A stretch of 64,000 nt of DNA from a virus, in IMG/VR virus record IMGVR_UViG_3300046787_000099, positions 1 to 64,000 of that record; one strand, given 5' to 3'. Numbering within the stretch: position 1 is the first letter of the stretch; each line of letters begins with the position of its first letter. Below, one piece after another: positions 1-64,000 of this stretch. Made by a program: the position numbers and the translations under genes. The notes beneath the pieces were generated by a model that was not told the origin of the DNA, made no database searches, and saw only the letters and a program-made list of their open reading frames with translations.

Positions 1-330
1 TGATGCTGATATATCTATATCTCCTGATATACCACACTGATCCATATCAAAAAATGTCAGACTAGTAAGTGATGAAAGATCAGGGATACCAGCTGAGAAA
101 TTACTATCATCAAGACGTAATTGCTCAAGAGCTGTACATCCTGTTAAATTAATAGATGTTAAACTATTACCACCCTCACCGTCTACTGCATCATTATCAC
201 TTACGTCTACATTTGTTAATTGTGTAAGTCCAGATAGATCTACTGTAGTTAATGAATTAAAATCTGCATTAAAGTTTTGCAGATTGGTTAGGTTTTGTAA
301 ACCTGTTATCGATGTTATTACTGTTGACAT
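1..330 (-). CDS. Leucine-rich-repeat adhesin, C-terminus cut by window edge
   Basis: An open frame starts at an ATG (328-330) and runs without a stop to base 1, giving at least 110 residues. The translation is a run of leucine-rich repeats of the bacterial type, with recurring units such as LTNLQNFNADFNSLTTVDLS, LTQLTNVDVSDND, LTSINLTGCTALEQLRLDDS and LTSLTFFDMDQC. LRR domains in phage tails normally form adhesive or receptor-binding surfaces. The start lies 11 bases past the stop of the PKD-domain gene on the same strand, and both are probably read from the promoter at 736-765. The last residues of the PKD protein look like the beginning of an LRR unit, so the two may be one broken adhesin. 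The LRR assignment is clear; the adhesin role is inferred. Confidence 0.8.
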   Translation of the reverse strand, partial: MSTVITSITGLQNLTNLQNFNADFNSLTTVDLSGLTQLTNVDVSDNDAVDGEGGNSLTSINLTGCTALEQLRLDDSNFSAGIPDLSSLTSLTFFDMDQCGISGDIDISAS

Positions 331-341
331 GTTAGTTAAGA

Positions 342-713
342 TTAGTCGTTACCCCAGAAAGATAAGTATGTTACTCTAGTTGCATCACTAAAACATAGTT
401 GAACAGTGTGTGCAGTATTTTCAGCAGTATACGTATGTTCTATATCTACAGAATTACCAGTAGTAATAGCACCTGTAGTTGTGTTACCATCACCCCATGT
501 AGCAGTGTATGTTATATCTGCTGATGATTCAACAGTCATTCCAAAGTTAAGTCCTCCTGATGTAGTATCAGCTACAAAGCTAATGCAGTTTGGATCCTCT
601 GCAGGTTGACCAATATTATATACAACTCTGGTCAAATACTCTAACTGCTTAGAGATTTGCCACAACAGATTTTCTTCTGTTCCCCAACCTATTTGTCTAG
701 ATGGTATAGCCAT
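342..713 (-). CDS. Small virion adhesin subunit with PKD-like domain
   Basis: This 123-residue protein begins with an amphipathic segment (IGWGTEENLLWQISKQLEYL) of the kind seen at the attachment end of small phage fibre proteins. From about residue 50 it has a PKD-like Ig fold: the WGDGNTTTG strand-turn and the HTYT motif are diagnostic of PKD repeats. PKD domains are beta-sandwich spacers in extracellular proteins. There is no signal peptide, consistent with a virion protein. It is the first gene after a Bacteroidota-type promoter, and its end reads TYLSFWGND, which resembles the start of a leucine-rich repeat continued in the next gene. The domain call is good; placement in the virion is inferred from context. 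Confidence 0.7.
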   Translation of the reverse strand: MAIPSRQIGWGTEENLLWQISKQLEYLTRVVYNIGQPAEDPNCISFVADTTSGGLNFGMTVESSADITYTATWGDGNTTTGAITTGNSVDIEHTYTAENTAHTVQLCFSDATRVTYLSFWGND

Positions 714-735
714 GATAAATTTTTATTAAATATTA

Positions 736-765
736 CAAATATATATTAGTTAAAACAATATACAA
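736..765 (-). promoter_or_regulatory. Bacteroidota-type promoter for the PKD/LRR genes
   Basis: Read on the minus strand, TTG at 765-763 is followed after 19 bases by TATATTTG at 743-736, matching the Bacteroidota primary sigma consensus (TTG near -33, TANNTTTG near -7). The predicted start of transcription is near 729, about 16 bases before the ATG at 713. Confidence 0.65.
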
Positions 766-805
766 CGGTATATTGAAAATTTAGAATAACGAAAAGTATT
801 ACACC

Positions 806-830
806 ATCTCTAATTAAATTGATTAGAGAT
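806..830 (-). terminator. AT-rich hairpin at the end of the secreted-protein operon
   Basis: A perfect 9-bp inverted repeat, ATCTCTAAT (806-814) and ATTAGAGAT (822-830), overlaps the stop codon of the gene ending at 823. No strong U-tract follows in the minus direction, so it is only a weak intrinsic-terminator candidate. It does separate the secreted operon from the next promoter. Confidence 0.4.
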
Positions 831-2058
831 TGATCTTTGTACCTATCATACCCATGTATGTCTGTGGAACTATAGGATTTGTGTTCAATGATGTCTTTAA
901 AGCAAAGTTGAACTTGAATCTTTTGGTCAGAGCTATATCAAATGAAGCTCCTGTCATGATTCCTACATCATTAGATGTAACAAACTTCTGTTGTGCTGTG
1001 AGATAACCTGTAGCACTACCTGATAGATATACATCAGGAGAGATGGTTAGTCTCTTACTTATAGGTACAGGGACAGTATAGAATAGTAGAATGTTGTTTG
1101 ATAGATTCATTCCCTCATCTGCACCAGCTACACTAAATGTATAGTTGACACCTGAAGTTCCCCACTTACCAAACGGGAATATACTAGCAGCTGTAACAAA
1201 CCCTAAGGTTGTACCAGCTAGATACACTCCTGTAATACCAAAGTTAGATATGTTATCTAGTTTACCATCATTGAAGTTCATGATAGTGTATCTACCAGAC
1301 AGAGCAAACTGATTAAGTGTACTCCATATCATTGAGCTTATTCCCCAAGATGTGTTCCCCATAAGAGAACTTTGGGACATTCCTAGCGAAGCAATAACAC
1401 TGAGGTCACTATCAGCTGCAGGAGCGACAGTAAAATCAGAACTATAAATAATAGGGTTAACTCTTGCTTGAGACTTACCAGAACCCTTAGATTCTTTCTT
1501 AGACTCACTCTTCTTCTCAGACTTTGATTCAGACTTGCTCTCTTCTTTACTCTCGCTTTTAGTTTCACTAGTGGACTCACTTTTGGTTTCTGTTTTGGTT
1601 TCTGATGATGATGAACTACTACTAGAAGCAGGTGTAGAACTAGCTGCTGGTGCAGGTGTACTAACAGGAGGAGGACTACTAACAGCTGCAGAGGTAGCAG
1701 CACTTGCTGCAGCAGCTGTGGCTGAACTAGTAGCTTGTGCTGTAGCTTGACTTGTTGCAGTGGCTACAGCCTGTTGTACAGCAGCAGCAACTGTTTGTGT
1801 TACAGCTAATGTAGCTTGTGGACAAGGGAAGTTGATTGTTAAATCATTAATCCATGCCTGCAAAGCACCTGTAGTTATATCATTTGCTGTTACAACTCTG
1901 TATTGTCCTCTATAGACAACTGTAGTTTTACCATTAGCTATTGGGACAGTGACAACAGTAACCTTCCCAGAACACGGATCAATAAATGTCTGTGTTAATA
2001 CCTGACCTTTAACACCAAGAAACGTCAGTAATAGTATTAATAGCCATATCCATTTCAC
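823..2058 (-). CDS. Secreted protein with Ser/Lys/Glu-rich linker and outer-membrane-barrel-like C-terminus
   Basis: A 411-residue protein starts at GTG (2056-2058), whose G overlaps the TAG of the upstream gene. Residues 1-19 are a clear signal peptide (WIWLLILLLTFLGVKG). Residues about 85-145 are Ala/Gln/Ser/Pro low complexity. Residues about 145-200 are a highly charged Ser-Lys-Glu tract. The last ~210 residues alternate hydrophobic and polar positions in strand-like segments ending MGMIGTKINL, as in small outer-membrane beta-barrels; lines such as RLTISPDVYLSGSATGYLTA fit a barrel hairpin. It is the last gene of the signal-peptide operon, translationally coupled to the CsgG-like gene. Secretion is well supported; the barrel assignment is by eye, and a soluble beta-rich protein is the alternative. 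Confidence 0.65.
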   Translation of the reverse strand: MKWIWLLILLLTFLGVKGQVLTQTFIDPCSGKVTVVTVPIANGKTTVVYRGQYRVVTANDITTGALQAWINDLTINFPCPQATLAVTQTVAAAVQQAVATATSQATAQATSSATAAAASAATSAAVSSPPPVSTPAPAASSTPASSSSSSSSETKTETKSESTSETKSESKEESKSESKSEKKSESKKESKGSGKSQARVNPIIYSSDFTVAPAADSDLSVIASLGMSQSSLMGNTSWGISSMIWSTLNQFALSGRYTIMNFNDGKLDNISNFGITGVYLAGTTLGFVTAASIFPFGKWGTSGVNYTFSVAGADEGMNLSNNILLFYTVPVPISKRLTISPDVYLSGSATGYLTAQQKFVTSNDVGIMTGASFDIALTKRFKFNFALKTSLNTNPIVPQTYMGMIGTKINL

Positions 2059-2780
2059 TACTTGAATAGATTCTTCTTAACCATTCTCACAATAATCTTT
2101 GCACTAGCAGTCTCAAGTGCCTTCTTAGTCGTTGTGCCAATCGTGGATTGATTAAACTTAATATCAGCAAAGTTACCATCGTTCATTAAGGTTGCTTCTC
2201 TAGTTGTCTTTGCTTCACCAAGTCCTGATCCTACGAACAGAGTACCAGTTTCAGCATCCACAAACTTAACTTGCAAGCCTAGTCTTGTAACCACGGTTTG
2301 CTTAATGCCATCCTTCATAGAGATGGACTCATCTTCTGATACAGAGAAGTCATAAACCTCAATGTAAACAAAGTAGCGAGCTAATCTAATTTTGCCCCTA
2401 CCATCTAGCTTATCTTCTGTGATGCCTTTCTGACTAGCTTGAAACTGTTTTACCATTCGGTTCTTAATCTCAGCTTTATCTTCTGTAAATAGGAATCTGT
2501 TTGTCTCTTCTAGGTATTCAATCACTATGTTAGTAACACCAAGACCAACACGCTTATCCTTTAACTCTGGATAAGCAGCATAGAGATCTTCGTTAATACC
2601 AAGAGATAACAATTGAATAGGAATCTTTGGACCATCATAGTCCATCAATGAATCAATGTTAATCTTCTTTTCAAAGGATGCCTGATAGGCTTCTGTCTTT
2701 ACTGTAGCACTTTGAGCACTAACGTTGGACGTTAGTAATGCACTCAATAATAAACATAAAAATAAGCTTAACTTCTTCAT
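2058..2780 (-). CDS. CsgG-family-like secreted protein (curli-type outer-membrane pore)
   Basis: A 240-residue protein with a signal peptide (residues 1-22, ending NVSAQ). The mature part follows the CsgG layout: a helix-strand opening (VGLGVTNIVIEYLEETNRF), a charged helix (AEIKNRMVKQF), a strand leading to a short candidate membrane hairpin (ARYFVYIEVYDFS), then LQVKFVDAETGTLF. The latter parallels VNLRVVNVSTGEIL of E. coli CsgG. A second loop and a C-terminal helix (KALETASAKIIVRMV) complete the order. CsgG forms a nonameric outer-membrane channel exporting curli subunits. This protein lacks the lipobox Cys of E. coli CsgG, so it may be secreted without lipidation. Neighbours on both sides are exported. 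The family call is by eye; a pore function in a phage context is inference. Confidence 0.6.
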   Translation of the reverse strand: MKKLSLFLCLLLSALLTSNVSAQSATVKTEAYQASFEKKINIDSLMDYDGPKIPIQLLSLGINEDLYAAYPELKDKRVGLGVTNIVIEYLEETNRFLFTEDKAEIKNRMVKQFQASQKGITEDKLDGRGKIRLARYFVYIEVYDFSVSEDESISMKDGIKQTVVTRLGLQVKFVDAETGTLFVGSGLGEAKTTREATLMNDGNFADIKFNQSTIGTTTKKALETASAKIIVRMVKKNLFK

Positions 2781-2808
2781 ATAGTTTTCTCATTAAGAGG
2801 GGGTTTCG

Positions 2809-3117
2809 TTACCACTTAGGCTCTTCTTCCAAAGCCTCCTTTTCTGTTTTTGCTTTAGGTTTAGCAGGAGCAGCCTCCTTTTCTTTAATGATAACAGTCT
2901 TACCACCAGCACTAGCAGCTTGTTTCTGTTGCTGAGTGTTATTAGTTGTGATGTTAATCACTGGAGCAGGAGCTGAGACAGCAGCTGGTTGTGCAGCAGC
3001 TTCTTCTTCACCTGTTAATTGTTTTGTTACATAACCACCAACACCTAGTGCGATAGTACTTGCTAGTCCGATAAAGATGCTCTTTAATGAGCCTCCTCCT
3101 TCTTGTTCTTCTGCCAT
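2809..3117 (-). CDS. Small single-pass membrane protein
   Basis: A 102-residue protein with a Gly-rich start followed by one hydrophobic segment (SIFIGLASTIALGVGGYV, residues about 12-30). After it come an Ala/Pro stretch, a polar NITTNNTQQQ segment, and a Lys/Glu/Ala-rich tail. No charged-residue signal-peptide cleavage pattern is evident, so the helix is probably a membrane anchor with the charged tail on one side. It lies between the lipoprotein and the CsgG-like gene in the secreted operon. I do not recognise a family. It could support the exported complex or be a minor lysis protein. Confidence 0.6.
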   Translation of the reverse strand: MAEEQEGGGSLKSIFIGLASTIALGVGGYVTKQLTGEEEAAAQPAAVSAPAPVINITTNNTQQQKQAASAGGKTVIIKEKEAAPAKPKAKTEKEALEEEPKW

Positions 3118-3118
3118 T

Positions 3119-3475
3119 TTAATTAAGGATTAAAGGTTTCTTGATAATTGTTCCTGCAATGTCTGTAAGAGTTAAATCGTACATACCTGCAGGTAAGTCG
3201 TTCAGATTGATAGTTTTAATTGTAGCCTCTGAACTAGCTGTAAAGCCTACTGTCTTAACAGGATCACTCTTACCAAATGCGTACACTTGTAGAGAGTATT
3301 TAGCTCCTGCTGTTGTATTAGCTACTATTGTGGTAGACTTATTAGCAACAACAATAGATGTAATGTCTGTACCCTTTGCTGTTGCACCAAGATTGATAGG
3401 TTGTTCTACCACTTGAATATCCTCACAGGATGCTAAGAATAATATGAATACTATGTATATAAATGCGTGTCTCAT
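3119..3475 (-). CDS. Lipoprotein with a T9SS-sorting-domain-like C-terminus
   Basis: A 118-residue protein with a lipoprotein signal ending LASC; Cys17 is followed by acidic ED, which in Bacteroidota can favour surface exposure. The remaining ~100 residues are beta-rich. The end, LPAGMYDLTLTDIAGTIIKK, resembles the C-terminal sorting domain of type IX secretion substrates (G-x-Y-x-L-x-x-x-x...G...KK). A lipobox and a T9SS-like terminus on one short protein is unusual, so the second may only be a shared Ig-like fold. The stop of the cohesin-like gene lies 2 bases before its ATG, indicating a common transcript. Lipoprotein status is well supported; T9SS relation is tentative. Confidence 0.65.
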   Translation of the reverse strand: MRHAFIYIVFILFLASCEDIQVVEQPINLGATAKGTDITSIVVANKSTTIVANTTAGAKYSLQVYAFGKSDPVKTVGFTASSEATIKTINLNDLPAGMYDLTLTDIAGTIIKKPLILN

Positions 3476-3476
3476 G

Positions 3477-5243
3477 TTAGAAGTTGTTATAGCCTGTTAA
3501 CTTGATTGTATCTGTTGATAAGTTGATTCCTAACTGATAACCAGTCTTAGATGCTGCATCCATCACAGGACTCACTCTAATAGTAGAGTTGATGTCTAAA
3601 GGATTGATCACTGTAGAGAATCTTAACTTGAATGGTGTAAGCTCTCCTGTTACAGCGTTCTTTGCTTCTTTGTCAATTGAACCAAACTTTACTCTACCCT
3701 CCTTATTATCTACAAATGTGTACCATGTGTTAGGTAGCTCATTGAAGATTTGCTCAAACTTGATCTTAGTAGGATCGTATGTAAACTCAAACTGTAGAGC
3801 TGATACATTCAATCCATTTGTTTTAATCTGTACAGGGATATCAACTGTACTAGATGTAAGAACTAGGTTCTTCAAGTTCACATCAATAGCAGGGATAGCC
3901 TGTGTAGTGTTGATAAGTAAGTTAGCAGTGTGTGTCTTAGCTAAGTTCTTTTGTAAACTAGGAACAGCATTAGTAGCTACAGCATTGTTGATAATCACCT
4001 GTGAACTGTGTGATCTATTGATATCACCAGGGATCACGTAACGTAGTTTCAATGGAAGATTCTCTCCTATAGTACCAGTCTTGAAGCGTACATAGTTTGT
4101 AGGAATAGTTTTCCAAGAACTAGATGTAGCTGCATTAAATGTTGTCACATCAAATGTAGGCACACTCATGTACATATCTGTACTAGCAACATAACCACTA
4201 GGTAAGGTAACTAAGTTTTCTACTCCAGTCACCTGAGAGAATAGCCTGACTAGGTCACCACCATCAAACGTCTTATTGAAGTTAACATCAGCAGCATAGT
4301 AACCCATACCTGTGATGATATTCTGGTTCTTGAATGTACCATCTAAGTTCTGTGTAACAAACTCAGCTTGTGCTGTAGTGTAATCAGATACAGTAACAGC
4401 AGCAGAAGATAAGTCTCTCACTGAGTCCATGTTGAATAGAACACGAACATGATACACTGTATTAGGTTGGAATCTAGTCTGATCAACAGGAATAGTTCCA
4501 TCTGATAAAGCATCTACTAAGTATGTCTGATTAGTTACAGAGTCTGTAAATGCTACCCTGTGTAATGAGAACTGATCTACATTAGCATTGAAGTCTATTG
4601 TAGGATTCACATATCTACTAGCTGTAGGATCTAGCATGATCACACTAGTTAAAGGTGTAGTCATGATTGTAGAACCATTGCTACCATTCTGATTGAAGGC
4701 AGCAGCAAAGTTCATCTTGATAGGATCCCATGCAAATCCAGGAGCATCAGTCTTTAGTTTGTATTTTAGATTAAGTAGTTTACCCACTCCTAGTCCACCA
4801 GAAGCAATAGACCAGTTAAGATATACACGAAGGATTGATTTAGCTCCTCCTGGTGTGTAGTTGTACGAACCATTAAAGTATCTAACAGTACCATCAGTAA
4901 CACTGTTAGCTTGTGTAGATACCCAGTTATATCCAGGATAATTCTGATGACTTAGACTAACCTGAGCATTTGCAGGAAGAACACTACCTGCTGGAGTGTT
5001 GGTTACACCTAACAGCTGTAGAGCTGTGTTAGTGTATTCAAAATCAAAATATAGAGAACGAACTGATAAGTTACTATTACCATCAGCATGTATCTCTACA
5101 TCTAATGTATCTCCCTTGTTAATAACAGCACCACGAGTGTTTACATTGTTTGTATCATTAGGGAAGTAAAGTTTAACTGTTTGACCATACAAATGTCCAG
5201 TTAATAAACAAATAAACTGGACAATTAAAAGGAGTTTTTTCAT
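3477..5243 (-). CDS. Secreted cohesin/dockerin-like surface protein
   Basis: A 588-residue protein with a signal peptide (residues 1-20, ending LYG). Residues about 22-205 and 452-585 look like cohesin-type jelly-roll domains; the second is clearest, with VDIPVQIKTNGLNVSALQFE and FTYDPTKIKFEQI, then a GRVKFGSID strand. Between them, near residues 314-335, DVNFNKTFDGGDL matches the calcium loop of a dockerin (D1, N3, N5, D9, D12, L13). A weaker loop-like stretch, IPGDINRSHSS, lies near residue 405. In bacteria these modules join secreted proteins into cell-surface complexes. The gene starts in a TAATG overlap with the upstream gene. Domain calls are by eye and lack profile confirmation; export is clear. 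Confidence 0.65.
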   Translation of the reverse strand: MKKLLLIVQFICLLTGHLYGQTVKLYFPNDTNNVNTRGAVINKGDTLDVEIHADGNSNLSVRSLYFDFEYTNTALQLLGVTNTPAGSVLPANAQVSLSHQNYPGYNWVSTQANSVTDGTVRYFNGSYNYTPGGAKSILRVYLNWSIASGGLGVGKLLNLKYKLKTDAPGFAWDPIKMNFAAAFNQNGSNGSTIMTTPLTSVIMLDPTASRYVNPTIDFNANVDQFSLHRVAFTDSVTNQTYLVDALSDGTIPVDQTRFQPNTVYHVRVLFNMDSVRDLSSAAVTVSDYTTAQAEFVTQNLDGTFKNQNIITGMGYYAADVNFNKTFDGGDLVRLFSQVTGVENLVTLPSGYVASTDMYMSVPTFDVTTFNAATSSSWKTIPTNYVRFKTGTIGENLPLKLRYVIPGDINRSHSSQVIINNAVATNAVPSLQKNLAKTHTANLLINTTQAIPAIDVNLKNLVLTSSTVDIPVQIKTNGLNVSALQFEFTYDPTKIKFEQIFNELPNTWYTFVDNKEGRVKFGSIDKEAKNAVTGELTPFKLRFSTVINPLDINSTIRVSPVMDAASKTGYQLGINLSTDTIKLTGYNNF

Positions 5244-5788
5244 TATAAGAGTTTGTTAACCAATGTATTACAGGACTTTTTCAAAGCGGTACTTAGGTTG
5301 GTTTGGTTAAATTTTCCTCCTTCATCAATAAGTAATGTGGACATGGACACCTCTTCTGCAGACTCCTCTACAACAACTGTCTTAATTACCTTACCCTTGT
5401 CAAGTAGTTTACCTCTCATTCTAATCACAACAGCATCTGTGTTCTTGTGAAAGACTGATAGGTTTGATTGAGTTTTTAATACATCTAAGTATAAGATCTC
5501 CACCTCTATAGTTCTATTAGCATAAGGATTAAGAACTAAATCTTTCTCCTCTACAATAAATTCATCTAAGATGTTTTGTACACCAAACTCTAAGTTCCTG
5601 TTACCAGCAAGTGATCCCATGACCACCTTGTTCTTAACAGATGAAACAAAGATGCCATCATCAGTTTTGCCTAGAGAAATCTCTCTAGCCTTCTCAGGGT
5701 TAGTAAATACAACAGTCATCCAAGCTGCTTGGATAGTTAGTGCGGACATCACAATTAGATATCCTAGGAATATAGCTATGCGTACCAT
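5243..5788 (-). CDS. Exported or membrane-anchored protein of unknown family
   Basis: A 181-residue protein with an N-terminal hydrophobic segment (IFLGYLIVMSALTIQAAWM) that is either an uncleaved anchor or a signal peptide. The rest is alpha/beta in character: FGVQNILDEFIV helix, strands around TIEVEILYLDVL and DAVVIRMRGKLLDKGK, and a long C-terminal helix. The pattern recalls small periplasmic or outer-membrane-associated accessory proteins (YajG type), but I cannot assign a family. It is the first of the secreted cluster and is translationally coupled to the cohesin-like gene by a TAATG overlap, which suggests the two proteins act together. Confidence 0.6.
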   Translation of the reverse strand: MVRIAIFLGYLIVMSALTIQAAWMTVVFTNPEKAREISLGKTDDGIFVSSVKNKVVMGSLAGNRNLEFGVQNILDEFIVEEKDLVLNPYANRTIEVEILYLDVLKTQSNLSVFHKNTDAVVIRMRGKLLDKGKVIKTVVVEESAEEVSMSTLLIDEGGKFNQTNLSTALKKSCNTLVNKLL

Positions 5789-5815
5789 GTTGGTTTGTTA
5801 AAAAAGGGCAGGATA

Positions 5816-5947
5816 TTATCTACCTTGCCCTCTGTATTTTCTTTTAGTTGCATTTGCTTTTGGTCCAGATGTTTTAGCATGCTTGCCTTTGCGTCTTGTT
5901 CCAAATACAATCTTCTTAGATTCTGCAGATCCTTTTGCCTTTGCCAT
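5816..5947 (-). CDS. 43-residue very basic protein
   Basis: This short frame starts at an ATG (5945-5947) that overlaps the endolysin stop in a TAATG arrangement and ends at TAA (5816-5818). It encodes 43 residues, about a third of them Lys or Arg, and ends in KYRGQGR. The overlap with the endolysin, the start position and the biased composition argue that it is real. A nucleic-acid-binding or virion-packaged peptide is possible; I do not know its function. Confidence 0.7.
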   Translation of the reverse strand: MAKAKGSAESKKIVFGTRRKGKHAKTSGPKANATKRKYRGQGR

Positions 5948-6831
5948 TATACAAGTAGTTTATAATATTCATTAAAATGTTTAATACGATCTGGTAAACC
6001 AATGGTTCCACCATTTACTCTCTTTGTTACAGCAGTCACTGTAGCTACGTCAGCCCCTTTATCACAAATAGCCCAAAGCTTGTTTGAGTTAAAGAAGAAT
6101 GCTGCTGATGCTAATGGATACTTAGTTGCTACTAAATCTGGGTTAGCCATAATATCTTCTGGTACAGTTTTGTCAAATAAACTATAGTTGCTTTTACCTG
6201 TCAGCTGGATATATCCTCTTCCCCGATGTGCAAATCCGTCTCCTGAAGATTCAGGTCCATTACCCATTCTGTTTGCGTAAACAAGGTTAGCAATCTTATC
6301 AGGCTTCTTTTCATATTGTAAAGCAATCTTAGCATTAGGAAAATACTTCTTGAATATCTTCATCAATCCTGGAGCTTTGTAGTTTAAGTTCTCACGAACT
6401 GCAATAAAGCCTCCACTCTCATGACCACACTGTGCCAGAAAGTGGGCAAGACGTAATGGTGTAGTAATACCAAAACGTGCTGCTGTGTCAGGGATCTGTG
6501 CTATTACAGCATCAGGAATGTGTCCTTTAAGATTGTGTAGTTTGAATCCTGAGTTATCAAAAATAGGTACAGCTGGTGCAGAAGGAACAAATACCGTTGA
6601 TGAAGTGACATGTGGAAGTGTTGCTACAGGAGCTTGGGGAAGAGCCTCAATACCAAGTTTAGACAATGTGAAAGGACCAGCTATACCATCAGCTTGTAAG
6701 CCGTTAGCTTTCTGCCATGCAATAAGAGCTGCTTCAGTCTTAGGACCGAACTTACCAATAGCATCTACACCAAGCTTCTCTTGAAGCTTAGTTACTAATG
6801 GACCTTCATCACCTCTTCTTAATGTTGACAT
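5947..6831 (-). CDS. Endolysin: peptidoglycan-binding domain plus GH19 lysozyme/chitinase-type domain
   Basis: A 294-residue cell-wall hydrolase without a signal peptide. Residues about 5-60 form a PG_binding_1 domain (GPLVTKLQEKLG, KFGPKTEAALIAWQKANGL, DGIAGPFTLSKLG). A Pro/Ala linker follows at about 62-98. Residues about 100-294 are a GH19-type catalytic domain: the general-acid Glu is E138 in AQCGHESGGF, followed by ENLNYKA, YANRMGN and the substrate-cleft motif GRGYIQLTGKSNY. The domain cuts glycan strands of peptidoglycan. It relies on the adjacent membrane proteins for release. Both ends overlap neighbours by one base (TAATG), placing it in a single lysis operon with the genes at 5816-8164. 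Confidence 0.95.
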   Translation of the reverse strand: MSTLRRGDEGPLVTKLQEKLGVDAIGKFGPKTEAALIAWQKANGLQADGIAGPFTLSKLGIEALPQAPVATLPHVTSSTVFVPSAPAVPIFDNSGFKLHNLKGHIPDAVIAQIPDTAARFGITTPLRLAHFLAQCGHESGGFIAVRENLNYKAPGLMKIFKKYFPNAKIALQYEKKPDKIANLVYANRMGNGPESSGDGFAHRGRGYIQLTGKSNYSLFDKTVPEDIMANPDLVATKYPLASAAFFFNSNKLWAICDKGADVATVTAVTKRVNGGTIGLPDRIKHFNEYYKLLV

Positions 6832-6980
6832 TATTTCTTCTTCTTGTAAACTCTTTTCTTCTTAGGCTTAACCACAGGAGCTTCTTCTACTGGATCAAGA
6901 TCTATAATAGCACGTCTGATTTCCTGCTCAACCTTTGGAGCAGCAAACAGTAATGATTTAAGGAAGTTTAAAAATTTCAT
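6831..6980 (-). CDS. 49-residue protein with basic tail in lysis operon
   Basis: The frame runs from ATG (6978-6980) to TAA (6831-6833) and overlaps the endolysin start by one base. The product has a hydrophobic start (FLNFLKSLLFAAP), an acidic middle and a strongly basic end (KPKKKRVYKKKK). It is too short for a standard family call. The hydrophobic head and basic tail could bind membrane or nucleic acid. The tight coupling on both sides supports it as a genuine gene. Confidence 0.65.
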   Translation of the reverse strand: MKFLNFLKSLLFAAPKVEQEIRRAIIDLDPVEEAPVVKPKKKRVYKKKK

Positions 6981-6986
6981 GGTTGG

Positions 6987-7592
6987 TTATTTGATTTTAT
7001 AAAAGTATGATGCACCGTACATCACCTGTCCATCTAGATCAACTGATGTAGTGATCTGGTATAGTTTATCTTTCTTAGTCTTGTATATCACACCAGCCTC
7101 AGCACCACGGATACCTAGAGAGTTATTAGCCAACACACCTGCTCCAACATAAAGATTGCGTGTTGGGGGTGCATACTTAGTGATCGTCTTAGTTTCCTTA
7201 ACAATAGGGATCTGATAATTCTCACGTGTTTTTCTGTTGGTTAATTTGTTCTCTCTTACAGAGTCTTGTACAAGGATGTATCCAAATGTAGATATTCTCA
7301 ACGTGTCTGAGTAGAACTTCTGGTTCAGATACAACTGTAACAATGCTTCGTACTGACGTTTCAATGCTGCATAGTTTGTATCTGGTAACATCTCTGGTTT
7401 AGATTCAATAGGAACTTCAACTTCATAAGGTACAGGAACCTTTCTAACTACAATAGAATCATGGATCTGCCATGATGTATCATGTACAGTGATGGTATCA
7501 TTTGGACGTGCTTCTCCTGCTGCCACATGCTTAGTGTAAGCATAGAAGATGGCAATCATGCAACATACAAATAGAATGATATTAACCTTCAT
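6987..7592 (-). CDS. Spanin-like membrane protein, DUF6808-like
   Basis: A 201-residue protein with one N-terminal membrane segment (IILFVCCMIAIFYAY). A periplasmic region follows: short strand motifs (TITVHDTSWQIHDSIVV), then a probable coiled coil at about 70-115 (YAALKRQYEALLQLYLNQKF), then a beta-rich end with GVLANNSLGIRGAEAG. Proteins of this shape are common beside holin and endolysin genes in Bacteroidota phages and are good candidates for an inner-membrane spanin. Its start overlaps the holin-like gene by 11 bases. The spanin role is inferred from location and topology. Confidence 0.55.
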   Translation of the reverse strand: MKVNIILFVCCMIAIFYAYTKHVAAGEARPNDTITVHDTSWQIHDSIVVRKVPVPYEVEVPIESKPEMLPDTNYAALKRQYEALLQLYLNQKFYSDTLRISTFGYILVQDSVRENKLTNRKTRENYQIPIVKETKTITKYAPPTRNLYVGAGVLANNSLGIRGAEAGVIYKTKKDKLYQITTSVDLDGQVMYGASYFYKIK

Positions 7593-7872
7593 CTTCTGGT
7601 AGTGGATGTGTATCAGCTCCTAATAGAGCTTTGTCGCGATCAGCTTCTGTTTTACGGTTCTGTACCTTCTCATAAGAAGAGATACCAAAGCATCCTGCTG
7701 TCAATGCAGCAAATACTTCAAGGATAATTGGTTCGATTACAAACTGCTTGCCTTCAAGTCCAGTGATTACATCAATGATACCGTAAGCTGCTAGAATACC
7801 AAATGATAAAAAGCCTAATACAGACTTCTCATTGATATCATTATCGTCTTTAAAAATGTCTAATAATTTCAT
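7582..7872 (-). CDS. Holin candidate
   Basis: A 96-residue protein with two hydrophobic segments (LGFLSFGILAAYGIIDVITG at about 19-38 and IILEVFAALTAGCFGISSY at about 49-68), a short acidic N-terminus and a charged hydrophilic tail. Two membrane spans, fewer than 100 residues and direct linkage to spanin-like and endolysin genes match class II holins, which permeabilise the inner membrane at the end of infection. There is no sequence motif that proves it. Confidence 0.65.
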   Translation of the reverse strand: MKLLDIFKDDNDINEKSVLGFLSFGILAAYGIIDVITGLEGKQFVIEPIILEVFAALTAGCFGISSYEKVQNRKTEADRDKALLGADTHPLPEDEG

Positions 7873-7873
7873 A

Positions 7874-8164
7874 TTATATTTTGGTTAGGTATTTCCTTAC
7901 TTTATTGTCTTGCTCAGGTCTTATTCCTACCACATCTAACATCCTTACCTGTTTAGGTAGTTTGAATGGAGGCATTGTAGGAGCATATCCTGTCTTATAA
8001 ACTTCTCTTTCTAAGCCATCAATCCTCACTCTACTCTCTGCTGTTACTTGTATCAGCACATCCATCTTCTCATTCATTGTGTGAATGTCGTTCCATATCA
8101 TACCAAACATACCCACTACTAGAACGGATAAAGCTTTGTCTTTGATGTCTTGAAATGAAGCCAT
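7874..8164 (-). CDS. Small membrane-associated protein, first gene of lysis operon
   Basis: A 96-residue protein with a weak hydrophobic segment (ALSVLVVGMFGMIW) followed by a heptad-like region (MNEKMDVLIQVTAESRVRIDGLERE) and a basic C-terminal tail. The layout fits a small anchor-plus-coiled-coil lysis accessory or second holin-type protein. The start codon lies only about nine bases after a hairpin and T8 tract, so its expression may depend on reading through that element. No family recognised. Confidence 0.55.
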   Translation of the reverse strand: MASFQDIKDKALSVLVVGMFGMIWNDIHTMNEKMDVLIQVTAESRVRIDGLEREVYKTGYAPTMPPFKLPKQVRMLDVVGIRPEQDNKVRKYLTKI

Positions 8165-8172
8165 AGATATAG

Positions 8173-8213
8173 AAAAAAAATAGCATACCCATCCCGTTAG
8201 GGCAGATATGCTA
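8173..8213 (-). terminator. Hairpin plus T8 in the leader of the lysis operon (terminator or attenuator)
   Basis: On the minus strand a 7-bp stem (TAGCATA/TATGCTA, 8213-8207 with 8187-8181), with an inner CCC/GGG pair, is followed at once by eight T (8180-8173). It is a standard intrinsic terminator for the DUF6165-like gene upstream. It also lies downstream of the promoter at 8289-8319 and just before the ATG at 8164, so it sits inside the lysis leader. Confidence 0.7.
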
Positions 8214-8288
8214 TGTAGTTAAAACAAAAAAGGAAGATTAAAACTAAGCGGAAAGTGCTTTCGAAACTAGCTGGTTACAGCTTAAGAG

Positions 8289-8319
8289 CAAATATATGTA
8301 ATACAAATTATATATGCAA
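8289..8319 (-). promoter_or_regulatory. Bacteroidota-type promoter for the lysis/secreted operon
   Basis: On the minus strand TTG at 8319-8317 is followed after 20 bases by TATATTTG (8296-8289). Predicted transcription starts near 8282, leaving a leader of about 118 bases that contains the hairpin and T8 tract before the first start codon at 8164. Confidence 0.65.
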
Positions 8320-8331
8320 GTAAAATTTCAA

Positions 8332-8700
8332 TTAATACTCTTGGTAAGATTTCTCTTCGATGATATCAGAACCATACTTAATGTTGATAGCTTTCTTAAC
8401 AGCAGCTCTCTTGTCATTAGTAATATAAACTTCACGAGCAAGCTGGATGAATTCATTATCAAAGTCACCTAGTCTTTCGTACTCTCTGATCTTATCCTCA
8501 ATGCTCCACAATGTTAGATTGATTGAGCACAACTCTGTGTATAACTTGTCGATTAATATCTCAGCAGGGAAAGCTTCTATCAATAATGATAGTTCTTTCT
8601 GGACATTCTTTAGCTTCTCAGGATCAGTGATCCTTTCGTTCTTTATTACGAGAATACTGATCTTATCAGCTATTTCTCCTATACTAACATCTATTAACAT
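8332..8700 (-). CDS. DUF6165-like protein
   Basis: A 122-residue helical, charged protein. Its opening, DVSIGEIADKISILVIKNERI, followed by KLKNVQKELSLL, matches the pattern I associate with DUF6165, a small family repeatedly found inside bacterial glycosyltransferase and surface-polysaccharide loci. Here it is divergent from a five-gene glycosyltransferase operon, which fits that association. Biochemical function is unknown. There are 56 bases between its start and the first glycosyltransferase ATG. Confidence 0.6.
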   Translation of the reverse strand: MLIDVSIGEIADKISILVIKNERITDPEKLKNVQKELSLLIEAFPAEILIDKLYTELCSINLTLWSIEDKIREYERLGDFDNEFIQLAREVYITNDKRAAVKKAINIKYGSDIIEEKSYQEY

Positions 8701-8705
8701 GTCTG

Positions 8706-8736
8706 TTGTTTTTTTGTGTAAATATATCTAACTTTG
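8706..8736 (+). promoter_or_regulatory. Bacteroidota-type promoter of the glycosyltransferase operon
   Basis: TTG (8706-8708), 20 bases, TAACTTTG (8729-8736). The predicted start near 8743 leaves a short leader before the ATG at 8757. It supports choosing 8757 rather than the upstream in-frame ATG at 8706, which would lie within the promoter itself. Confidence 0.65.
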
Positions 8737-8756
8737 AACAGACCAACAAAAATATC

Positions 8757-9704
8757 ATGAAAGAAGTTTGCTTAAATCTAAGCGAATGTCCAGCTCTTGG
8801 AGACCTTATCTGTGCTACACCTACAATAAGAAAACTCTCTGAAGCTTATGAACAGCCCATCACTGTGGTAAGTCCTATACCAGAACTGTTCAAGAATCTT
8901 CCATACGTCAAAGCTAGTTACAAAGCATCATCAATTGATTGGGATTATTTCAATCAACACTTCATCATGCACAACTCATTTACCAATGTAGGTAAGAAGA
9001 ATGAGAGAGGTGTAGAGATGAAGCATAACACCATGGACATACGTCAGTATCATGCTGTACAACTTGGTTTTATGTTGAACAGTCAGGAATTACATTGTGA
9101 CTACATTCCTACAGAGTATTTTAAGATTAGTATACCCCAAAAGTATATACTCATACATCCTGTACAGACATGGGCTAACAGAACGTGGGCTGCTGAGAAA
9201 TGGATGGCTCTAGTTAAGAAGCTCAATGATGATGGAGTGTATGTGGTTAGCATAGGTAAAGACAGCAGTGAGAAGGGGTTCTTCAATGTGGACAAGCCTG
9301 TATTCAACTTTGATATTCCTTATGGTATGAATCTAATGAATCAAACCAGTATATCAGACTGCTATCATCTTATAAAGAATGCAGAATGTTTTATCACTAT
9401 GGACAGTGGGTTACTACATCTTGCTGGAACTACAACCACTCCCATCATACATTTAGGTTCATCACTCAATCCTGATTTCAGAGCACCTTATAGATATGCT
9501 AGGCAATATGTTGATTACTCATATGTTAGAGGAACCTGTGATTTACAATGTTGTTCTAATATGAAGTATGGTGTAAAGGAATGGGGATCTATACAAGGTG
9601 TACAACCTTTGATAGGTTGCCTTGAGAATAAAGAAACGTTTGAATGTCATCCAGAAGTAGAAGAAGTTTATGAAGAAGTTATTAATCGTATCACCTCACT
9701 TTAG
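8757..9704 (+). CDS. GT9 (heptosyltransferase-like) glycosyltransferase
   Basis: A 315-residue GT-B fold enzyme. N-terminal acceptor half: GDLICATPTIRKLSE near residue 16, the GT9 start motif. C-terminal donor half: YILIHPVQTWANRTWAAEKW, and FITMDSGLLHLAGTTTTPII, the nucleotide-sugar-binding strand-loop of ADP-heptose transferases. The C-terminus has a Cys-rich stretch (GTCDLQCC and later GC...FECHP) reminiscent of the iron finger of TibC-type heptosyltransferases. The likely reaction is sugar transfer, probably heptose, to a glycan or protein acceptor. The next gene overlaps its end by 35 bases, so the operon is tightly coupled. Confidence 0.8.
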   Translation: MKEVCLNLSECPALGDLICATPTIRKLSEAYEQPITVVSPIPELFKNLPYVKASYKASSIDWDYFNQHFIMHNSFTNVGKKNERGVEMKHNTMDIRQYHAVQLGFMLNSQELHCDYIPTEYFKISIPQKYILIHPVQTWANRTWAAEKWMALVKKLNDDGVYVVSIGKDSSEKGFFNVDKPVFNFDIPYGMNLMNQTSISDCYHLIKNAECFITMDSGLLHLAGTTTTPIIHLGSSLNPDFRAPYRYARQYVDYSYVRGTCDLQCCSNMKYGVKEWGSIQGVQPLIGCLENKETFECHPEVEEVYEEVINRITSL

Positions 9705-12282
9705 TACAGGAGGAGCACCACAGGTAACACTTAACAAGGTGGAACTACTCAAGGATCACTTTGATATCATGGTGGTTGAGTATTCATTCCTTGCATGGAA
9801 CTTTGTGGTTCAACGTAACAAGGTGATTGATATACTAGGTAAGAACTTTATCTCTCTAGGTGAAGATAAACTATCTGGTATCAAAGATGTGGTGGAAGGA
9901 TTCCAACCTGATGTCATATCTATGGAAGAGTTTCCTGAGATGTTCATGGGTGGCGAAGTGGCGAAGTGGCTATACTCCAAAGATAGAACATACAAGATTG
10001 TAGAGACTACACATGACAGCTCATTCAATCCTAAGGATAAAGTGTGGATGCCTGACAAGTTTGTGTTTGTTAGTGCATACAATATGTTTAAGTATGCTCA
10101 TCTAGATGTACCTATGGAGGTGATTGAATACCCTATAGATACAGAAGTGAGGATCCGTAAGTCCACTGATACAAAACATGTAGTGATTGTAGGACTCTGG
10201 ACACAACGTAAGAACCAAGGCTATGTTATTGAACTAGCTAAGAAGCTAATCAACTACGATATCAAGTTTCACTTCCTAGGTAATCAAGCAGGTAACTTTG
10301 AGAACTACTGGAAGCCATTGATGGAAGACCTACCTGAGAACTGTATAGTACATGGTGAGGTGGATAATGTTACTGAGTGGATCAAAGACTCTGATCTATT
10401 CTTGTTCCCATCTAAGGGTGATAGAGGTAACAAGGAACTTAATCCTATTGCAATTAAGGAAGCATTGAAATATCCTAGCCTACCTAAGCTAATATTTAAC
10501 TTAGATGTGTATTGCAACAAGTACAACAACTATGAAGATGTAAGCTACTTAACTGGTGATGCAACCACTGACAGTATTAACATGGTGGTTTCACTAAACC
10601 TAAAGCCCATCACCAAAGAGATTATTGTCATAGGTACATATCCTAACACTGATGTTAGATCACAGCTAACTGTTGATTGTATCACTGCTGCTAGGAAACT
10701 AGAAAGACCAATCATGCTGCTTAGTCACTATCCTGTACGTGATGATGTACAAGCAATGGTAGATTACTATGTATATGATGCACAAAATCCTCTAACACAC
10801 CACAGCTATTACAATCGTTTCACTCGTAGAACAGATGACATAACTGTAGAGATGAGAATAGAGGGTAATAGCAATCAGTCTCTTACAGTGCTAACTAATT
10901 TAGTTAATGGTGCTAAGGCTGCTAAGAGCTTTGGATTTAATAAGATGTGTTACATCACCTTTGATATCATCATTGATCCTCTTGATCATCATGAGATAGA
11001 GAAAGGATTTGCTAAGATAGATCACGAATGGAAAGCACGTCTAGCAACTCTTAACACTCCATTTGGTAAAGGTGTAAGCACCAACTGCATGTTCTTTGAT
11101 ACAAGCTTTGTTACTAAGCTGATAGATGATGTACGTGATCCAGAAGAATACAATGCCCTGTGTAAATCTATAGGGGCTCAGAACTTCTTGGAAGACTACA
11201 TGATCAAGAAGGTGGAAAGAACGTCAGGAGTATGGGTAGAGTATCCTGAAGAAGGAACATTCTTAAAGCATACAGGAGATGGTGTATCATCTAACAGTGA
11301 GTATGCTGGTATTCTTAACTATGAGAGATGGGATATTAACTACTTCTATTTCTATACATACAATGAGAATCTTTCAATGTATCACATGTATGCATACGAT
11401 AAGGACGGATATTCATTGCCTAACTATTCATTCAAGGAAAGAGAACTATATCTACAATTAGGTCATGATACACACAAAGTAGAATTAGTAGCAGATGATA
11501 ATAGTTCTACGAGAGTGTTCTTTGTAGACCAACCATCAGGTAGTATTGTAGTTAGAGAAGGAGAGCAACCAACTTACAGACCAAAGATTAAATTAGTACA
11601 TATACAAACAACACTAAACGATGATAGAGAAAGATTATCTAGAACGTCGCTGGAACAAGTACGAGATTACGGATGGGAGTACATCATCCACACGAATATC
11701 CCTTATACCAGCCTCCCACCCAAGCATAACTGTAACAGGCCACAAGCAGTCTCAATGGAGTTATTCGATGAGGATGAAGTCCAAAGAAGAGGCACAGCTC
11801 TTACACCAGCACACTACGGTTGCTATGAAGCCTTCAGGAATGCAATCCTAGCAGAGTTTGATGATTGTGACTATCTGATTGTATGTGAAGGAGATTGTTT
11901 GATAGAAGGAGATGTTGGAAAATTCATACAAAAAGTGGAGAAATGTGCTTTACTGTTGGATGATTGCAACATTAAGATTATGTCATTTGGTGATAAAGAT
12001 ACACTAGAGTTTGGATGGCCTCAGAGTCCTGTAGTTGAAGAAGTGAATGATGATATGTACATCACAAACCATTTGATAGGATTGCAATGCATTATGTTCC
12101 CAGCTAGTGTAAGTAGATCACTCAAGCATGTTCTATGTACACACAAATGGGATGCTGCTGATTTGTATTTCAATATAATATTCAGTGGTGAAAACATGGG
12201 TATTGTACATGAACGTTTGACAACACAAGCAGATGGTTACTCACTGATTGATAAACAAGAGAAGACATTCAGGAAGAAATGA
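9670..12282 (+). CDS. Three-domain glycosyltransferase fusion (GT4 / GT-A-like / GT25-like)
   Basis: An 870-residue protein. Residues about 1-320 resemble a GT4 GT-B enzyme (STGGAPQVTLNKVELL at the start, VVIVGLWTQRKNQGYVIELA, FLFPSKGDRGNKELNPIAIK as donor-binding end). Residues about 330-560 form a separate domain with GT-A-like beta-alpha pattern (IIVIGTYPNTDVRSQLTVDC). The C-terminal ~230 residues resemble LPS glycosyltransferase family 25: LTPAHYGCYEAF, then YLIVCEGDCLIEGD, matching the GC..SH..A and EDD motifs in relaxed form. Fusion suggests sequential sugar additions on one acceptor. It overlaps the next gene by four bases (ATGA). Individual family calls are by motif only. Confidence 0.75.
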   Translation: MKKLLIVSPHFSTGGAPQVTLNKVELLKDHFDIMVVEYSFLAWNFVVQRNKVIDILGKNFISLGEDKLSGIKDVVEGFQPDVISMEEFPEMFMGGEVAKWLYSKDRTYKIVETTHDSSFNPKDKVWMPDKFVFVSAYNMFKYAHLDVPMEVIEYPIDTEVRIRKSTDTKHVVIVGLWTQRKNQGYVIELAKKLINYDIKFHFLGNQAGNFENYWKPLMEDLPENCIVHGEVDNVTEWIKDSDLFLFPSKGDRGNKELNPIAIKEALKYPSLPKLIFNLDVYCNKYNNYEDVSYLTGDATTDSINMVVSLNLKPITKEIIVIGTYPNTDVRSQLTVDCITAARKLERPIMLLSHYPVRDDVQAMVDYYVYDAQNPLTHHSYYNRFTRRTDDITVEMRIEGNSNQSLTVLTNLVNGAKAAKSFGFNKMCYITFDIIIDPLDHHEIEKGFAKIDHEWKARLATLNTPFGKGVSTNCMFFDTSFVTKLIDDVRDPEEYNALCKSIGAQNFLEDYMIKKVERTSGVWVEYPEEGTFLKHTGDGVSSNSEYAGILNYERWDINYFYFYTYNENLSMYHMYAYDKDGYSLPNYSFKERELYLQLGHDTHKVELVADDNSSTRVFFVDQPSGSIVVREGEQPTYRPKIKLVHIQTTLNDDRERLSRTSLEQVRDYGWEYIIHTNIPYTSLPPKHNCNRPQAVSMELFDEDEVQRRGTALTPAHYGCYEAFRNAILAEFDDCDYLIVCEGDCLIEGDVGKFIQKVEKCALLLDDCNIKIMSFGDKDTLEFGWPQSPVVEEVNDDMYITNHLIGLQCIMFPASVSRSLKHVLCTHKWDAADLYFNIIFSGENMGIVHERLTTQADGYSLIDKQEKTFRKK

Positions 12283-12947
12283 AAGCAGACGTAATCATAC
12301 TGACAGACAATACAGACATAGAGAGAACCAAACAAACTATTGACTCTCTAAAGAATGCTGAGGATATATTCAGAATCATTCTGGTATCTACTGGTGATCA
12401 TGTAGAATATGCAGGAGTTTCTGTATATTGCCCTATACATGAACCGTTTAATTACAATAGATATCTAAACAAAGCATTCAAGTATACAATGCATGACTGG
12501 GTTGTTATCTCTAATGATGATGTAAGCTATCATCCAAGATGGTTTACTGAGATGATGAAGGTGTATAGAAAGAACTCAGACATAGAATGCTTCTCTCCTA
12601 CAGATGATGTGTTGCAGAAGCTGTGGTTTCCTGACTTATTTAGTGATGAGCAAGAGTATGTTGATGGGTATGAGGTGACAAAGATGCTACAAGGATGGTC
12701 AATCACTATCAAGAGATCAGCACTTAACTCTATACTACCACTAGATGAACAGTTTGATATGTATTATCAAGACAATGATTTTGCTGAGCTGTTAAAGAAA
12801 GAACGTATAGGTCATGCTATTGTAAGAAAAGCAAAGGCCAATCACCAACAGACACACTCAATAGGAATGCCTATGAGTGAAGACAAGCTAACAAAGTTAG
12901 CAGAAGACGAAAAGAAATTTAGAACCAAGTGGAACATATGGACATAG
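12279..12947 (+). CDS. GT2-like glycosyltransferase
   Basis: A 222-residue single GT-A domain: opening strand DVIILTDNTDIERTKQTIDSL, a DWVVISNDDVSYHPRWFTEM segment carrying the DD pair that binds metal and nucleotide sugar, and a later acceptor-side region LDEQFDMYYQDNDFAELL, typical of GT2 enzymes. It is shorter than most GT2 proteins and lacks membrane segments, so it is probably cytosolic. It sits in the middle of the operon and overlaps both neighbours. Confidence 0.75.
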   Translation: MKADVIILTDNTDIERTKQTIDSLKNAEDIFRIILVSTGDHVEYAGVSVYCPIHEPFNYNRYLNKAFKYTMHDWVVISNDDVSYHPRWFTEMMKVYRKNSDIECFSPTDDVLQKLWFPDLFSDEQEYVDGYEVTKMLQGWSITIKRSALNSILPLDEQFDMYYQDNDFAELLKKERIGHAIVRKAKANHQQTHSIGMPMSEDKLTKLAEDEKKFRTKWNIWT

Positions 12948-13951
12948 TACAAGTTGCAACAGGACTAATCACAATACCACCAAACGGTTGGGGTGCTGTA
13001 GAACGAATCATCTGGGAGTACAAGACTAATCTTGAGAACTTAGGGATGAATGTAAGTATCAAGTATCCTAACGAGGTAGAGAAGAAAGATAATCAGATTG
13101 TACATTGTCACATGGCTAATACAGCTATTGAGATGAGAGACAGAGATATCCCCTACATCTATTCTCTACATGATCACCATGCTGAATACTATGGTAAAGG
13201 GAGTGGTGTGTACAACATCAACCTAGAAGCTATCAAAGGATCTGTTATATCTATCTGTCACAGTGAACACATTGTTGATTACTTTACTGAGACAGACAAA
13301 CTGTTCTATCTACCACATGGTGTGAACACAGATTTCTTTAAGCCATCAGATAAGGTGGTACATGATCACAGCTTGTTGATGATTGCTAACAACGGTATAG
13401 CTGGTGATAGTACAATTGATCGTAAAGGATTTAGATACGGGATAGAAGCAGCTAAGAGATTGAACTTACCTATCACTATAGCAGGACCAGAGAACAACAA
13501 AGCATTCTTTGAGGGACATAAGGATCTATTGGAGTATGAAAAGTTAACTCTTAAGTTAACAAATCCTACAGATAATGAAACTCTTAAGTTATATCAAGAC
13601 CACACCATCTTCCTAGCACCATCATTCTTAGAATACGGACATCCTAACTTATCCATACTAGAAGCAATGAGTTGTGGATTACCTATTGTTGGTACATCCA
13701 ATGTTACACTACCAGGAATGTATAACCTAGTAGAGAACACAACACAAGCTGTGGTTACAGGCATACAGTTCACTTGTGGTAAGTATGGAACTGTAAGACA
13801 AGAACAACTAGATCAACGTATTAACCATGACTGGTTAGTTATCTGTAGAGAAAGACTTAGCAAGATGTACAATGCAATATCAGTAATTGGTCAGAAGTGG
13901 ACATCAGAAGATACAACACAAGCTTACATAAACACTTATGCTAAAATATAA
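12938..13951 (+). CDS. GT4 glycosyltransferase
   Basis: A 337-residue GT-B enzyme. The start motif GLITIPPNGWGAVERIIWEY is the acceptor-side loop of GT4. HCHMAN, LHDHH and LPHGVNTDFF are typical mid-protein motifs. The donor site includes the EX7E-type segment PSFLEYGHPNLSILEAMSCG. I chose the ATG at 12938 over an in-frame GTG at 12929; either overlaps the preceding stop. The enzyme probably transfers a sugar from a nucleotide donor to a growing glycan. The next gene starts 14 bases before its end. Confidence 0.85.
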   Translation: MDIVQVATGLITIPPNGWGAVERIIWEYKTNLENLGMNVSIKYPNEVEKKDNQIVHCHMANTAIEMRDRDIPYIYSLHDHHAEYYGKGSGVYNINLEAIKGSVISICHSEHIVDYFTETDKLFYLPHGVNTDFFKPSDKVVHDHSLLMIANNGIAGDSTIDRKGFRYGIEAAKRLNLPITIAGPENNKAFFEGHKDLLEYEKLTLKLTNPTDNETLKLYQDHTIFLAPSFLEYGHPNLSILEAMSCGLPIVGTSNVTLPGMYNLVENTTQAVVTGIQFTCGKYGTVRQEQLDQRINHDWLVICRERLSKMYNAISVIGQKWTSEDTTQAYINTYAKI

Positions 13952-15002
13952 TTTCTATTTGATTGATGGGTTGTTCTTTGAACTAGTGAGTGTATGGGAC
14001 AATAATGAGTACACAGTTGCCTTTGTAGAGGAGATAAATGGACAACGTATAGAATTGTATTCCACTACACTAAAGCAGGGCATGTGGATGAAATATGATA
14101 GGAGATACTTAGGTAACTACTATGTAGAGATTAGAACACAAGCAGGTGTACTGAAAGATCGAATCAGTCTATTACAAGAACTAAAAGGTAAGAAGGTGTT
14201 CATTAGCTATGAGTCTAGCTCACTAGGAGATACCATAGCTTGGATCCCTTATTGCTTAGATTTCAAGAAGAAATACATGTGTGATGTGGTTGTGTCCTCA
14301 TTCAAGAACTTCCTGTTTGAATCAGTGTATCCTGAACTAGAGTTTGTAGGTAGAGGAGAAAAAGTGGAGAACATCGTAGCAATGATAGAACTAGGATGGT
14401 TCTGGGAGAGCAACAAAGAACCTGTCAATCCTGTAACTGTACCATTACAGCAGACAGCATGTAACATATTACATCTACCATACAAAGAGATAAGACCAAG
14501 GATTGTTGATCTACCAGGAGTGCTACTAGAAAATGATAGGTATGTTTGTATATCTACAAAGAGTACAGCTGAGTGTAAGCACTGGGACAAATGGCCTGAG
14601 TTAATCCAAAGACTAAAAGATCAAGGATACAGAGTGATAGAACTATCTAAGGAAGCAGATGATTTTGGTGCAGAGAAACTAGAGAACACTTCTCTAGACA
14701 GTGTTATGAATCACCTTCGTGGATGTGAGTTCTATATAGGACTGTCTAGTGGGATAAGCTGGTTAGCTTGGGCTGTCAATACACAGGTGGTAATGATTGC
14801 TAACTTCACAGAAGCTAACCACGAGTTCGAATGCATTCGTGTAGAGAATAGATCTGTGTGTAATGGATGTTGGAACAACCCTATGTTTAGATTCAACAAG
14901 GGAGATTGGAACTGGTGTCCAGAACATGAAGATACTCCTAGACAGTTTGAATGCCATAGGAGTATCTCTGTTGATGATGTAATTAAGAAATTACCAATCT
15001 AG
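13938..15002 (+). CDS. TibC/BAHT-type protein O-heptosyltransferase
   Basis: A 354-residue protein of the autotransporter strand-loop-strand O-heptosyltransferase type. An N-terminal beta barrel-like region (about 1-75) precedes a GT9-type catalytic core: FISYESSSLGDTIAWIPY, then CISTKSTAECKHWDKWPELI, then FYIGLSSGISWLAWAV. The end has four cysteines, C308-x2-C311-x15-C327-x11-C339; the first three spacings match the iron-finger of E. coli TibC as I recall it. Known members add heptose to Ser of autotransporter passengers and assemble as dodecamers. No autotransporter is encoded here, so the acceptor is unknown; Ser/Thr-rich virion proteins are candidates. The family assignment is good. Confidence 0.8.
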   Translation: MLKYNFYLIDGLFFELVSVWDNNEYTVAFVEEINGQRIELYSTTLKQGMWMKYDRRYLGNYYVEIRTQAGVLKDRISLLQELKGKKVFISYESSSLGDTIAWIPYCLDFKKKYMCDVVVSSFKNFLFESVYPELEFVGRGEKVENIVAMIELGWFWESNKEPVNPVTVPLQQTACNILHLPYKEIRPRIVDLPGVLLENDRYVCISTKSTAECKHWDKWPELIQRLKDQGYRVIELSKEADDFGAEKLENTSLDSVMNHLRGCEFYIGLSSGISWLAWAVNTQVVMIANFTEANHEFECIRVENRSVCNGCWNNPMFRFNKGDWNWCPEHEDTPRQFECHRSISVDDVIKKLPI

Positions 15003-15189
15003 CACTTGGTGTATTAGTACCTATGCTAACATTACCACTAGAGGTAATACGCATACGTTCTACACCAATGCTTGTGTCTGCATTACTAGTCTTTGCAGGT
15101 AGTACTAACTTCTCTGACTTAAGGTCAGAAAGAATCATGCCACTACCAGCAAGCACACCTAATGTTTTGATAAAGTCAATCCGCTTCAT
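14983..15189 (-). pseudogene. Truncated fibre-type gene at the glycosyltransferase operon boundary
   Basis: A 68-residue frame whose N-terminus (MKRIDFIKTLGVLAGSGMIL) looks like a Tat-type or hydrophobic export signal with KR instead of RR. Its last third (GVERMRITSSGNVSIGTNTP) is the repeat found in fibre stalks, also present several times in the 1930-residue fibre of this window. The frame stops where such fibres would continue and overlaps the plus-strand heptosyltransferase end by 20 bases. It may be a remnant cut when the glycosyltransferase block arrived, or a small functional protein. Confidence 0.5.
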
Positions 15190-15191
15190 AG

Positions 15192-15656
15192 CTATACTTC
15201 CTCTGTAGGAGTGACCTCAGCTACTTCTTCAGCTTCTATTAACTTAAGAAATACATCATAGCGTCCTTCAGACTTAACATCCTTGATGTCTTCTAATGTA
15301 ACAACAGGATGTTCAATCTCTTTCTGTTCAGCTAGTAATGTATTGTACTCTTGAACAAACTGTCCGAACTTAGGATTGGATACAGTCTTAGCTTCATCTA
15401 AGAACGGTGCAATAAAGATGGCTCCATCTTTCTCTTCACCATATTTCTTGATAAGCTCATCACGTAATCCATCTACTACCTTCTTATCTGTAGAAATTGA
15501 ATCTACTAGTTTAGATAAACGATACTTGATAACTAGGTTGATGTTTTCTGACAACAATCCTTTAAGAGCAACTTCTCCAGTTTGCTGATTAGTTAAACCA
15601 CTGATCTCTGATTCCAGAGTAATGATTTCTGCAAGGGTTAATTTAGTCTTCTTCAT
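15192..15656 (-). CDS. Small helical phage protein, DUF1617-like
   Basis: A 154-residue acidic, mostly helical protein. I use the ATG at 15654-15656 (MKKTKLTLAEIITLESEISG) because it follows a promoter at 15675-15705; an upstream in-frame TTG would extend it by seven residues. The pattern KGLLSENINLVIKYRLSKL...RDELIKKYGEEKDG resembles DUF1617, a phage protein family of unknown role near tail genes. The C-terminus is Glu-rich. It stands next to the fibre fragment and small tail proteins. Confidence 0.6.
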   Translation of the reverse strand: MKKTKLTLAEIITLESEISGLTNQQTGEVALKGLLSENINLVIKYRLSKLVDSISTDKKVVDGLRDELIKKYGEEKDGAIFIAPFLDEAKTVSNPKFGQFVQEYNTLLAEQKEIEHPVVTLEDIKDVKSEGRYDVFLKLIEAEEVAEVTPTEEV

Positions 15657-15674
15657 TTTATGTTGATTTATTAG

Positions 15675-15705
15675 CAAATATAACTATAAAACTATTCAGG
15701 TGCAA
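15675..15705 (-). promoter_or_regulatory. Bacteroidota-type promoter inside the 3' end of the Thr-rich tail gene
   Basis: On the minus strand TTG at 15705-15703, 20 bases, TATATTTG at 15682-15675. The predicted transcript starts near 15668, about 12 bases ahead of the ATG at 15656. Confidence 0.6.
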
Positions 15706-16048
15706 CAGTTGTCGTAGTAGTGGTTGTACTAGGCTCTTCTGTTGTTGTGCTAGTTGTAGTTGTAGGTACTGGTGGAACATACTCTCCTGTAATAGTTAAG
15801 TTAAGTTGTTCTGCAATCCAATCCCATGCATAAGCATCTTGTGACCACTCAGCATAAGCTTCACCTGTCATAGATAAGTTACCTTGAGCAACTTGCATTC
15901 CTACATTACCATCTTCTGTTTCAGCAAACAAACCATACCAGAATGTAGCAGATGTATTCAATGTTACATTCACTGCATATGAGTTAAGGATAACTGCTTG
16001 TTGTACTACTCCGTTGTCCCATACTGGAACTGCTTCAATTGTTTTCAT
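15692..16048 (-). CDS. Small tail protein with poly-Thr C-terminus
   Basis: A 118-residue protein. Residues 1-90 form a beta-rich domain with VPVWDNGVVQQAVILNSY and an aromatic segment (YAEWSQDAYAWDWIAEQLNL). From about residue 92 it ends in a Pro/Thr linker with tracts of up to seven consecutive Thr and the recurrent VAP motif. The same linker type appears in the muzzle, head and fibre proteins of this window. No signal peptide; a virion position is likely from neighbours and composition. Specific role unknown. Confidence 0.6.
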   Translation of the reverse strand: MKTIEAVPVWDNGVVQQAVILNSYAVNVTLNTSATFWYGLFAETEDGNVGMQVAQGNLSMTGEAYAEWSQDAYAWDWIAEQLNLTITGEYVPPVPTTTTSTTTEEPSTTTTTTTVAPE

Positions 16049-16075
16049 ATTTTTTTATTTTAAAGTTACTAATAA

Positions 16076-16510
16076 TTATGGACAATATGTTTGTCCTGAC
16101 ACGATTTGTATTGATCCGTTATATCCTGCAGGTAATGTAGTTTGGTTAATTCCATTATAATAATAGAACACAGGGCTACCACTAGGTAATACATAACGTT
16201 GACCTGTACCTAATACAGGGTTTATCTTTGTCCAAGCAGCAGCACCACCAGAACAGTTATTAAGCTGATAGTATGTAGCTGCTACAGCAACTAGATTACT
16301 CTTAACAACCAATTGATTATCTGTCTTTCCTGATAAAGGAGATGTCTGAATATCTACTGTTGTTAATGCACCAAGCTTTGTCACCTCTCTATTGCTAGGT
16401 ATTCCAGGAGGTGGTATCAATCCAATCTGTATGAAGATGTTGTTGTTAACAGCATCCTGAAGATTAGCCCAGCTTACACACTGATTATTTGCTATTGTTG
16501 ACCAAGGCAT
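16076..16510 (-). CDS. Small beta-rich virion protein next to the long fibre
   Basis: A 144-residue protein whose stop lies 27 bases upstream of the next gene's ATG, and whose start is one base past the fibre stop. The sequence is beta-rich with Gly/Pro turns (IGLIPPPGIPSNREVTKLGA, GTGQRYVLPSGSPVFYYYNG) and a C-terminal Cys (SGQTYCP). No family recognised. Position directly after a long fibre is typical of tip or assembly proteins, but the sequence does not prove this. Confidence 0.55.
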   Translation of the reverse strand: MPWSTIANNQCVSWANLQDAVNNNIFIQIGLIPPPGIPSNREVTKLGALTTVDIQTSPLSGKTDNQLVVKSNLVAVAATYYQLNNCSGGAAAWTKINPVLGTGQRYVLPSGSPVFYYYNGINQTTLPAGYNGSIQIVSGQTYCP

Positions 16511-16511
16511 A

Positions 16512-19500
16512 TTATTTCAATTTAGCTTCTAACTCTTTTACTTTTTGTTCTAATAGTTGCACCTTAGCAACTAACACTTCACGATATGATAGACTTAACA
16601 AGCCATTATCATTGCTTGTTACAGCACTAGGTAATAACTCTTCTACATCCTGAGCATAATATCCAACCTCTTGCTTACCGTTCTTTACATACAACTTAGC
16701 TGTAACAGAATCAATATTCTTTACAATATAGTCATCTTGTATTAATGTCTTTATTGTCTTATCTGAACTTTCAAAGAATGATGTTGCCGTGACTGAATAA
16801 TTAAATGTTGCTGCTCCACTATTTGCAAAATTGAATACCTGTGTTCCTGTGCTAGGCACGTTTTCAGATGTTGCGTTTACCCATAAAACGAATTGACCTG
16901 ACCCACTATAATCATAACCTAAACCTGCATATTTTGTTGAATTTGAATTAAATACAAATACAGGGAATGTAGCAGTAATCATTGCCGTTCTATTCCATCC
17001 ACCTGTCATTGCGGTTCCACCAATTGCATGAATTGGTGCCTGTGGTGATGATGTACCAATACCAACAAAACCTGTTTGTGTAACATACAATTTGGTTGTA
17101 TTACCTGTTGTAATTCCAACCGCTTGATTTGCTCCATCAATAAAAACTGAACTATATTGAGAATATGAACTATTCCCCATTTGAATCCTTATTTTTCTTT
17201 TTGCGTCTGTGCTTGCTGTACCCTCTGCATAAAGACCACCTCCATCATTGAAAAATTGTAGATAATCAGATGTAACACCTAAATTAACAGGGCCACTTGC
17301 TAAAATTCTCATTCTTTCTATTGCAGTTCCGCTTGTACCTGTAAAGAATCTCGTATTATATCCAACAGGTGAAGATTTAATATCAAATTCGCCACCCTCC
17401 ATTGTAATAGTCGAACTTTCTGCAATTGAACTTCTTTCAATTACAATATCACCTTTAACGTGCAATTTTCCACTTGTTGATGTTGTTCCAATTCCAAAAT
17501 TACCTGCATCAGACATAAACATTCTTGTTGCATTATCTGCTGCATTGTTAAATCTTAATCCACTTGTTCCTGAATTTATCCACGTTGTATTTCCGCCAAC
17601 TGATCCAAAAATTTGATTTGATGGGCCATAAATATATCCATATGTGTTTGATCTACCAATATATATATTTCCGCCAAATTCAGCTTGACCGACTCCGCCA
17701 TCTAATACTATTTTTTCCGCTCCTGATGAATTATAAAAATACAACTGAACATTGTTTCCACCTGTTGTGTAAAATCCTGCTCCACGATTTCCTGCTGTAT
17801 TTGCAATATCTAGTCCAAATGATGATAAAGCATTACTTGTAAATCTACCCTTGCCAACAACATCTAATTTATATCCGGCATCTGTTGTGGTATTAATAAG
17901 CACATTTCCTGTACCCATTACATAAAACTTATTTGCAACAGTTAAATCAGCACTTGAACCATCTCCTCCTGTAATGTATAATCCAAATCTTGTTCCACCT
18001 GCATTACCATAACCAAAGTACATTTTATGTCCATTAGTCGCAGTATTATCCCAAGTGCTTAACCAATCAGAACCTGATTGATTTGAAGAAATAATAGATT
18101 GAGTTGCTGTAATACTGTTGTAAAATGTAGATGCTCCTGTAAATGAAAATGATGTTGCTATAAATGCCATCGAACGATATGCCGTTGCTGCATTATTAAT
18201 AGACTGAAAACCTACACCTGAACCATTATCATAAACATCTAAATTATTATTTGTACCTGTTCTAACTGTAAATATATTAGTTGCATAAGCTCCATTAACT
18301 CCTAATTTATTGTAAAATACTGCTGAACCTGAATTTAAGATATTAAAAAGCCTTGATGTATCTTCATAATTATTTATACCAAGTACTCCACCATTTGCTG
18401 TTGAACCACCTGTAAACAAAATATTACCATAAGCACCTGAATATAAAAATCTACTATAAGAACTACCATCAGGTTTTGTATAAATTACATCGCCAACTTT
18501 GCCAACATTTAACGCATTACCAACAGTAACTGATGATTGCGTTACAATTGTAGCATTATTTAAAATTTGCATTGCAACTGAACCTGTTCCATTTACATTG
18601 TCATTTGTTGCATTTACCCAAAATGTCATACAATTAGAATAATCATATCCAATTGCACCCCACTTTGTAGCGTTTGAATTAAAAATTAATGTAGGAAATT
18701 CAGCTTGTAATGTGACTGTCTTATTCCAACCACCTGTCATTATAGCACCACCATTAACGTGTAAAATTGTAGCAGGAGATGCTGTATTTATACCAACATT
18801 TGTTCCACTATCATAGATAATACTATTTCCAATCGTTGTGCTATTAGTAAACTTAGCTATGTAGTTTGTTGTACCAGAAATAGTTCCTGCACCACTTGTA
18901 CCACTGCTACCTGCTGCTCCATTTGCACCACTCGTGCCACTTGATCCATTAGCACCATTTGCTCCTGATGTTCCAGAGGAACCATTAGCACCGTTAGCAC
19001 CACTAGTTCCGCTAGATCCACTAGAAGCTGATGTACCACTTGAAGCACTTGTACCTGAACTTCCACTAGCACCTGCTGTTCCTGAGGAAGCAGAAGTTCC
19101 ACTACTGCCACTAGTTCCACTAGTACCAGAGCTTGCACTTGTTCCAGAGCTACCATCAGCTCCTGCTGTTCCACTACTTGCAGATGTGCCTGAAGAACCA
19201 TCAGCTCCACTTGTTCCTGAAGATCCATCTGTTCCAGTAGTACCAGATGTTCCAGTAGTTCCACTTGTTGCAGATGTACCACTGCTTCCTGACTCACCAC
19301 TAGAACCAGATGAACCATCTGATCCTGATGTAGCACTTGTACCAGACGTACCTGTAGTTCCAGAAGTTCCTGTTGTTCCTGATGTCCCCGATGTAGATGT
19401 TTCTCCTGAAGAGCCACTAGATCCTGAAGTTCCAGAACTTCCTGACGTACCAGATGTTCCAGCACTACCAGACGTAGCTGATGTACCAGAGGTTCCTGTA

Positions 19501-22304
19501 GATCCACTTGTACCACTAGTGCCTGAAGAAGCTGACGTACCACTTGTACCATCTGCACCTGATGTAGCAGACGTACCGCTAGATCCATCAGATCCAGAAG
19601 TTCCTGCTGTGCCAGAGGTTGCTGAACTTCCTGAGCTTCCACTTGTGCCAGATGATCCATCTGTACCTGATGTACCTGATTCTCCTGATGATCCGCTAGT
19701 ACCAGCTGTACCCGAAGAACCATCTGTTCCTGAGCTTCCTGATGTAGCTGATGTGCCAGAGCTACCAGAGGTACCTGAAGAACCATCACCACCCACAGCA
19801 CCAGAGATGTTTACATAGAAGAAAGAAGCTGTACCACCACCAACAACATCTGTAGGAGCATCAAATAACAATTCTCCCGTAGAAGCATTGTACGATACCA
19901 CCTCAGAGGTTTGATAGTTGTTACTATCTATTGCAATGATAATGTTTTGTCCAGGAGTGTAGGCTAAGTTTGTACCCACCATAAGACCACCTGATGTACC
20001 TAGTGTAAAGGTGGTGTTAGATGTAGTGGAGTATATATCTCCTGAAAACCCTGAAGATCCAGATGTTCCAGAACTCCCACTAGAACCACTTGTGCCAGCA
20101 GTTCCACTCGTTCCTGCCGAACCACTAGTTCCTGTTGTACCAGATGTACCTGAAGGTGCTTGGAATGTTGTTGTAGAGTATGAGTAATATGAATTACCTT
20201 CTGTATAGAATGTAAATGTTTGTGTATTGTTATATGTGTTCTCTATATAGAACTTAGCATATAAACGATCTGTAGGATCAACATCACCACCAGCCCAGAA
20301 AGCATCCACATATGCTTGCTGAGGATATCCTGTATCAGAAATAGGAGCAACACTAGTAGTGAATAATAATGTATCAACACCAAGAGCCGTGTGTTTGTAA
20401 ACCTCAATCCAGATAAGAGCTGTACCTTGAGGTCTATCACTTGTTCCATGTAAGAAGAAACTCCATAAACCTGCAGGAATACTCTCTACACCAGGCACTC
20501 CACCATCTGTAGCAAATACACCAAGCACTTGAGTTACACCAGAAGCAACAGTAAATGATGCTTCTTGTTGTACAGCAGTTGTAGGAATAGGACTCCACTC
20601 TTTGTATGTAGGAGTTCCAAATGCTGGATTAGTGTCATTAGATAGGTTGAAATAATACACCTGTCCACCAGAGATACCTGATGCACCACTTGAACCACTA
20701 GTTCCTGCTGTTGCAGAGCTTCCTGAAGTTCCTGAAGATCCATCAGTACCAGTTGTTCCCGATGAGCCACTTGTCCCACTTGATCCTGAACTACCTGCTG
20801 TACCAGATGATCCACTAGATCCTGATGTGCCACTAGAGCCATCAGTTCCTGACGAACCATTTGTACCACTAGAACCATCAGTACCCGATGATCCTGATGT
20901 ACCTGAACTAGCAGAAGTACCTGAGCTTCCAGACGTACCGCTACTTGCTGATGTACCACTTGAGCCTGAGCTCGCTGATGTACCAGAAGATGCAGAAGAA
21001 CCTGAAGAGCCTGACGTGCCTGAAGAACCATCTGTTCCAGATGATCCGTTAGTTCCTGATGAACCTGAAGAAGCACTTGTACCTGAGGAACCTGATGTTC
21101 CTGAAGAGGCAGACGTACCACTAGAACCACTAGATGCACTTGTACCTGAGCTTCCAGAAGAAGCAGATGTACCTGAACTAGCTGATGTTCCGCTAGAGCC
21201 ACTAGTGCCAGCAGTTCCTGATGTACCATTAGAACCATCTGTTCCATTTGTACCTGCTGTAGCAGAAGTTCCAGAAGATCCATTTGTTCCAGATGTACCA
21301 GAGCTTCCGTTAGTTCCTGAAGTTCCTGTTGTACCTGAAGTACCTGATGAACCATCTCCTCCTGATGCACCATCTAAGTTAACTGTCCATGATGAGTATG
21401 TACCAGATCCAACTGTTCTATTAGGAGCAGCAAATTGTAACTCTCCTGTTAATGAGTTATACGATATAACCTCACACTCTTGGAAGTTAGATGTATTATA
21501 AACAACAATAATTGATTGTGCAGGGCTGTATGCCAATGCTGTACCAATTGTTATTGTACCAGCATTACCTAATGTAAATGATGTTGTAGAAGTTGTTCTA
21601 TATCTATCTCCTGATAAACCGCTACTAGCAGAAGAACCAGATGATCCACTAGTACCTGAGGTACCTGTTGTACCTGTTGATCCATTAGTACCAGAACTCC
21701 CTGATGTGCCAGAAGTACCACGAGAACCTGAAGATCCCGATGTACCACTTGTTCCTGTAGAGCCTGATGTACCGTTTGATCCATTGTGACCAGATGTACC
21801 ATTGCTACCATTAGCACCATTGGTACCACTAGAGCCGCTTCTTCCTGATGTACCTGACGTACCCTTAGATCCAGAGATACCAGATGTACCTGTCGAACCA
21901 CTAGTACCTGAGGTACCAGCAGTGCCATAGAAATAACCTAATGTACCATCTCCTTTAACATATTGATTAGACGTTCCTCCTGTTGTACGGAATGCTAATG
22001 CTTCAATAGGTCCTTCAAGAGTTAACTTGTAGTTACCTGCAATCGTTGTATCCTTAATGAATGATCCACCTAACTCAACAGGCTGTCCTGTGCCTGATTG
22101 AACAATACCATTTTGGAATACATATCCTACATTGATCTCTTCAAACTTCTCATTGATTGATTGTAGAGCTTCTTGTAATGTATCGTTTGTATTGACACCA
22201 ATATATACCAAATTGCTTCCTTCATAGAAGACACAGTTTGCTGACAACACCACAGGACATGGAGCAGCAGAACAAATGGTAGGTGAAGTGGAAGTAACAT
22301 TCAT
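16512..22304 (-). CDS. Long collagen-like tail fibre with S74 self-cleaving chaperone domain
   Basis: A 1930-residue fibre. Residues about 1-70 are a Cys-containing attachment domain (CVFYEGSNLVYIGVNTNDTL). Four Gly-x-x collagen-like blocks made almost only of Gly, Thr, Ser, Ala and Asp lie at about 125-231, 310-541, 716-755 and 838-1138. Between them are two copies of a ~75-residue beta module (DRYRTTSTTSFTLGNAGTIT and DIYSTTSNTTFTLGTSGGLM). Residues about 1140-1830 are a stalk and head with repeats such as GNFGIGTTSTSGKL. The end is a peptidase S74 chaperone: SSDKTIK (Ser and Lys five apart), VGYYAQDVEELLPSAV, LSLSYREVLVAKVQLLE, then a coiled coil. S74 domains trimerise fibres and cleave themselves off. 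It likely recognises the host surface. Confidence 0.92.
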   Translation of the reverse strand: MNVTSTSPTICSAAPCPVVLSANCVFYEGSNLVYIGVNTNDTLQEALQSINEKFEEINVGYVFQNGIVQSGTGQPVELGGSFIKDTTIAGNYKLTLEGPIEALAFRTTGGTSNQYVKGDGTLGYFYGTAGTSGTSGSTGTSGISGSKGTSGTSGRSGSSGTNGANGSNGTSGHNGSNGTSGSTGTSGTSGSSGSRGTSGTSGSSGTNGSTGTTGTSGTSGSSGSSASSGLSGDRYRTTSTTSFTLGNAGTITIGTALAYSPAQSIIVVYNTSNFQECEVISYNSLTGELQFAAPNRTVGSGTYSSWTVNLDGASGGDGSSGTSGTTGTSGTNGSSGTSGTNGSSGTSATAGTNGTDGSNGTSGTAGTSGSSGTSASSGTSASSGSSGTSASSGSSGTSASSGTSGSSGTSASSGSSGTNGSSGTDGSSGTSGSSGSSASSGTSASSGSSGTSASSGTSGSSGTSASSGTSGSSGTDGSSGTNGSSGTDGSSGTSGSSGSSGTAGSSGSSGTSGSSGTTGTDGSSGTSGSSATAGTSGSSGASGISGGQVYYFNLSNDTNPAFGTPTYKEWSPIPTTAVQQEASFTVASGVTQVLGVFATDGGVPGVESIPAGLWSFFLHGTSDRPQGTALIWIEVYKHTALGVDTLLFTTSVAPISDTGYPQQAYVDAFWAGGDVDPTDRLYAKFYIENTYNNTQTFTFYTEGNSYYSYSTTTFQAPSGTSGTTGTSGSAGTSGTAGTSGSSGSSGTSGSSGFSGDIYSTTSNTTFTLGTSGGLMVGTNLAYTPGQNIIIAIDSNNYQTSEVVSYNASTGELLFDAPTDVVGGGTASFFYVNISGAVGGDGSSGTSGSSGTSATSGSSGTDGSSGTAGTSGSSGESGTSGTDGSSGTSGSSGSSATSGTAGTSGSDGSSGTSATSGADGTSGTSASSGTSGTSGSTGTSGTSATSGSAGTSGTSGSSGTSGSSGSSGETSTSGTSGTTGTSGTTGTSGTSATSGSDGSSGSSGESGSSGTSATSGTTGTSGTTGTDGSSGTSGADGSSGTSASSGTAGADGSSGTSASSGTSGTSGSSGTSASSGTAGASGSSGTSASSGTSASSGSSGTSGANGANGSSGTSGANGANGSSGTSGANGAAGSSGTSGAGTISGTTNYIAKFTNSTTIGNSIIYDSGTNVGINTASPATILHVNGGAIMTGGWNKTVTLQAEFPTLIFNSNATKWGAIGYDYSNCMTFWVNATNDNVNGTGSVAMQILNNATIVTQSSVTVGNALNVGKVGDVIYTKPDGSSYSRFLYSGAYGNILFTGGSTANGGVLGINNYEDTSRLFNILNSGSAVFYNKLGVNGAYATNIFTVRTGTNNNLDVYDNGSGVGFQSINNAATAYRSMAFIATSFSFTGASTFYNSITATQSIISSNQSGSDWLSTWDNTATNGHKMYFGYGNAGGTRFGLYITGGDGSSADLTVANKFYVMGTGNVLINTTTDAGYKLDVVGKGRFTSNALSSFGLDIANTAGNRGAGFYTTGGNNVQLYFYNSSGAEKIVLDGGVGQAEFGGNIYIGRSNTYGYIYGPSNQIFGSVGGNTTWINSGTSGLRFNNAADNATRMFMSDAGNFGIGTTSTSGKLHVKGDIVIERSSIAESSTITMEGGEFDIKSSPVGYNTRFFTGTSGTAIERMRILASGPVNLGVTSDYLQFFNDGGGLYAEGTASTDAKRKIRIQMGNSSYSQYSSVFIDGANQAVGITTGNTTKLYVTQTGFVGIGTSSPQAPIHAIGGTAMTGGWNRTAMITATFPVFVFNSNSTKYAGLGYDYSGSGQFVLWVNATSENVPSTGTQVFNFANSGAATFNYSVTATSFFESSDKTIKTLIQDDYIVKNIDSVTAKLYVKNGKQEVGYYAQDVEELLPSAVTSNDNGLLSLSYREVLVAKVQLLEQKVKELEAKLK
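18885..21930 (-). repeat. Collagen-like Gly-Thr-Ser-Gly triplet repeats in the fibre gene
   Basis: Four arrays of nine-base repeats encode Gly-x-x triplets, mostly GTS, GSS and GAS. They are at about 21615-21930, 20690-21375, 20045-20155 and 18885-19800. They are separated by duplicated beta modules at about 21375-21610 and 19800-20045 and a unique domain. Repeats are diverged at third codon positions. They create spurious long Pro/Leu-rich open frames on the opposite strand that are not genes. Confidence 0.95.
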
Positions 22305-22409
22305 TATAGACAGGAATTAAAAGTCATGGAGATTTTAAATAGTAACAAAAATAGAAAATTATTCTATTGATTTTGTCCTATAAACAAACTATGCTACATA
22401 ATATAGCAA

Positions 22410-25400
22410 TTAGCGATTGCTTTCTTTATTGATTGTTACATCAAATTCTTTAGCAAATTCGCTGTTCAAAATAGATAGATATGTTACAACAGATTTGGTA
22501 ACAGGAAGCATCTTCATAGCATACTTGATAGGCTGAGCTTTCTTACGAACATCATCATAACTTGTCTTAGGATCTGTATCCATTCCTGTTATTTGCATCA
22601 TGGAGTGCTTAGTAAATTTACTAATGTCTCCAGCAATACCCATAGCTGGAAACATACCACCATTCAACAGGTTCTGGAACTCAGCAGGATTGTAGAAGAA
22701 CATAAGCTCACCTACAAACTTATCCATAACTCTCAATGTATAACGATGGAAGTTCTTACTAGCTTTATCATCGTCATCATCTGGAGCAGTGAAGCCTAAT
22801 GCAAACATCATACCCATCAATGATCCTAATATGGCAAGTTCTTTCAACTGATTACGTAGATTGATTCTAATCATATCTATGAAATCTTCTCTAGACATGT
22901 TCAAAGGTTCACCAGTTTCTTCCTCATACTTAGCAGCAAAGTCTTGGTAGTATCTATCCAAAGCCTCGATACCAGCATCATTCATCTTCATGATGTTTAG
23001 AATATCATTTGACTTGTTCTCAATAGAAGATGCAAGTACATATCCTAGTAAACGAACTCTACCAATATCATATTTCTCACCAGAGATGGTGCTGATTAAA
23101 TCTCCTGTATCAGGATCAATCTCCTCATTGATGATTGTAGAGAAGTCATCACTCACCTTTCTGAACTCAGAGAAACGTGTATCAGCTAGTTTAGGAATCC
23201 AGTTCTTAAACACCATCATAGACTTAGTCCAGATAGACATAGACATTCTGTTCACATCACTGTCTGACATACCACCAGTAGCATTTCTTGAGATACGTCT
23301 AGATAAGTTTGTCAATCGTTGAAGCTCAGCTCTGTTGCTTAAATCTAATCCAGGGATTACAAGCTGACCATCCTCTAGCTTTCTTGTAACAGAGACAGCA
23401 CGTGTAGCCTTTAACTCCTCAATCTCTTTTTCAATAGCTTCCTTAGAGTTTCTATACTCAGCTGCTGAGTTGTATCTGTTCTTATACTTAGCTTTTACAA
23501 ACTCATTGATGTTAACTAGTCTACCATCCTCTACCATTGTGTTTTGTAACAATGTTAAGAACACAGACTTCTCGATAACCTGCTCAGGATATCTCATGAA
23601 CACCATAAGGATATCACCAAGGTTGTTACGAGTAAGCTTAGACATACCAGCTTTATTGAATTCTTCATAAGCAGGATCATCCTTTAGAGGCATAAATGTA
23701 TTCACCAATTGGATGAATATTTCTTTATCCTCATTGTTCTGGAAGTCTTGCTTAATTATCTTAGCTTCGTTCTTAGCAAACTCTCTGGTTTTGAAGTAGT
23801 TACCAGACTGTGCAGCCATCTGTACGTTACCGCCAAAAGCATTGACAGCACCTGAGATGAACTCAAATCCTAATGTCTTTAGTTGGAATCCTCTGTTAGC
23901 AGCATCAATTGTTTTCATCAATGATGTAGCAGTTGGATTCTCATTCTCTTTCCACACCTCTTTACCAGCTAGTGCATTAACTCCTTTCTTAACAAAGTTA
24001 ACTACCTTACCAACATTCAGAGGAGTGTCACTATCAGACAATACATACTTTTGATCGTAAAGAAGAACACGTAAGAAGTCATCATACATCTTTGTATTCT
24101 CTTCATTACCTGGAAGTTCTTCTAACTTGTTATCACCCTTCTTAACAACGTTACCTATTCTTGTAGTGTTTAAGTGTCCCTTGAACTCTTCAATAGTCTT
24201 GACAAGTTTCAATTGTCCTTCTACATCAGATAGGTACTTATACTTATTCACTTGCTGTAAATAAAGAATCATGTTCTTGAACAAGTCTTCACTTACCTGT
24301 GAGTAGTCGTTTGGATTCTCAGAGTCTTTAACAAAGTCTCTAGTGTAATACTTAGGGATGCTATTCTCTAGCTCTCCTGTCACCTCATTAATCTCACCAT
24401 AGCCAACATCATCAGGATTGATCTGTAAGCTATCATAGAAGTTAGACATGACAGATAACTTGTTATCCCATACCAACTGCTCAGCCATAGTCTTTCTAAT
24501 GAATGGCAAGAAGGTAGATGCTACTTGATTTTGAATGTATCCAGCATCCTTAGCTTTAGTATTAATCTTAGTGATGAAATTGTATAGAGCTAGTAAGTCT
24601 TCATCCTTCTCAATAGCTTTGTATTGATCAGAGAACCATTTGTCTTGAGGATGTCTCTTAAGAATGTAGTTATTGAAACCATCAAACTTAGGATTGTCAA
24701 TATCAAGTTCTTGCTTAGCTTTCTCAACTAATGCTTTCTTAGTTTGCTCAACCTCCTCATCTGTACCAGCATAGTTGTTGTTATTGATACGTGCAATACG
24801 TTTCTCAAGAAGAGCATTAGCTTCTTTCTTGTAGGCTTCAATATCAACATTGTTTTGCAACCAGTCCATATCCCCACCCTTAGCAGCTTTCTCTGACAAC
24901 TCATCATAGAACTTCTTAGAGTACTTATAGATAAGTTGGTTAGAAAGTTTACCCTCGGTGTCTTTCTGATATAACTGTTGCACTAGCTTTCTAAGATCTC
25001 CACCACGTTCAGCAAGCTTAGTTCTAATAGCCATTAACTCTTGCACCTCAGCAAATGAATCTTCTGATGCTCTACCTTGTGCAGCTCTAGTTAACTTATA
25101 CAATACTTGTAACGCACGTAATGGTAAATCAGATACACCTCTGAACAATGATCCAAGTCCTTTTACTACAGCCTCAGCCTTTGTAAGACCAGCAACTAAG
25201 TTCTTCTCACCAATATGTTTGTCAGCAAACTTCTCAGCTGCTTTGATAATAGTATTCTTAGACTTAAAGATGCTATCAGACTCAGCACGTAAGTCATCTA
25301 ATATCTTCTTTCTCTCAGCAATCTCTGCTTTCTCCTCATCACTAGTAGCCTCCTCTTCCATCTCTGGAGTGTAGATAAGATCATCAATCTCTCTAGAGAT

Positions 25401-26846
25401 GTTCTCAAACACTTGAGCTAACTTGATGTAGCTGTTCATATCATCTGCAAAGTCAGACAACTGAGAGTTCTCAAAGTCTGTAGATGTTACAGGAACATTA
25501 GCATAAGTAGTATCGTACTCATTGATGATTCTCTCACCTTCTTTTCTAGTAACCTGGATTACATCAATCAGGTAACGAATGTTCTGTGTAGATTGTACAA
25601 GACGAATAGCTTGTCTCACCTTATTCAAACGTTCGTTCTTTAACTTACGTTCTTCTTCATCAGCTACCTTCTCTTTCTCTAGCTGACGAGTTAATCCATT
25701 CAGCTTAGCAATTACAGCATCAAGTCTAGCTTCTCCTGTAGATTCAGTTTGTTCCGAGATAGGAACTAAACGTAGATCAACAATCTGAGAAGCATCAGCA
25801 GAACCAGTAGCAATACCTTCAAGTACAGGTAACTTATCTTTAGAGAAAGCAAACTCCATCAAGAATGGAATAGCTCTCATTTTACCAAAGCTCTTTACAT
25901 CATAGTTCTCCTGTAGCATTTGTTTGTATCTACCGATCTGAACATCGTATGCTCCTTGTTTGTACCAAGGCACATCTGTTTCTTTCTCAGATACATACAT
26001 AAACTTCCAGTCAAGGATAGTTGTCTTACCCTCAGGATCAACAGCCAAGAAGTCAATAGTACCAGCCTCTTCTAGTTTAGGATCGTAGATCATCACCTCA
26101 GAGAATACTAATGTACCCTTAGGTAAACTGTTCACTGTATCAACATAGTATTTCTCTAATTGAGAATACATAGCTTGAGATGTTACATTGAACTTAGCTG
26201 GTCTAGGATCAGGTGTCTGTTTCTTAGTACCATCCTTGTTATAGAAACGATCATGGATTTCTTCTAAGTCCTTGTGTCCTTCAACACCAAACTTTCTCTT
26301 GATCTCATTGAACTTTGTATCAAACTCAGAGAACTTCTTAGTACCAAACTTGTTTCTGTACCAAGCTTTCACACGGTCAGTAACACGTTTAGTAACTCTT
26401 TTGTAAGTACCATCAGGTTGTTTCACCTCATAGTAGTTACTAGCTTCTTCAGAGTCAGCAAGCAATGGATCAACAGGTTCACTGCTCTCTACCTTTCTGA
26501 TAGTACTCTTAGTCTGTTGGATTCTATCCTGTACAGCTTTCTGTTTCTCAGTAACTTCGAACTCAACTTCTATTGGAACAATCTCCTCAGAGATACCACG
26601 ATTAGATATATAATCATTTAACGTAGCTAATGTAGGCTCACCATTAGTATCTAGTTCTACTTCAGTAGCACCTTTCTGCCATTCTGTAAACGTAGGTGTA
26701 TATACCTGAGCCCAAGCTTTTAAGGCATCTTCCTTATTAGGCTCTTGCTTCAATATATCATTGTAGAGTAAAGACTCCTTACCATTAGAAGCATTCACTC
26801 TTACAACCTCACCAGTTTTTTTATTTCTAATTATACTACAAGCCAT
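22410..26846 (-). CDS. Large virion cargo protein with N-terminal PD-(D/E)XK nuclease domain
   Basis: A 1478-residue protein. Near residues 255-310 the motifs of a RecB-type PD-(D/E)XK nuclease are visible: AGTIDFLAVD (metal-binding Asp), TTILDWKF (D-x-K) and IGRYKQMLQ (a downstream helix with Q and Y). Residues about 375-540 are coiled coil; the middle is helical. Near residue 1345 a hydrophobic segment, LGSLMGMMFALGF, is followed by DDDDD. It belongs to a block of giant proteins with the RNA polymerase, which in crAss-like phages are packaged and ejected with DNA. The nuclease might process DNA at injection or attack host DNA. Nuclease motif good; timing inferred. The gene starts two bases past the polymerase stop. 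Confidence 0.75.
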   Translation of the reverse strand: MACSIIRNKKTGEVVRVNASNGKESLLYNDILKQEPNKEDALKAWAQVYTPTFTEWQKGATEVELDTNGEPTLATLNDYISNRGISEEIVPIEVEFEVTEKQKAVQDRIQQTKSTIRKVESSEPVDPLLADSEEASNYYEVKQPDGTYKRVTKRVTDRVKAWYRNKFGTKKFSEFDTKFNEIKRKFGVEGHKDLEEIHDRFYNKDGTKKQTPDPRPAKFNVTSQAMYSQLEKYYVDTVNSLPKGTLVFSEVMIYDPKLEEAGTIDFLAVDPEGKTTILDWKFMYVSEKETDVPWYKQGAYDVQIGRYKQMLQENYDVKSFGKMRAIPFLMEFAFSKDKLPVLEGIATGSADASQIVDLRLVPISEQTESTGEARLDAVIAKLNGLTRQLEKEKVADEEERKLKNERLNKVRQAIRLVQSTQNIRYLIDVIQVTRKEGERIINEYDTTYANVPVTSTDFENSQLSDFADDMNSYIKLAQVFENISREIDDLIYTPEMEEEATSDEEKAEIAERKKILDDLRAESDSIFKSKNTIIKAAEKFADKHIGEKNLVAGLTKAEAVVKGLGSLFRGVSDLPLRALQVLYKLTRAAQGRASEDSFAEVQELMAIRTKLAERGGDLRKLVQQLYQKDTEGKLSNQLIYKYSKKFYDELSEKAAKGGDMDWLQNNVDIEAYKKEANALLEKRIARINNNNYAGTDEEVEQTKKALVEKAKQELDIDNPKFDGFNNYILKRHPQDKWFSDQYKAIEKDEDLLALYNFITKINTKAKDAGYIQNQVASTFLPFIRKTMAEQLVWDNKLSVMSNFYDSLQINPDDVGYGEINEVTGELENSIPKYYTRDFVKDSENPNDYSQVSEDLFKNMILYLQQVNKYKYLSDVEGQLKLVKTIEEFKGHLNTTRIGNVVKKGDNKLEELPGNEENTKMYDDFLRVLLYDQKYVLSDSDTPLNVGKVVNFVKKGVNALAGKEVWKENENPTATSLMKTIDAANRGFQLKTLGFEFISGAVNAFGGNVQMAAQSGNYFKTREFAKNEAKIIKQDFQNNEDKEIFIQLVNTFMPLKDDPAYEEFNKAGMSKLTRNNLGDILMVFMRYPEQVIEKSVFLTLLQNTMVEDGRLVNINEFVKAKYKNRYNSAAEYRNSKEAIEKEIEELKATRAVSVTRKLEDGQLVIPGLDLSNRAELQRLTNLSRRISRNATGGMSDSDVNRMSMSIWTKSMMVFKNWIPKLADTRFSEFRKVSDDFSTIINEEIDPDTGDLISTISGEKYDIGRVRLLGYVLASSIENKSNDILNIMKMNDAGIEALDRYYQDFAAKYEEETGEPLNMSREDFIDMIRINLRNQLKELAILGSLMGMMFALGFTAPDDDDDKASKNFHRYTLRVMDKFVGELMFFYNPAEFQNLLNGGMFPAMGIAGDISKFTKHSMMQITGMDTDPKTSYDDVRKKAQPIKYAMKMLPVTKSVVTYLSILNSEFAKEFDVTINKESNR

Positions 26847-26848
26847 AA

Positions 26849-29800
26849 CTATTTAGCATTACAACGTTCTGATTCTTTTTCTTTTTTGTTAATAACTGCA
26901 CTCACTTCAGCATCATTAAACAAAGATAACTGATTTGGTGGAGTTACCACTTTCTTAGGAGCAACTTCTATAACAGGATTAGTTACTGCATCTTTTGCAA
27001 CTACTTCTTCCTCAGGAGCTACTTCCTCAGTCTTTGGTGATACAAAGTATGGAACGATTGCAGCATCAGAAACTTCATTAGATGTATAGGTAAGACCGTT
27101 TTGAGTTTCTTCTACAGAGTATTGTACAGGTAAGAAACCATTCTCTGTGAAGGCAGATGGTCTAGCTACTGTGTAGAACTCATTAGCCTTGAAGCTATCT
27201 CCCCAAGCATTGATCATCTTGTATACATACTGTGTATTACCATAGAAATCCTTGATAGTTAATGCTTCTGTCTTAGCTTCATCAGTGTATACCTTTTGGA
27301 ATAATCCTTTGTTGATGTAGCTGTAGTCACCTCTAGCTTTCTTCTCATCTCTTAGCTTCTGCTCAGCAGGAGTTAAGTTTTGATCTTGCCATTGGTAAAC
27401 AATAACATCCTTATTAGCTTCTCTAGCACGAGAATCTAGCTTTAACATCTTAGGTAATTTACCTTGGATGACAGCAAGATTAACCTTAGGAGCAAACTTC
27501 ATATTGTTATTGTAGTTACCGCTCTCTGTACGTTTAGCTTTTCTGTAAGGAGTAACATCATCATCTGCCCAGTTGTTTCTCTGGAATACAGCTAATGTAT
27601 GATAGTCTGATAGATTCTCTTTCTCCTCAATAGTAGCCATTGTTCTACCATACACCTCTTTGAAATCCTCATAAGGAAGTAAAGATGTGAATGAGATAGG
27701 AGAGTTAGATAATCCTGACTGTACAACAGCAAGTCTTACCAACGCACCGTATAGATTATTGTCTGAACCATTAAGATATTCTTTAATCTCTCTAAATCCA
27801 TAGATCATTTGATTCTGATCGTATGCTTTGTTATCCTTGTTCTTGATAGAGATGTTATCTATACCACCTTCTACATCAGATAACTTAGCATCAATTAGAT
27901 TGATTACATGGTTTCTGTATAGTGGGTGTTCAGGATTACTCATCACATCTTCTTTGAACTCAAGAATTCTTCTAGCAGTAGATACACTATCTTCTTTGTT
28001 AACAAGGATGTTAGCTAGATTAGTATTGATTCTTCTGTCTGTTTGTACAGCCCAGTCAAATAAATCATTTACAGCTTTCTGTGCTAACTTAACAAACTCT
28101 CTGTCTGGAAGATTAGTGTACGGTGTAAGAGTCTTCTCAATAACTGTTCTTACATTCTGCTTATCAGAAGTTAACACGGTAGCTAAAGCATTACGTGTCT
28201 CATTGATTATCTCATTAAGCTTACCAATGAACGAGTTCTCTAATAGATCATCTACAGATGTTACAATGCTTTGTTGAGCTTTCTTTAACTGCTCTTGCTT
28301 CTTGAATACCAAGTAAGGATTGTTGAATGTAGATGTATCAAAGTTAGATCCTTGAGTCACATTGAATAACTGCTCAGCCATCTTAGCATATTTCAAGAAC
28401 TCATCTAACATAAACTGCTGTGCAGCATTCTCAGATGTAGTTAAGTTCTTCTTGCCAACCATGTTAAGTAACTCAGTCTCACCAGGAACAACATTCATCT
28501 TAGAGATTAAGTCTTTACTTGTTCTGTAGTTAGCCTTAGTAGACTCAACAATATCATCAATGAATAACCATGAGTAACCAGCATTCTCTACAGAACGTAA
28601 GTACTCACGAATAATTGGTTGGTTCATAAAGAAGGCAACAGTGTTAATAGGTACACCAAGCTTAGTTAAGAACAACCAAGTAGATGCAACATTTGGTGTA
28701 GCACCAAGCTCCATGATCCAAGGACCTTTAGAGATATCCACATAACCATCAATGAACTGTCCTAAGATGTCAGAGATATTCTGAGGCTTAGTAGCAGCAT
28801 TATTAATCATTGACAATGTAGGATATGTCTTACCATCAATAGCAATTCTATTGTATTTCTGGAACTTAACAATACCATCACCTAACCATTGACGTTCTTG
28901 CAAAGGCATATTGACCATACGTAATCTATCAACAATGATAGGTTGACGCTGATTCAATGAGTGGTTAGTTTGACTAACTGCTGCAATACCAATAGCATAC
29001 TTACCAGATACAAAAGCCTGACGTAATCTAGACATGAATGATCTGTTCAACAAGTTACCTACAGCAGTGTAATCAAATGATTCAGAACGAAGTCTAGTTG
29101 ATACAATGTTAGATAGCTTCTTCAATTGATCAGCAGAGTTAGGTTTAACTAACTGATCAAAGTTTCTATCATTAGTAACTAAGTTCTCAGAAGACTGAAT
29201 GTATTCATTCTCAAGAGACTTTCTGTACATGTTGTCTACAAATGCATCTCTTCTACTAGCTTGACTCTCTTGTTTCAACATCAATCTTTCCTCAGCATCT
29301 CTTGTTGCTGATTCATAGTCTGTGTCATAATCTACATCATCTGCTAGTGCAAGTCTTTCTAATTCTTTCTTGATGTAGTAATCTTCCTTCTCAGATAGTT
29401 TATCATACACCTTACCATAGAAGTCTTTAGTAGCTTCTTCAGATCCTTTGTATTCAACTAATGTAGGCTTACCATCAACTCCTGGGTATACATTCTTGAA
29501 ATATATACTCAACTTATCTATATCAAAGTCAGATCCGACTTTCTTAACTAGAGCTGAAGGAATAACAACTGAGTCACCAAACTCTTTAGGTAAGAACTGC
29601 TTGATAACAAATGCATCAATAGAGTTCTTGTTCTGAGTAGGGATACGGAATGCTAATCCAGATAAAATCTTTTGTCCTTCTGGTGTAGTGTTTAGATACT
29701 CAAGTAAATCAGCATCAGTCATGTCAGTATCAAACCAACGACCAACCATTATCTCAGCTACATGCTTACCATCCTTCTCATAGAATCCTAATACATCAGA

Positions 29801-32800
29801 TGTATATGCTCCACCTTCTTTCTTCGCACGTACACTCTCTAATAATGTAGAAGGGATCTGTACCTTCATACCACCAGAGATCTTAGGTGAGATTACATTC
29901 TTGTCAGCAATAGAGTAAAGGATTGTATTGATTTGTTGATATACATCTACAAGAGATTCAGCTTTATCAAAGTCTGCTAATGCACTAGTAATGTTATCAT
30001 TCACCTCTCTCTTAAGAATCTCCTGACGAAGAATCTCAGTCATCTTAGCAAAGTCATCCACCTCATACTTACCATCTACAATCTTGATTCCAAGTTTGTC
30101 AAGTAATGTATTGAATCCGTTCTCTGTAATTAACTCAAGGAACTTCTGGTTATTCTTAACCTCTTTGTATAATGGAGATGCTTTCTCTTTAGCTTCTTCT
30201 GTTTTTAAATCATTCCAAGCTTTGTATCTCTCAGCAAATGAGCTACCCTCTTTGAAATCAACAGGTACACCAGCTTCCATGTAATCCATGGTGATTAACT
30301 TAGTCACCTGAGAACCACGTGTAACCAATGCTGTGTCCTTAGAAGGAACCTCAGACTGAATACTCATGATAGCAAATGGAACCTTTACAGTGTTCTCTTT
30401 AGTGAACTCATTAGTATTGAATGAACCATCTGCATTGTATAAGTCATGTGACTTGTTAGCTCCTACCTTTCTACCACTATTGTATACAGCATAGTCAACA
30501 CCTTCAGTCTGCATCTTGTCATACATCTTGACAGCATTAGACTCAGGATTAAGTTCGTATGCAATACGATATGATAAAGGATAAAGAGCAAACTTATCCA
30601 ACATTACATCATTGTATTTCTCACCATCAGCTTTGTTACCAGATACGATAGGCTTCAATGGAGTGTAAGCACTCTTTACTTGAGGATTACCTGCTTCGTA
30701 TATAGCAGCTTCTTCAGAAGATAGAGCAATGTCTTTCTTGTTCTTCTCAAATGCAACATCATATTTGTATTGCAACTCCTCATTCTCATTCCACTCTCCA
30801 GCACGAATACGGAAGTTACGATAAGCTTTCAGAGTGATGAATCCACCACCATCAGTTTCCTCGAATGTACCATAGCCTTCAAGAGAACTAGTTCCCATTA
30901 CATCACTAAGTGTAACAGTTTTGAAGAAGTCCTTATTGAAATCAGTATTACCAATATCACCTTTCTTATATCCCTTGTTCCAAACTCTGTTCATCGCTTT
31001 GTTCAACTCAACAGAGCTGTTGATGATAGCTTGACGTGGAGAGTTAAAGTTCTTGATACGCTTAAGCTCATCAGAATACTGATATGGATCAGAGTAGATA
31101 AGCTTGTGCATCTCAATGTTATTGATGATGTAACTAGCATTCAATGCATTCATCTCCAAGAATAACTCATCAGGAGATAGGTTATTTTTCTTGCTTACTG
31201 CAACACCTTCAATGTTATAGTTATTTTCCTCATTCTGTGTTAAGACACCATAGTTCATAAGAACTGATCTGAACTTAGATGATTCAGTGCTAATAAATTT
31301 CAATACAGCAGCATCAATATCTTCTTTGTTTGCTTCATAGATTTCCTCAGGAGATCCTTCCTTCTTAATCAACTTGTCATGTAGAGTGTCACCTAATACA
31401 GCTTTCATGAAACGCATATCAGAAGACACACGTCCTTTAGCTACAGGGCGATTAGCTCTAGCTAGATTCATCTCATCAATGAAGTATCCTTGAAAGATGT
31501 CATACACTTTATCGTATCCATCTAATAGGTTATCCTTAGTAATAGGATTACCCATGTAAAGCATCCACTCCATAGATGAATCACCTGGTACTAAGTTTAA
31601 GTAGTAACCAGCTAAGTTCATGTTAAGCTCTTGTGTAAGACGCTCCTTGTATGTAAGCTTTGAAGATTGTTTACGTTTACCTGTAGATAAGTTAACAAGA
31701 CCATCAGCATAAGATGGCTTCATTAATTGCAATGCAGATTTGTTTACAGCTCCTGTAGTAGGATTAAACATCTTTTTCAAGATGACAGAGTTAGCAGAGA
31801 ACACATCATCTAGTAAGTATTCATACTGAGTGTTTCTCAATTCAGACTTGTTGCTGATCTGAGATAACATATCATATAAATCACTAGCTGCATTTGTACC
31901 AATGAACGTTTGTGTACGTTCACCTTTAACATTGTAATACGTACTGCTGAATTCAGGATTGTCAATCTTAGCTTTGATTTCAGATAACTGACGTAAGCGT
32001 CCTGTGATATCTAAACTGTTTTTACCACTATCAATCTTGAACATCTTCTGTCCCTTACCAATACTATCTCTTAAATAGATAGTAGCTTCTTTGAACATGT
32101 CTCTTTCACCAGAAGTAATCTTATCACTAAGAATATCTTTAGGATTGAAGACAATACCAAACTGACGTAAGAATGCAGTCATCATAGCAATCTGCTGAGA
32201 ATCATTAGCTGCATCAAATGAGATAGACTTAGTAGATCCTTTCTTACCTTCATACACTCTGTCTTTAGCATTGTATGTGAAGTAAGGATTGTTCTTTCCT
32301 TGTAACACCTTTCTGATGTTATTCATAAACTCCTCACTAGCTTGTCTAGCAGCAGTAGTGAAGTTAGAATCACCTACAACAACCTCACCATTCTCTAATA
32401 CAAATACGTTCTTAACATTAGGACTTTGCTTCTTGAATGATCTCCAGAATGCAGCAAGTAACTGAATGTCATGAATGTTATTTAACTTAGATAAGTCAGC
32501 AGGCTGTGATAAGTCACTGTTCTTAGTAAGACGTGTATATATAGTTTGATAGTTGATATCGTCATTAGCTAATGCACGAATACCTTCCATCATCTCTTCC
32601 AAGTTACGAGACTTATTAACACGGTTCATAATAGCCATGTAAGCCTGAGTAGATGGAATTAACTGTACACCATTGATAGATGAGTAGATTAACTCTAGCT
32701 TACCATTGGTATCATTCTTCTTAACGTAAGGAAGAGTAGATAATAAAAGCTTGACAGCAGGATTGATCTTTCTGAACAAGTCAATCTTTGTTGCATCATC

Positions 32801-35800
32801 ATTAATCTCCTTAGTCTTATCTTCTTCATTACGAACAAGTTCATCGTTCTCATCGAACTCAATGTTATAAGACTTAAGTCTCTCTTGATGTTTAGCAGCA
32901 ATCTGATTCCAGTTCTCCTCATTGTCAATAGCTTTCCACATTGCATTTGACTTAGCAATGATTGGAGCAGCTTCTTCTTTAGTCATTGTACCATTAGCAA
33001 TGTTAGCTAATGCAGCCTTCTTAGACTTAAGAACTGTCTTCTGTAAATCCTCTTTAAGCTTAGCATACAACTCACTCTTCTTCTTGTAAAGGTCATTCAC
33101 CTTAAACAAGCTCTTGTTGTTTACAACTAAGTCTTTTAGAGTTAAGTAAGTCATTTGCTGAATCAAGTCATGTTGCTCAGCACCTGTAAAGTTTGCAATG
33201 CTATACTCAGCTTCATCAGAAGCGTATACATCTTCAATGTTAATAAATCCTTTCTTAGCAAAAGAAAGAGATGAGTGCATTGGAGAATATTGTTTGTAAT
33301 ATCCTGTACCAATCTTCTTGAATAACTTATCTGTGTTGCTAACAGCAGTAGGACCAGTGAAGAACTCTTTGATGAACTTAACTAAGTCATGGAACAACTG
33401 TCCGATAAATGACTTAGGACCTTCCACCTTAGGGTTAAGAGTATATTCTCTAAACTCTTCTGCTAGTTGCTCCTTAGCTTCAAGATCTGTAGCCTCAGAG
33501 AACTTAACATCACGACCTGTTGGTCTGTCAACAAATGATCCTTTTCTAGACTTGAACTCATTTAGAATATCTTGTCTCTCTTGAGGACTGGTGAACATCT
33601 TCCACACTGCCTCAAATACTTCGTGGTAAGCTGTACCAGCTTCAGCATTTTGATATAGATAGATAGCTCCATCCTTCAACATACCCCAAGCCTGCATACC
33701 ATTAGTAGCAGTGATTACATTCTTAACACGATATACAGGAACGTTAGGGAAGTTAGCTTTTAACCAACCTTCTAACTGTGTCCAGTTCTCACCTTCAAAT
33801 TGTTTAGCTTGCTCAGATACAATAGCACGTAACACCTCATCATCAGCCTCATCATTCATTTGGCTATTCATTCTTTCATCCTCAGATGCAGTGTATGTTT
33901 CGTCAAACGCATCAGGAATAGTAAACTCTAACTCATCTTCTTCTTCAGCAACGTATGCAGCAATGTCAGACTTGTATTTGTTTAATATACTTCCTGCAAT
34001 GATTCCTTTAGCAGCATTAGCATCAATACCTTTAGCAGCCATCAATGCTTCGATAGCAGCAGTATTGTTTGCACTATCAGATACAAATCCAAAACCAGCA
34101 GTAGGATCAGCTTGGTTAGCAGCAGCATCTAATGTGAACTCAATTGTTCCTACAGTAGGAATAGTTACACTGTTTGCTTTCTTACCAGTTAAATCAATAA
34201 CAGTTGGTTGTGCAGGAGCTTTAGGTTTTAATGCTGCTAGTTCTGCATCATACTTAGCATTGATTTGTTGTGCTTTAGTAGTATTTGTAAAATAGAAATA
34301 ACTTTGGAAATTAGTAAAATCTTTATCTCCTTTAAACTTTACTCCATATTTAGAAACTGCCTCTACTTCAACTTCTCTATCTGTTTCATTATCTTGTCGT
34401 GCTCCTTTGAATTGTGTCCAGAAGATACCCTTATCTCCTTTTCTAGCAGTTCTTAAACCATTAGCTTCTGCCTTTAACTCTTCTTTTCTTCTTCTCTCTA
34501 TATCAGCTACAGGATCTGCAGCAGGAGCTTGTGTCTTCTTAGGAGCTCCAGGAAGAATAGGTTTAACAGCAACAGGTTTTGGTGCAGGTACAGGAGCAGC
34601 AAACTTATCTGCTTCTTGCTTATCAATAAAGTAGATGCCTTTTCTATTGACACCTGGTCTCATGTTTACAGAAAGAGGAATCTCAGATCCTTCTCTGTCT
34701 TTACCAGATAATAAGAATGATTGATAGTTAGGCCATCTCTTAGTCTGAATCTCTCCAGCATCAGTGATGTTTGTAATCTCAGCATACTCATCATCTGATT
34801 TAATCATAGACAAGTTAGCATTGTTAAAGATGCCTGTTAATGCAGCAACAATTTCATCCTTGCTATTCTCTAATGCTTGAGGAGCAAATGGGAATGTCTG
34901 TACAGGGTTAGAGATTAATAACATTCCGTTATCAAACCACACACTGTTATTACCTGCAGGTTTAGATTCACCTTGAGGAGTTGTTGGTGTACCCCAATAA
35001 ACTACTGATCTTAGATACTTGATTAATCGTTGAGATTCTAGAGACTGGATATTTCCATCTCGTTGTGCATTCTCAGCAATCTTATGAATCACTTTGAAAA
35101 GAAGATTAGCTTCCTTCTCTGAGATACGTCTGTTATCAAGCTTTACATATTCATTACCCACCTTAAGAAATGCCTTAGCAATAGGGTTCTTGAATGATGA
35201 TGTTCCACCAGTTAATGTATCATTAGTTGTAGGGATAGTGATTACAGGTCCATTAGCTAATTCGTCCTCAGTAATTAATCCTGCTTCAATAGCACCAGCT
35301 CTACCATCTTGTATTTCTTTACCATTATCATCTGTTAACTTCATTGGAATACCAAATGAAGAATTGACAGGGAAAGTAGAAATCTCAGTAGATGCTATTG
35401 TGGACTTTCTCCAAGCATCGTATTGGTTTCTTAATAACTCTTTTGTTTCCTCAGGAGTAGTCTTTCTGAACATGTCAGTGCTACCACCCTTAGTGTATGC
35501 TTTACTCCACTTCAATCCTGGACCAGGCTTAACTTGAAATACAGCATTCTCTAATGCATTAGCTCCTTCAGGAATCACCTCACCATTCTTGTCAACTAAC
35601 TGAAGAGATCCATCTTCATTTTGTTGAACTAACACCATAGCAATAGTTTCCTTAGGATCTACATCCTTAGCATACTCACCGCCTTGATCTTTTAAGTATT
35701 GAGTTAGACCAGGGATAAGTTTATCCTCATTGTTGTATGTAACATATACACCACGGATCTTATCTCTGTTAGGAAAGTTATCTAAGTTAAAACCAAACTG

Positions 35801-38686
35801 ATTAGCTCTATCATTACCAACAATGTTATCAGAGTTGATAGTACCGTTCATCACGTTAGCATCACTCTTCTTACTATCTGGTTCTCTATCACCACCCTCA
35901 AGCAATTCTCCTTGTGTATCTAAAGATGCAACAAGTTCTGCATTAAGTGCTTCATTCTTCTTTAACTCTTCCTCTTCTTGTCTAGCTTTTTCTAGTTTCT
36001 CAAATGCAGCTTTAGCCTTCTTAGCAAAAGACTTCTCAATAGCATTCATCAACTCTGGATTATCAAACGAATTGACAACCTCTAACTTATCTACACCTTC
36101 AGCATTAGCTGCTATCTTTTGTAACTCAGTAAGTCCTTCTGCTTTCTCCACCTCAGCATCAATAACATCATTAAGAATGTCATTGATTTCTTTAGATGAG
36201 TTATCTGCTTCACTTAGTTTGTAAGCCTTGAAATCATCTGGCTTCAGGTAAGTAACAGAACCATCAGGCATCTTCACTTCAAACTCTCCACCTAATGTTG
36301 TAGCAAGAACAGTCATCTTAGGAGCAAGATATAACTGGTTGCCAATACGCATAGCAGGTTGTGATAAAGAATACTCCTTACCAATCTCTAACTCTTTACC
36401 AATAGTTTTTGTCTTACCATCCTCTTCGATGTCCTGCTTAACAATAGCAGCAGGTTGTTCAGTTACACCAATAGGTAACTCCTCTACATCTTGGTAATCT
36501 TCAGGATTGTTTTTGATCTTGTCATACTCATCGATGTATAACTTTCTACGAAGAGACATCTCCATTACATCAGATAAATTCTCTTTCAATCTATCTTTTG
36601 TCTCACTCACTACATCAAGATCATTGATCTGTGCCAATGCTTCTTTAGTAGCAGCAACATTCACCTTCTTATCTTTGATAAGAGATTGTAACACATCTGT
36701 TGTGTTAATACCACTTGCTAATAATGAGTTATTAACTTGAGGAATACGTTGGTCATAGTTGTTGATCTTTGCCATAGCATAGACCATCTTATCCATAACT
36801 GATGGATTGTAAACTGGTTTACCATTCTCATCACGTACATCTGCATATCTATCTTCAACTACAGTGTATAACTCAGCTACACTCTTTGTAAGAGCCTCTA
36901 AGTTATTAAGTCTTTCATTGAACTGAGGTCTTGTCTCATTAGGATTAACAATACCACTATTAACAAGCTCATTGAATCCTTCTTGTGTAGCAGCTTGAGT
37001 CTTGTAATATCCTAACTCTTGTGCAACAAAGTCTTCTTTACCATACTTGATGCGAGGCATTAAGTAAGATAGAGTGTAGTCATGCTCAGCATCTTTCTCT
37101 TCTAACACATCATTTGCTAAGATAGCATTCTGTCTAGCTTTCTGAGAACCAATACCAATACCTACATACTTAACTTGATCACGAAGAACATCTTGAATCT
37201 TACTGTTATTCAAAGCAGCAATAGCAATCTCTGTATTAACAGCTCTTTGTCCACCTGTTCCTAAGAACCCTCTTTCTTTAACCTCACCTCTAGCTTGTTG
37301 AATACCTCCAGAGATACCACCAATAAGCATACTCTCTAAACCTTCCTTAGTACTTAAAGCTTGATCAACACCTTCTCCAAAGATGTTTCCCATTGCTCCA
37401 TACATACCAGTAAGTAGGCTAGAAGTATCCTCTCTATTCTTGTAAGCTTTGTCAAAGAAGTTATACACACCTGTTTGAATAGCATACTGTGCTCCTTCTT
37501 CAAATGCTTCTGAAGGAGAGAATACTAAACCACCAAGATTTCTTGTAGTAACAGCAGCCTTGCCAAGAATAGTTTTAGGAGTGAATGCAGTAACTACACC
37601 ACTTACTTCTTTTTGCTCAAGCTCATTAATTAATGCTTTATCAAATCTTCTAGATGATCCTAAGATTTTAGGAAGCTGAAGATAGTTAGTTGCTGATAAC
37701 AACAAGAAGTTTGCACCTAATGTATTGTTACCCACTTGACTAGCGTAGTCATTGATGTTATCTAATTCTTCACCTTGTGGGTTTCTACCATATACTCTCT
37801 TGAACTCTTCAATAGCATTAGCTCTGAAGTTGTTCATGTTCTGAAGACTCTCAATAGAACCTTCTCCCAAAGCACCCATTGTTGAAATGGTAACACGCTC
37901 ACCATTCTTTAGAATGTTTTGTGCAAATGGATTCTTTAAATACTTCTGTGCTACAGATGTTAATGCTCCATCAAATGCTGTATATTTCTCAGCTTGAGGA
38001 ACAAGAGACATAGCTTCTTCAACTGCTGTAGCAGTTTCCATACCACGACCAGCTTGAACCAATCGGTTAGTGATACCAATAGCTCCTAAAGCTTTTGCCC
38101 ACAAAGCACCACCACCTAATGCACCTAGAGAATATCCTAGGTTCTTCATCACTTTATCAGACCAGAAGTTACCTGTCAATAAGTTATCAGGAGACCACCA
38201 CTCAGCATCTCTTTCTTGAGTGCTATAGAAGTTAGGAAGAGCATCCTCGAAATACTTGTTTACCTCATCTGCTTTATTGTTAACCTCATTGTCATAAAGA
38301 GATGAAAGTTTACCTGTTTCAAATACTTGGTTAACTCCATAAAGAAGACCAGCAGTACCAGCTAAGAAAGATGAAGCAGCAGTTCCTGTCATCTTAATAG
38401 CACCATTAAGAAACTTCTCACCAATACCCTGTTGTTGGGCATACATCTCCTCTAGATCCTGACCAGGTCTACTAGATGCATATCTGTTTCCAGTATATAC
38501 AGAAGATAGAGGAATAGAAGAAACTCCTGGTTTAATATTACTTACTGTTTGATTAAAGTAATCATTAAACGATAACTGACTTCCTGGTGTCTGTGTGCTA
38601 ACGGGAACAGGTCTAGGAACACTTCTATCAGGTACTGTTGGAGCTTCAAGATAACCTCTTTGGTTGATTATTTTTTCTTCTGGCAT
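26849..38686 (-). CDS. Giant virion RNA polymerase fusion protein, crAss-like type
   Basis: A 3945-residue protein with no signal peptide. Near residue 3015 RIPTQNKNSIDAF is followed about 30 residues later by GSDFDIDKLSIYF (near 3053). This parallels RAPTLHRLGIQAF and NADFDGDQMAVH of RNA polymerase beta-prime, the double-psi barrel that holds catalytic magnesium; crAss-like virion polymerases use the same DFDID form. An upstream GGMKVQIPSTLL stretch and a later GKYAIGIAAVSQTNHSL region probably belong to the core. The N-terminal third has hydrophobic segments (near 85-110 and 185-210). A Pro/Ala linker lies near 1355-1400, and a HEVFE motif, possibly a decayed zincin, near 1687. phi14:2 gp66 is about 2180 residues, so this is far larger. 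It likely enters the host with DNA and transcribes early genes. Polymerase confident; other domains unknown. Confidence 0.85.
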   Translation of the reverse strand: MPEEKIINQRGYLEAPTVPDRSVPRPVPVSTQTPGSQLSFNDYFNQTVSNIKPGVSSIPLSSVYTGNRYASSRPGQDLEEMYAQQQGIGEKFLNGAIKMTGTAASSFLAGTAGLLYGVNQVFETGKLSSLYDNEVNNKADEVNKYFEDALPNFYSTQERDAEWWSPDNLLTGNFWSDKVMKNLGYSLGALGGGALWAKALGAIGITNRLVQAGRGMETATAVEEAMSLVPQAEKYTAFDGALTSVAQKYLKNPFAQNILKNGERVTISTMGALGEGSIESLQNMNNFRANAIEEFKRVYGRNPQGEELDNINDYASQVGNNTLGANFLLLSATNYLQLPKILGSSRRFDKALINELEQKEVSGVVTAFTPKTILGKAAVTTRNLGGLVFSPSEAFEEGAQYAIQTGVYNFFDKAYKNREDTSSLLTGMYGAMGNIFGEGVDQALSTKEGLESMLIGGISGGIQQARGEVKERGFLGTGGQRAVNTEIAIAALNNSKIQDVLRDQVKYVGIGIGSQKARQNAILANDVLEEKDAEHDYTLSYLMPRIKYGKEDFVAQELGYYKTQAATQEGFNELVNSGIVNPNETRPQFNERLNNLEALTKSVAELYTVVEDRYADVRDENGKPVYNPSVMDKMVYAMAKINNYDQRIPQVNNSLLASGINTTDVLQSLIKDKKVNVAATKEALAQINDLDVVSETKDRLKENLSDVMEMSLRRKLYIDEYDKIKNNPEDYQDVEELPIGVTEQPAAIVKQDIEEDGKTKTIGKELEIGKEYSLSQPAMRIGNQLYLAPKMTVLATTLGGEFEVKMPDGSVTYLKPDDFKAYKLSEADNSSKEINDILNDVIDAEVEKAEGLTELQKIAANAEGVDKLEVVNSFDNPELMNAIEKSFAKKAKAAFEKLEKARQEEEELKKNEALNAELVASLDTQGELLEGGDREPDSKKSDANVMNGTINSDNIVGNDRANQFGFNLDNFPNRDKIRGVYVTYNNEDKLIPGLTQYLKDQGGEYAKDVDPKETIAMVLVQQNEDGSLQLVDKNGEVIPEGANALENAVFQVKPGPGLKWSKAYTKGGSTDMFRKTTPEETKELLRNQYDAWRKSTIASTEISTFPVNSSFGIPMKLTDDNGKEIQDGRAGAIEAGLITEDELANGPVITIPTTNDTLTGGTSSFKNPIAKAFLKVGNEYVKLDNRRISEKEANLLFKVIHKIAENAQRDGNIQSLESQRLIKYLRSVVYWGTPTTPQGESKPAGNNSVWFDNGMLLISNPVQTFPFAPQALENSKDEIVAALTGIFNNANLSMIKSDDEYAEITNITDAGEIQTKRWPNYQSFLLSGKDREGSEIPLSVNMRPGVNRKGIYFIDKQEADKFAAPVPAPKPVAVKPILPGAPKKTQAPAADPVADIERRRKEELKAEANGLRTARKGDKGIFWTQFKGARQDNETDREVEVEAVSKYGVKFKGDKDFTNFQSYFYFTNTTKAQQINAKYDAELAALKPKAPAQPTVIDLTGKKANSVTIPTVGTIEFTLDAAANQADPTAGFGFVSDSANNTAAIEALMAAKGIDANAAKGIIAGSILNKYKSDIAAYVAEEEDELEFTIPDAFDETYTASEDERMNSQMNDEADDEVLRAIVSEQAKQFEGENWTQLEGWLKANFPNVPVYRVKNVITATNGMQAWGMLKDGAIYLYQNAEAGTAYHEVFEAVWKMFTSPQERQDILNEFKSRKGSFVDRPTGRDVKFSEATDLEAKEQLAEEFREYTLNPKVEGPKSFIGQLFHDLVKFIKEFFTGPTAVSNTDKLFKKIGTGYYKQYSPMHSSLSFAKKGFINIEDVYASDEAEYSIANFTGAEQHDLIQQMTYLTLKDLVVNNKSLFKVNDLYKKKSELYAKLKEDLQKTVLKSKKAALANIANGTMTKEEAAPIIAKSNAMWKAIDNEENWNQIAAKHQERLKSYNIEFDENDELVRNEEDKTKEINDDATKIDLFRKINPAVKLLLSTLPYVKKNDTNGKLELIYSSINGVQLIPSTQAYMAIMNRVNKSRNLEEMMEGIRALANDDINYQTIYTRLTKNSDLSQPADLSKLNNIHDIQLLAAFWRSFKKQSPNVKNVFVLENGEVVVGDSNFTTAARQASEEFMNNIRKVLQGKNNPYFTYNAKDRVYEGKKGSTKSISFDAANDSQQIAMMTAFLRQFGIVFNPKDILSDKITSGERDMFKEATIYLRDSIGKGQKMFKIDSGKNSLDITGRLRQLSEIKAKIDNPEFSSTYYNVKGERTQTFIGTNAASDLYDMLSQISNKSELRNTQYEYLLDDVFSANSVILKKMFNPTTGAVNKSALQLMKPSYADGLVNLSTGKRKQSSKLTYKERLTQELNMNLAGYYLNLVPGDSSMEWMLYMGNPITKDNLLDGYDKVYDIFQGYFIDEMNLARANRPVAKGRVSSDMRFMKAVLGDTLHDKLIKKEGSPEEIYEANKEDIDAAVLKFISTESSKFRSVLMNYGVLTQNEENNYNIEGVAVSKKNNLSPDELFLEMNALNASYIINNIEMHKLIYSDPYQYSDELKRIKNFNSPRQAIINSSVELNKAMNRVWNKGYKKGDIGNTDFNKDFFKTVTLSDVMGTSSLEGYGTFEETDGGGFITLKAYRNFRIRAGEWNENEELQYKYDVAFEKNKKDIALSSEEAAIYEAGNPQVKSAYTPLKPIVSGNKADGEKYNDVMLDKFALYPLSYRIAYELNPESNAVKMYDKMQTEGVDYAVYNSGRKVGANKSHDLYNADGSFNTNEFTKENTVKVPFAIMSIQSEVPSKDTALVTRGSQVTKLITMDYMEAGVPVDFKEGSSFAERYKAWNDLKTEEAKEKASPLYKEVKNNQKFLELITENGFNTLLDKLGIKIVDGKYEVDDFAKMTEILRQEILKREVNDNITSALADFDKAESLVDVYQQINTILYSIADKNVISPKISGGMKVQIPSTLLESVRAKKEGGAYTSDVLGFYEKDGKHVAEIMVGRWFDTDMTDADLLEYLNTTPEGQKILSGLAFRIPTQNKNSIDAFVIKQFLPKEFGDSVVIPSALVKKVGSDFDIDKLSIYFKNVYPGVDGKPTLVEYKGSEEATKDFYGKVYDKLSEKEDYYIKKELERLALADDVDYDTDYESATRDAEERLMLKQESQASRRDAFVDNMYRKSLENEYIQSSENLVTNDRNFDQLVKPNSADQLKKLSNIVSTRLRSESFDYTAVGNLLNRSFMSRLRQAFVSGKYAIGIAAVSQTNHSLNQRQPIIVDRLRMVNMPLQERQWLGDGIVKFQKYNRIAIDGKTYPTLSMINNAATKPQNISDILGQFIDGYVDISKGPWIMELGATPNVASTWLFLTKLGVPINTVAFFMNQPIIREYLRSVENAGYSWLFIDDIVESTKANYRTSKDLISKMNVVPGETELLNMVGKKNLTTSENAAQQFMLDEFLKYAKMAEQLFNVTQGSNFDTSTFNNPYLVFKKQEQLKKAQQSIVTSVDDLLENSFIGKLNEIINETRNALATVLTSDKQNVRTVIEKTLTPYTNLPDREFVKLAQKAVNDLFDWAVQTDRRINTNLANILVNKEDSVSTARRILEFKEDVMSNPEHPLYRNHVINLIDAKLSDVEGGIDNISIKNKDNKAYDQNQMIYGFREIKEYLNGSDNNLYGALVRLAVVQSGLSNSPISFTSLLPYEDFKEVYGRTMATIEEKENLSDYHTLAVFQRNNWADDDVTPYRKAKRTESGNYNNNMKFAPKVNLAVIQGKLPKMLKLDSRAREANKDVIVYQWQDQNLTPAEQKLRDEKKARGDYSYINKGLFQKVYTDEAKTEALTIKDFYGNTQYVYKMINAWGDSFKANEFYTVARPSAFTENGFLPVQYSVEETQNGLTYTSNEVSDAAIVPYFVSPKTEEVAPEEEVVAKDAVTNPVIEVAPKKVVTPPNQLSLFNDAEVSAVINKKEKESERCNAK

Positions 38687-38687
38687 T

Positions 38688-41546
38688 TTATTGTCTATTG
38701 AAATCTGAAACTGTTAAACTCTTCATACCCATGATTACTTTTTGTAAGTCTTCATTGCCTGGAGTTTTTCTTACAATAACATTGTTATTAGGATCTTTAT
38801 AGTAGAATACTCCATAGTATTTACCATTCTCATATTTAACATTTGCTTCTAAGTCTACATTAGGTACTGATGAAAAGTTAGGGAAGTCACCTTTCTTAAA
38901 CTCAGTATCACCATTGTAATATGCTTGCTTAGTATTTGGATTACCTTGAGATGTCTTACCACCTTGTTGGCTAATCTTAGTTTTGATAATTGATGTTTGC
39001 TTAGGTTGATATAAAGAACCTGCATTAATACCAAGTCTTAACATTGCTTCATCTGGTGCAACTACCATTCCTCCTTTTCTTCCTTCATTTGGAGTAGCAG
39101 CAACAATCTCAACCATAGGTGCATTATTTTTACCTATAACAATTTGTGCTTCAACAGTACCACCTTTCTCAAAGAAATCTTTATCTGCTAATGCAGTACC
39201 AAATCCTTCAAAGTCAGGACTTAAGTTCTTACCACTAGTTGCGTAGTTACCTGCAAATCTTCTAATGTTAGAAATAGAGTTCTTATCAGTTTCTGAATCT
39301 CCTGTTAATAAAGGAAGCTTAAGATTAGGATCAATCTGATAATGATCTTTAATCACTTTAGCTTGTGTCTCATACACCTTACTTAATACTTTGCTATCTA
39401 ACTTAGGAACAATGTTTTTCAAGAATCCTAAATCTACATCAGCATATTTAGATTCTCCACCAAGTAGTTGACGACCATAATCAATAGCTGAACCAGCAAA
39501 TGATTTACCACTGCGAAGAGTTGAAGTAATAAATTGTCCAGACTGTATTAATTCTGGTCTATTAGAAGCATACTCAAGAGTATGATCTAATAAGAAGTCT
39601 AATCCTTTGTTTGCTAATCTTCTACCAGCTTCATCACCTGCTTTTCTTACACCTTCATCAATTAAGAATCCAGCAACAGATTGATTACCCTTTAAGTATA
39701 AAGCAAGATCATATTGATCTGTAGGAGTCAATGTAAATTTAGTTCCTTGATATGTTCCAGAAACAGGCTTAACGTTTGTGATAGTAGCCTCTTTCATTGC
39801 ATTCTGTCCAACAATGTTAGCTGTTGTACTTAACACATTGTTTCTCACTGTAGAAACATCTTGGAACTCTTTAGAACTATTTCTGTATATGTTAAGAGCA
39901 TCTACTAAATCAGGATTCTTTTGAAGAGTAGCAGCAGGTAGTTTCTGTATATTCTGAATACCTCTGTAAGTCCACCAAGACTTAAACTCATCCATAGTCT
40001 TTCCTGGAGGTTTAGCATTCTCAATAAGAGTTTTGATTGCTTGTGCTTTTGGAATACCATTAGCAATCAATCTATCTAACTTAGCTAACTCTGTAGTAGA
40101 ATTAGCAAACATTCCATTCCAAATAAGATTATCTTGTGCACTAGAGAATTTCTCAGCAGCACTAGTATAGTCAGTGTCTAGTTTATTGATTACACCAAAG
40201 TCAGAAGGTTGTTCACCTTGCTCAGGAACTAATCCCATACCACCAGCAGCAGGCACTAATGTATCTGGAACACCATCACCATCAGTATCAACCATTTGAC
40301 CACCTTTGCCTCCACGCATTCCTGCGATCTTCAACTGAGTTTCTTGACTACCTTTAGCAATTCTTTCAGCACTAGCTCTACCTAATGCAGCAATAGATTC
40401 TCTACTAGACATCTCTTGCTGTCTTAGTTTTATCTCATTTGCATCTTTAGTAAGCTTGTACTCAGCTTCCCAAGCTGGATTATCTACTATAGTTGTGCTA
40501 GTACGAACTGAACCATACATAGATGTCATATTCTTTATAACATCATCTGAGTATAACTTAGCTTTAGCAGCATTAGGATCAGCTGAAGCAATCTTCATAT
40601 ACTCATCGTAATGATTCTTAGTATTATCAATATCTAATTGTAACTTATCAATATCATCTTGAACATCTTCACCAGCACCTTTACGTAATGCTAGTTCCAT
40701 CATTTGATCATACTGAGTATCAAGGATCTGACCTTTTTGAGAACCTAATGATTTTGTCAATTGCTCACCATCCATACCTCTGTATGTGTAGCGACCTTCA
40801 ATACCTAGTTGTTTCTTAACTCTAGGATCAGACATAATCATACCAATGGTACCCATAACTTCTTTAGGAAGTCTTCCCTCAGCCTCAAGACGTTTCATTG
40901 CTGGAGAGTAAATAGGTCTCTTTCCAATAACACGACCTTTGTCATCAACAATAGTCTTGTATTGAACATTACCTTTAGCATCTGTTTGGAACACTTGATC
41001 AAAGGAATACTTACCAGGCTTAACAGCATCAAACTGTTCCTTAGTAAATTTCTGCCAATCAAATGCTTTAGAATACTCACCATTGAATGATGTATCTAAC
41101 TTACCATCAGATAGCCAACTATTAACCTCATCGTTGAATACAGTCTCATTTGCAGGATTATATGTTCCTGCTTTCTTATCTGCCTCCATCTCAGTCATGA
41201 AGTTTCTGATTCTTTGAGTAGAACCAACTGCACGTTGAATAGTAGGATCCTTAACAACTTGTGTAGCCATTCCTCCAACAGAGTTAACTAACTGTTGATT
41301 AGAGAAATCACCAGCAGCTACAGTGCGTAGCTTGCCACCAAGATCGTTAAGTTTAGATTGGAGATATTGCTTATGTTCAGGTTTAATAACATCTAATCCA
41401 GCTATATTATCGATATAGGCTTGAATCTTTTGTACCCCTTGATCATACTGTTGTTGCTTTTGCATACCAACAGCAACCATTGCTTCAACAGGAAGCTGTT
41501 GAATGTAAGGGTTAAAACTGGAAATAGCGTCTGTGAATGAAGCCAT
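38688..41546 (-). CDS. Large structural/cargo protein, 952 residues
   Basis: A mostly helical protein starting MASFTDAISSFNPYIQQLPV, with a segment rich in Gln (MQKQQQYDQGVQKIQAYI). Near residue 425 it carries DTDGDGVPDT, a calcium-binding EF-hand or type-3 thrombospondin loop. The C-terminal third is beta-rich and contains KYENGKYYGVFYYKDPNNN. It lies between the polymerase and the 992-residue protein, and follows a strong promoter. Large proteins at this place in crAss-like genomes are packaged inside the capsid or tail and delivered with DNA. I recognise the type by context and N-terminus, not by a defined domain. Confidence 0.65.
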   Translation of the reverse strand: MASFTDAISSFNPYIQQLPVEAMVAVGMQKQQQYDQGVQKIQAYIDNIAGLDVIKPEHKQYLQSKLNDLGGKLRTVAAGDFSNQQLVNSVGGMATQVVKDPTIQRAVGSTQRIRNFMTEMEADKKAGTYNPANETVFNDEVNSWLSDGKLDTSFNGEYSKAFDWQKFTKEQFDAVKPGKYSFDQVFQTDAKGNVQYKTIVDDKGRVIGKRPIYSPAMKRLEAEGRLPKEVMGTIGMIMSDPRVKKQLGIEGRYTYRGMDGEQLTKSLGSQKGQILDTQYDQMMELALRKGAGEDVQDDIDKLQLDIDNTKNHYDEYMKIASADPNAAKAKLYSDDVIKNMTSMYGSVRTSTTIVDNPAWEAEYKLTKDANEIKLRQQEMSSRESIAALGRASAERIAKGSQETQLKIAGMRGGKGGQMVDTDGDGVPDTLVPAAGGMGLVPEQGEQPSDFGVINKLDTDYTSAAEKFSSAQDNLIWNGMFANSTTELAKLDRLIANGIPKAQAIKTLIENAKPPGKTMDEFKSWWTYRGIQNIQKLPAATLQKNPDLVDALNIYRNSSKEFQDVSTVRNNVLSTTANIVGQNAMKEATITNVKPVSGTYQGTKFTLTPTDQYDLALYLKGNQSVAGFLIDEGVRKAGDEAGRRLANKGLDFLLDHTLEYASNRPELIQSGQFITSTLRSGKSFAGSAIDYGRQLLGGESKYADVDLGFLKNIVPKLDSKVLSKVYETQAKVIKDHYQIDPNLKLPLLTGDSETDKNSISNIRRFAGNYATSGKNLSPDFEGFGTALADKDFFEKGGTVEAQIVIGKNNAPMVEIVAATPNEGRKGGMVVAPDEAMLRLGINAGSLYQPKQTSIIKTKISQQGGKTSQGNPNTKQAYYNGDTEFKKGDFPNFSSVPNVDLEANVKYENGKYYGVFYYKDPNNNVIVRKTPGNEDLQKVIMGMKSLTVSDFNRQ

Positions 41547-41562
41547 GAGTGAGTATAATTAA

Positions 41563-41593
41563 CAAATATAATTTAAAATATTACATATACAAA
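41563..41593 (-). promoter_or_regulatory. Bacteroidota-type promoter for the 952-residue/polymerase/nuclease operon
   Basis: On the minus strand TTTG at 41593-41590, 19 bases, TATATTTG at 41570-41563, the best match to the consensus in this window. Transcription should start near 41556, about 10 bases ahead of the ATG at 41546. A 6-bp inverted repeat (ACTAAC 41598-41603 with GTTAGT 41608-41613) just upstream may end the preceding transcript weakly. Confidence 0.75.
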
Positions 41594-41634
41594 GACTACT
41601 AACAAAAGTTAGTAATCTTGTATAACCAGTTTGA

Positions 41635-44613
41635 TTAGAGACCTTTGATGGCTTTAACAATAGAACCATTTCTTGCATTCTTCTTTGACTTAGCATTTGC
41701 TTCTTTAATCTTTTGAGCATCTGCTAGAGCTTGTAATCTTTCTGCTTCAGTAAGAGCAATGTCACTTGTAGACTTAGCACCTGATCCTACAGTTGGGATA
41801 TTGAAAGAGTATGGAGCATTCAAGTTGTATGCTTGTCCTCCTGGTGCATATCTGTAGTTGTACATATTTTCATATATACCAAGTGTTTTATTAGCAAGCT
41901 CATGTTGTGCCATCTTAGAAGCAATTGATTGTAAAGCTGTTTGTGCTTCTTGCTTAGTCTTAGATTTACCTATCGACTGTCTATTAAACTGTTGATCTAG
42001 AATTCCTAAGTTAACACGTTGAGCTTCATTCAATGTTTGACGATTAGCTTCGTACACACGAGCTCTCTCAGCTTGATTAGCTCTAGTTTGATTACCTAAT
42101 ACAGATTGATTAGCAGCATACTTCTGAGCAGCTAATCCAGTTAAGAGTTCTGGATTATTACCTAATGTTCTTTGCATAGCATTGAAGTCTGCTTGATTAG
42201 CATTCAATTGATCTTGTAAACTAATATCATAAGGAGTGTTAAGTTGTGGAGTGTACAATTGTGCTTGCACTGGCTCTAATTGATTACTAGCTAATGCAAA
42301 GTTTTCTGCTGCTATCTGAGCAGGATCAAGAGGTTCTTGATTAGTAGGACGTACAAAAGGTGCAACTGATTGAGCAAACAATGCAGCATCTTTCCAATTG
42401 AAACCTTTACCCTTAGCTTTCTCCTGTGCTGCTTTAGCAGTCTCTTCGTTAAATACTGGAGGCACATCCTTTGGTGCAACAATAGTTGCCTCATAAGGTG
42501 TATAAGCTAAGTTTTTAATTTCATTCTCCATACCACCAATAGGAGAATATGCATCAGGAGCAAACATAGTTCTTACATCAATTGGTGCTTGTGGATAATT
42601 CATGTTTCCAGGAATAATATTGGAAGGCATAAACTTAAGAGCAGAACCTGTTTGAGCTGTTTCCATCTTAGCACCAAACTTAGCTTTCTTCATAGCTTCT
42701 TTATCTTTAACAATTTTACCTTTAGCTAAATCAGCAGCAACTAATCCTTGCTCACTAGCTGTATCAAGGATAGCATTCTGTAATGTTGCAGCTTCTGTTT
42801 TCTGTTTAGCAATATCTTTTAACTTCATGTTAGCACCTAATATATTAGCATTAGCTGCTTGCAATGATAGTTTATCAAATTCAGTATTAACATCTAAGTC
42901 ATTAACAAGTTTGGTTGATTTATCAACAATCTTGTTTTGTTTAGCTTCTGTCTTAGATAAGTCAGCAGCATAGTGCTTGAACTTTTTCTTTTGACCAGGC
43001 ATAAACATATCACCAAATACAACTAAGTTACCATCTGGTGATCCACCATCTTGTAGCTTAACTGCTGGTTCTCCACCCTCAACCTCTACACCATTCTCAC
43101 CAAATGTAACAGGCATACCACCATTGTCATGCGAAGGACCTCTGAACATAATTGTTTCTCCACCATCTGGCAAATAAGGATTGTAAGACATAGTCTCTGC
43201 TTTACCACGATGGACTTGTAAGTCACCACCCATAGCCATCTGTGTACCATATTCAGCACGAGGGAAACGATCAGTATCAAACATCATATTGGTAGAATGC
43301 ATAACACCACCATCATCCATTCTTCCTGTATACATAGCTCTTGCACTAGGAGCAGTGTATTCTTTTAAATGTCCACCAGCACGTAACATATCAGCATCAT
43401 GAGGAGGCTTCAATAAATCTTTAACATCGTATTCACCAAACTTAGCAATTACTTGTGGCATCCAATCATTACTTACCCATCCACCATCTTCCATAGATCC
43501 TGAATTCATACCTCTTAAAGCATTACCAAATCCAGCAGCAGCAGCTCTCATAGTATTTTGTTTACCTTGTTCTGCAAGCATATTAGTTTCATGTTGTCTT
43601 CCTCCACCAAATAAACCTCCAATGAATCCACCAGCTGCTTCTCCAATAGGTCCAAACACTCCACCAATTTGAGAACCAAGTTGTCCTTCAGGAGTTGCTT
43701 CGAATCCACCTCCAGTAATCCAGCTACCTGCAGCATTTGCTATACCACCAAACTGAAACTGCTTAACATTACTATCATTTAATGGCTCATAGCCGAGATC
43801 TGTATAGATACTGTTAGGAGCAAATGTATTTTGAATCTCAGCACCATTTCTTGCTTGTAGATAGTTTGTACCTGTTCCATAAGAACTGCCCATCTGTCCT
43901 GGTTGGAAAGCCATATCCTCAGGACGAACATATCTCTTTTGTCTCTTAGCATCTACATCTTGTGATTCAGCAGCTTGTGCTGTTACATTACTAATCTGAG
44001 CAAATTGCTTTTGCTGATCTTGCTGATGTTGTGCTTCACCAATAGCTTCAATAGTTCCCCAAATAGAACCTGCTTGACTTAACAATGAATTACCAGCAGT
44101 CTTTGCTTTACTACCAAATGATTCAGTAGTAGACATTGTAGGAGAAGTTAATGTAGGTAACGCTTTTGCAGAATCACTTAATCCTTTAATTGGTAAACTT
44201 TTAAGAGTTGCACCAATTTGAGCTATTGGTAAATGTCCACCACCTTTAAACATACCAGCAACATTACCAATAATATCACCATTATCTCCACCAAGAGTAG
44301 ACATCAGTTGATCAATAGGTCCGCTTTTCTTCTCCATTGCTTTAGCAATTTGAGCTTGAGAAGCAAGAGCTTCTTGTCTTTGTCTTTCTTGAGTACTAAT
44401 ACCAGTAGCGTCAGCTTGAGCCTGATCATAAAAAGTATTATAACTAATTGGCTTCATAGGAGCAGGTTTAGCTACATTATCAATAGATGTACCCACCTGA
44501 GCTTTCTTTAACTCTTTACCGTGCTTCTTCATAAAAGCTGCTTCACTAGGAAACTTCTTGTAGAACTCCTTCTCAGTCTTAACTCCAGCAATCTTTAAAA
44601 TTTGAGCTTTCAT
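41635..44613 (-). CDS. Large cargo protein, 992 residues, crAss-like type
   Basis: The protein begins MKAQILKIAGVKTEKEFYKK and FPSEAAFMKKHGKELKKAQVG, an opening I associate with large virion proteins of Bacteroidota phages. Residues about 120-380 contain Gly-rich helices able to pass membrane (GQLGSQIGGVFGPIGEAAGG). The central part has short Gly/His repeats (AGGHLKEYT, MDDGGVMHS, NGGMPVTFGENG). The C-terminal half is helical, rich in Gln and Asn. It likely belongs to the set ejected with DNA. There is no enzymatic motif I recognise. Its ATG lies two bases past the stop of the WLDKY protein. Confidence 0.65.
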   Translation of the reverse strand: MKAQILKIAGVKTEKEFYKKFPSEAAFMKKHGKELKKAQVGTSIDNVAKPAPMKPISYNTFYDQAQADATGISTQERQRQEALASQAQIAKAMEKKSGPIDQLMSTLGGDNGDIIGNVAGMFKGGGHLPIAQIGATLKSLPIKGLSDSAKALPTLTSPTMSTTESFGSKAKTAGNSLLSQAGSIWGTIEAIGEAQHQQDQQKQFAQISNVTAQAAESQDVDAKRQKRYVRPEDMAFQPGQMGSSYGTGTNYLQARNGAEIQNTFAPNSIYTDLGYEPLNDSNVKQFQFGGIANAAGSWITGGGFEATPEGQLGSQIGGVFGPIGEAAGGFIGGLFGGGRQHETNMLAEQGKQNTMRAAAAGFGNALRGMNSGSMEDGGWVSNDWMPQVIAKFGEYDVKDLLKPPHDADMLRAGGHLKEYTAPSARAMYTGRMDDGGVMHSTNMMFDTDRFPRAEYGTQMAMGGDLQVHRGKAETMSYNPYLPDGGETIMFRGPSHDNGGMPVTFGENGVEVEGGEPAVKLQDGGSPDGNLVVFGDMFMPGQKKKFKHYAADLSKTEAKQNKIVDKSTKLVNDLDVNTEFDKLSLQAANANILGANMKLKDIAKQKTEAATLQNAILDTASEQGLVAADLAKGKIVKDKEAMKKAKFGAKMETAQTGSALKFMPSNIIPGNMNYPQAPIDVRTMFAPDAYSPIGGMENEIKNLAYTPYEATIVAPKDVPPVFNEETAKAAQEKAKGKGFNWKDAALFAQSVAPFVRPTNQEPLDPAQIAAENFALASNQLEPVQAQLYTPQLNTPYDISLQDQLNANQADFNAMQRTLGNNPELLTGLAAQKYAANQSVLGNQTRANQAERARVYEANRQTLNEAQRVNLGILDQQFNRQSIGKSKTKQEAQTALQSIASKMAQHELANKTLGIYENMYNYRYAPGGQAYNLNAPYSFNIPTVGSGAKSTSDIALTEAERLQALADAQKIKEANAKSKKNARNGSIVKAIKGL

Positions 44614-44614
44614 A

Positions 44615-45475
44615 TTATTGGTATTTGTCTAACCAGCCTCCTGGTTGTTTTGTATTGTAATTAGTAAAGTTAGTTAATTGGTCAAGCTTTGTCAACTGAC
44701 CTCCCTGTGCCATCATAGGATACTCTGTAACAGACGATCCATGATAATTGTAGTCTTGGTTAGGATACATCATTTGCATGTCTCCTGTGTCAGATATACC
44801 TAGTACAGGATAAGGTACACCTTGCATTGTTATTTGGTTAGAACCTATCTGTGTCACCTTGCCAGGATGAGCCCATTGTCCTCTGTCATCTTTAATAATC
44901 TTAGAACCATTTTTAGAAATAGATTTAGGTTTCCAATCTAATCCATTCTGATAGTATTTCATCTCCATACCATTCTGTGCAGAAGCAGGTGTCTTCTTTC
45001 CATAAGGACCTTTACTAGGAGCAGGAGGACCAATTGTACGTGCGTATGTAAATCCTACAGCACCAGGCATAGATCCACCCATAGCAAAATCCTCACTAGT
45101 TGTTAATCTTGTAGGAGCATTCTCATCTTTTCCTCTTCCTTCTATCCAATCTATTACAGATTGAGGAGTAGGTTGCGATTTCTTTGCTACAGTCTGTACT
45201 GGTTTCTTATATAAGTATTGATTTCCTGCAGGAGCATAATAACCTATTCTTGAATCTTTAGGATTAGATAAATATATAGGAGGATGCTTTTTATTATACT
45301 CTTTAGGTGAAAGATATCCACCACTTTGAAACTGTCCTCCCCATGCAGGAGAATAGTTACGTCCTCTATTAGTATATCCTTCTCCTACAAAATCATTAGA
45401 TGCACTAACTGAGTAGTCATTATAGTTAGGTTGTACAGGACCACCATCATTATATTTATCTAACCATTTTTTCAT
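44615..45475 (-). CDS. Structural protein with WLDKY motif at both ends
   Basis: A 286-residue protein starting MKKWLDKYNDGG and ending PGGWLDKYQ, so the same short motif stands at each terminus. The interior is Gly/Tyr/Pro-rich with short aromatic repeats (YSPAWGGQFQSGGYLS, HPGKVTQIG) and little predicted helix. The composition suggests a partly disordered tail or cargo protein. Its ATG overlaps the upstream gene stop by one base. Similar WLDKY ends may exist in other phages, but I have not verified that. Function unknown. Confidence 0.6.
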   Translation of the reverse strand: MKKWLDKYNDGGPVQPNYNDYSVSASNDFVGEGYTNRGRNYSPAWGGQFQSGGYLSPKEYNKKHPPIYLSNPKDSRIGYYAPAGNQYLYKKPVQTVAKKSQPTPQSVIDWIEGRGKDENAPTRLTTSEDFAMGGSMPGAVGFTYARTIGPPAPSKGPYGKKTPASAQNGMEMKYYQNGLDWKPKSISKNGSKIIKDDRGQWAHPGKVTQIGSNQITMQGVPYPVLGISDTGDMQMMYPNQDYNYHGSSVTEYPMMAQGGQLTKLDQLTNFTNYNTKQPGGWLDKYQ

Positions 45476-46341
45476 TACTTGTAAGAGATTTGAGCAGGAG
45501 CTACAATGAATTGAGAGATGATGTGAGCATCAGACTTGTTATCTAGAATGTGTCTAATTAACAAACCTTTAGCTCTGATTGTATCTTTCTTGAATGAACG
45601 AACACCATAATCCATGTTCGCTTGGTTAAGAACCTTATCGATTGATAAAGACTCACAGCCAGTTACAAACAAAGGTAATGATTTATCTTTAACTACAGAC
45701 CAGAAATTATTATATTGATAGAAATTATCTGATTTAGTATAAGTAATTGTCTTAGAGTATTGATTGTACATTGGGTACTGCATGTATGCCTTTAGGTTAT
45801 TCATTGGTTTAGGAACCAACTCTAACACACCAGAACACTGCTGACCATTGTAAATGATAGCCTTATTGAAATACTGATCATCAGTTTGAATCTTAGCATT
45901 ATCATTATACACACCATCTGGGATAGGTAAGTACTTGTAAACTGTACTAAAGTCTTTTACATTCTGTAATATCTCATCATGGAACTGATAAGCAAATGGA
46001 TACTCAATTATGTATGGTTCAATATTTCCATAGTAACTATTGTAAAGAGTTGTATCAGTTAAGTGTCTCCACAAACTTGCAGTATTCTGTGGAGTGAATT
46101 GAATCTCTGCTATTTGTCTAAACGACAATGATGTAATAGACAAGAACTTAGTAGTCTTACACTTACCAATAGACTCAAGAATAATAACAGTGACAGCATC
46201 ATCAATAGTGTATGACACACCATCAATGAGCTGTTGCTTAGTAATGCTTGTACCTAACACATTTCCGTAGTTATCAGAAATGTTAAAAGGTCCAACTCTA
46301 TTACCTGCTTTCTCTAATTTTATTGTTACTATCTTAGACAT
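45475..46341 (-). CDS. Tail structural protein, 288 residues
   Basis: The N-terminal part (IVTIKLEKAGNRVGPFNISD) is a small beta domain that resembles the opening of the 218-residue fibre protein at 55337 and may be a shared attachment fold. The middle is rich in Tyr and Asn (LYNSYYGNIEPYIIEYPFAY). The C-terminus is mixed (RHILDNKSDAHIISQFIVAP). No signal peptide or enzymatic motif. It stands directly after the muzzle-type gene, 13 bases away, and overlaps the next gene in TAATG style, so a tail function is likely. Confidence 0.6.
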   Translation of the reverse strand: MSKIVTIKLEKAGNRVGPFNISDNYGNVLGTSITKQQLIDGVSYTIDDAVTVIILESIGKCKTTKFLSITSLSFRQIAEIQFTPQNTASLWRHLTDTTLYNSYYGNIEPYIIEYPFAYQFHDEILQNVKDFSTVYKYLPIPDGVYNDNAKIQTDDQYFNKAIIYNGQQCSGVLELVPKPMNNLKAYMQYPMYNQYSKTITYTKSDNFYQYNNFWSVVKDKSLPLFVTGCESLSIDKVLNQANMDYGVRSFKKDTIRAKGLLIRHILDNKSDAHIISQFIVAPAQISYK

Positions 46342-46354
46342 TTTATTTCATTAA

Positions 46355-49300
46355 TTAGATGCAAGAATCTGTTGTATCTGTTACAGTGATATATGTATCA
46401 CCTGGAACTGGTGTAGTACCGATCTTAACACAGTACTGAGGAGCAGTTAATTCTGGTATACTTACAACTTGTACAACATTATCACAATCAGTGTAAGTAA
46501 CTGTATTAGAAAAATCTGGTGAATTATTAGTAAATGTCCACAAAGTACAACCTACAACTGCTGTAGTAGTAGTGGTAGTAGTTGGACTTGCAGTGGTTGT
46601 TGTAGTGGTTGTTGGAATACAATCTTCGCAACTTGCATACGATGTTGCAGAATAAAGTGTTGAGTTAGCAGGTGTTGTACTAGCAGTGCTTGTAATAAAT
46701 CCACATAATATTTCACCACTGCCAGGTGTACCTACTTGAAATTGTACAATGTTTGGAGCAACGAATGTATATATTTTTTCAGCATAGTATAAATCTCCTG
46801 TAACACATTCATCAATTGAATAAGTATAAGTTACAGGTGGTGTTAAATCACAATATTCTACATCCCCACATTCATATACATTTGGAGAATAAAGTGTTGC
46901 ACTAGGAGAACCTGGTGCAGAAGTATCTGATATAATAGTTCCACAGAATACTGTCCCACTACCAGGTGAACCAACTTGGAATTGTACAACATCACCTATA
47001 CTAAATGCATAAGTTTGCTCAGTGGTATAAAAATCAGAAGTAACACATTGTTCAATTACATAATTATAAGTTGGTGCTACCGTTGTAGTAGTAGTTGTAG
47101 TAGGTGTTGCTGTGGTAGTGGTTGTAGTAGTCGGTGCTACAGTGGTAGTGGTTGTTGTTGTAGGCTCTAACGTAGTTGTAGTTGTGGTAGTTGGAGCAAC
47201 AGTGGTAGTAGTGGTGGTTGTAGGTGCAACTGTTGTAGTGGTGCTTGTTGTTGTCGAAGTTGATGTACTACTAGTTGTAGTGGTAGTAGTATAAACCTCA
47301 GAAGCAACACCAGCAATCTGACATCCAGGGAATACAGAAGATGCAAAACCTTGTAACTCACAATCAGGACCTTCTGTAGCAGCAATAGCCAACAAGTCAC
47401 ATCCCTCATTCAATCCTGAATAGAAGAAGTTGTTCTCTGCTATGTAGAAGTTAGGAATGTAGCTATGGAATGAAATCCAAGTCTTTGTATTCATGTTGAA
47501 TGACAAAGTCCAAGACTTGTTACAGAAGTATCTATTGTCAGTTAACAACACAACCTCTCTGTAAGTAGCATCTCCTACAGTGTGGTTTACGTAGTATTCC
47601 TTAGTAGTATCATCGTAGAATATCTTACCTACTTGATCCACTTGAGGAATGTAATCTAACTTAGAGATGATAACACGATCAAACTTACTATCAAACACAC
47701 CATGTAGTCCACAACCATTGAAGTGATTGTCTGTATCTGCTGTAGGGAAGTAACGTAAGATTTCAAATGCTAAGTGGTCTGTAAAGAACTTATTCACACC
47801 TGAACCAAATGCAGCTAAGTCTGTAGCACCATTGCCAGCAATCAAGAATATCTGACCACGCTTAGCATCAGCTGTTATCTGTCCTTGAGGAATCTTTAAC
47901 AACATCTTATTTTGAGATCCTACATATCCAAGATCAGTCTCAGCAAAGTCAATTGGAGGAGCAGATCTAAACAATGAAGGATTACCCAAATAAGCAGCTT
48001 GTGGATTGCTTGTATTGATTGTAAGCATTGTGTTATATAACAATGACTTATTCTCAAAGCGAGCAAGGATAGCCTTGTTCTGAATACCATCAAGAGAAAC
48101 TAAGTTACCAAAGTTCTGAGGGAAATCAAAGAATGCTAATGGTGTATAACTTAACCAGCTATTTACTTTGTTGCTAGGATTAGTATCTTGTGCCTCTGAG
48201 TAAACAGCTCTGAATGGATAATATGTATTGCAGTTGTTCTCACTCCAATCAGCAGGAAGATGAGAGAAGAAGTTCTCTGTATTCTGCTTAGAGTAAGACA
48301 CATTGTAATAGTAAGTATTGTCTTGAGCAATAGGTACAAATGTTTGTTGTAACCATTGATCAGGAATACCAGAGCTTACACGAGGATAGAAGTCTCCTTC
48401 TCTATTGTTAAATGATTGACGTAAGTCTAAGTTAATAGAACTCTCACAATAGAAATACGGAATACCATACGCAAACATGTAGAACTTACCTGTGTACGAT
48501 GCAGTGTTTGTACCCAAGCTGCTACCTCCCAACACTGTTGTTGTGGTAGTAGTTGTACCATTAAGAGGAGACTCTGAAGGGCAATCAAAGTTATGAGCCT
48601 TGATTGATATAATGTTTCTTAATGTAGATATAGGTGCACCAGAATCAGGCTTATTGAAATCATACAACACTGATCTTGAAGAATGCCAGTATTGAGGATA
48701 AGCAATGTTACCTAATTGATCATACTCAATATCACTATCATCTGGAGCATTTACTCTATTATCAATAAAGAACGGAAGCTTAGTCTTGAATGCAAAACGA
48801 GAGATGAATGTATCACCACCAAATACAGTTTGGATTCCTGGTGTAGAATCAACATCTACTTGGAATCCTGTATCAATTGTAGTGTACGTATATATCTGTC
48901 CCCATTGATTAGGTAGTATATTCTTTAATGAACCATAGTAAGATACTACATTAATAGTTTCTAAGAACTCAGGAACACCACAGTTACCACTTTGTGATAA
49001 AGTGAATCTTGAGTTATCTTCAATCTGTCCATTAAGAGAAGGTGTGTCTTGAGCATAAGGAAGAGCAGTCTTTGATGCTGCTGTCTTTAAGTATACAGAT
49101 GTTTCTCTTTGGAAGTTGTTTATATCATGATCATCACTAACAGACTGAACACCTGGAAGTAAGTATTGATAAAGATCAAGCTCACGTTGTTTGATACCTG
49201 CACCATTAGCAACATCAGCAGAGTAATCATACTGTGCTACAGAGTTGAATGAATATGCAAAGTTCTTTCTACTAATACCATTAATATAGATAGTTAGATA

Positions 49301-51790
49301 AGCTTGATACATAGTAAACATACCAGCCTGATTAAACGGACTAGTAATATTAGCAACCTTATAACTATCTAATAATGCTTGATATTGAATCTCTTTAGTT
49401 AATAGTCTATATCTAGCATTGTTCTTCACTTCTACAAAGTGTGCACTACCTGCACCAAACATTGCATTCTCTAACTTAAGAACAGATCCTAGTGAAGGTT
49501 GTCCAAAAGAAGTTTCAGGTGAGTTGAATATATATCTATACTTAGAAGCATCTGTAGAGAAACCATCTAAGTTTGCAGGTTGACAATAAGGATTTACATT
49601 ACTAAATGCTACTGTATATCTAGTATCTCCACCAGTGAACTGAGGAGTAGTTGCAGAACAAATTATAACAGGCTCATCTGCAAGAACTGTAAGAGGAGTG
49701 TTAGTAGGATAAGTTAAAGCATCCTGATAGACAAATGTAGTAGATGACTGAGATGTTATTCTGTAGAACTTAGCATTGTATTGAGCTACAGGATTAGTAA
49801 TTGTTGTAGTTCCAGTTAATATAACTGGTTGTGTTACAGAGCAAATATACTGCACACCTGCAGATAAATCTAAACTTACTAATTCTCCTGTAGAAGAACT
49901 GTTGTATTGAATACTAGCAAATGCTGGTGTATCTAACTTCCAATAAATAGACTCACTGTTGTAAGCATTGTTTTCTTCAAGAAGGAATGGATCTCTGCTA
50001 ACATCATTATAAGGATAGTTAGCATAGTAGTATGATGTATTCTCACGAGTGTATTTACCTACGTTACGTAGAATACCTTTTGCTACAATAGATTTATTTG
50101 TAGATCTATTACCACGAACAATCTTGAATCCAGCAATCTCAGCCTTTTGATCTGCTGTCAAATCAGAAGCAGCAATCAAATCTAATACTTGTTGTGTATC
50201 AATTCTTACACCAAGAGGGAATACAGACTCAGGGTTCTGCATAACTGGTGAAATAGGTGTTGATACACTATATGAAGGAGACTCATAAATAGGACTAACT
50301 AGAACATCAGGAAACTTGTGATGTCTAATTGGTTGACCAGCAAGATCTCCCCACACATTAGGATCACAAGGATATGTCTCTAATGATTCCCAATATGCAA
50401 ACTCTCCATACTTATATGGTGTAGCACCATTGATACTAGCACCTGAACCATTCCCTGTTACAGATGCAGTGTTATAAATCTTCCATGTAGGAGCAGATGT
50501 TCCTGTACCAATATAGTCAGGATTGCTATTAGGAATAGCTACTAAGTCTGAAGCAACCGATGCTCTACCAGGAATGTGGAAACCATCTGTCTGCTTACCA
50601 TTCCTCAATAAGAATACAATCTCAAATGCATACACCTCATCACGTAAATATCCACGTAAGTCTGTAGCATTTAACTCATTTGCATAGTCTTGATTAGCAG
50701 GCATTTTGTACGTCTGCCACATCAAAGAAATATCGTTAGCAATCTTCTGATAACTTAATCGATCATCAGATGTTAAACCATCCCAAATAAGAATATCTTG
50801 TACAGATGTAATATCTTGAGCAACACTATAATAAGGTTGTTTCTCAAAGATGTCAGCAATAGTTAATCTGATTTGCTCTTGATTCTGTCCTGTATAAGTT
50901 ATTTGTCTAGTTCTACCATCAATGAAGTAAGTACCAATTAGTTCTACAGATACTATAGCGTTGATGTTCTTGATTACAGCAACATTGTAATACTCAAAGT
51001 ATCCTGTTAAATCTAAGTTAGCAATATCTACAACAATAGACTTATTAACTGGGTAGTTAAAGTTTAATGTCTCAACGTTAGTGTTAGCAATAGGAAGAGG
51101 ATTGGTAATAGAATAGTATGATGTATAACCAACACCATTAGCATTAGAATACTGAATAGCAAATTGGTATGTACCAGATATAAGCTCACCACCATTAACT
51201 ACCTCAGCTATATCTAATACAGGAATATCAAAGTTAGGTTGGATCTTTAACTTGTTACAATCAATCTCTCTTGTTGAAATAGTTTCACAAAGATTATCTC
51301 CAATAACTGTAACATAAGGAATGTTATCAATATCTAGATATCTACGAGGGTTTAATCCATCAGTCCAATAGATTTCAGTTGTACAGTTTGATATCTTATG
51401 TACAGCCTTGTGAATAGGATTGTCAATGTTAAAGTTTAGACATGGAGAATTGATGTATGTATTATACACACAATCATTGTTATCCATATATCCAATCTCA
51501 GAATCTCCAGTGTTAGGATTTACTAAGAAGAATATATGTTTGTTCTTCTCTTGAATAAAGTGTTCTCCAATAAGAACATAATCTTCAGGAAACTGTAAAC
51601 ACAGCACATTACCTGCCTCATTCTGATAGTTTACAGAATCGGAGTCAAAGTTTTCTATAGCCGCATTCAATGCATATGTAAGCTTGCCTTTAGGTACTTG
51701 AGCAAGAGTTTGGTCCATGTTAAGACCACTCTGTGCAGCATTAAAGTTTTGCTTTACATTCCCTTGATTAGTTGTTTCTTCTCCAGCCAT
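46355..51790 (-). CDS. Muzzle-type tail protein with Cys-rich modules and poly-Thr linkers
   Basis: An 1811-residue protein. The start (LNMDQTLAQVPKGKLTYALN, then NFDSDSVNYQNEAGN) matches my recollection of the crAss-like muzzle family, which closes the tail end. About 1500 residues of beta-rich tail sequence follow. Residues about 1500-1575 are a mucin-like linker of six or more Thr runs separated by VAP, LEP or ATP. Two copies of a ~75-residue Cys module follow (opening YNYVIEQCVTSDFY and YTYSIDECVTGDLY, both with VQFQVG.PGSG). A second Thr linker and a final Cys domain close the protein. The C-terminal modules are unusual for a muzzle and may be adhesive decoration. Its start overlaps the ring-type gene end by 23 bases. 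Confidence 0.8.
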   Translation of the reverse strand: MAGEETTNQGNVKQNFNAAQSGLNMDQTLAQVPKGKLTYALNAAIENFDSDSVNYQNEAGNVLCLQFPEDYVLIGEHFIQEKNKHIFFLVNPNTGDSEIGYMDNNDCVYNTYINSPCLNFNIDNPIHKAVHKISNCTTEIYWTDGLNPRRYLDIDNIPYVTVIGDNLCETISTREIDCNKLKIQPNFDIPVLDIAEVVNGGELISGTYQFAIQYSNANGVGYTSYYSITNPLPIANTNVETLNFNYPVNKSIVVDIANLDLTGYFEYYNVAVIKNINAIVSVELIGTYFIDGRTRQITYTGQNQEQIRLTIADIFEKQPYYSVAQDITSVQDILIWDGLTSDDRLSYQKIANDISLMWQTYKMPANQDYANELNATDLRGYLRDEVYAFEIVFLLRNGKQTDGFHIPGRASVASDLVAIPNSNPDYIGTGTSAPTWKIYNTASVTGNGSGASINGATPYKYGEFAYWESLETYPCDPNVWGDLAGQPIRHHKFPDVLVSPIYESPSYSVSTPISPVMQNPESVFPLGVRIDTQQVLDLIAASDLTADQKAEIAGFKIVRGNRSTNKSIVAKGILRNVGKYTRENTSYYYANYPYNDVSRDPFLLEENNAYNSESIYWKLDTPAFASIQYNSSSTGELVSLDLSAGVQYICSVTQPVILTGTTTITNPVAQYNAKFYRITSQSSTTFVYQDALTYPTNTPLTVLADEPVIICSATTPQFTGGDTRYTVAFSNVNPYCQPANLDGFSTDASKYRYIFNSPETSFGQPSLGSVLKLENAMFGAGSAHFVEVKNNARYRLLTKEIQYQALLDSYKVANITSPFNQAGMFTMYQAYLTIYINGISRKNFAYSFNSVAQYDYSADVANGAGIKQRELDLYQYLLPGVQSVSDDHDINNFQRETSVYLKTAASKTALPYAQDTPSLNGQIEDNSRFTLSQSGNCGVPEFLETINVVSYYGSLKNILPNQWGQIYTYTTIDTGFQVDVDSTPGIQTVFGGDTFISRFAFKTKLPFFIDNRVNAPDDSDIEYDQLGNIAYPQYWHSSRSVLYDFNKPDSGAPISTLRNIISIKAHNFDCPSESPLNGTTTTTTTVLGGSSLGTNTASYTGKFYMFAYGIPYFYCESSINLDLRQSFNNREGDFYPRVSSGIPDQWLQQTFVPIAQDNTYYYNVSYSKQNTENFFSHLPADWSENNCNTYYPFRAVYSEAQDTNPSNKVNSWLSYTPLAFFDFPQNFGNLVSLDGIQNKAILARFENKSLLYNTMLTINTSNPQAAYLGNPSLFRSAPPIDFAETDLGYVGSQNKMLLKIPQGQITADAKRGQIFLIAGNGATDLAAFGSGVNKFFTDHLAFEILRYFPTADTDNHFNGCGLHGVFDSKFDRVIISKLDYIPQVDQVGKIFYDDTTKEYYVNHTVGDATYREVVLLTDNRYFCNKSWTLSFNMNTKTWISFHSYIPNFYIAENNFFYSGLNEGCDLLAIAATEGPDCELQGFASSVFPGCQIAGVASEVYTTTTTTSSTSTSTTTSTTTTVAPTTTTTTTVAPTTTTTTTLEPTTTTTTTVAPTTTTTTTATPTTTTTTTVAPTYNYVIEQCVTSDFYTTEQTYAFSIGDVVQFQVGSPGSGTVFCGTIISDTSAPGSPSATLYSPNVYECGDVEYCDLTPPVTYTYSIDECVTGDLYYAEKIYTFVAPNIVQFQVGTPGSGEILCGFITSTASTTPANSTLYSATSYASCEDCIPTTTTTTTASPTTTTTTTAVVGCTLWTFTNNSPDFSNTVTYTDCDNVVQVVSIPELTAPQYCVKIGTTPVPGDTYITVTDTTDSCI
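47080..47285 (-). repeat. Poly-Thr linker repeats in the muzzle-type gene
   Basis: Six to seven near-identical tracts encode runs of Thr interrupted by VAP, LEP and ATP. At DNA level the tract is a GT-rich plus-strand stretch of GTAGTAGTTG units. A shorter copy lies at about 46555-46612. Similar tracts occur at the ends of genes at 15692, 55337, 56005 and 58081. Such repeats could recombine or slip. Confidence 0.85.
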
Positions 51791-52736
51791 ATCTATTTGT
51801 TCTGTTTGGCAGTTCGTACATGTTGAACCTGTTTAGGTCATTCTTGATTCTGCGTTGTTTCTCCCAAGGAGTTTGCTTCTTTATTTCAATGTCTGCCATA
51901 ATGAATGCTTCCTCAGAAAGTTGCTTATAATAGCCAAGTTTCTTCTGTAGCTGTTCGAACGTCTCATCTGTTAATTGGTTAGATAGGGTTTCAAATATCT
52001 TGTACTTAATAAATGCTTCTACATACTCTCTAATACGATAGTTATCAGGAATCAATTGATTACCAATACCATCATACTCAACAGTATAGAATATCAAGTG
52101 AACAATACCATTTCTGAAGTTAGTGACAAACTTGTTGTCTCTGATATCAAAACTATCATAACCAGCAGCCCCAGGAGTGAACTCGCGAATCGTAGGTACT
52201 GAAGGAGCAAAATCCCATGACTCAGTATACTTTACATCACAGTTAGCCTGTGCAGATAAATTGCCTGGCTTAAGTAAATATTCTTTCTTGTATGATCTAG
52301 TAGTTTGTGTATTAGTCTTGTATACAGCTTGAATTAAATCAGGCATACAAGAAGGACATCCTGTTGTACATGTAGGGTTAGAACAAGGAACACCACCAAC
52401 TGTAACAGGAGAAACTTGAATAGTTGTAGCTGAAGCAGCTTGAGAATAGAATGAGTTAGCAGATTGGTATGGCAACTGAGGAATCTCTGTAGCCATCCAT
52501 GCTTCTCTTACAGCAAAGAAGTTATCTGGAAGTCTTGCTTGAAAGTCTTGGATGTGAAGAATTTGTTCACTAATAACATAAGTAGCTCTACCTAACTTAC
52601 GAAGACACTTATCCAAGTAAGTAGGGAACAATAAGTCATCTACAGCTCCTGTATCAAAGTAGCTTTTTAACTCCTCTTTAACTGTAGAGTAAACAGGCTC
52701 AGGAGAGACAAAGTTATATTTATAGTAGTACGACAT
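51768..52736 (-). CDS. Ring/adaptor-type connector protein, 322 residues
   Basis: The N-terminus (KYNFVSPEPVYSTVKEELKS) and the internal helix (LLFPTYLDKCLRKLGRATYV) resemble ring proteins between portal and muzzle in crAss-like phages. A Cys-rich insert (CSNPTCTTGCPSCMPD, near residue 120-135) could bind a metal or form disulfides. A long C-terminal helical region (EYVEAFIKYKIFETLSNQL) and a basic Asn/Arg-rich tail finish it. The gene order beside two other connectors and the muzzle supports a connector role. Exact ring identity is not determined. Confidence 0.65.
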   Translation of the reverse strand: MSYYYKYNFVSPEPVYSTVKEELKSYFDTGAVDDLLFPTYLDKCLRKLGRATYVISEQILHIQDFQARLPDNFFAVREAWMATEIPQLPYQSANSFYSQAASATTIQVSPVTVGGVPCSNPTCTTGCPSCMPDLIQAVYKTNTQTTRSYKKEYLLKPGNLSAQANCDVKYTESWDFAPSVPTIREFTPGAAGYDSFDIRDNKFVTNFRNGIVHLIFYTVEYDGIGNQLIPDNYRIREYVEAFIKYKIFETLSNQLTDETFEQLQKKLGYYKQLSEEAFIMADIEIKKQTPWEKQRRIKNDLNRFNMYELPNRTNRYGWRRNN

Positions 52737-52739
52737 AAG

Positions 52740-53219
52740 TTATTTTTTCCACTCACGATAGATATGTTGATATTTCTCGTCAGTCTTTATATAGTGAGAT
52801 AATAGTCTTGATGTTGTTCTGGTAGGTTTAAAGTACCAAAGGTTTGTATGCTTTAATCTAGCTGTCTCTCTAAACCACATCCATCCAAAGAAGTATCCCT
52901 CCGTGTGGTAATTGAAATTGTAGATTCTCTTTCCCTTCTCTTTACTCTTTTGCCAATCAATAGGCAAGTTAATTACATCTACACCATCCACCTTCTTAAA
53001 CTTCTTTCTCTTCTTCTTGTTAATAGAGAACTCACCAAAGCCAAGTGGTAACTTAGCTTTCTCTCCAGTTTCAAGAATGTAGTTTTTGAATGCCTCGTTG
53101 AACGAGTAGATGATGTTCCTCCACTCATCAAATGTGAGCTTTATTAGAGGATGCTTCTTACAGAAGCTTTTGTAGTTGTCTTTGCTGGATGATCTCCAGT
53201 CTATTTTAACTCTTGGCAT
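52740..53219 (-). CDS. Small connector-region structural protein, 159 residues
   Basis: A strongly basic helical protein with KHPLIKLTFDEWRNIIYSFN, then LPLGFGEFSINKKKRKKFKK, then aromatic strands (YNFNYHTEGYFFGWMWFRET). This type is found among ring-protein genes in crAss-like genomes as I recall; its position between two connector-type genes supports a tail or neck role. The basic middle could contact DNA. Start overlaps the upstream stop by one base. Confidence 0.65.
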   Translation of the reverse strand: MPRVKIDWRSSSKDNYKSFCKKHPLIKLTFDEWRNIIYSFNEAFKNYILETGEKAKLPLGFGEFSINKKKRKKFKKVDGVDVINLPIDWQKSKEKGKRIYNFNYHTEGYFFGWMWFRETARLKHTNLWYFKPTRTTSRLLSHYIKTDEKYQHIYREWKK

Positions 53220-53932
53220 TATTGCTTGCTTACTTGATCATCTTTATTGTCAGATGTTTTATCATCATTGATCTTAAAGTATGTCGAGATTAGTTTCTGT
53301 GAGGTTAATTCTAACACTTGCTTCTCTAAGTATCCTGGACATCCATACTCTTTGTCTAATGGATTCTTGCAATACTCATTAAGATCTACACCATTTGCAC
53401 AACAACATTCAGAGAACATGATCTCATTTGGAACATCTTCCTCAAAGAATGCTGCAATACGTACAGCTTGTAACAATGGATTACTAACATATAGATATCC
53501 ATTAACAATCCAGTAGTATGGCTGATTCTTGATTAAAGGAAGAGATAATAGATTTAGATATCTATTGATTGTTACTTCCTTAAATCTAGTTCCTTGACCT
53601 CCCATAGCATTGATAGACCACACACCTTGAATAAGGTATTGATAGTTACCTTCTGCAATACGAGGAAGCTTGAATCTAGTTCTAGATACATTACATGGAT
53701 CAACATAATCACAACACTCAGAGATAGGTACTTGAATCATCTCTAAGCAAGGGATGGTTGTGAAGATGGTATCTGTAGCCCAAAGTCTACGAAGATTAGT
53801 CTCACGTTTAAGTAATAGCTGCGTGTTGTTTTTAATCTCAGACGCAACAACCCTATCAGTGATAAGGTTGTCCGTTGATAGCAATTTGTGCATTGAACGC
53901 ACGTCTGAAACTAATTTTCTTAATGTTGCCAT
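53219..53932 (-). CDS. Ring/adaptor-type connector protein, 237 residues
   Basis: The N-terminal helix (LVSDVRSMHKLLSTDNLITD) is followed by LLLKRETNLRRLW and a beta region (MIQVPISECCDYVDPCNVSR). Later Cys-rich patches (SECCCANGVDLNEYC) may bind metal. The end is acidic and disordered. The pattern of a helical start with a strand-rich middle fits crAss-like adaptor rings. The gene begins two bases past the metallophosphoesterase stop. Confidence 0.65.
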   Translation of the reverse strand: MATLRKLVSDVRSMHKLLSTDNLITDRVVASEIKNNTQLLLKRETNLRRLWATDTIFTTIPCLEMIQVPISECCDYVDPCNVSRTRFKLPRIAEGNYQYLIQGVWSINAMGGQGTRFKEVTINRYLNLLSLPLIKNQPYYWIVNGYLYVSNPLLQAVRIAAFFEEDVPNEIMFSECCCANGVDLNEYCKNPLDKEYGCPGYLEKQVLELTSQKLISTYFKINDDKTSDNKDDQVSKQ

Positions 53933-53934
53933 TG

Positions 53935-55161
53935 TTATATTCTTTCTTCAAATTCAGCAATCTTGCCAGTGTCCTTGTTATAGACTAGAGCAAGTGCTGC
54001 TCTAACACTATGAACATAGTTGTTATCTAAGTGCCATCTATCTGTACCAGACAAGCTAGGCATTTGTTGTATTCTTACACCTTTGACTTCCTTAGCCATG
54101 TAGTGGTGTTTATCTCCTGTGTGAACCTCTCTGTACTTAGCATATCCAAACATTTGACTATACTCAGGATGAGTTGCAAACAATAATGGAAGATCTTCAA
54201 TCTTACAGTTACCATGATGATAACCAATGAATGTATCACCTACCATTACACCTTTCACTGTACTGTGTTCTCTTATGAAAGATACACTAGGATCATTCTT
54301 GAAGAATACATCTAGTGCATGTGCTAGGTAATAAGACTTAGTTCTGTCATGATTACCTTGTACTAATACTACCTTCACATTCTCACACACTCTACTGATT
54401 GCCTTGATAGTATCTACAAGCAAGTTAAAGCCTGCTTCATATTCATCAGCATAGTCCATAATAGTGTCTTGTGGAGTACCATTTGTTGTCTGATGCTGAT
54501 AGTTATCAGTGTGAAAGAAATCGTTTGATATAGGGAACACAATCGTGTCTATATCATACAATGATGTCACATTACCAATAAGAGATGTAGCAGTTGTGTA
54601 ATATCTTGCACACCTTGTCCATACAGAGTTATCACCATCTATGTGTCTCTTAGCTAAGTGATAGTCAGATAATGATAATTCAACATCTACCATCTTTTGC
54701 TCAATGTGATTAGATGTATGTTTTGGTTCAGGAATGTAGTTAGATTTGTAATTTTCTAGGAACTTTGCAAAGTCCTCAGGAGTGTAGTCTTTAGCTTCTT
54801 TTCTCTTAGAGAATACTGAAGAAGTAAATTTACCATTAGGTAATAACTTAGACCAGTAGTTTGTAATAACGTATTTATCAAGGTTAATCTTGTGCAGAGC
54901 AGCAAGCTCTATATCATCCTTGGGTTCAAAATCGAGAATCAATATGCTCTCAATAGTTCCTTTCTCATTGTTAATCTTTCGTACAGATTCACACAATAAA
55001 GGTGCTTTCAATGGATCGTTTTGTTCTCCCTCTCTTAGCTCTTTTAACAATTCATCTACTTCATTTTCAGTAATACCAAGCCTTGAGGCATAGTATGTTT
55101 TACTTTTCTTATGCTTCATTAATGCTTGAAGCATCGAAAGTTGATCCTGGTTTCCAGTCAT
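53935..55161 (-). CDS. Metallophosphoesterase with N-terminal helix-turn-helix
   Basis: A 408-residue protein. Residues about 15-45 look like a helix-turn-helix (TYYASRLGITENEVDELLKE). Metal ligands of the calcineurin-type phosphoesterase fold follow in order: SDYHLAK (D-x-H, near 164), ISNDFFHTDN (near 205), VQGNHDRTK (GNHD, near 268), YHHGN (near 315) and TGDKHHY (GDxHH, near 350). Such enzymes cleave phosphodiesters in nucleic acids or nucleotides. Placement at the head/tail junction in crAss-like phages suggests action on the packaged genome or at entry, but the substrate is not visible. A strong terminator lies just upstream. Confidence 0.85.
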   Translation of the reverse strand: MTGNQDQLSMLQALMKHKKSKTYYASRLGITENEVDELLKELREGEQNDPLKAPLLCESVRKINNEKGTIESILILDFEPKDDIELAALHKINLDKYVITNYWSKLLPNGKFTSSVFSKRKEAKDYTPEDFAKFLENYKSNYIPEPKHTSNHIEQKMVDVELSLSDYHLAKRHIDGDNSVWTRCARYYTTATSLIGNVTSLYDIDTIVFPISNDFFHTDNYQHQTTNGTPQDTIMDYADEYEAGFNLLVDTIKAISRVCENVKVVLVQGNHDRTKSYYLAHALDVFFKNDPSVSFIREHSTVKGVMVGDTFIGYHHGNCKIEDLPLLFATHPEYSQMFGYAKYREVHTGDKHHYMAKEVKGVRIQQMPSLSGTDRWHLDNNYVHSVRAALALVYNKDTGKIAEFEERI

Positions 55162-55264
55162 CCTACTTGTAGTTTAGTTAAATTGTCCTAAATATAAAAA
55201 TTAATTTCCGTATTTACCAAACTATTGTAACAGAATTAATTATATAGGTTAATCAAGTTAGTTA

Positions 55265-55300
55265 TAAAAAAGAAAACTCCCAGGGGTTTATTCCTGGGAG
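55265..55300 (-). terminator. Strong intrinsic terminator at end of head/fibre genes
   Basis: On the minus strand an 8-bp stem (CTCCCAGG at 55300-55293 with CCTGGGAG at 55284-55277) is followed by TTTTCTTTTTT (55276-55266). A smaller stem (CCTGT 55305-55309 with ACAGG 55320-55324) followed by T6 points the other way. It lies 37 bases after the stop at 55337. Confidence 0.88.
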
Positions 55301-55336
55301 AAACCCTGTAAACCAACAAACAGGATTTTTTGTATC

Positions 55337-55993
55337 TTAAACTATCGTAATCTTTACAGTTTGATAGAATCCTGGAGCAACACCAGCACTACTCATAACC
55401 ATTTGGAAGCTAGAGAATGTGAAGTTTGGTGTACCAGGAGTGATAGTTTGAAGGACAGTTGTACCATCATAAGCAATTCTCTCAATCTTCTGAATAGTTT
55501 TACCAGCACCAGAAACAATTGTAGATCCTCCTAATTGATACGATAATGTATTAACTAAATCTAGATTGTATGATGTTGTGAAACTTCCATATCCACCTTG
55601 AGAATTCAACACTACTGTCGCATCACCTGAAGGAGTTACTTGGAATGCATAGTTATAATGAATTTCTGCAACTGTAGTTGTGGTTGTAGTTGTAGGAGTT
55701 GCTGTTGTAGTAGTACTAGTTGTTGTACTTGTACTTGTACTAGTTGTAGATGTTGTAGTTGTAGTTGATGTAATTACATTCAAATCTACATATGTCTGAC
55801 ATGTTCCAGGAGAGGATACACGAATAGTTGTTGTTCCATCAGGAACTACTGTACTAATATATCCTGCAACTAAAGAGGCTTTAGATACTCCCGTAGCAAA
55901 TGCAGTAGTGTAACCATCTGTATTTGAATACAAGTTAAATGTAGGACCAGTGTCCGCTCCTGCTAAAGTTAATGTTATTGATACTGTTATCAT
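55337..55993 (-). CDS. Fibre/decoration protein with poly-Thr hinge
   Basis: A 218-residue protein. Residues 1-75 are a beta domain (TVSITLTLAGADTGPTFNLY, TTTIRVSSPGTCQTYVDLNV). Residues about 76-113 are a Ser/Thr hinge including seven consecutive Thr. The rest is a second beta domain (NYAFQVTPSGDATVVLNSQG and GFYQTVKITIV). Two beta domains joined by a mucin-like hinge suggest an exposed virion fibre. No signal peptide. It is the last gene before the strong terminator. Confidence 0.65.
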   Translation of the reverse strand: MITVSITLTLAGADTGPTFNLYSNTDGYTTAFATGVSKASLVAGYISTVVPDGTTTIRVSSPGTCQTYVDLNVITSTTTTTSTTSTSTSTTTSTTTTATPTTTTTTTVAEIHYNYAFQVTPSGDATVVLNSQGGYGSFTTSYNLDLVNTLSYQLGGSTIVSGAGKTIQKIERIAYDGTTVLQTITPGTPNFTFSSFQMVMSSAGVAPGFYQTVKITIV

Positions 55994-56004
55994 TTGGTTT
56001 AATA

Positions 56005-56355
56005 TTAACTAGTTGTGGTAGTAGTAGTTGTTGTTGGTGTTACAGTAGTTGTTGTTGTTGTCGTTGAACAACCATTTACTAATGCACAGAATCTAGCTTT
56101 CAATACAGGATCATTAGAAATAGCAGTTAGTATCTGATCAGCTTGATTATCTGGATCAAGGGTATTGTCAATCTTTTGAATAACAACATTTAGTATATCA
56201 GCATAGTTTACTCCTGTGTAAGGTAAGTTAGGTCCATTATAGTAGATTAAATCTGTTTTAATTGGATATCCTAAGAACCTGTCACTCAAGCAACCTGCTG
56301 GATACAATGTATATACATTAGGACCATTACATGGCATTCCTGGTAAACAAGACAT
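56005..56355 (-). CDS. Small head/fibre protein with shared anchor motif and poly-Thr end
   Basis: A 116-residue protein when started at the ATG 56353-56355 (MSCLPGMPCNGPNVYTLY); an upstream ATG at 56391 would overlap the previous gene by 25 bases. IYYNGPNLPYTGVNYADIL resembles the anchor of the long fibre. A Cys pair near the start parallels the next gene. The end is Thr-rich (ending in an eight-Thr run). Likely a virion decoration protein; copy number and partner unknown. Confidence 0.65.
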   Translation of the reverse strand: MSCLPGMPCNGPNVYTLYPAGCLSDRFLGYPIKTDLIYYNGPNLPYTGVNYADILNVVIQKIDNTLDPDNQADQILTAISNDPVLKARFCALVNGCSTTTTTTTVTPTTTTTTTTS

Positions 56356-56366
56356 ATTGTTAAAAT

Positions 56367-57032
56367 TTAAACTGATGTGATAACTTGCCAAGCAGATCCT
56401 GTATACACATTAAGCTTAGAAGTTGTTGTATTAAAGATGATTAGACCAGTAGCAGGAGAAACCATTGCGTCTCTTTGACCTGTAGTCATGTTCTTAGCAG
56501 CAAGTCCTGGTAAGGATGCTTGATAAGAAGCAATAAGAGTGTTTAGATCTGCAAGCTTTACATAGTTAGTATCTACATCTAATGCTAATGCTTCAAGATC
56601 TGTTTCTGTTGCACAAACTTTGTTAATGATAGCTTGAACAACAAGGTGAGTATCAGAAGAATTCGTAACACCAGATAAACAATCTACATTATAATCAGCA
56701 TTCAATGTAGTGATGGCAGCAGCTACAGCAGTCACCTGAGTTTGTAAACTACATGCAGCTTTAACTAATGCAGTGAATAACTCAACAGCATTAGGAACTC
56801 TTCCCACAGGTAGATAACCTGTAACAAGAGCACAGTAGTCTCCTGAAGAAATTGTAATGTCAATACCTGTTCCGTTTAGGAATGATACAACATTTGAGAT
56901 GAGTGCTTCTTCTACAAGTAATAGATTATCACCATTAGAAATTCCTAATGGTACGCTATCTAACCCTGTATATCTAACACATTTGTCAGGTGTAATCTCA
57001 ACACACCCATTATAGCAATTTGTACAAGACAT
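56367..57032 (-). CDS. Head-fibre-like protein, 221 residues
   Basis: The N-terminus (MSCTNCYNGCVEITPDKCVR) has four Cys and continues into an anchor-type stretch, VRYTGLDSVPLGISNGDNLL. The middle is helical with heptads (AVAAAITTLNADYNVD, ETDLEALALDVDTNYVKLAD), probably a trimeric coiled coil. It ends with GLIIFNTTTSKLNVYTGSAW, a short motif frequent at fibre tips. This order of anchor, coiled-coil shaft and small tip fits a short trimeric head fibre. Good as a fibre; its location on head or tail is inferred from its neighbours. Confidence 0.7.
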   Translation of the reverse strand: MSCTNCYNGCVEITPDKCVRYTGLDSVPLGISNGDNLLLVEEALISNVVSFLNGTGIDITISSGDYCALVTGYLPVGRVPNAVELFTALVKAACSLQTQVTAVAAAITTLNADYNVDCLSGVTNSSDTHLVVQAIINKVCATETDLEALALDVDTNYVKLADLNTLIASYQASLPGLAAKNMTTGQRDAMVSPATGLIIFNTTTSKLNVYTGSAWQVITSV

Positions 57033-57039
57033 TTCTTTC

Positions 57040-57306
57040 TTATTTATGAATTAAAATTTTTACTCTACTAGCAATCATTGCAACTGTGAATGGTTTACAA
57101 TATTCAGGGTTACAAGCCTTGTAAGTCAAGACTTGTTTGTAATGTAATAAATCAGCAATCACCTGTCCTGGTATATAGTAATTTAAAGCAAATACAATAT
57201 TGTTAAATTGATGGTTAGCTAAGTCTGTTAGCTTGCAATCAATATCAGCTAGTAATACAGTTATACTAGAACAATCAATACAATTGGTCAGTCTCGGTGT
57301 TAACAT
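57040..57306 (-). CDS. Small virion-region protein, 88 residues, Cys-containing
   Basis: An 88-residue mixed alpha/beta protein with CIDCSSITVLLADIDCKL at the N-terminus and CNPEYC near the end. The Cys spacing could bind a metal ion. The start is seven bases downstream of the Cys-rich mini-gene stop. No family recognised. It belongs to a chain of small genes in the head module. Confidence 0.55.
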   Translation of the reverse strand: MLTPRLTNCIDCSSITVLLADIDCKLTDLANHQFNNIVFALNYYIPGQVIADLLHYKQVLTYKACNPEYCKPFTVAMIASRVKILIHK

Positions 57307-57312
57307 TTCTTA

Positions 57313-57426
57313 TTATTTATTTACAATTGCTTCTTGTTGAACAGCATAGTTGCATGCTGAACAATAGCCATTTACTAATTGACATCCGCAACCAACCTTT
57401 ACTTGACATCTTTTACAATTTGCCAT
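57313..57426 (-). CDS. 37-residue Cys-rich zinc-ribbon-like protein
   Basis: The frame runs from ATG (57424-57426) to TAA (57313-57315). Six Cys are arranged as C-x2-C, C-x-C and C-x2-C in only 37 residues (MANCKRCQVKVGCGCQLVNG, YCSACNYAVQ). This is a typical metal-binding minidomain. Short spacings to both neighbours (four and six bases) and the ordered cysteines indicate a real gene. Function is unknown. Confidence 0.7.
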   Translation of the reverse strand: MANCKRCQVKVGCGCQLVNGYCSACNYAVQQEAIVNK

Positions 57427-57430
57427 AATC

Positions 57431-57997
57431 TTATCTGAAGTTATTAATGTAATTATTTCCAGAACATCCGCAGTTATTGCTGATGAAATTGTTCAACATG
57501 TTATTAGCTTGAACATAAAGTTTATTAGCTGTATCTACAGCACAGTTATTAGCAGCTGCAATAGATCCTTGAATCATATACCAGATACTATTCAAATCCA
57601 CCTTAGCTTGTGTCTTAATAGCCATATCACATTCCATCATGTCAAGCTTCATGAAAGCATTGTCAAACTTTTCTTGAATCTGCTCAATACGCATGATAGT
57701 CTTCTCTACATAGTTCTCGTATGCAGGAGCAACTGAATATCTCAAATAGTATACACCATCAGGTAGAGGTAAATATGGATCACCCACTTCACTCAACCCT
57801 AATGTTGCTGAGTTAAATACATTGAAATCTTGTACTGTGAACGGTATAGCAACAGGATCGAAACCAGGCATTGTGATTTCAATAGTTGGAGAAGTAACTA
57901 CAGGAGGTTCTGTTGGATAGGTTGATATATCAGCAATACCTAATGTAAAGGTATTGTATGTGTTAATCACTAATATATCTAATTTTAAAGTTGGCAT
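57431..57997 (-). CDS. Structural protein of the head module, 188 residues
   Basis: I start this protein at the ATG 57995-57997 (MPTLKLDILVINTYNTFTLG). The longer in-frame start at 58045 lies within a terminator hairpin. The N-terminal half is beta-rich (SPTIEITMPGFDPVAIPFTV, LPLPDGVYYLRYSV), the C-terminal half helical (MRIEQIQEKFDNAFMKLDMM) and ends with Cys-containing SNNCGCSGNN. Unknown family; virion location inferred from neighbours. Confidence 0.6.
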   Translation of the reverse strand: MPTLKLDILVINTYNTFTLGIADISTYPTEPPVVTSPTIEITMPGFDPVAIPFTVQDFNVFNSATLGLSEVGDPYLPLPDGVYYLRYSVAPAYENYVEKTIMRIEQIQEKFDNAFMKLDMMECDMAIKTQAKVDLNSIWYMIQGSIAAANNCAVDTANKLYVQANNMLNNFISNNCGCSGNNYINNFR

Positions 57998-58014
57998 ATC
58001 GTTATAAAATAATA

Positions 58015-58055
58015 ATGCCAGAGGATTTGAGAATAATCCTCTCACCCTCTGGCAT
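58015..58055 (-). terminator. Ten-bp hairpin after the abundant head protein gene
   Basis: ATGCCAGAGG (58015-58024) pairs perfectly with CCTCTGGCAT (58046-58055). In the minus direction it is followed by an AT-rich stretch without a long T-run. It lies 26 bases after the stop at 58081 and before the ATG at 57997. Confidence 0.65.
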
Positions 58056-58080
58056 AGGTTATATGATTCTTACCTTCTGA

Positions 58081-59226
58081 TTAAGGGATCAACGTTGTTG
58101 TTGTTGAAGTAGAAGGCCAAGTAGTAGTTGTAGTACTTGTTGTAGAAGTAATTGGACCACTTTCATCAGATACTGTTCCTAAAGCTGCTTCTAAGATATC
58201 TTGGATATCTAATGCTAAGTTTTGAGGAGTAGCGATGATTACAGTTGAATCTTCTTTGATATAGTCACCCCACTGATAAGCAGATTTGTCATAATCATTG
58301 AACTTGATGTAATACGTATCATAAGTAGTACCATCAGTTACCCAAGATTCAAAGTTCTCATTGTACCCAACCATACGGTATAAGTGCTTTAAGTAACCAG
58401 CTTGGTAGCTATAGAAGTTTTTCTCTAATTGCTTGATCTCATCAGATGTACCAGAAACATAAGAAGAACGTTGAGTTACCTCAGCAGTAGCAACCATGTT
58501 ACAAGAATCTGCAACGATGAAGTCAGCAGTTGTAGCAGGACCAGCATACACGAAAGTACGGAACCACATACGGTCATACTCCCAAGGGAATGCAGCAACA
58601 TCACAAGGTTGACCATACTTAGTTAATGGCTTACCAGTGATACGTAAGATTGCGTTTTGATTGTTACCAATACGTTGGAATTGGTAGAAATCAGAGAAAG
58701 TGATGTTGTCAGGGTTGTTACCTGGAGCTTGCTCATTAAACTTAATGATAAATTGATCAATCAAGTTTGGAACATCAACATCAGCACAAGGATCTCCACC
58801 ACAAGCTAAACACTCACCTTTAACAGTCACTGAACGAGTGAAACCGTTGAAGTATAATGTGTTTAAGTAAGAAGAGAACGCACGTAATGTAATAGTTACA
58901 TCAGTACCAGGAGTCACTGTAAAGTCAGTAACATCAGTTACTTGGTTAGCAGCTACTGGATTTCCAGTTACTTTGTACCACTCAGTTACGTTAGAACCGT
59001 TAGAAGCAATCTTGTCAGAACGCTTAGATCCTTGTAAGTAAGTGTTTGTACGACCTTGAGCAACATAGAAGTAAGGACGAGCAGTAATGTTACTATCTGT
59101 TGCTACAGTGTAATCACTACGGAAGATACCAAACTTGCCTGCTGTCAAATTTTGTGTAGAACCAGTGCTAGGTAATGTGTTGCCTACTGGAACTACAAAC
59201 AGGGTGGTTAATGAGAAATCAGCCAT
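58081..59226 (-). CDS. Probable abundant head/auxiliary virion protein, 381 residues
   Basis: A beta-rich protein (MADFSLTTLFVVPVGNTLPS, TVTPGTDVTITLRAFSSYLN) with an internal CLACGGDPC cluster, a central domain with aromatic strands (WEYDRMWFRTFVYAG), and a Thr/Pro-rich tail. No signal peptide. Its own hairpin terminator and consistent codon choice suggest high expression. Genes at this position in crAss-like phages encode abundant head-associated or auxiliary capsid proteins. I assign it by position and composition. Confidence 0.65.
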   Translation of the reverse strand: MADFSLTTLFVVPVGNTLPSTGSTQNLTAGKFGIFRSDYTVATDSNITARPYFYVAQGRTNTYLQGSKRSDKIASNGSNVTEWYKVTGNPVAANQVTDVTDFTVTPGTDVTITLRAFSSYLNTLYFNGFTRSVTVKGECLACGGDPCADVDVPNLIDQFIIKFNEQAPGNNPDNITFSDFYQFQRIGNNQNAILRITGKPLTKYGQPCDVAAFPWEYDRMWFRTFVYAGPATTADFIVADSCNMVATAEVTQRSSYVSGTSDEIKQLEKNFYSYQAGYLKHLYRMVGYNENFESWVTDGTTYDTYYIKFNDYDKSAYQWGDYIKEDSTVIIATPQNLALDIQDILEAALGTVSDESGPITSTTSTTTTTWPSTSTTTTLIP

Positions 59227-59251
59227 TTGTTATATTAATTAAATTGTTTAC

Positions 59252-59983
59252 TTATTCATTTGTCTTGATTCTGTATATCGAGCTCTCAACCGCTGATTGA
59301 TTCTCTGTATACATTGCAAGATTTTGTACGGTCAAGTCTAGGATCTCATCTTCTAGATAAGTTTCAAGTTCACAGTCTTGATCATACGATGGTTCTCCAT
59401 CTAACATAATGTACCCAGTTTTATTAATATACTGCGGATATCTCATGTATGAGATGTAGATTTTACTTGGTGTGAAGGTTCCATCAGTGAAGATGGAGAT
59501 CTCGTCTGAGGAGATGAAATTGAAGGTTTCCTGATACTCGAATGATGGTCTGTAGTGAGTGTTGTTTAAACAAAACTGCAAATCACCATGTTTAGCAAGA
59601 TCACGATTAATCCAAATCTTTCTGTCCTTACACAATCCCTTACTGGCAATTACGTAACTATCTACGTAAAACATGTACTTAGGTTCAAGTTGATGAACAT
59701 AGGCACTCCATTGATTTAACTCAGCATTCTTCAAAGCTAGTGGTAACTCACCATCATTGTAATTTACCACTAGGCTTTGCAGGTCTTCATATCGTTTCTT
59801 AAAGGCATCTAAGCCAAGACCTGATATTGTATTCTGACCATCTATTTTCTGCTTTATTAACTTTATCTGAGCTTCATTGAGAGCTAAGATTTTGTCTTCT
59901 AACTGAATCTGTTGATGCTCGTTTGCTGATAGCTTATTTAGTCTTTGGTCAATCTTATATAATAAACTATCTACGGGGATCAT
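59252..59983 (-). CDS. Head-module structural protein, 243 residues
   Basis: An N-terminal coiled coil (LLYKIDQRLNKLSANEHQQI, ALNEAQIKLIKQKIDG) is followed by a beta-rich domain (YVHQLEPKYMFYVDSYVIAS) and a C-terminal helix (LTVQNLAMYTENQSAVESSI). Start overlaps the upstream stop by four bases. The arrangement is that of a head-completion or neck adaptor protein, but I cannot assign a family. Confidence 0.6.
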   Translation of the reverse strand: MIPVDSLLYKIDQRLNKLSANEHQQIQLEDKILALNEAQIKLIKQKIDGQNTISGLGLDAFKKRYEDLQSLVVNYNDGELPLALKNAELNQWSAYVHQLEPKYMFYVDSYVIASKGLCKDRKIWINRDLAKHGDLQFCLNNTHYRPSFEYQETFNFISSDEISIFTDGTFTPSKIYISYMRYPQYINKTGYIMLDGEPSYDQDCELETYLEDEILDLTVQNLAMYTENQSAVESSIYRIKTNE

Positions 59984-60948
59984 ACAGCGGCTAGTTTTTT
60001 CGTTTTAAGTTTCTGCTCTAAGATCAGTAAATCATCTTGGTGATCTTCATCAATCAAGAACTTAACTAATTCTTCCTCATCTACTGCAACTTCGAATTCA
60101 CCTTGATAAACTTTACCATTAGGTTTGATTCTATAAATAGAATGAGTAATTGCTTGTTTTACTAAATCTTTTACATGAAGTAGGTTCTCTTGCATATCTG
60201 CAAATCGACCAAACACTTCGATTGTTGAAAGACCTTGATACTTACCATCCTTGAACTCAGTCTGCTTTAAGATGTTGTCCACTAGGTTATATACTACTTG
60301 GTCTTTAGTTTCTTCTGATACAGGTAAGCCTAGTAAACGAGCAACTTTACGTTTCTTCTCAGGAGTCATTGAATCAAACTTGCCAATAGCTTTGTTGATC
60401 AATTGTTTCTTCTTGAAGATAATTGCACTTTCAATCTCATCATCTACTACATAGAACTGTGTATCTGCTGGATATTCACCACGCTCCCAAGCTTGATAGC
60501 TAGAAGCAATTGTTGGATGAACTCGTAACCAAGCAAAAGCTAACTCTTGCATTGGATTAGTAAAGTCAAAGTAGTTATCACCATCTAGCAACTTAACTGC
60601 TTGTACGTGTAACATATCATCATTTCCTTGAGACAAACCATAATTCCAGAACTTAGAACGAGGACCTAAATCCACATCACCTAACGCAGATTCTAATCTA
60701 GCACGTAAATTAGTTACACGTTCGATCTCAAGTTCTCTTTCTGTTTGATCACCAATACGCTGAATGTATGCAGCATTTGGATTTAATCCTGTACGATACT
60801 GACCATCAAGCTCCTTGTAAGGATACTTAAACACTCCTGTACCAGGAATACGTGTCAAACCTTTTTGTGCAAGACCACCTTGCATTGTTTGCATTTGAGA
60901 GTTACTATACTCTTTCTTAATAGTAGAGATTTTTCCTATCTTACCCAT
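59980..60948 (-). CDS. Head-module structural protein, 322 residues
   Basis: A largely helical protein with a basic start (GKIGKISTIKKEYSNSQMQT), a mid-domain (FDSMTPEKKRKVARLLGLPV) resembling a helical DNA- or protein-binding segment, and an acidic C-terminal region (VDEEELVKFLIDEDHQDDLL) ending KTKKLAAV. It lies between the capsid terminator and the 243-residue protein. No enzymatic motif seen. It may be an internal head or connector protein; function is not resolved. Confidence 0.6.
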   Translation of the reverse strand: MGKIGKISTIKKEYSNSQMQTMQGGLAQKGLTRIPGTGVFKYPYKELDGQYRTGLNPNAAYIQRIGDQTERELEIERVTNLRARLESALGDVDLGPRSKFWNYGLSQGNDDMLHVQAVKLLDGDNYFDFTNPMQELAFAWLRVHPTIASSYQAWERGEYPADTQFYVVDDEIESAIIFKKKQLINKAIGKFDSMTPEKKRKVARLLGLPVSEETKDQVVYNLVDNILKQTEFKDGKYQGLSTIEVFGRFADMQENLLHVKDLVKQAITHSIYRIKPNGKVYQGEFEVAVDEEELVKFLIDEDHQDDLLILEQKLKTKKLAAV

Positions 60949-60974
60949 ATGTAGTTTAAATTTAATTTGGTTTG

Positions 60975-61031
60975 CAGAGTGCTATCCATCGAAGGAATAG
61001 CGACCAGGGACACCCCAATCCAAGCACTCTG
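60975..61031 (-). other. Structured intergenic element downstream of the capsid terminator
   Basis: A 9-bp inverted repeat (CAGAGTGCT 60975-60983 with AGCACTCTG 61023-61031) encloses a smaller stem around CTATCC...GGAATAG. It follows the GC-rich capsid terminator and precedes the next start codon by 27 bases. It could protect a processed 5' end, act as second terminator, or fold as a leader. Role not known. Confidence 0.5.
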
Positions 61032-61043
61032 TATTCAAGAAAT

Positions 61044-61075
61044 AGCTCCCCCTGAGGAGGGAGGGTGGGGGAGCT
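61044..61075 (-). terminator. GC-rich terminator after the major capsid protein gene
   Basis: A 9-bp stem (AGCTCCCCC 61044-61052 with GGGGGAGCT 61067-61075) is followed in the minus direction by ATTTCTT. It lies about 53 bases beyond the capsid stop. The high GC content contrasts with the AT-rich surroundings. It would limit read-through from the strongly expressed capsid gene. Confidence 0.7.
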
Positions 61076-61127
61076 TCTCTCTTGTAGCCTGCTGATTAGC
61101 AAGCATTTAGGCATGGAGCCTAGTATA

Positions 61128-62681
61128 TTAGAATTGAGGGATTTCTTCGATCAAGACTGTACGAGACAAGTCTTCAATGAACACATCACAACGATCCTTC
61201 ATCCAGATTTCGTATCCTGGGAATTTGTTCGCAGAACTCATACCTTGAGACTTAGCAAAGCCTAAGTGGTGACGAGTACCATCGATATAACCCCAAGTCA
61301 TTGAAGGAGCACCCTTCATACGTACCTCACGGATGTTATTAATCATAGAACCATCAGACATTGGAGAAACGTCAAACACCATGAATACTGGAGTTGATTT
61401 CTTGTTCTGTCCGAATTCTAAGTTAGTTTGAGGAAGGTCTAATTCTTTTAAGTGAATTAACTCAACACGACCAGTCTCACGAGTAACCATTGCATCGAAT
61501 GCAAAGTTGTAAGTGATGTGTTGTCCTTCTCCTTGCATGTAACGATTACCTGAATCAGCCATGAAAGTCAAACCTGAATTCAATGCATCGTTTTTCAAAG
61601 CTTGTTGGAACACGTCAAAACCAGCTTCGTTAGTGTACATTTTAACACGACGATCCTTAACATCCACACGACGATAGAATAAGTCACCAAATACTGAACG
61701 AATCAAGTTAGCAGTGAATTCTCCACGGTTGTATTGTACTAAGTTACCATTGTTACGCATACGGTGGTAAACACCAGCAGATGTACGCTTTAATTCTTGC
61801 TTAGAACCATTAGTCTTCACAGTACCAGGCTTAGCCCAGATCATACGCTTAACTTTCAATTCTAACATAGACTTACGCATCCAGAACTCAACAAATGGCT
61901 CCCACTTAACATCATTACGAGTTAAAGGTAACTGGTTGCGACGTTGTGGAGCATATACTAAGATATCTAATGGTGAGCCATCAGCATTAACCATCATCTT
62001 ATCATCAGCCCATTCAGTGATCTTGTGCTCATAACCATATGCAGAACCTAATGATTCAAACATTGTGATTTGCTCACCTAAACGAGGAAGACCTAATAAG
62101 TCTTGATCGAATTCACCAATAGCAGCATCAACTAATTCTAACTCAATACCAGTCTGTAAGAATACAGGTGATACGAAGTCTACAATTGGGTTATCACTGA
62201 TTAAAGTAACAGTGTATAAGTAACCTGCATTCCAAGGTTGTGGATCTTTAACCACATAGAAGCGAGGACCATACTGACGAGTACCTACAGAGATGATAGC
62301 ATTCTTAGAGAATTCGTTAGTATCTACAATGATTTGAAATTCTTGACCATCGATACCTGGTTTCTCTAATGCAAGAGTAGTATCAGGGATGTCAATAATT
62401 TTAGGGAATTTGTAAGGAACCTGTACTTGCCACTTCCATGCATCACTATTGTTGTCAATGTAGTAAGGTGTTGACTTGTTGATCATGTCCAAGAAGTCAT
62501 TGCTGTACAATGAGCTCTGAGTGTACAGAGAGATAATCTTCTTATCGTAGTCTGCTGGCTCAGTTGAGTGAAAGCTTTCCAAGTGGTTTGAATCAGTTAA
62601 CTTACCAACTGCACGCTTGTCCATAGACGCAACGCGAGCATAAGTAAAACCAGTTAAACCTGGGATTGTTTGAATTGCCAT
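61128..62681 (-). CDS. Major capsid protein (HK97-type, crAss-like)
   Basis: A 517-residue protein whose length, position after an acidic scaffold-like gene and lack of signal peptide fit a crAss-like major capsid protein. Features include an extended N-terminal arm (GFTYARVASMDKRAVGKLTD), ALEKPGIDGQEFQIIVDTNE and a backbone-type helix (EPFVEFWMRKSMLELKVKRM). RRVDVKDRRVKMYTNEAGFD and a C-terminal beta region (RDDVFIE-like strands, here RCDVFIEDL) follow. It would form the icosahedral shell. Two hairpins downstream support independent control. HK97 fold not verified by structure, but the family call is strong from context. Confidence 0.8.
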   Translation of the reverse strand: MAIQTIPGLTGFTYARVASMDKRAVGKLTDSNHLESFHSTEPADYDKKIISLYTQSSLYSNDFLDMINKSTPYYIDNNSDAWKWQVQVPYKFPKIIDIPDTTLALEKPGIDGQEFQIIVDTNEFSKNAIISVGTRQYGPRFYVVKDPQPWNAGYLYTVTLISDNPIVDFVSPVFLQTGIELELVDAAIGEFDQDLLGLPRLGEQITMFESLGSAYGYEHKITEWADDKMMVNADGSPLDILVYAPQRRNQLPLTRNDVKWEPFVEFWMRKSMLELKVKRMIWAKPGTVKTNGSKQELKRTSAGVYHRMRNNGNLVQYNRGEFTANLIRSVFGDLFYRRVDVKDRRVKMYTNEAGFDVFQQALKNDALNSGLTFMADSGNRYMQGEGQHITYNFAFDAMVTRETGRVELIHLKELDLPQTNLEFGQNKKSTPVFMVFDVSPMSDGSMINNIREVRMKGAPSMTWGYIDGTRHHLGFAKSQGMSSANKFPGYEIWMKDRCDVFIEDLSRTVLIEEIPQF

Positions 62682-62717
62682 TTTTGTTTATGTTTAATTT
62701 ACTAATTTATTATTGTT

Positions 62718-63965
62718 TTATGCAAACCAAGATGAAGGACTAGTACCACCTTTAGATTTTACTGAGCTCTTGGATGCTTGTCTAGCAACTTCACCAAATA
62801 ACTCATTTGACTTCTTAGAGATTCCTGACTTCTGAATGGTTGATAATGTAGGATCTTTTTCAAGGATCTTCAATAGAAGACCAACCTTCACCTTTAACGC
62901 ATGGTTCTCAGGACGCTTTAAGTCAAGAATGGTACGATCAAAATCTGTTAATGTTTCTCCAGATGGTGTCTTCCACTTCTCAGCCAAAAGAAAATCTTGT
63001 AGTTCTGTAGCTAGTTTAGGGTTAAGAGGGATGCCATCAAACTCCTTGCTTTTAATCTTCTCTTGCAATACAGAATTAACATTTTGTTGATACTGTTGCT
63101 TGATTGCAGCTTGTTGTTGTAATTGAGCAGCTCTATCCTGTTCTAATTTCTGAAGCTTTGTAGCTTCTTTCTTTATTAACACTTTATGATGTTTAGTAGC
63201 AACGTTTTCTAAATCACCATAGTTCTTCAGTCTTTCAACCTCAGAGGTTATATCTTCAGGATCAAATCCTTGATCTTCTAAAGCTTGTTTAATCACTGCT
63301 ATCTGGTTTGATTCTTGAGATAAGTCCATCTCAGAGAAGTTCTCAATAGCATTATATGTGCTGAAATAGTCTTTAGGATTAACCCCATTAACAAAGATAG
63401 ATTGGAAAGCATTTTGGTAATCTTCACCAAACTGTCCAATGAAGTTGTTTACAACATCAATAGCACCTTTCTTCTTCTCTGCTTCGAAACGTTCTAAGAA
63501 CTCTTCTGGTGTAGAGATGGCAATATCTTCTTCATCTTCATCCTTAGTGAATACACCAAGTTTGAACAAGTCATTAGATAAAGCAGCAAATTGAGTTGCA
63601 GCAGGAGCTTCTTCCTCATCATCATCTGTTGCATCAGCTTTCGCAGCAGCAGCAACTGGAGCATCGTCCTCATCCTCCTCTGTATCATCGTCATATAAGA
63701 AGTCAGTGATAGATTTCTTATCATCTTCTTTCTTATCATCTGCAGGAGCATCATTCTCAGTTGAAGCAGCTTGTGCTTTCTTCTTAGATGGTGCTGGAGC
63801 AGCAGGCTCAGGATCTGGAGTATTGATATCTTGAATATCATCAGGGTTCACTGTAGATGTGTCAGGGCCTAATAAGTCACTTAGTAACTCTTGACTGCCC
63901 ATTCCTTCCATAGTACTCTGAATACTGAAGTTCCCAAAATCTGGGGTTTCTAAATTATCAGCCAT
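62718..63965 (-). CDS. Scaffold/head assembly protein (acidic, coiled coil)
   Basis: A 415-residue protein. Residues 1-130 are extremely acidic and low in complexity (KKEDDKKSITDFLYDDDTEE, ATDDDEEEAPAA). Residues about 150-330 are helical with a Gln-rich coiled coil (LQKLEQDRAAQLQQQAAIKQ). The C-terminus is basic and Ser-rich (KSSVKSKGGTSPSSWFA). An acidic head with coiled coil and a basic tail just upstream of the capsid gene is the classic scaffold profile. It probably interacts with capsid through its tail. Protease processing is possible but not visible. Its ATG lies 35 bases from the window end. Confidence 0.7.
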   Translation of the reverse strand: MADNLETPDFGNFSIQSTMEGMGSQELLSDLLGPDTSTVNPDDIQDINTPDPEPAAPAPSKKKAQAASTENDAPADDKKEDDKKSITDFLYDDDTEEDEDDAPVAAAAKADATDDDEEEAPAATQFAALSNDLFKLGVFTKDEDEEDIAISTPEEFLERFEAEKKKGAIDVVNNFIGQFGEDYQNAFQSIFVNGVNPKDYFSTYNAIENFSEMDLSQESNQIAVIKQALEDQGFDPEDITSEVERLKNYGDLENVATKHHKVLIKKEATKLQKLEQDRAAQLQQQAAIKQQYQQNVNSVLQEKIKSKEFDGIPLNPKLATELQDFLLAEKWKTPSGETLTDFDRTILDLKRPENHALKVKVGLLLKILEKDPTLSTIQKSGISKKSNELFGEVARQASKSSVKSKGGTSPSSWFA

Positions 63966-64000
63966 ATGTAGTTAAACTTTTTGAATTGGTTTTCGATATA

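Follow-up and report, generated by a model that had tools for sequence, protein, structure and literature searches.

A thumbless TibC-type glycosyltransferase predicted to modify the serine-rich collagen-like tail fibre of a crAss-like phage

Analysis of a 64,000-nucleotide stretch of DNA (the window) from a freshwater crAss-like phage points, with high probability in our judgement, to a dedicated enzyme-acceptor pair in which a TibC-type enzyme, G5, is predicted to O-glycosylate serines of collagen-like tail fibres, and accessory enzymes to lengthen the resulting sugar chain. An earlier note on this DNA had proposed a virion-glycosylation system directed at both a collagen-like fibre and poly-Thr linkers in five virion proteins. 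Co-occurrence across phage genomes and pairing in bacteria favored the fibre as target, and the linkers did not hold up as targets.

Five plus-strand open reading frames (ORFs), G1 to G5, each overlapping the next by 4 to 35 bp, lie amid minus-strand genes (Table 1), which is the arrangement of glycosyltransferase (GT) genes against a minus-strand late region described in the earlier note. Profile searches agreed with its GT9, GT4, and TIGR04414 assignments (G1 as GT9; the N terminus of G2 and all of G4 as GT4; G5 as TIGR04414). A GT25 member had also been suggested for the operon, but G2 had no Pfam match to PF01755 (GT25/ColGalT), and neither profiles nor hhalign backed the assignment, which we dropped; the sole pointer was a weak fold match of G2 to human COLGALT1/LH3, with COLGALT1 ranked high in the fold search yet at a TM score of 0.3 and an rmsd of 14. 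The open frame of G1 begins at TTG 8706, although translation probably starts at the ATG given in Table 1. G3 is missing from some related operons, and G4 and G5 form a single fused protein in many other phages. The divergent DUF6165 gene is kept next to the operon in most unfused phage loci, and its product is likely an accessory to the operon. A sigma-70 scan of the 56-bp gap before G1 found no promoter. The gap contains TAACTTTG (8729 to 8736), a Bacteroidota-like motif that is also present upstream of G1 in two other loci (L007 and L008) and that is possibly a Bacteroidota-type −7 element. The motif is no commoner in the window than expected by chance and is without statistical support; the promoter previously ascribed to the operon was not corroborated.

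Table 1. Coordinates of the operon, its neighbors, and the predicted acceptor within the window
Feature	Coordinates	Strand	Profile or remark
DUF6165 protein (PF19662)	8332..8700	-	divergent neighbour of operon
Divergent intergenic gap before G1, 56 bp	8701..8756	.	
G1, GT9-family glycosyltransferase	8757..9704	+	PF01075, 62 bits
G2, 870 aa; GT4 at the N terminus, followed by other predicted alpha/beta domains	9670..12282	+	
G3, GT2 glycosyltransferase	12279..12947	+	PF00535
G4, GT4 glycosyltransferase	12929..13951	+	
G5, thumbless TibC/AAH-type (TIGR04414), predicted protein O-glycosyltransferase	13938..15002	+	
D98 codon of G5, equivalent of TibC catalytic base D110	14229..14231	+	
Predicted iron-finger of G5, codons of C308, C311, C327, C339	14859..14954	+	
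Collagen-like fibre, 1930 aa, predicted acceptor	16512..22304	-	Collagen PF01391
Stretch with five G-X-Y runs of fibre	18885..21926	-	

The identification of the last gene as TibC-type with a four-Cys finger was borne out. G5 scored 232.3 bits against the NCBI model TIGR04414 (TibC/AAH, BAHT family), above the curated NCBIfam cutoff of 200 bits, and its relatives scored 272 to 317 bits. By fold, G5 falls into GT9; PDB entries 4rap and 4rb4 were both its top sequence matches (2e-43) and its best fold match, with LPS heptosyltransferases reaching a TM score of about 0.5 or less. Comparison of the AlphaFold model (pLDDT 89.6; TM 0.83/0.77 to 4rap) with 4rap placed an N-terminal beta-barrel and a GT-B fold in G5. 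As in TibC/AAH, the likeness takes in the whole-length fold, the barrel, the catalytic Asp, the Thr/Lys/Trp donor-site residues, and the Cys finger: D98, T210, K214, and W275 correspond to TibC Asp-110, Thr-226, Lys-230, and Trp-305, and the four finger cysteines align, with identical spacing, to TibC Cys 339, 342, 358, and 370. All eight of these G5 residues are invariant across 29 viral homologues, and the loss of the finger that the earlier note had named as a sign against its reading was not seen. Unlike TibC/AAH, G5 lacks the beta-hairpin thumb (TibC Phe-265 and Val-266), which assembles the dodecamer, and carries V256 in place of the adenine-contacting Arg-286, a position occupied by V, T, I, A, or C in 29/29 viral rows. 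Given that TibC requires both the thumb-made dodecamer and Arg-286, activity and donor cannot be assumed for G5, which we therefore regard as a subfamily variant; heptose, which TibC/AAH enzymes transfer from ADP-heptose to Ser, is for G5 a candidate sugar.

No autotransporter was recognised among the window ORFs, in keeping with the earlier note; the neighbor of G5 is instead a collagen-like fibre, which matched the Pfam Collagen family over nine stretches (2.3e-71) and, weakly, a C-terminal Peptidase_S74 chaperone. Its G-X-Y sequence comprises 229 triplets, in which X is mostly Thr or Ser and Y is Ser in 72%. TibC was found to modify Ser, not Thr (PMC4358343), which fits the predominance of Ser at Y. 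The repeat motif gave 22 matches versus 0.0 in shuffled sequence, indicating that the repeat is not due to chance. The Gly-Thr-Ser collagen-like repeat occurs in one window ORF and poly-Thr in five, as had been claimed.

To relate the enzyme to this repeat, we examined 30 near-complete related phage genomes, chosen independently of G5. A single-protein search of genome contigs returned nothing; an alignment-based search returned 40 loci. Nineteen of the 30 genomes had both G5 and a collagen-like fibre of the G-(T/S)-S type, 11 had neither, and none was discordant (Fisher P = 1.8e-8), so that the co-occurrence with GTS fibres envisaged in the earlier note was upheld, as it was in a phylogenetic test: six to seven of seven independent pairs on supported branches of the TerL tree were concordant (median P = 0.016). 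In one genome, G022, the strict repeat motif found no match, yet inspection showed a repeat fibre; the tree test treated this genome as discordant. In four genomes that lack G5, the collagen-like fibres consist instead of Gly-Pro-Gln/Gly-Ile-Gln triplets, with 0 to 12% Ser/Thr in X/Y. As a control, GT2 genes were not associated with G5 across the related phage genomes. In the reverse direction, a G5 relative was found in 18 of 22 viral records chosen by the repeat only, compared with 2 of 22 chosen by poly-Thr (P = 2e-6). The four repeat-bearing records with no detectable G5 are perhaps in some cases incomplete. The viral records are metagenomic and come without CheckV completeness values.

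The pairing extended beyond phages. Among non-viral and metagenome-assembled loci, a repeat protein lay nearby at 14 of 15 thumbless loci versus 0 of 18 thumbed TibC-type loci. In four bacterial genomes of 2.3 to 5.0 Mb, no motif match lay more than 1.4 kb from the gene for the enzyme. No GT4 fusion was found in the bacterial chromosomal loci, which indicates that the repeat protein is paired with just the enzyme there.

Phage glycosyltransferases often change host serotype, G1 is a GT9 enzyme, and G2 to G4 belong to families common among surface-polysaccharide glycosyltransferases; the operon might thus alter a glycan of the host surface (LPS core, O-antigen, or capsule), perhaps to exclude superinfecting phages, with G5 an ordinary GT9 enzyme. 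We consider this very unlikely: the resemblance of G5 to TibC spans the full protein, barrel and Cys finger included, whereas WaaC is a poor match; its presence varies with the chemical makeup of a virion fibre; and its thumbless bacterial relatives adjoin secreted-looking repeat proteins, outside LPS clusters. Linkage merits separate consideration, since operon and fibre adjoin in most phage loci and part of the co-occurrence could arise in this way. That the two form one exchangeable host-range module, not an enzyme and its substrate, would also accord with the roughly nine switches of G5 presence on the TerL tree, as for a mobile module. This explanation is very unlikely, however, in light of viral record G038, in which the repeats lie at least 18 kb from the enzyme gene, of the pairing on chromosomes of several bacterial lineages, where enzyme and repeat protein occur by themselves, and of the specificity of the association for Ser/Thr triplets, not for collagen-like fibres or GT genes generally. 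Finally, the five poly-Thr ORFs could suggest a system aimed mainly at those linkers, but this is the least probable reading, and we dropped poly-Thr even as a co-target, because poly-Thr was as common without G5 (10/11 genomes) as with it (14/19; Fisher P = 0.37), contrary to the co-occurrence previously envisaged, because one of the only two poly-Thr-picked records with a G5 relative (the L019 contig) also has a repeat fibre, and because TibC does not use Thr (PMC4358343).

Under the preferred reading of G5 and fibre as enzyme and acceptor, we infer the following roles. In the infected cell, G5, the predicted initiating enzyme, would attach a sugar to Ser of the Pro-poor collagen-like shaft, most likely at the Y position of Gly-(Thr/Ser)-Ser triplets. 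G4 would act together with G5, as suggested by their being one protein in many phages, and G1, G2, and G3 would probably lengthen or diversify the sugar chain. The outcome would be a heavily O-glycosylated shaft, which the glycan may stiffen or protect, replacing the proline-based stabilization of ordinary collagen-like fibres.

Several known systems share features with this one. The bacterial TibC/AAH family glycosylates Ser on adhesins, and both systems include a repetitive Ser-rich partner protein; the partner here is a collagen-like Gly-Thr-Ser protein, and the enzyme is phage-borne and teamed or fused with GT4. BclA, a collagen-like protein of the Bacillus spore surface, carries O-glycans on Thr of GPT triplets. 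It thus exemplifies O-glycans on Gly-X-Y residues of a prokaryotic collagen-like protein, as predicted here, but on Thr, on spores, and through other enzymes. Mimivirus L230, a collagen lysyl hydroxylase/glucosyltransferase, glycosylates the virus's own collagen-like proteins (PMC4691112), a relationship predicted from genes for G5; L230 places glucose on hydroxylysine, whereas Ser/Thr repeats, a TibC-type enzyme, and bacteriophages are involved here. In mycobacteriophages, virion proteins are reported to be glycosylated at the C termini of capsid and tail tube subunits (Freeman et al. 2023, cited in PMC12619734); virion-protein glycans are the shared trait, predicted in our case for a collagen-like fibre shaft and a different enzyme family. 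A search of the open-access PMC literature turned up no description of a TibC-type enzyme in a phage or acting on a collagen-like acceptor. It is rather likely that a thumbless TibC-type enzyme for Gly-(Thr/Ser)-Ser repeats, its donor possibly altered, forms a widespread and so far undescribed pair with them.

If correct, this reading would give phages and bacteria their own version of collagen glycosylation, one that makes collagen-like shafts functional despite little proline, and would explain the odd Ser/Thr-rich, proline-poor repeat. It would also connect virion fibres with a family of enzymes that modifies adhesins and offer a concrete enzyme-acceptor hypothesis for many phage glycosyltransferases without an assigned purpose. 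The short repeat and its enzyme are a possible tool for making glycosylated collagen-like polymers.

The pair occurs in crAss-like phages, in jumbo phages (a record of up to 735 kb), and on bacterial chromosomes. A cytidylyltransferase-like neighbor of the gene in Microcystis phage Mel-JY01, considered as a sign of ADP-heptose synthesis, proved to be no recognised heptose enzyme. Cultured carriers of the enzyme-repeat pair include Methylobacter strains, M. luteus among them, and this phage.

The virus contig of this record, 111,973 bases long, has PHROGs matches for its portal and head proteins. Its terminase is closest to the Leptolyngbya phage Lbo-JY46 enzyme, followed by those of Cellulophaga and crAss-like phages; we call it a crAss-like phage. 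As the earlier note had described, five glycosyltransferase genes (G1 to G5) overlap on the plus strand. They run head to tail between minus-strand endolysin and fibre genes. Residues 316 to 870 of G2 belong to no sequence family; a fold search with this region, where the model is weak, placed human COLGALT1 and LH3 near the top of its GT-A matches.

Glycosyltransferase operon and flanking genes in the window
Feature	Position	Strand	Assignment	Source	Placement
Endolysin gene	5947-6831	minus			left flank of operon
DUF6165 gene	8332-8700	divergent	DUF6165	Pfam	precedes G1
G1	8757-9704	plus	GT9	Pfam	
G2	9670-12282	plus	GT4 at N terminus	Pfam	
G3	12279-12947	plus	GT2	Pfam	
G4	12929-13951	plus	GT4	Pfam	
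G5	13938-15002	plus	GT9 fold, TIGR04414	Pfam, NCBI model	
Fibre gene block	15692-22304	minus			right flank of operon

Only G5 among the five clears an NCBI equivalog model, that of the TibC/AAH O-heptosyltransferases (TIGR04414, 232 bits; cutoff, 200 bits), and TibC was its sole match in a PDB sequence search. The AlphaFold model of G5 (pLDDT 89.6) superposes on TibC with a TM score of 0.83, versus about 0.5 or less on WaaC-type LPS enzymes. The TibC residues of demonstrated importance (D110, T226, K230, W305, and Cys 339/342/358/370; PMC4358343) correspond to D98, T210, K214, W275, and Cys 308/311/327/339 of G5, all kept in 29 viral homologues, which bears out the earlier assignment of a TibC-type enzyme with a four-Cys finger. 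TibC P300 is Ser in G5 and likewise in AAH, which takes both ADP-heptose epimers. Missing from G5 are TibC Arg-286, replaced by V256, and the beta-hairpin thumb through which TibC assembles into a dodecamer (PMC4358343), losses that, judged from sequence, place it in a variant subfamily of these enzymes. In a tree with the thumb columns left out, thumbed bacterial enzymes clustered, with one exception, and most viral rows formed another group among thumbless bacterial enzymes. A MAG contig labelled Pacearchaeota (L059) retains the thumb and the Arg; its Cys finger columns are not Cys.

The predicted acceptor, the minus-strand fibre at 16512-22304, contains 229 Gly-X-Y triplets in five runs, with Thr or Ser at 87% of X positions and Ser at 72% of Y positions (Thr, only 6%); it matches Pfam Collagen (2.3e-71) and, weakly, Peptidase_S74 at the C terminus. 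Thirty near-complete related genomes, the viral ones metagenomic, were collected through their capsid, tail, or terminase genes and searched for G5 by alignment and for the collagen-like Gly-(Thr/Ser)-Ser repeat by DNA motif. Both were present in 19 and neither in 11 (Fisher, 1.8e-8), the co-occurrence with Gly-Thr-Ser fibres for which the earlier note had proposed a check. On the terminase tree, presence switches about nine times, and 6 to 7 of the 7 independent contrasts drawn on supported branches go the same way as the repeat (median p = 0.016). As controls, neither GT2 genes nor poly-Thr showed association across the 30 genomes. Four genomes without G5 carry collagen-like regions of Gly-Pro-Gln or Gly-Ile-Gln (Ser/Thr, 0 to 12%), which indicates that G5 tracks Ser/Thr-rich triplets, its predicted partner, and not collagen-like fibres as such.

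For the reverse test, the repeat was the sole criterion for picking records among all viral contigs, and 22 of at least 66 kb were examined. A G5 relative was present in 18, versus 2 of 22 records picked by poly-Thr (p = 2e-6; 1e-3 with the poly-Thr set held to at least 60 kb). In the other four repeat-picked records (G043, G044, G056, and G057), the Gly-Thr-Ser repeat was present and no G5 relative was detected; another enzyme and an incomplete contig are candidate readings. Of the targets named in the earlier note, the collagen-like fibre is favored by both tests, whereas the poly-Thr linkers are not.

We also compared 15 thumbless and 18 thumbed loci from a bacterial and archaeal genome collection. 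A repeat ORF lay on the same stretch in 14 of the thumbless loci and none of the thumbed (p = 2e-8), a contrast representing few events because both are related groups. About 6 of the 15 thumbless contigs look viral; the rest include cultured Methylobacter. At the nonviral loci, we read the partner as a small protein with a start resembling that of an exported protein or lipoprotein. In four genomes (2.3 to 5.0 Mb), no motif match falls farther than 1.4 kb from the enzyme gene. Because adjacency recurs in separate bacterial lineages, linkage inside a phage module cannot produce it.

G5 relatives are encoded on 45 viral contigs. The closer ones share the plus-strand block DUF6165/G1-G2-(G3)-G4-G5 ahead of Ser/Thr/Gly-rich fibres; among the more distant, G5 forms the terminal part of a single long protein that also holds a GT4 and sometimes adds a methyltransferase, pyruvyltransferase, or FkbM domain. 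This arrangement makes GT4 plus G5 the constant core in phages, with other members varying. No GT4 fusion occurred in the bacterial chromosomal loci, which suggests that the TibC-type enzyme alone suffices for the first sugar. Only four matches turned up among 50,697 phage records. Two of them are Microcystis phage Mel-JY01, which is in culture, and a record of 735 kb; in both, repeat ORFs lie no more than 6 kb from the G5-type gene. The Mel-JY01 protein WWT39291.1 (PP395634; L586:4750-8430), annotated "methyltransferase FkbM," actually joins a GT4 to a TibC-type enzyme and scores 317 bits against TIGR04414. A true GT25 (PF01755; L057:6126-7487) adjoins both a repeat fibre and a fused GT4-TibC-type gene on a contig that looks phage-like but was binned as a bacterium.

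The target of TibC is Ser, not Thr, with one site within TSAA (PMC4358343). A Ser-specific G5 acting on G-(T/S)-S-G would fit both the Ser at Y and the lack of association with poly-Thr. The thumb may serve ring formation around a folded beta-helix, and a linear repeat would need no ring. Glycosylation would likely stabilise or shield the proline-poor fibre shaft, or alter adsorption.

The genome's other half, within stretch L049, has another two glycosyltransferase genes paired on the plus strand (phrog_2644 glycosyltransferase and GT2; L049:6400-7841, genome 104400-105841). It also encodes a minus-strand, 338-aa phrog_4417 protein (L049:11487-12503), near another tail-like block that bears poly-Thr, at the end of the contig. 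Small proteins encoded at opposite contig ends (window 342-713 and L049:12533-12937) have similar N termini (MAIPS[RK]QIGW...) and are probably paralogous virion proteins.
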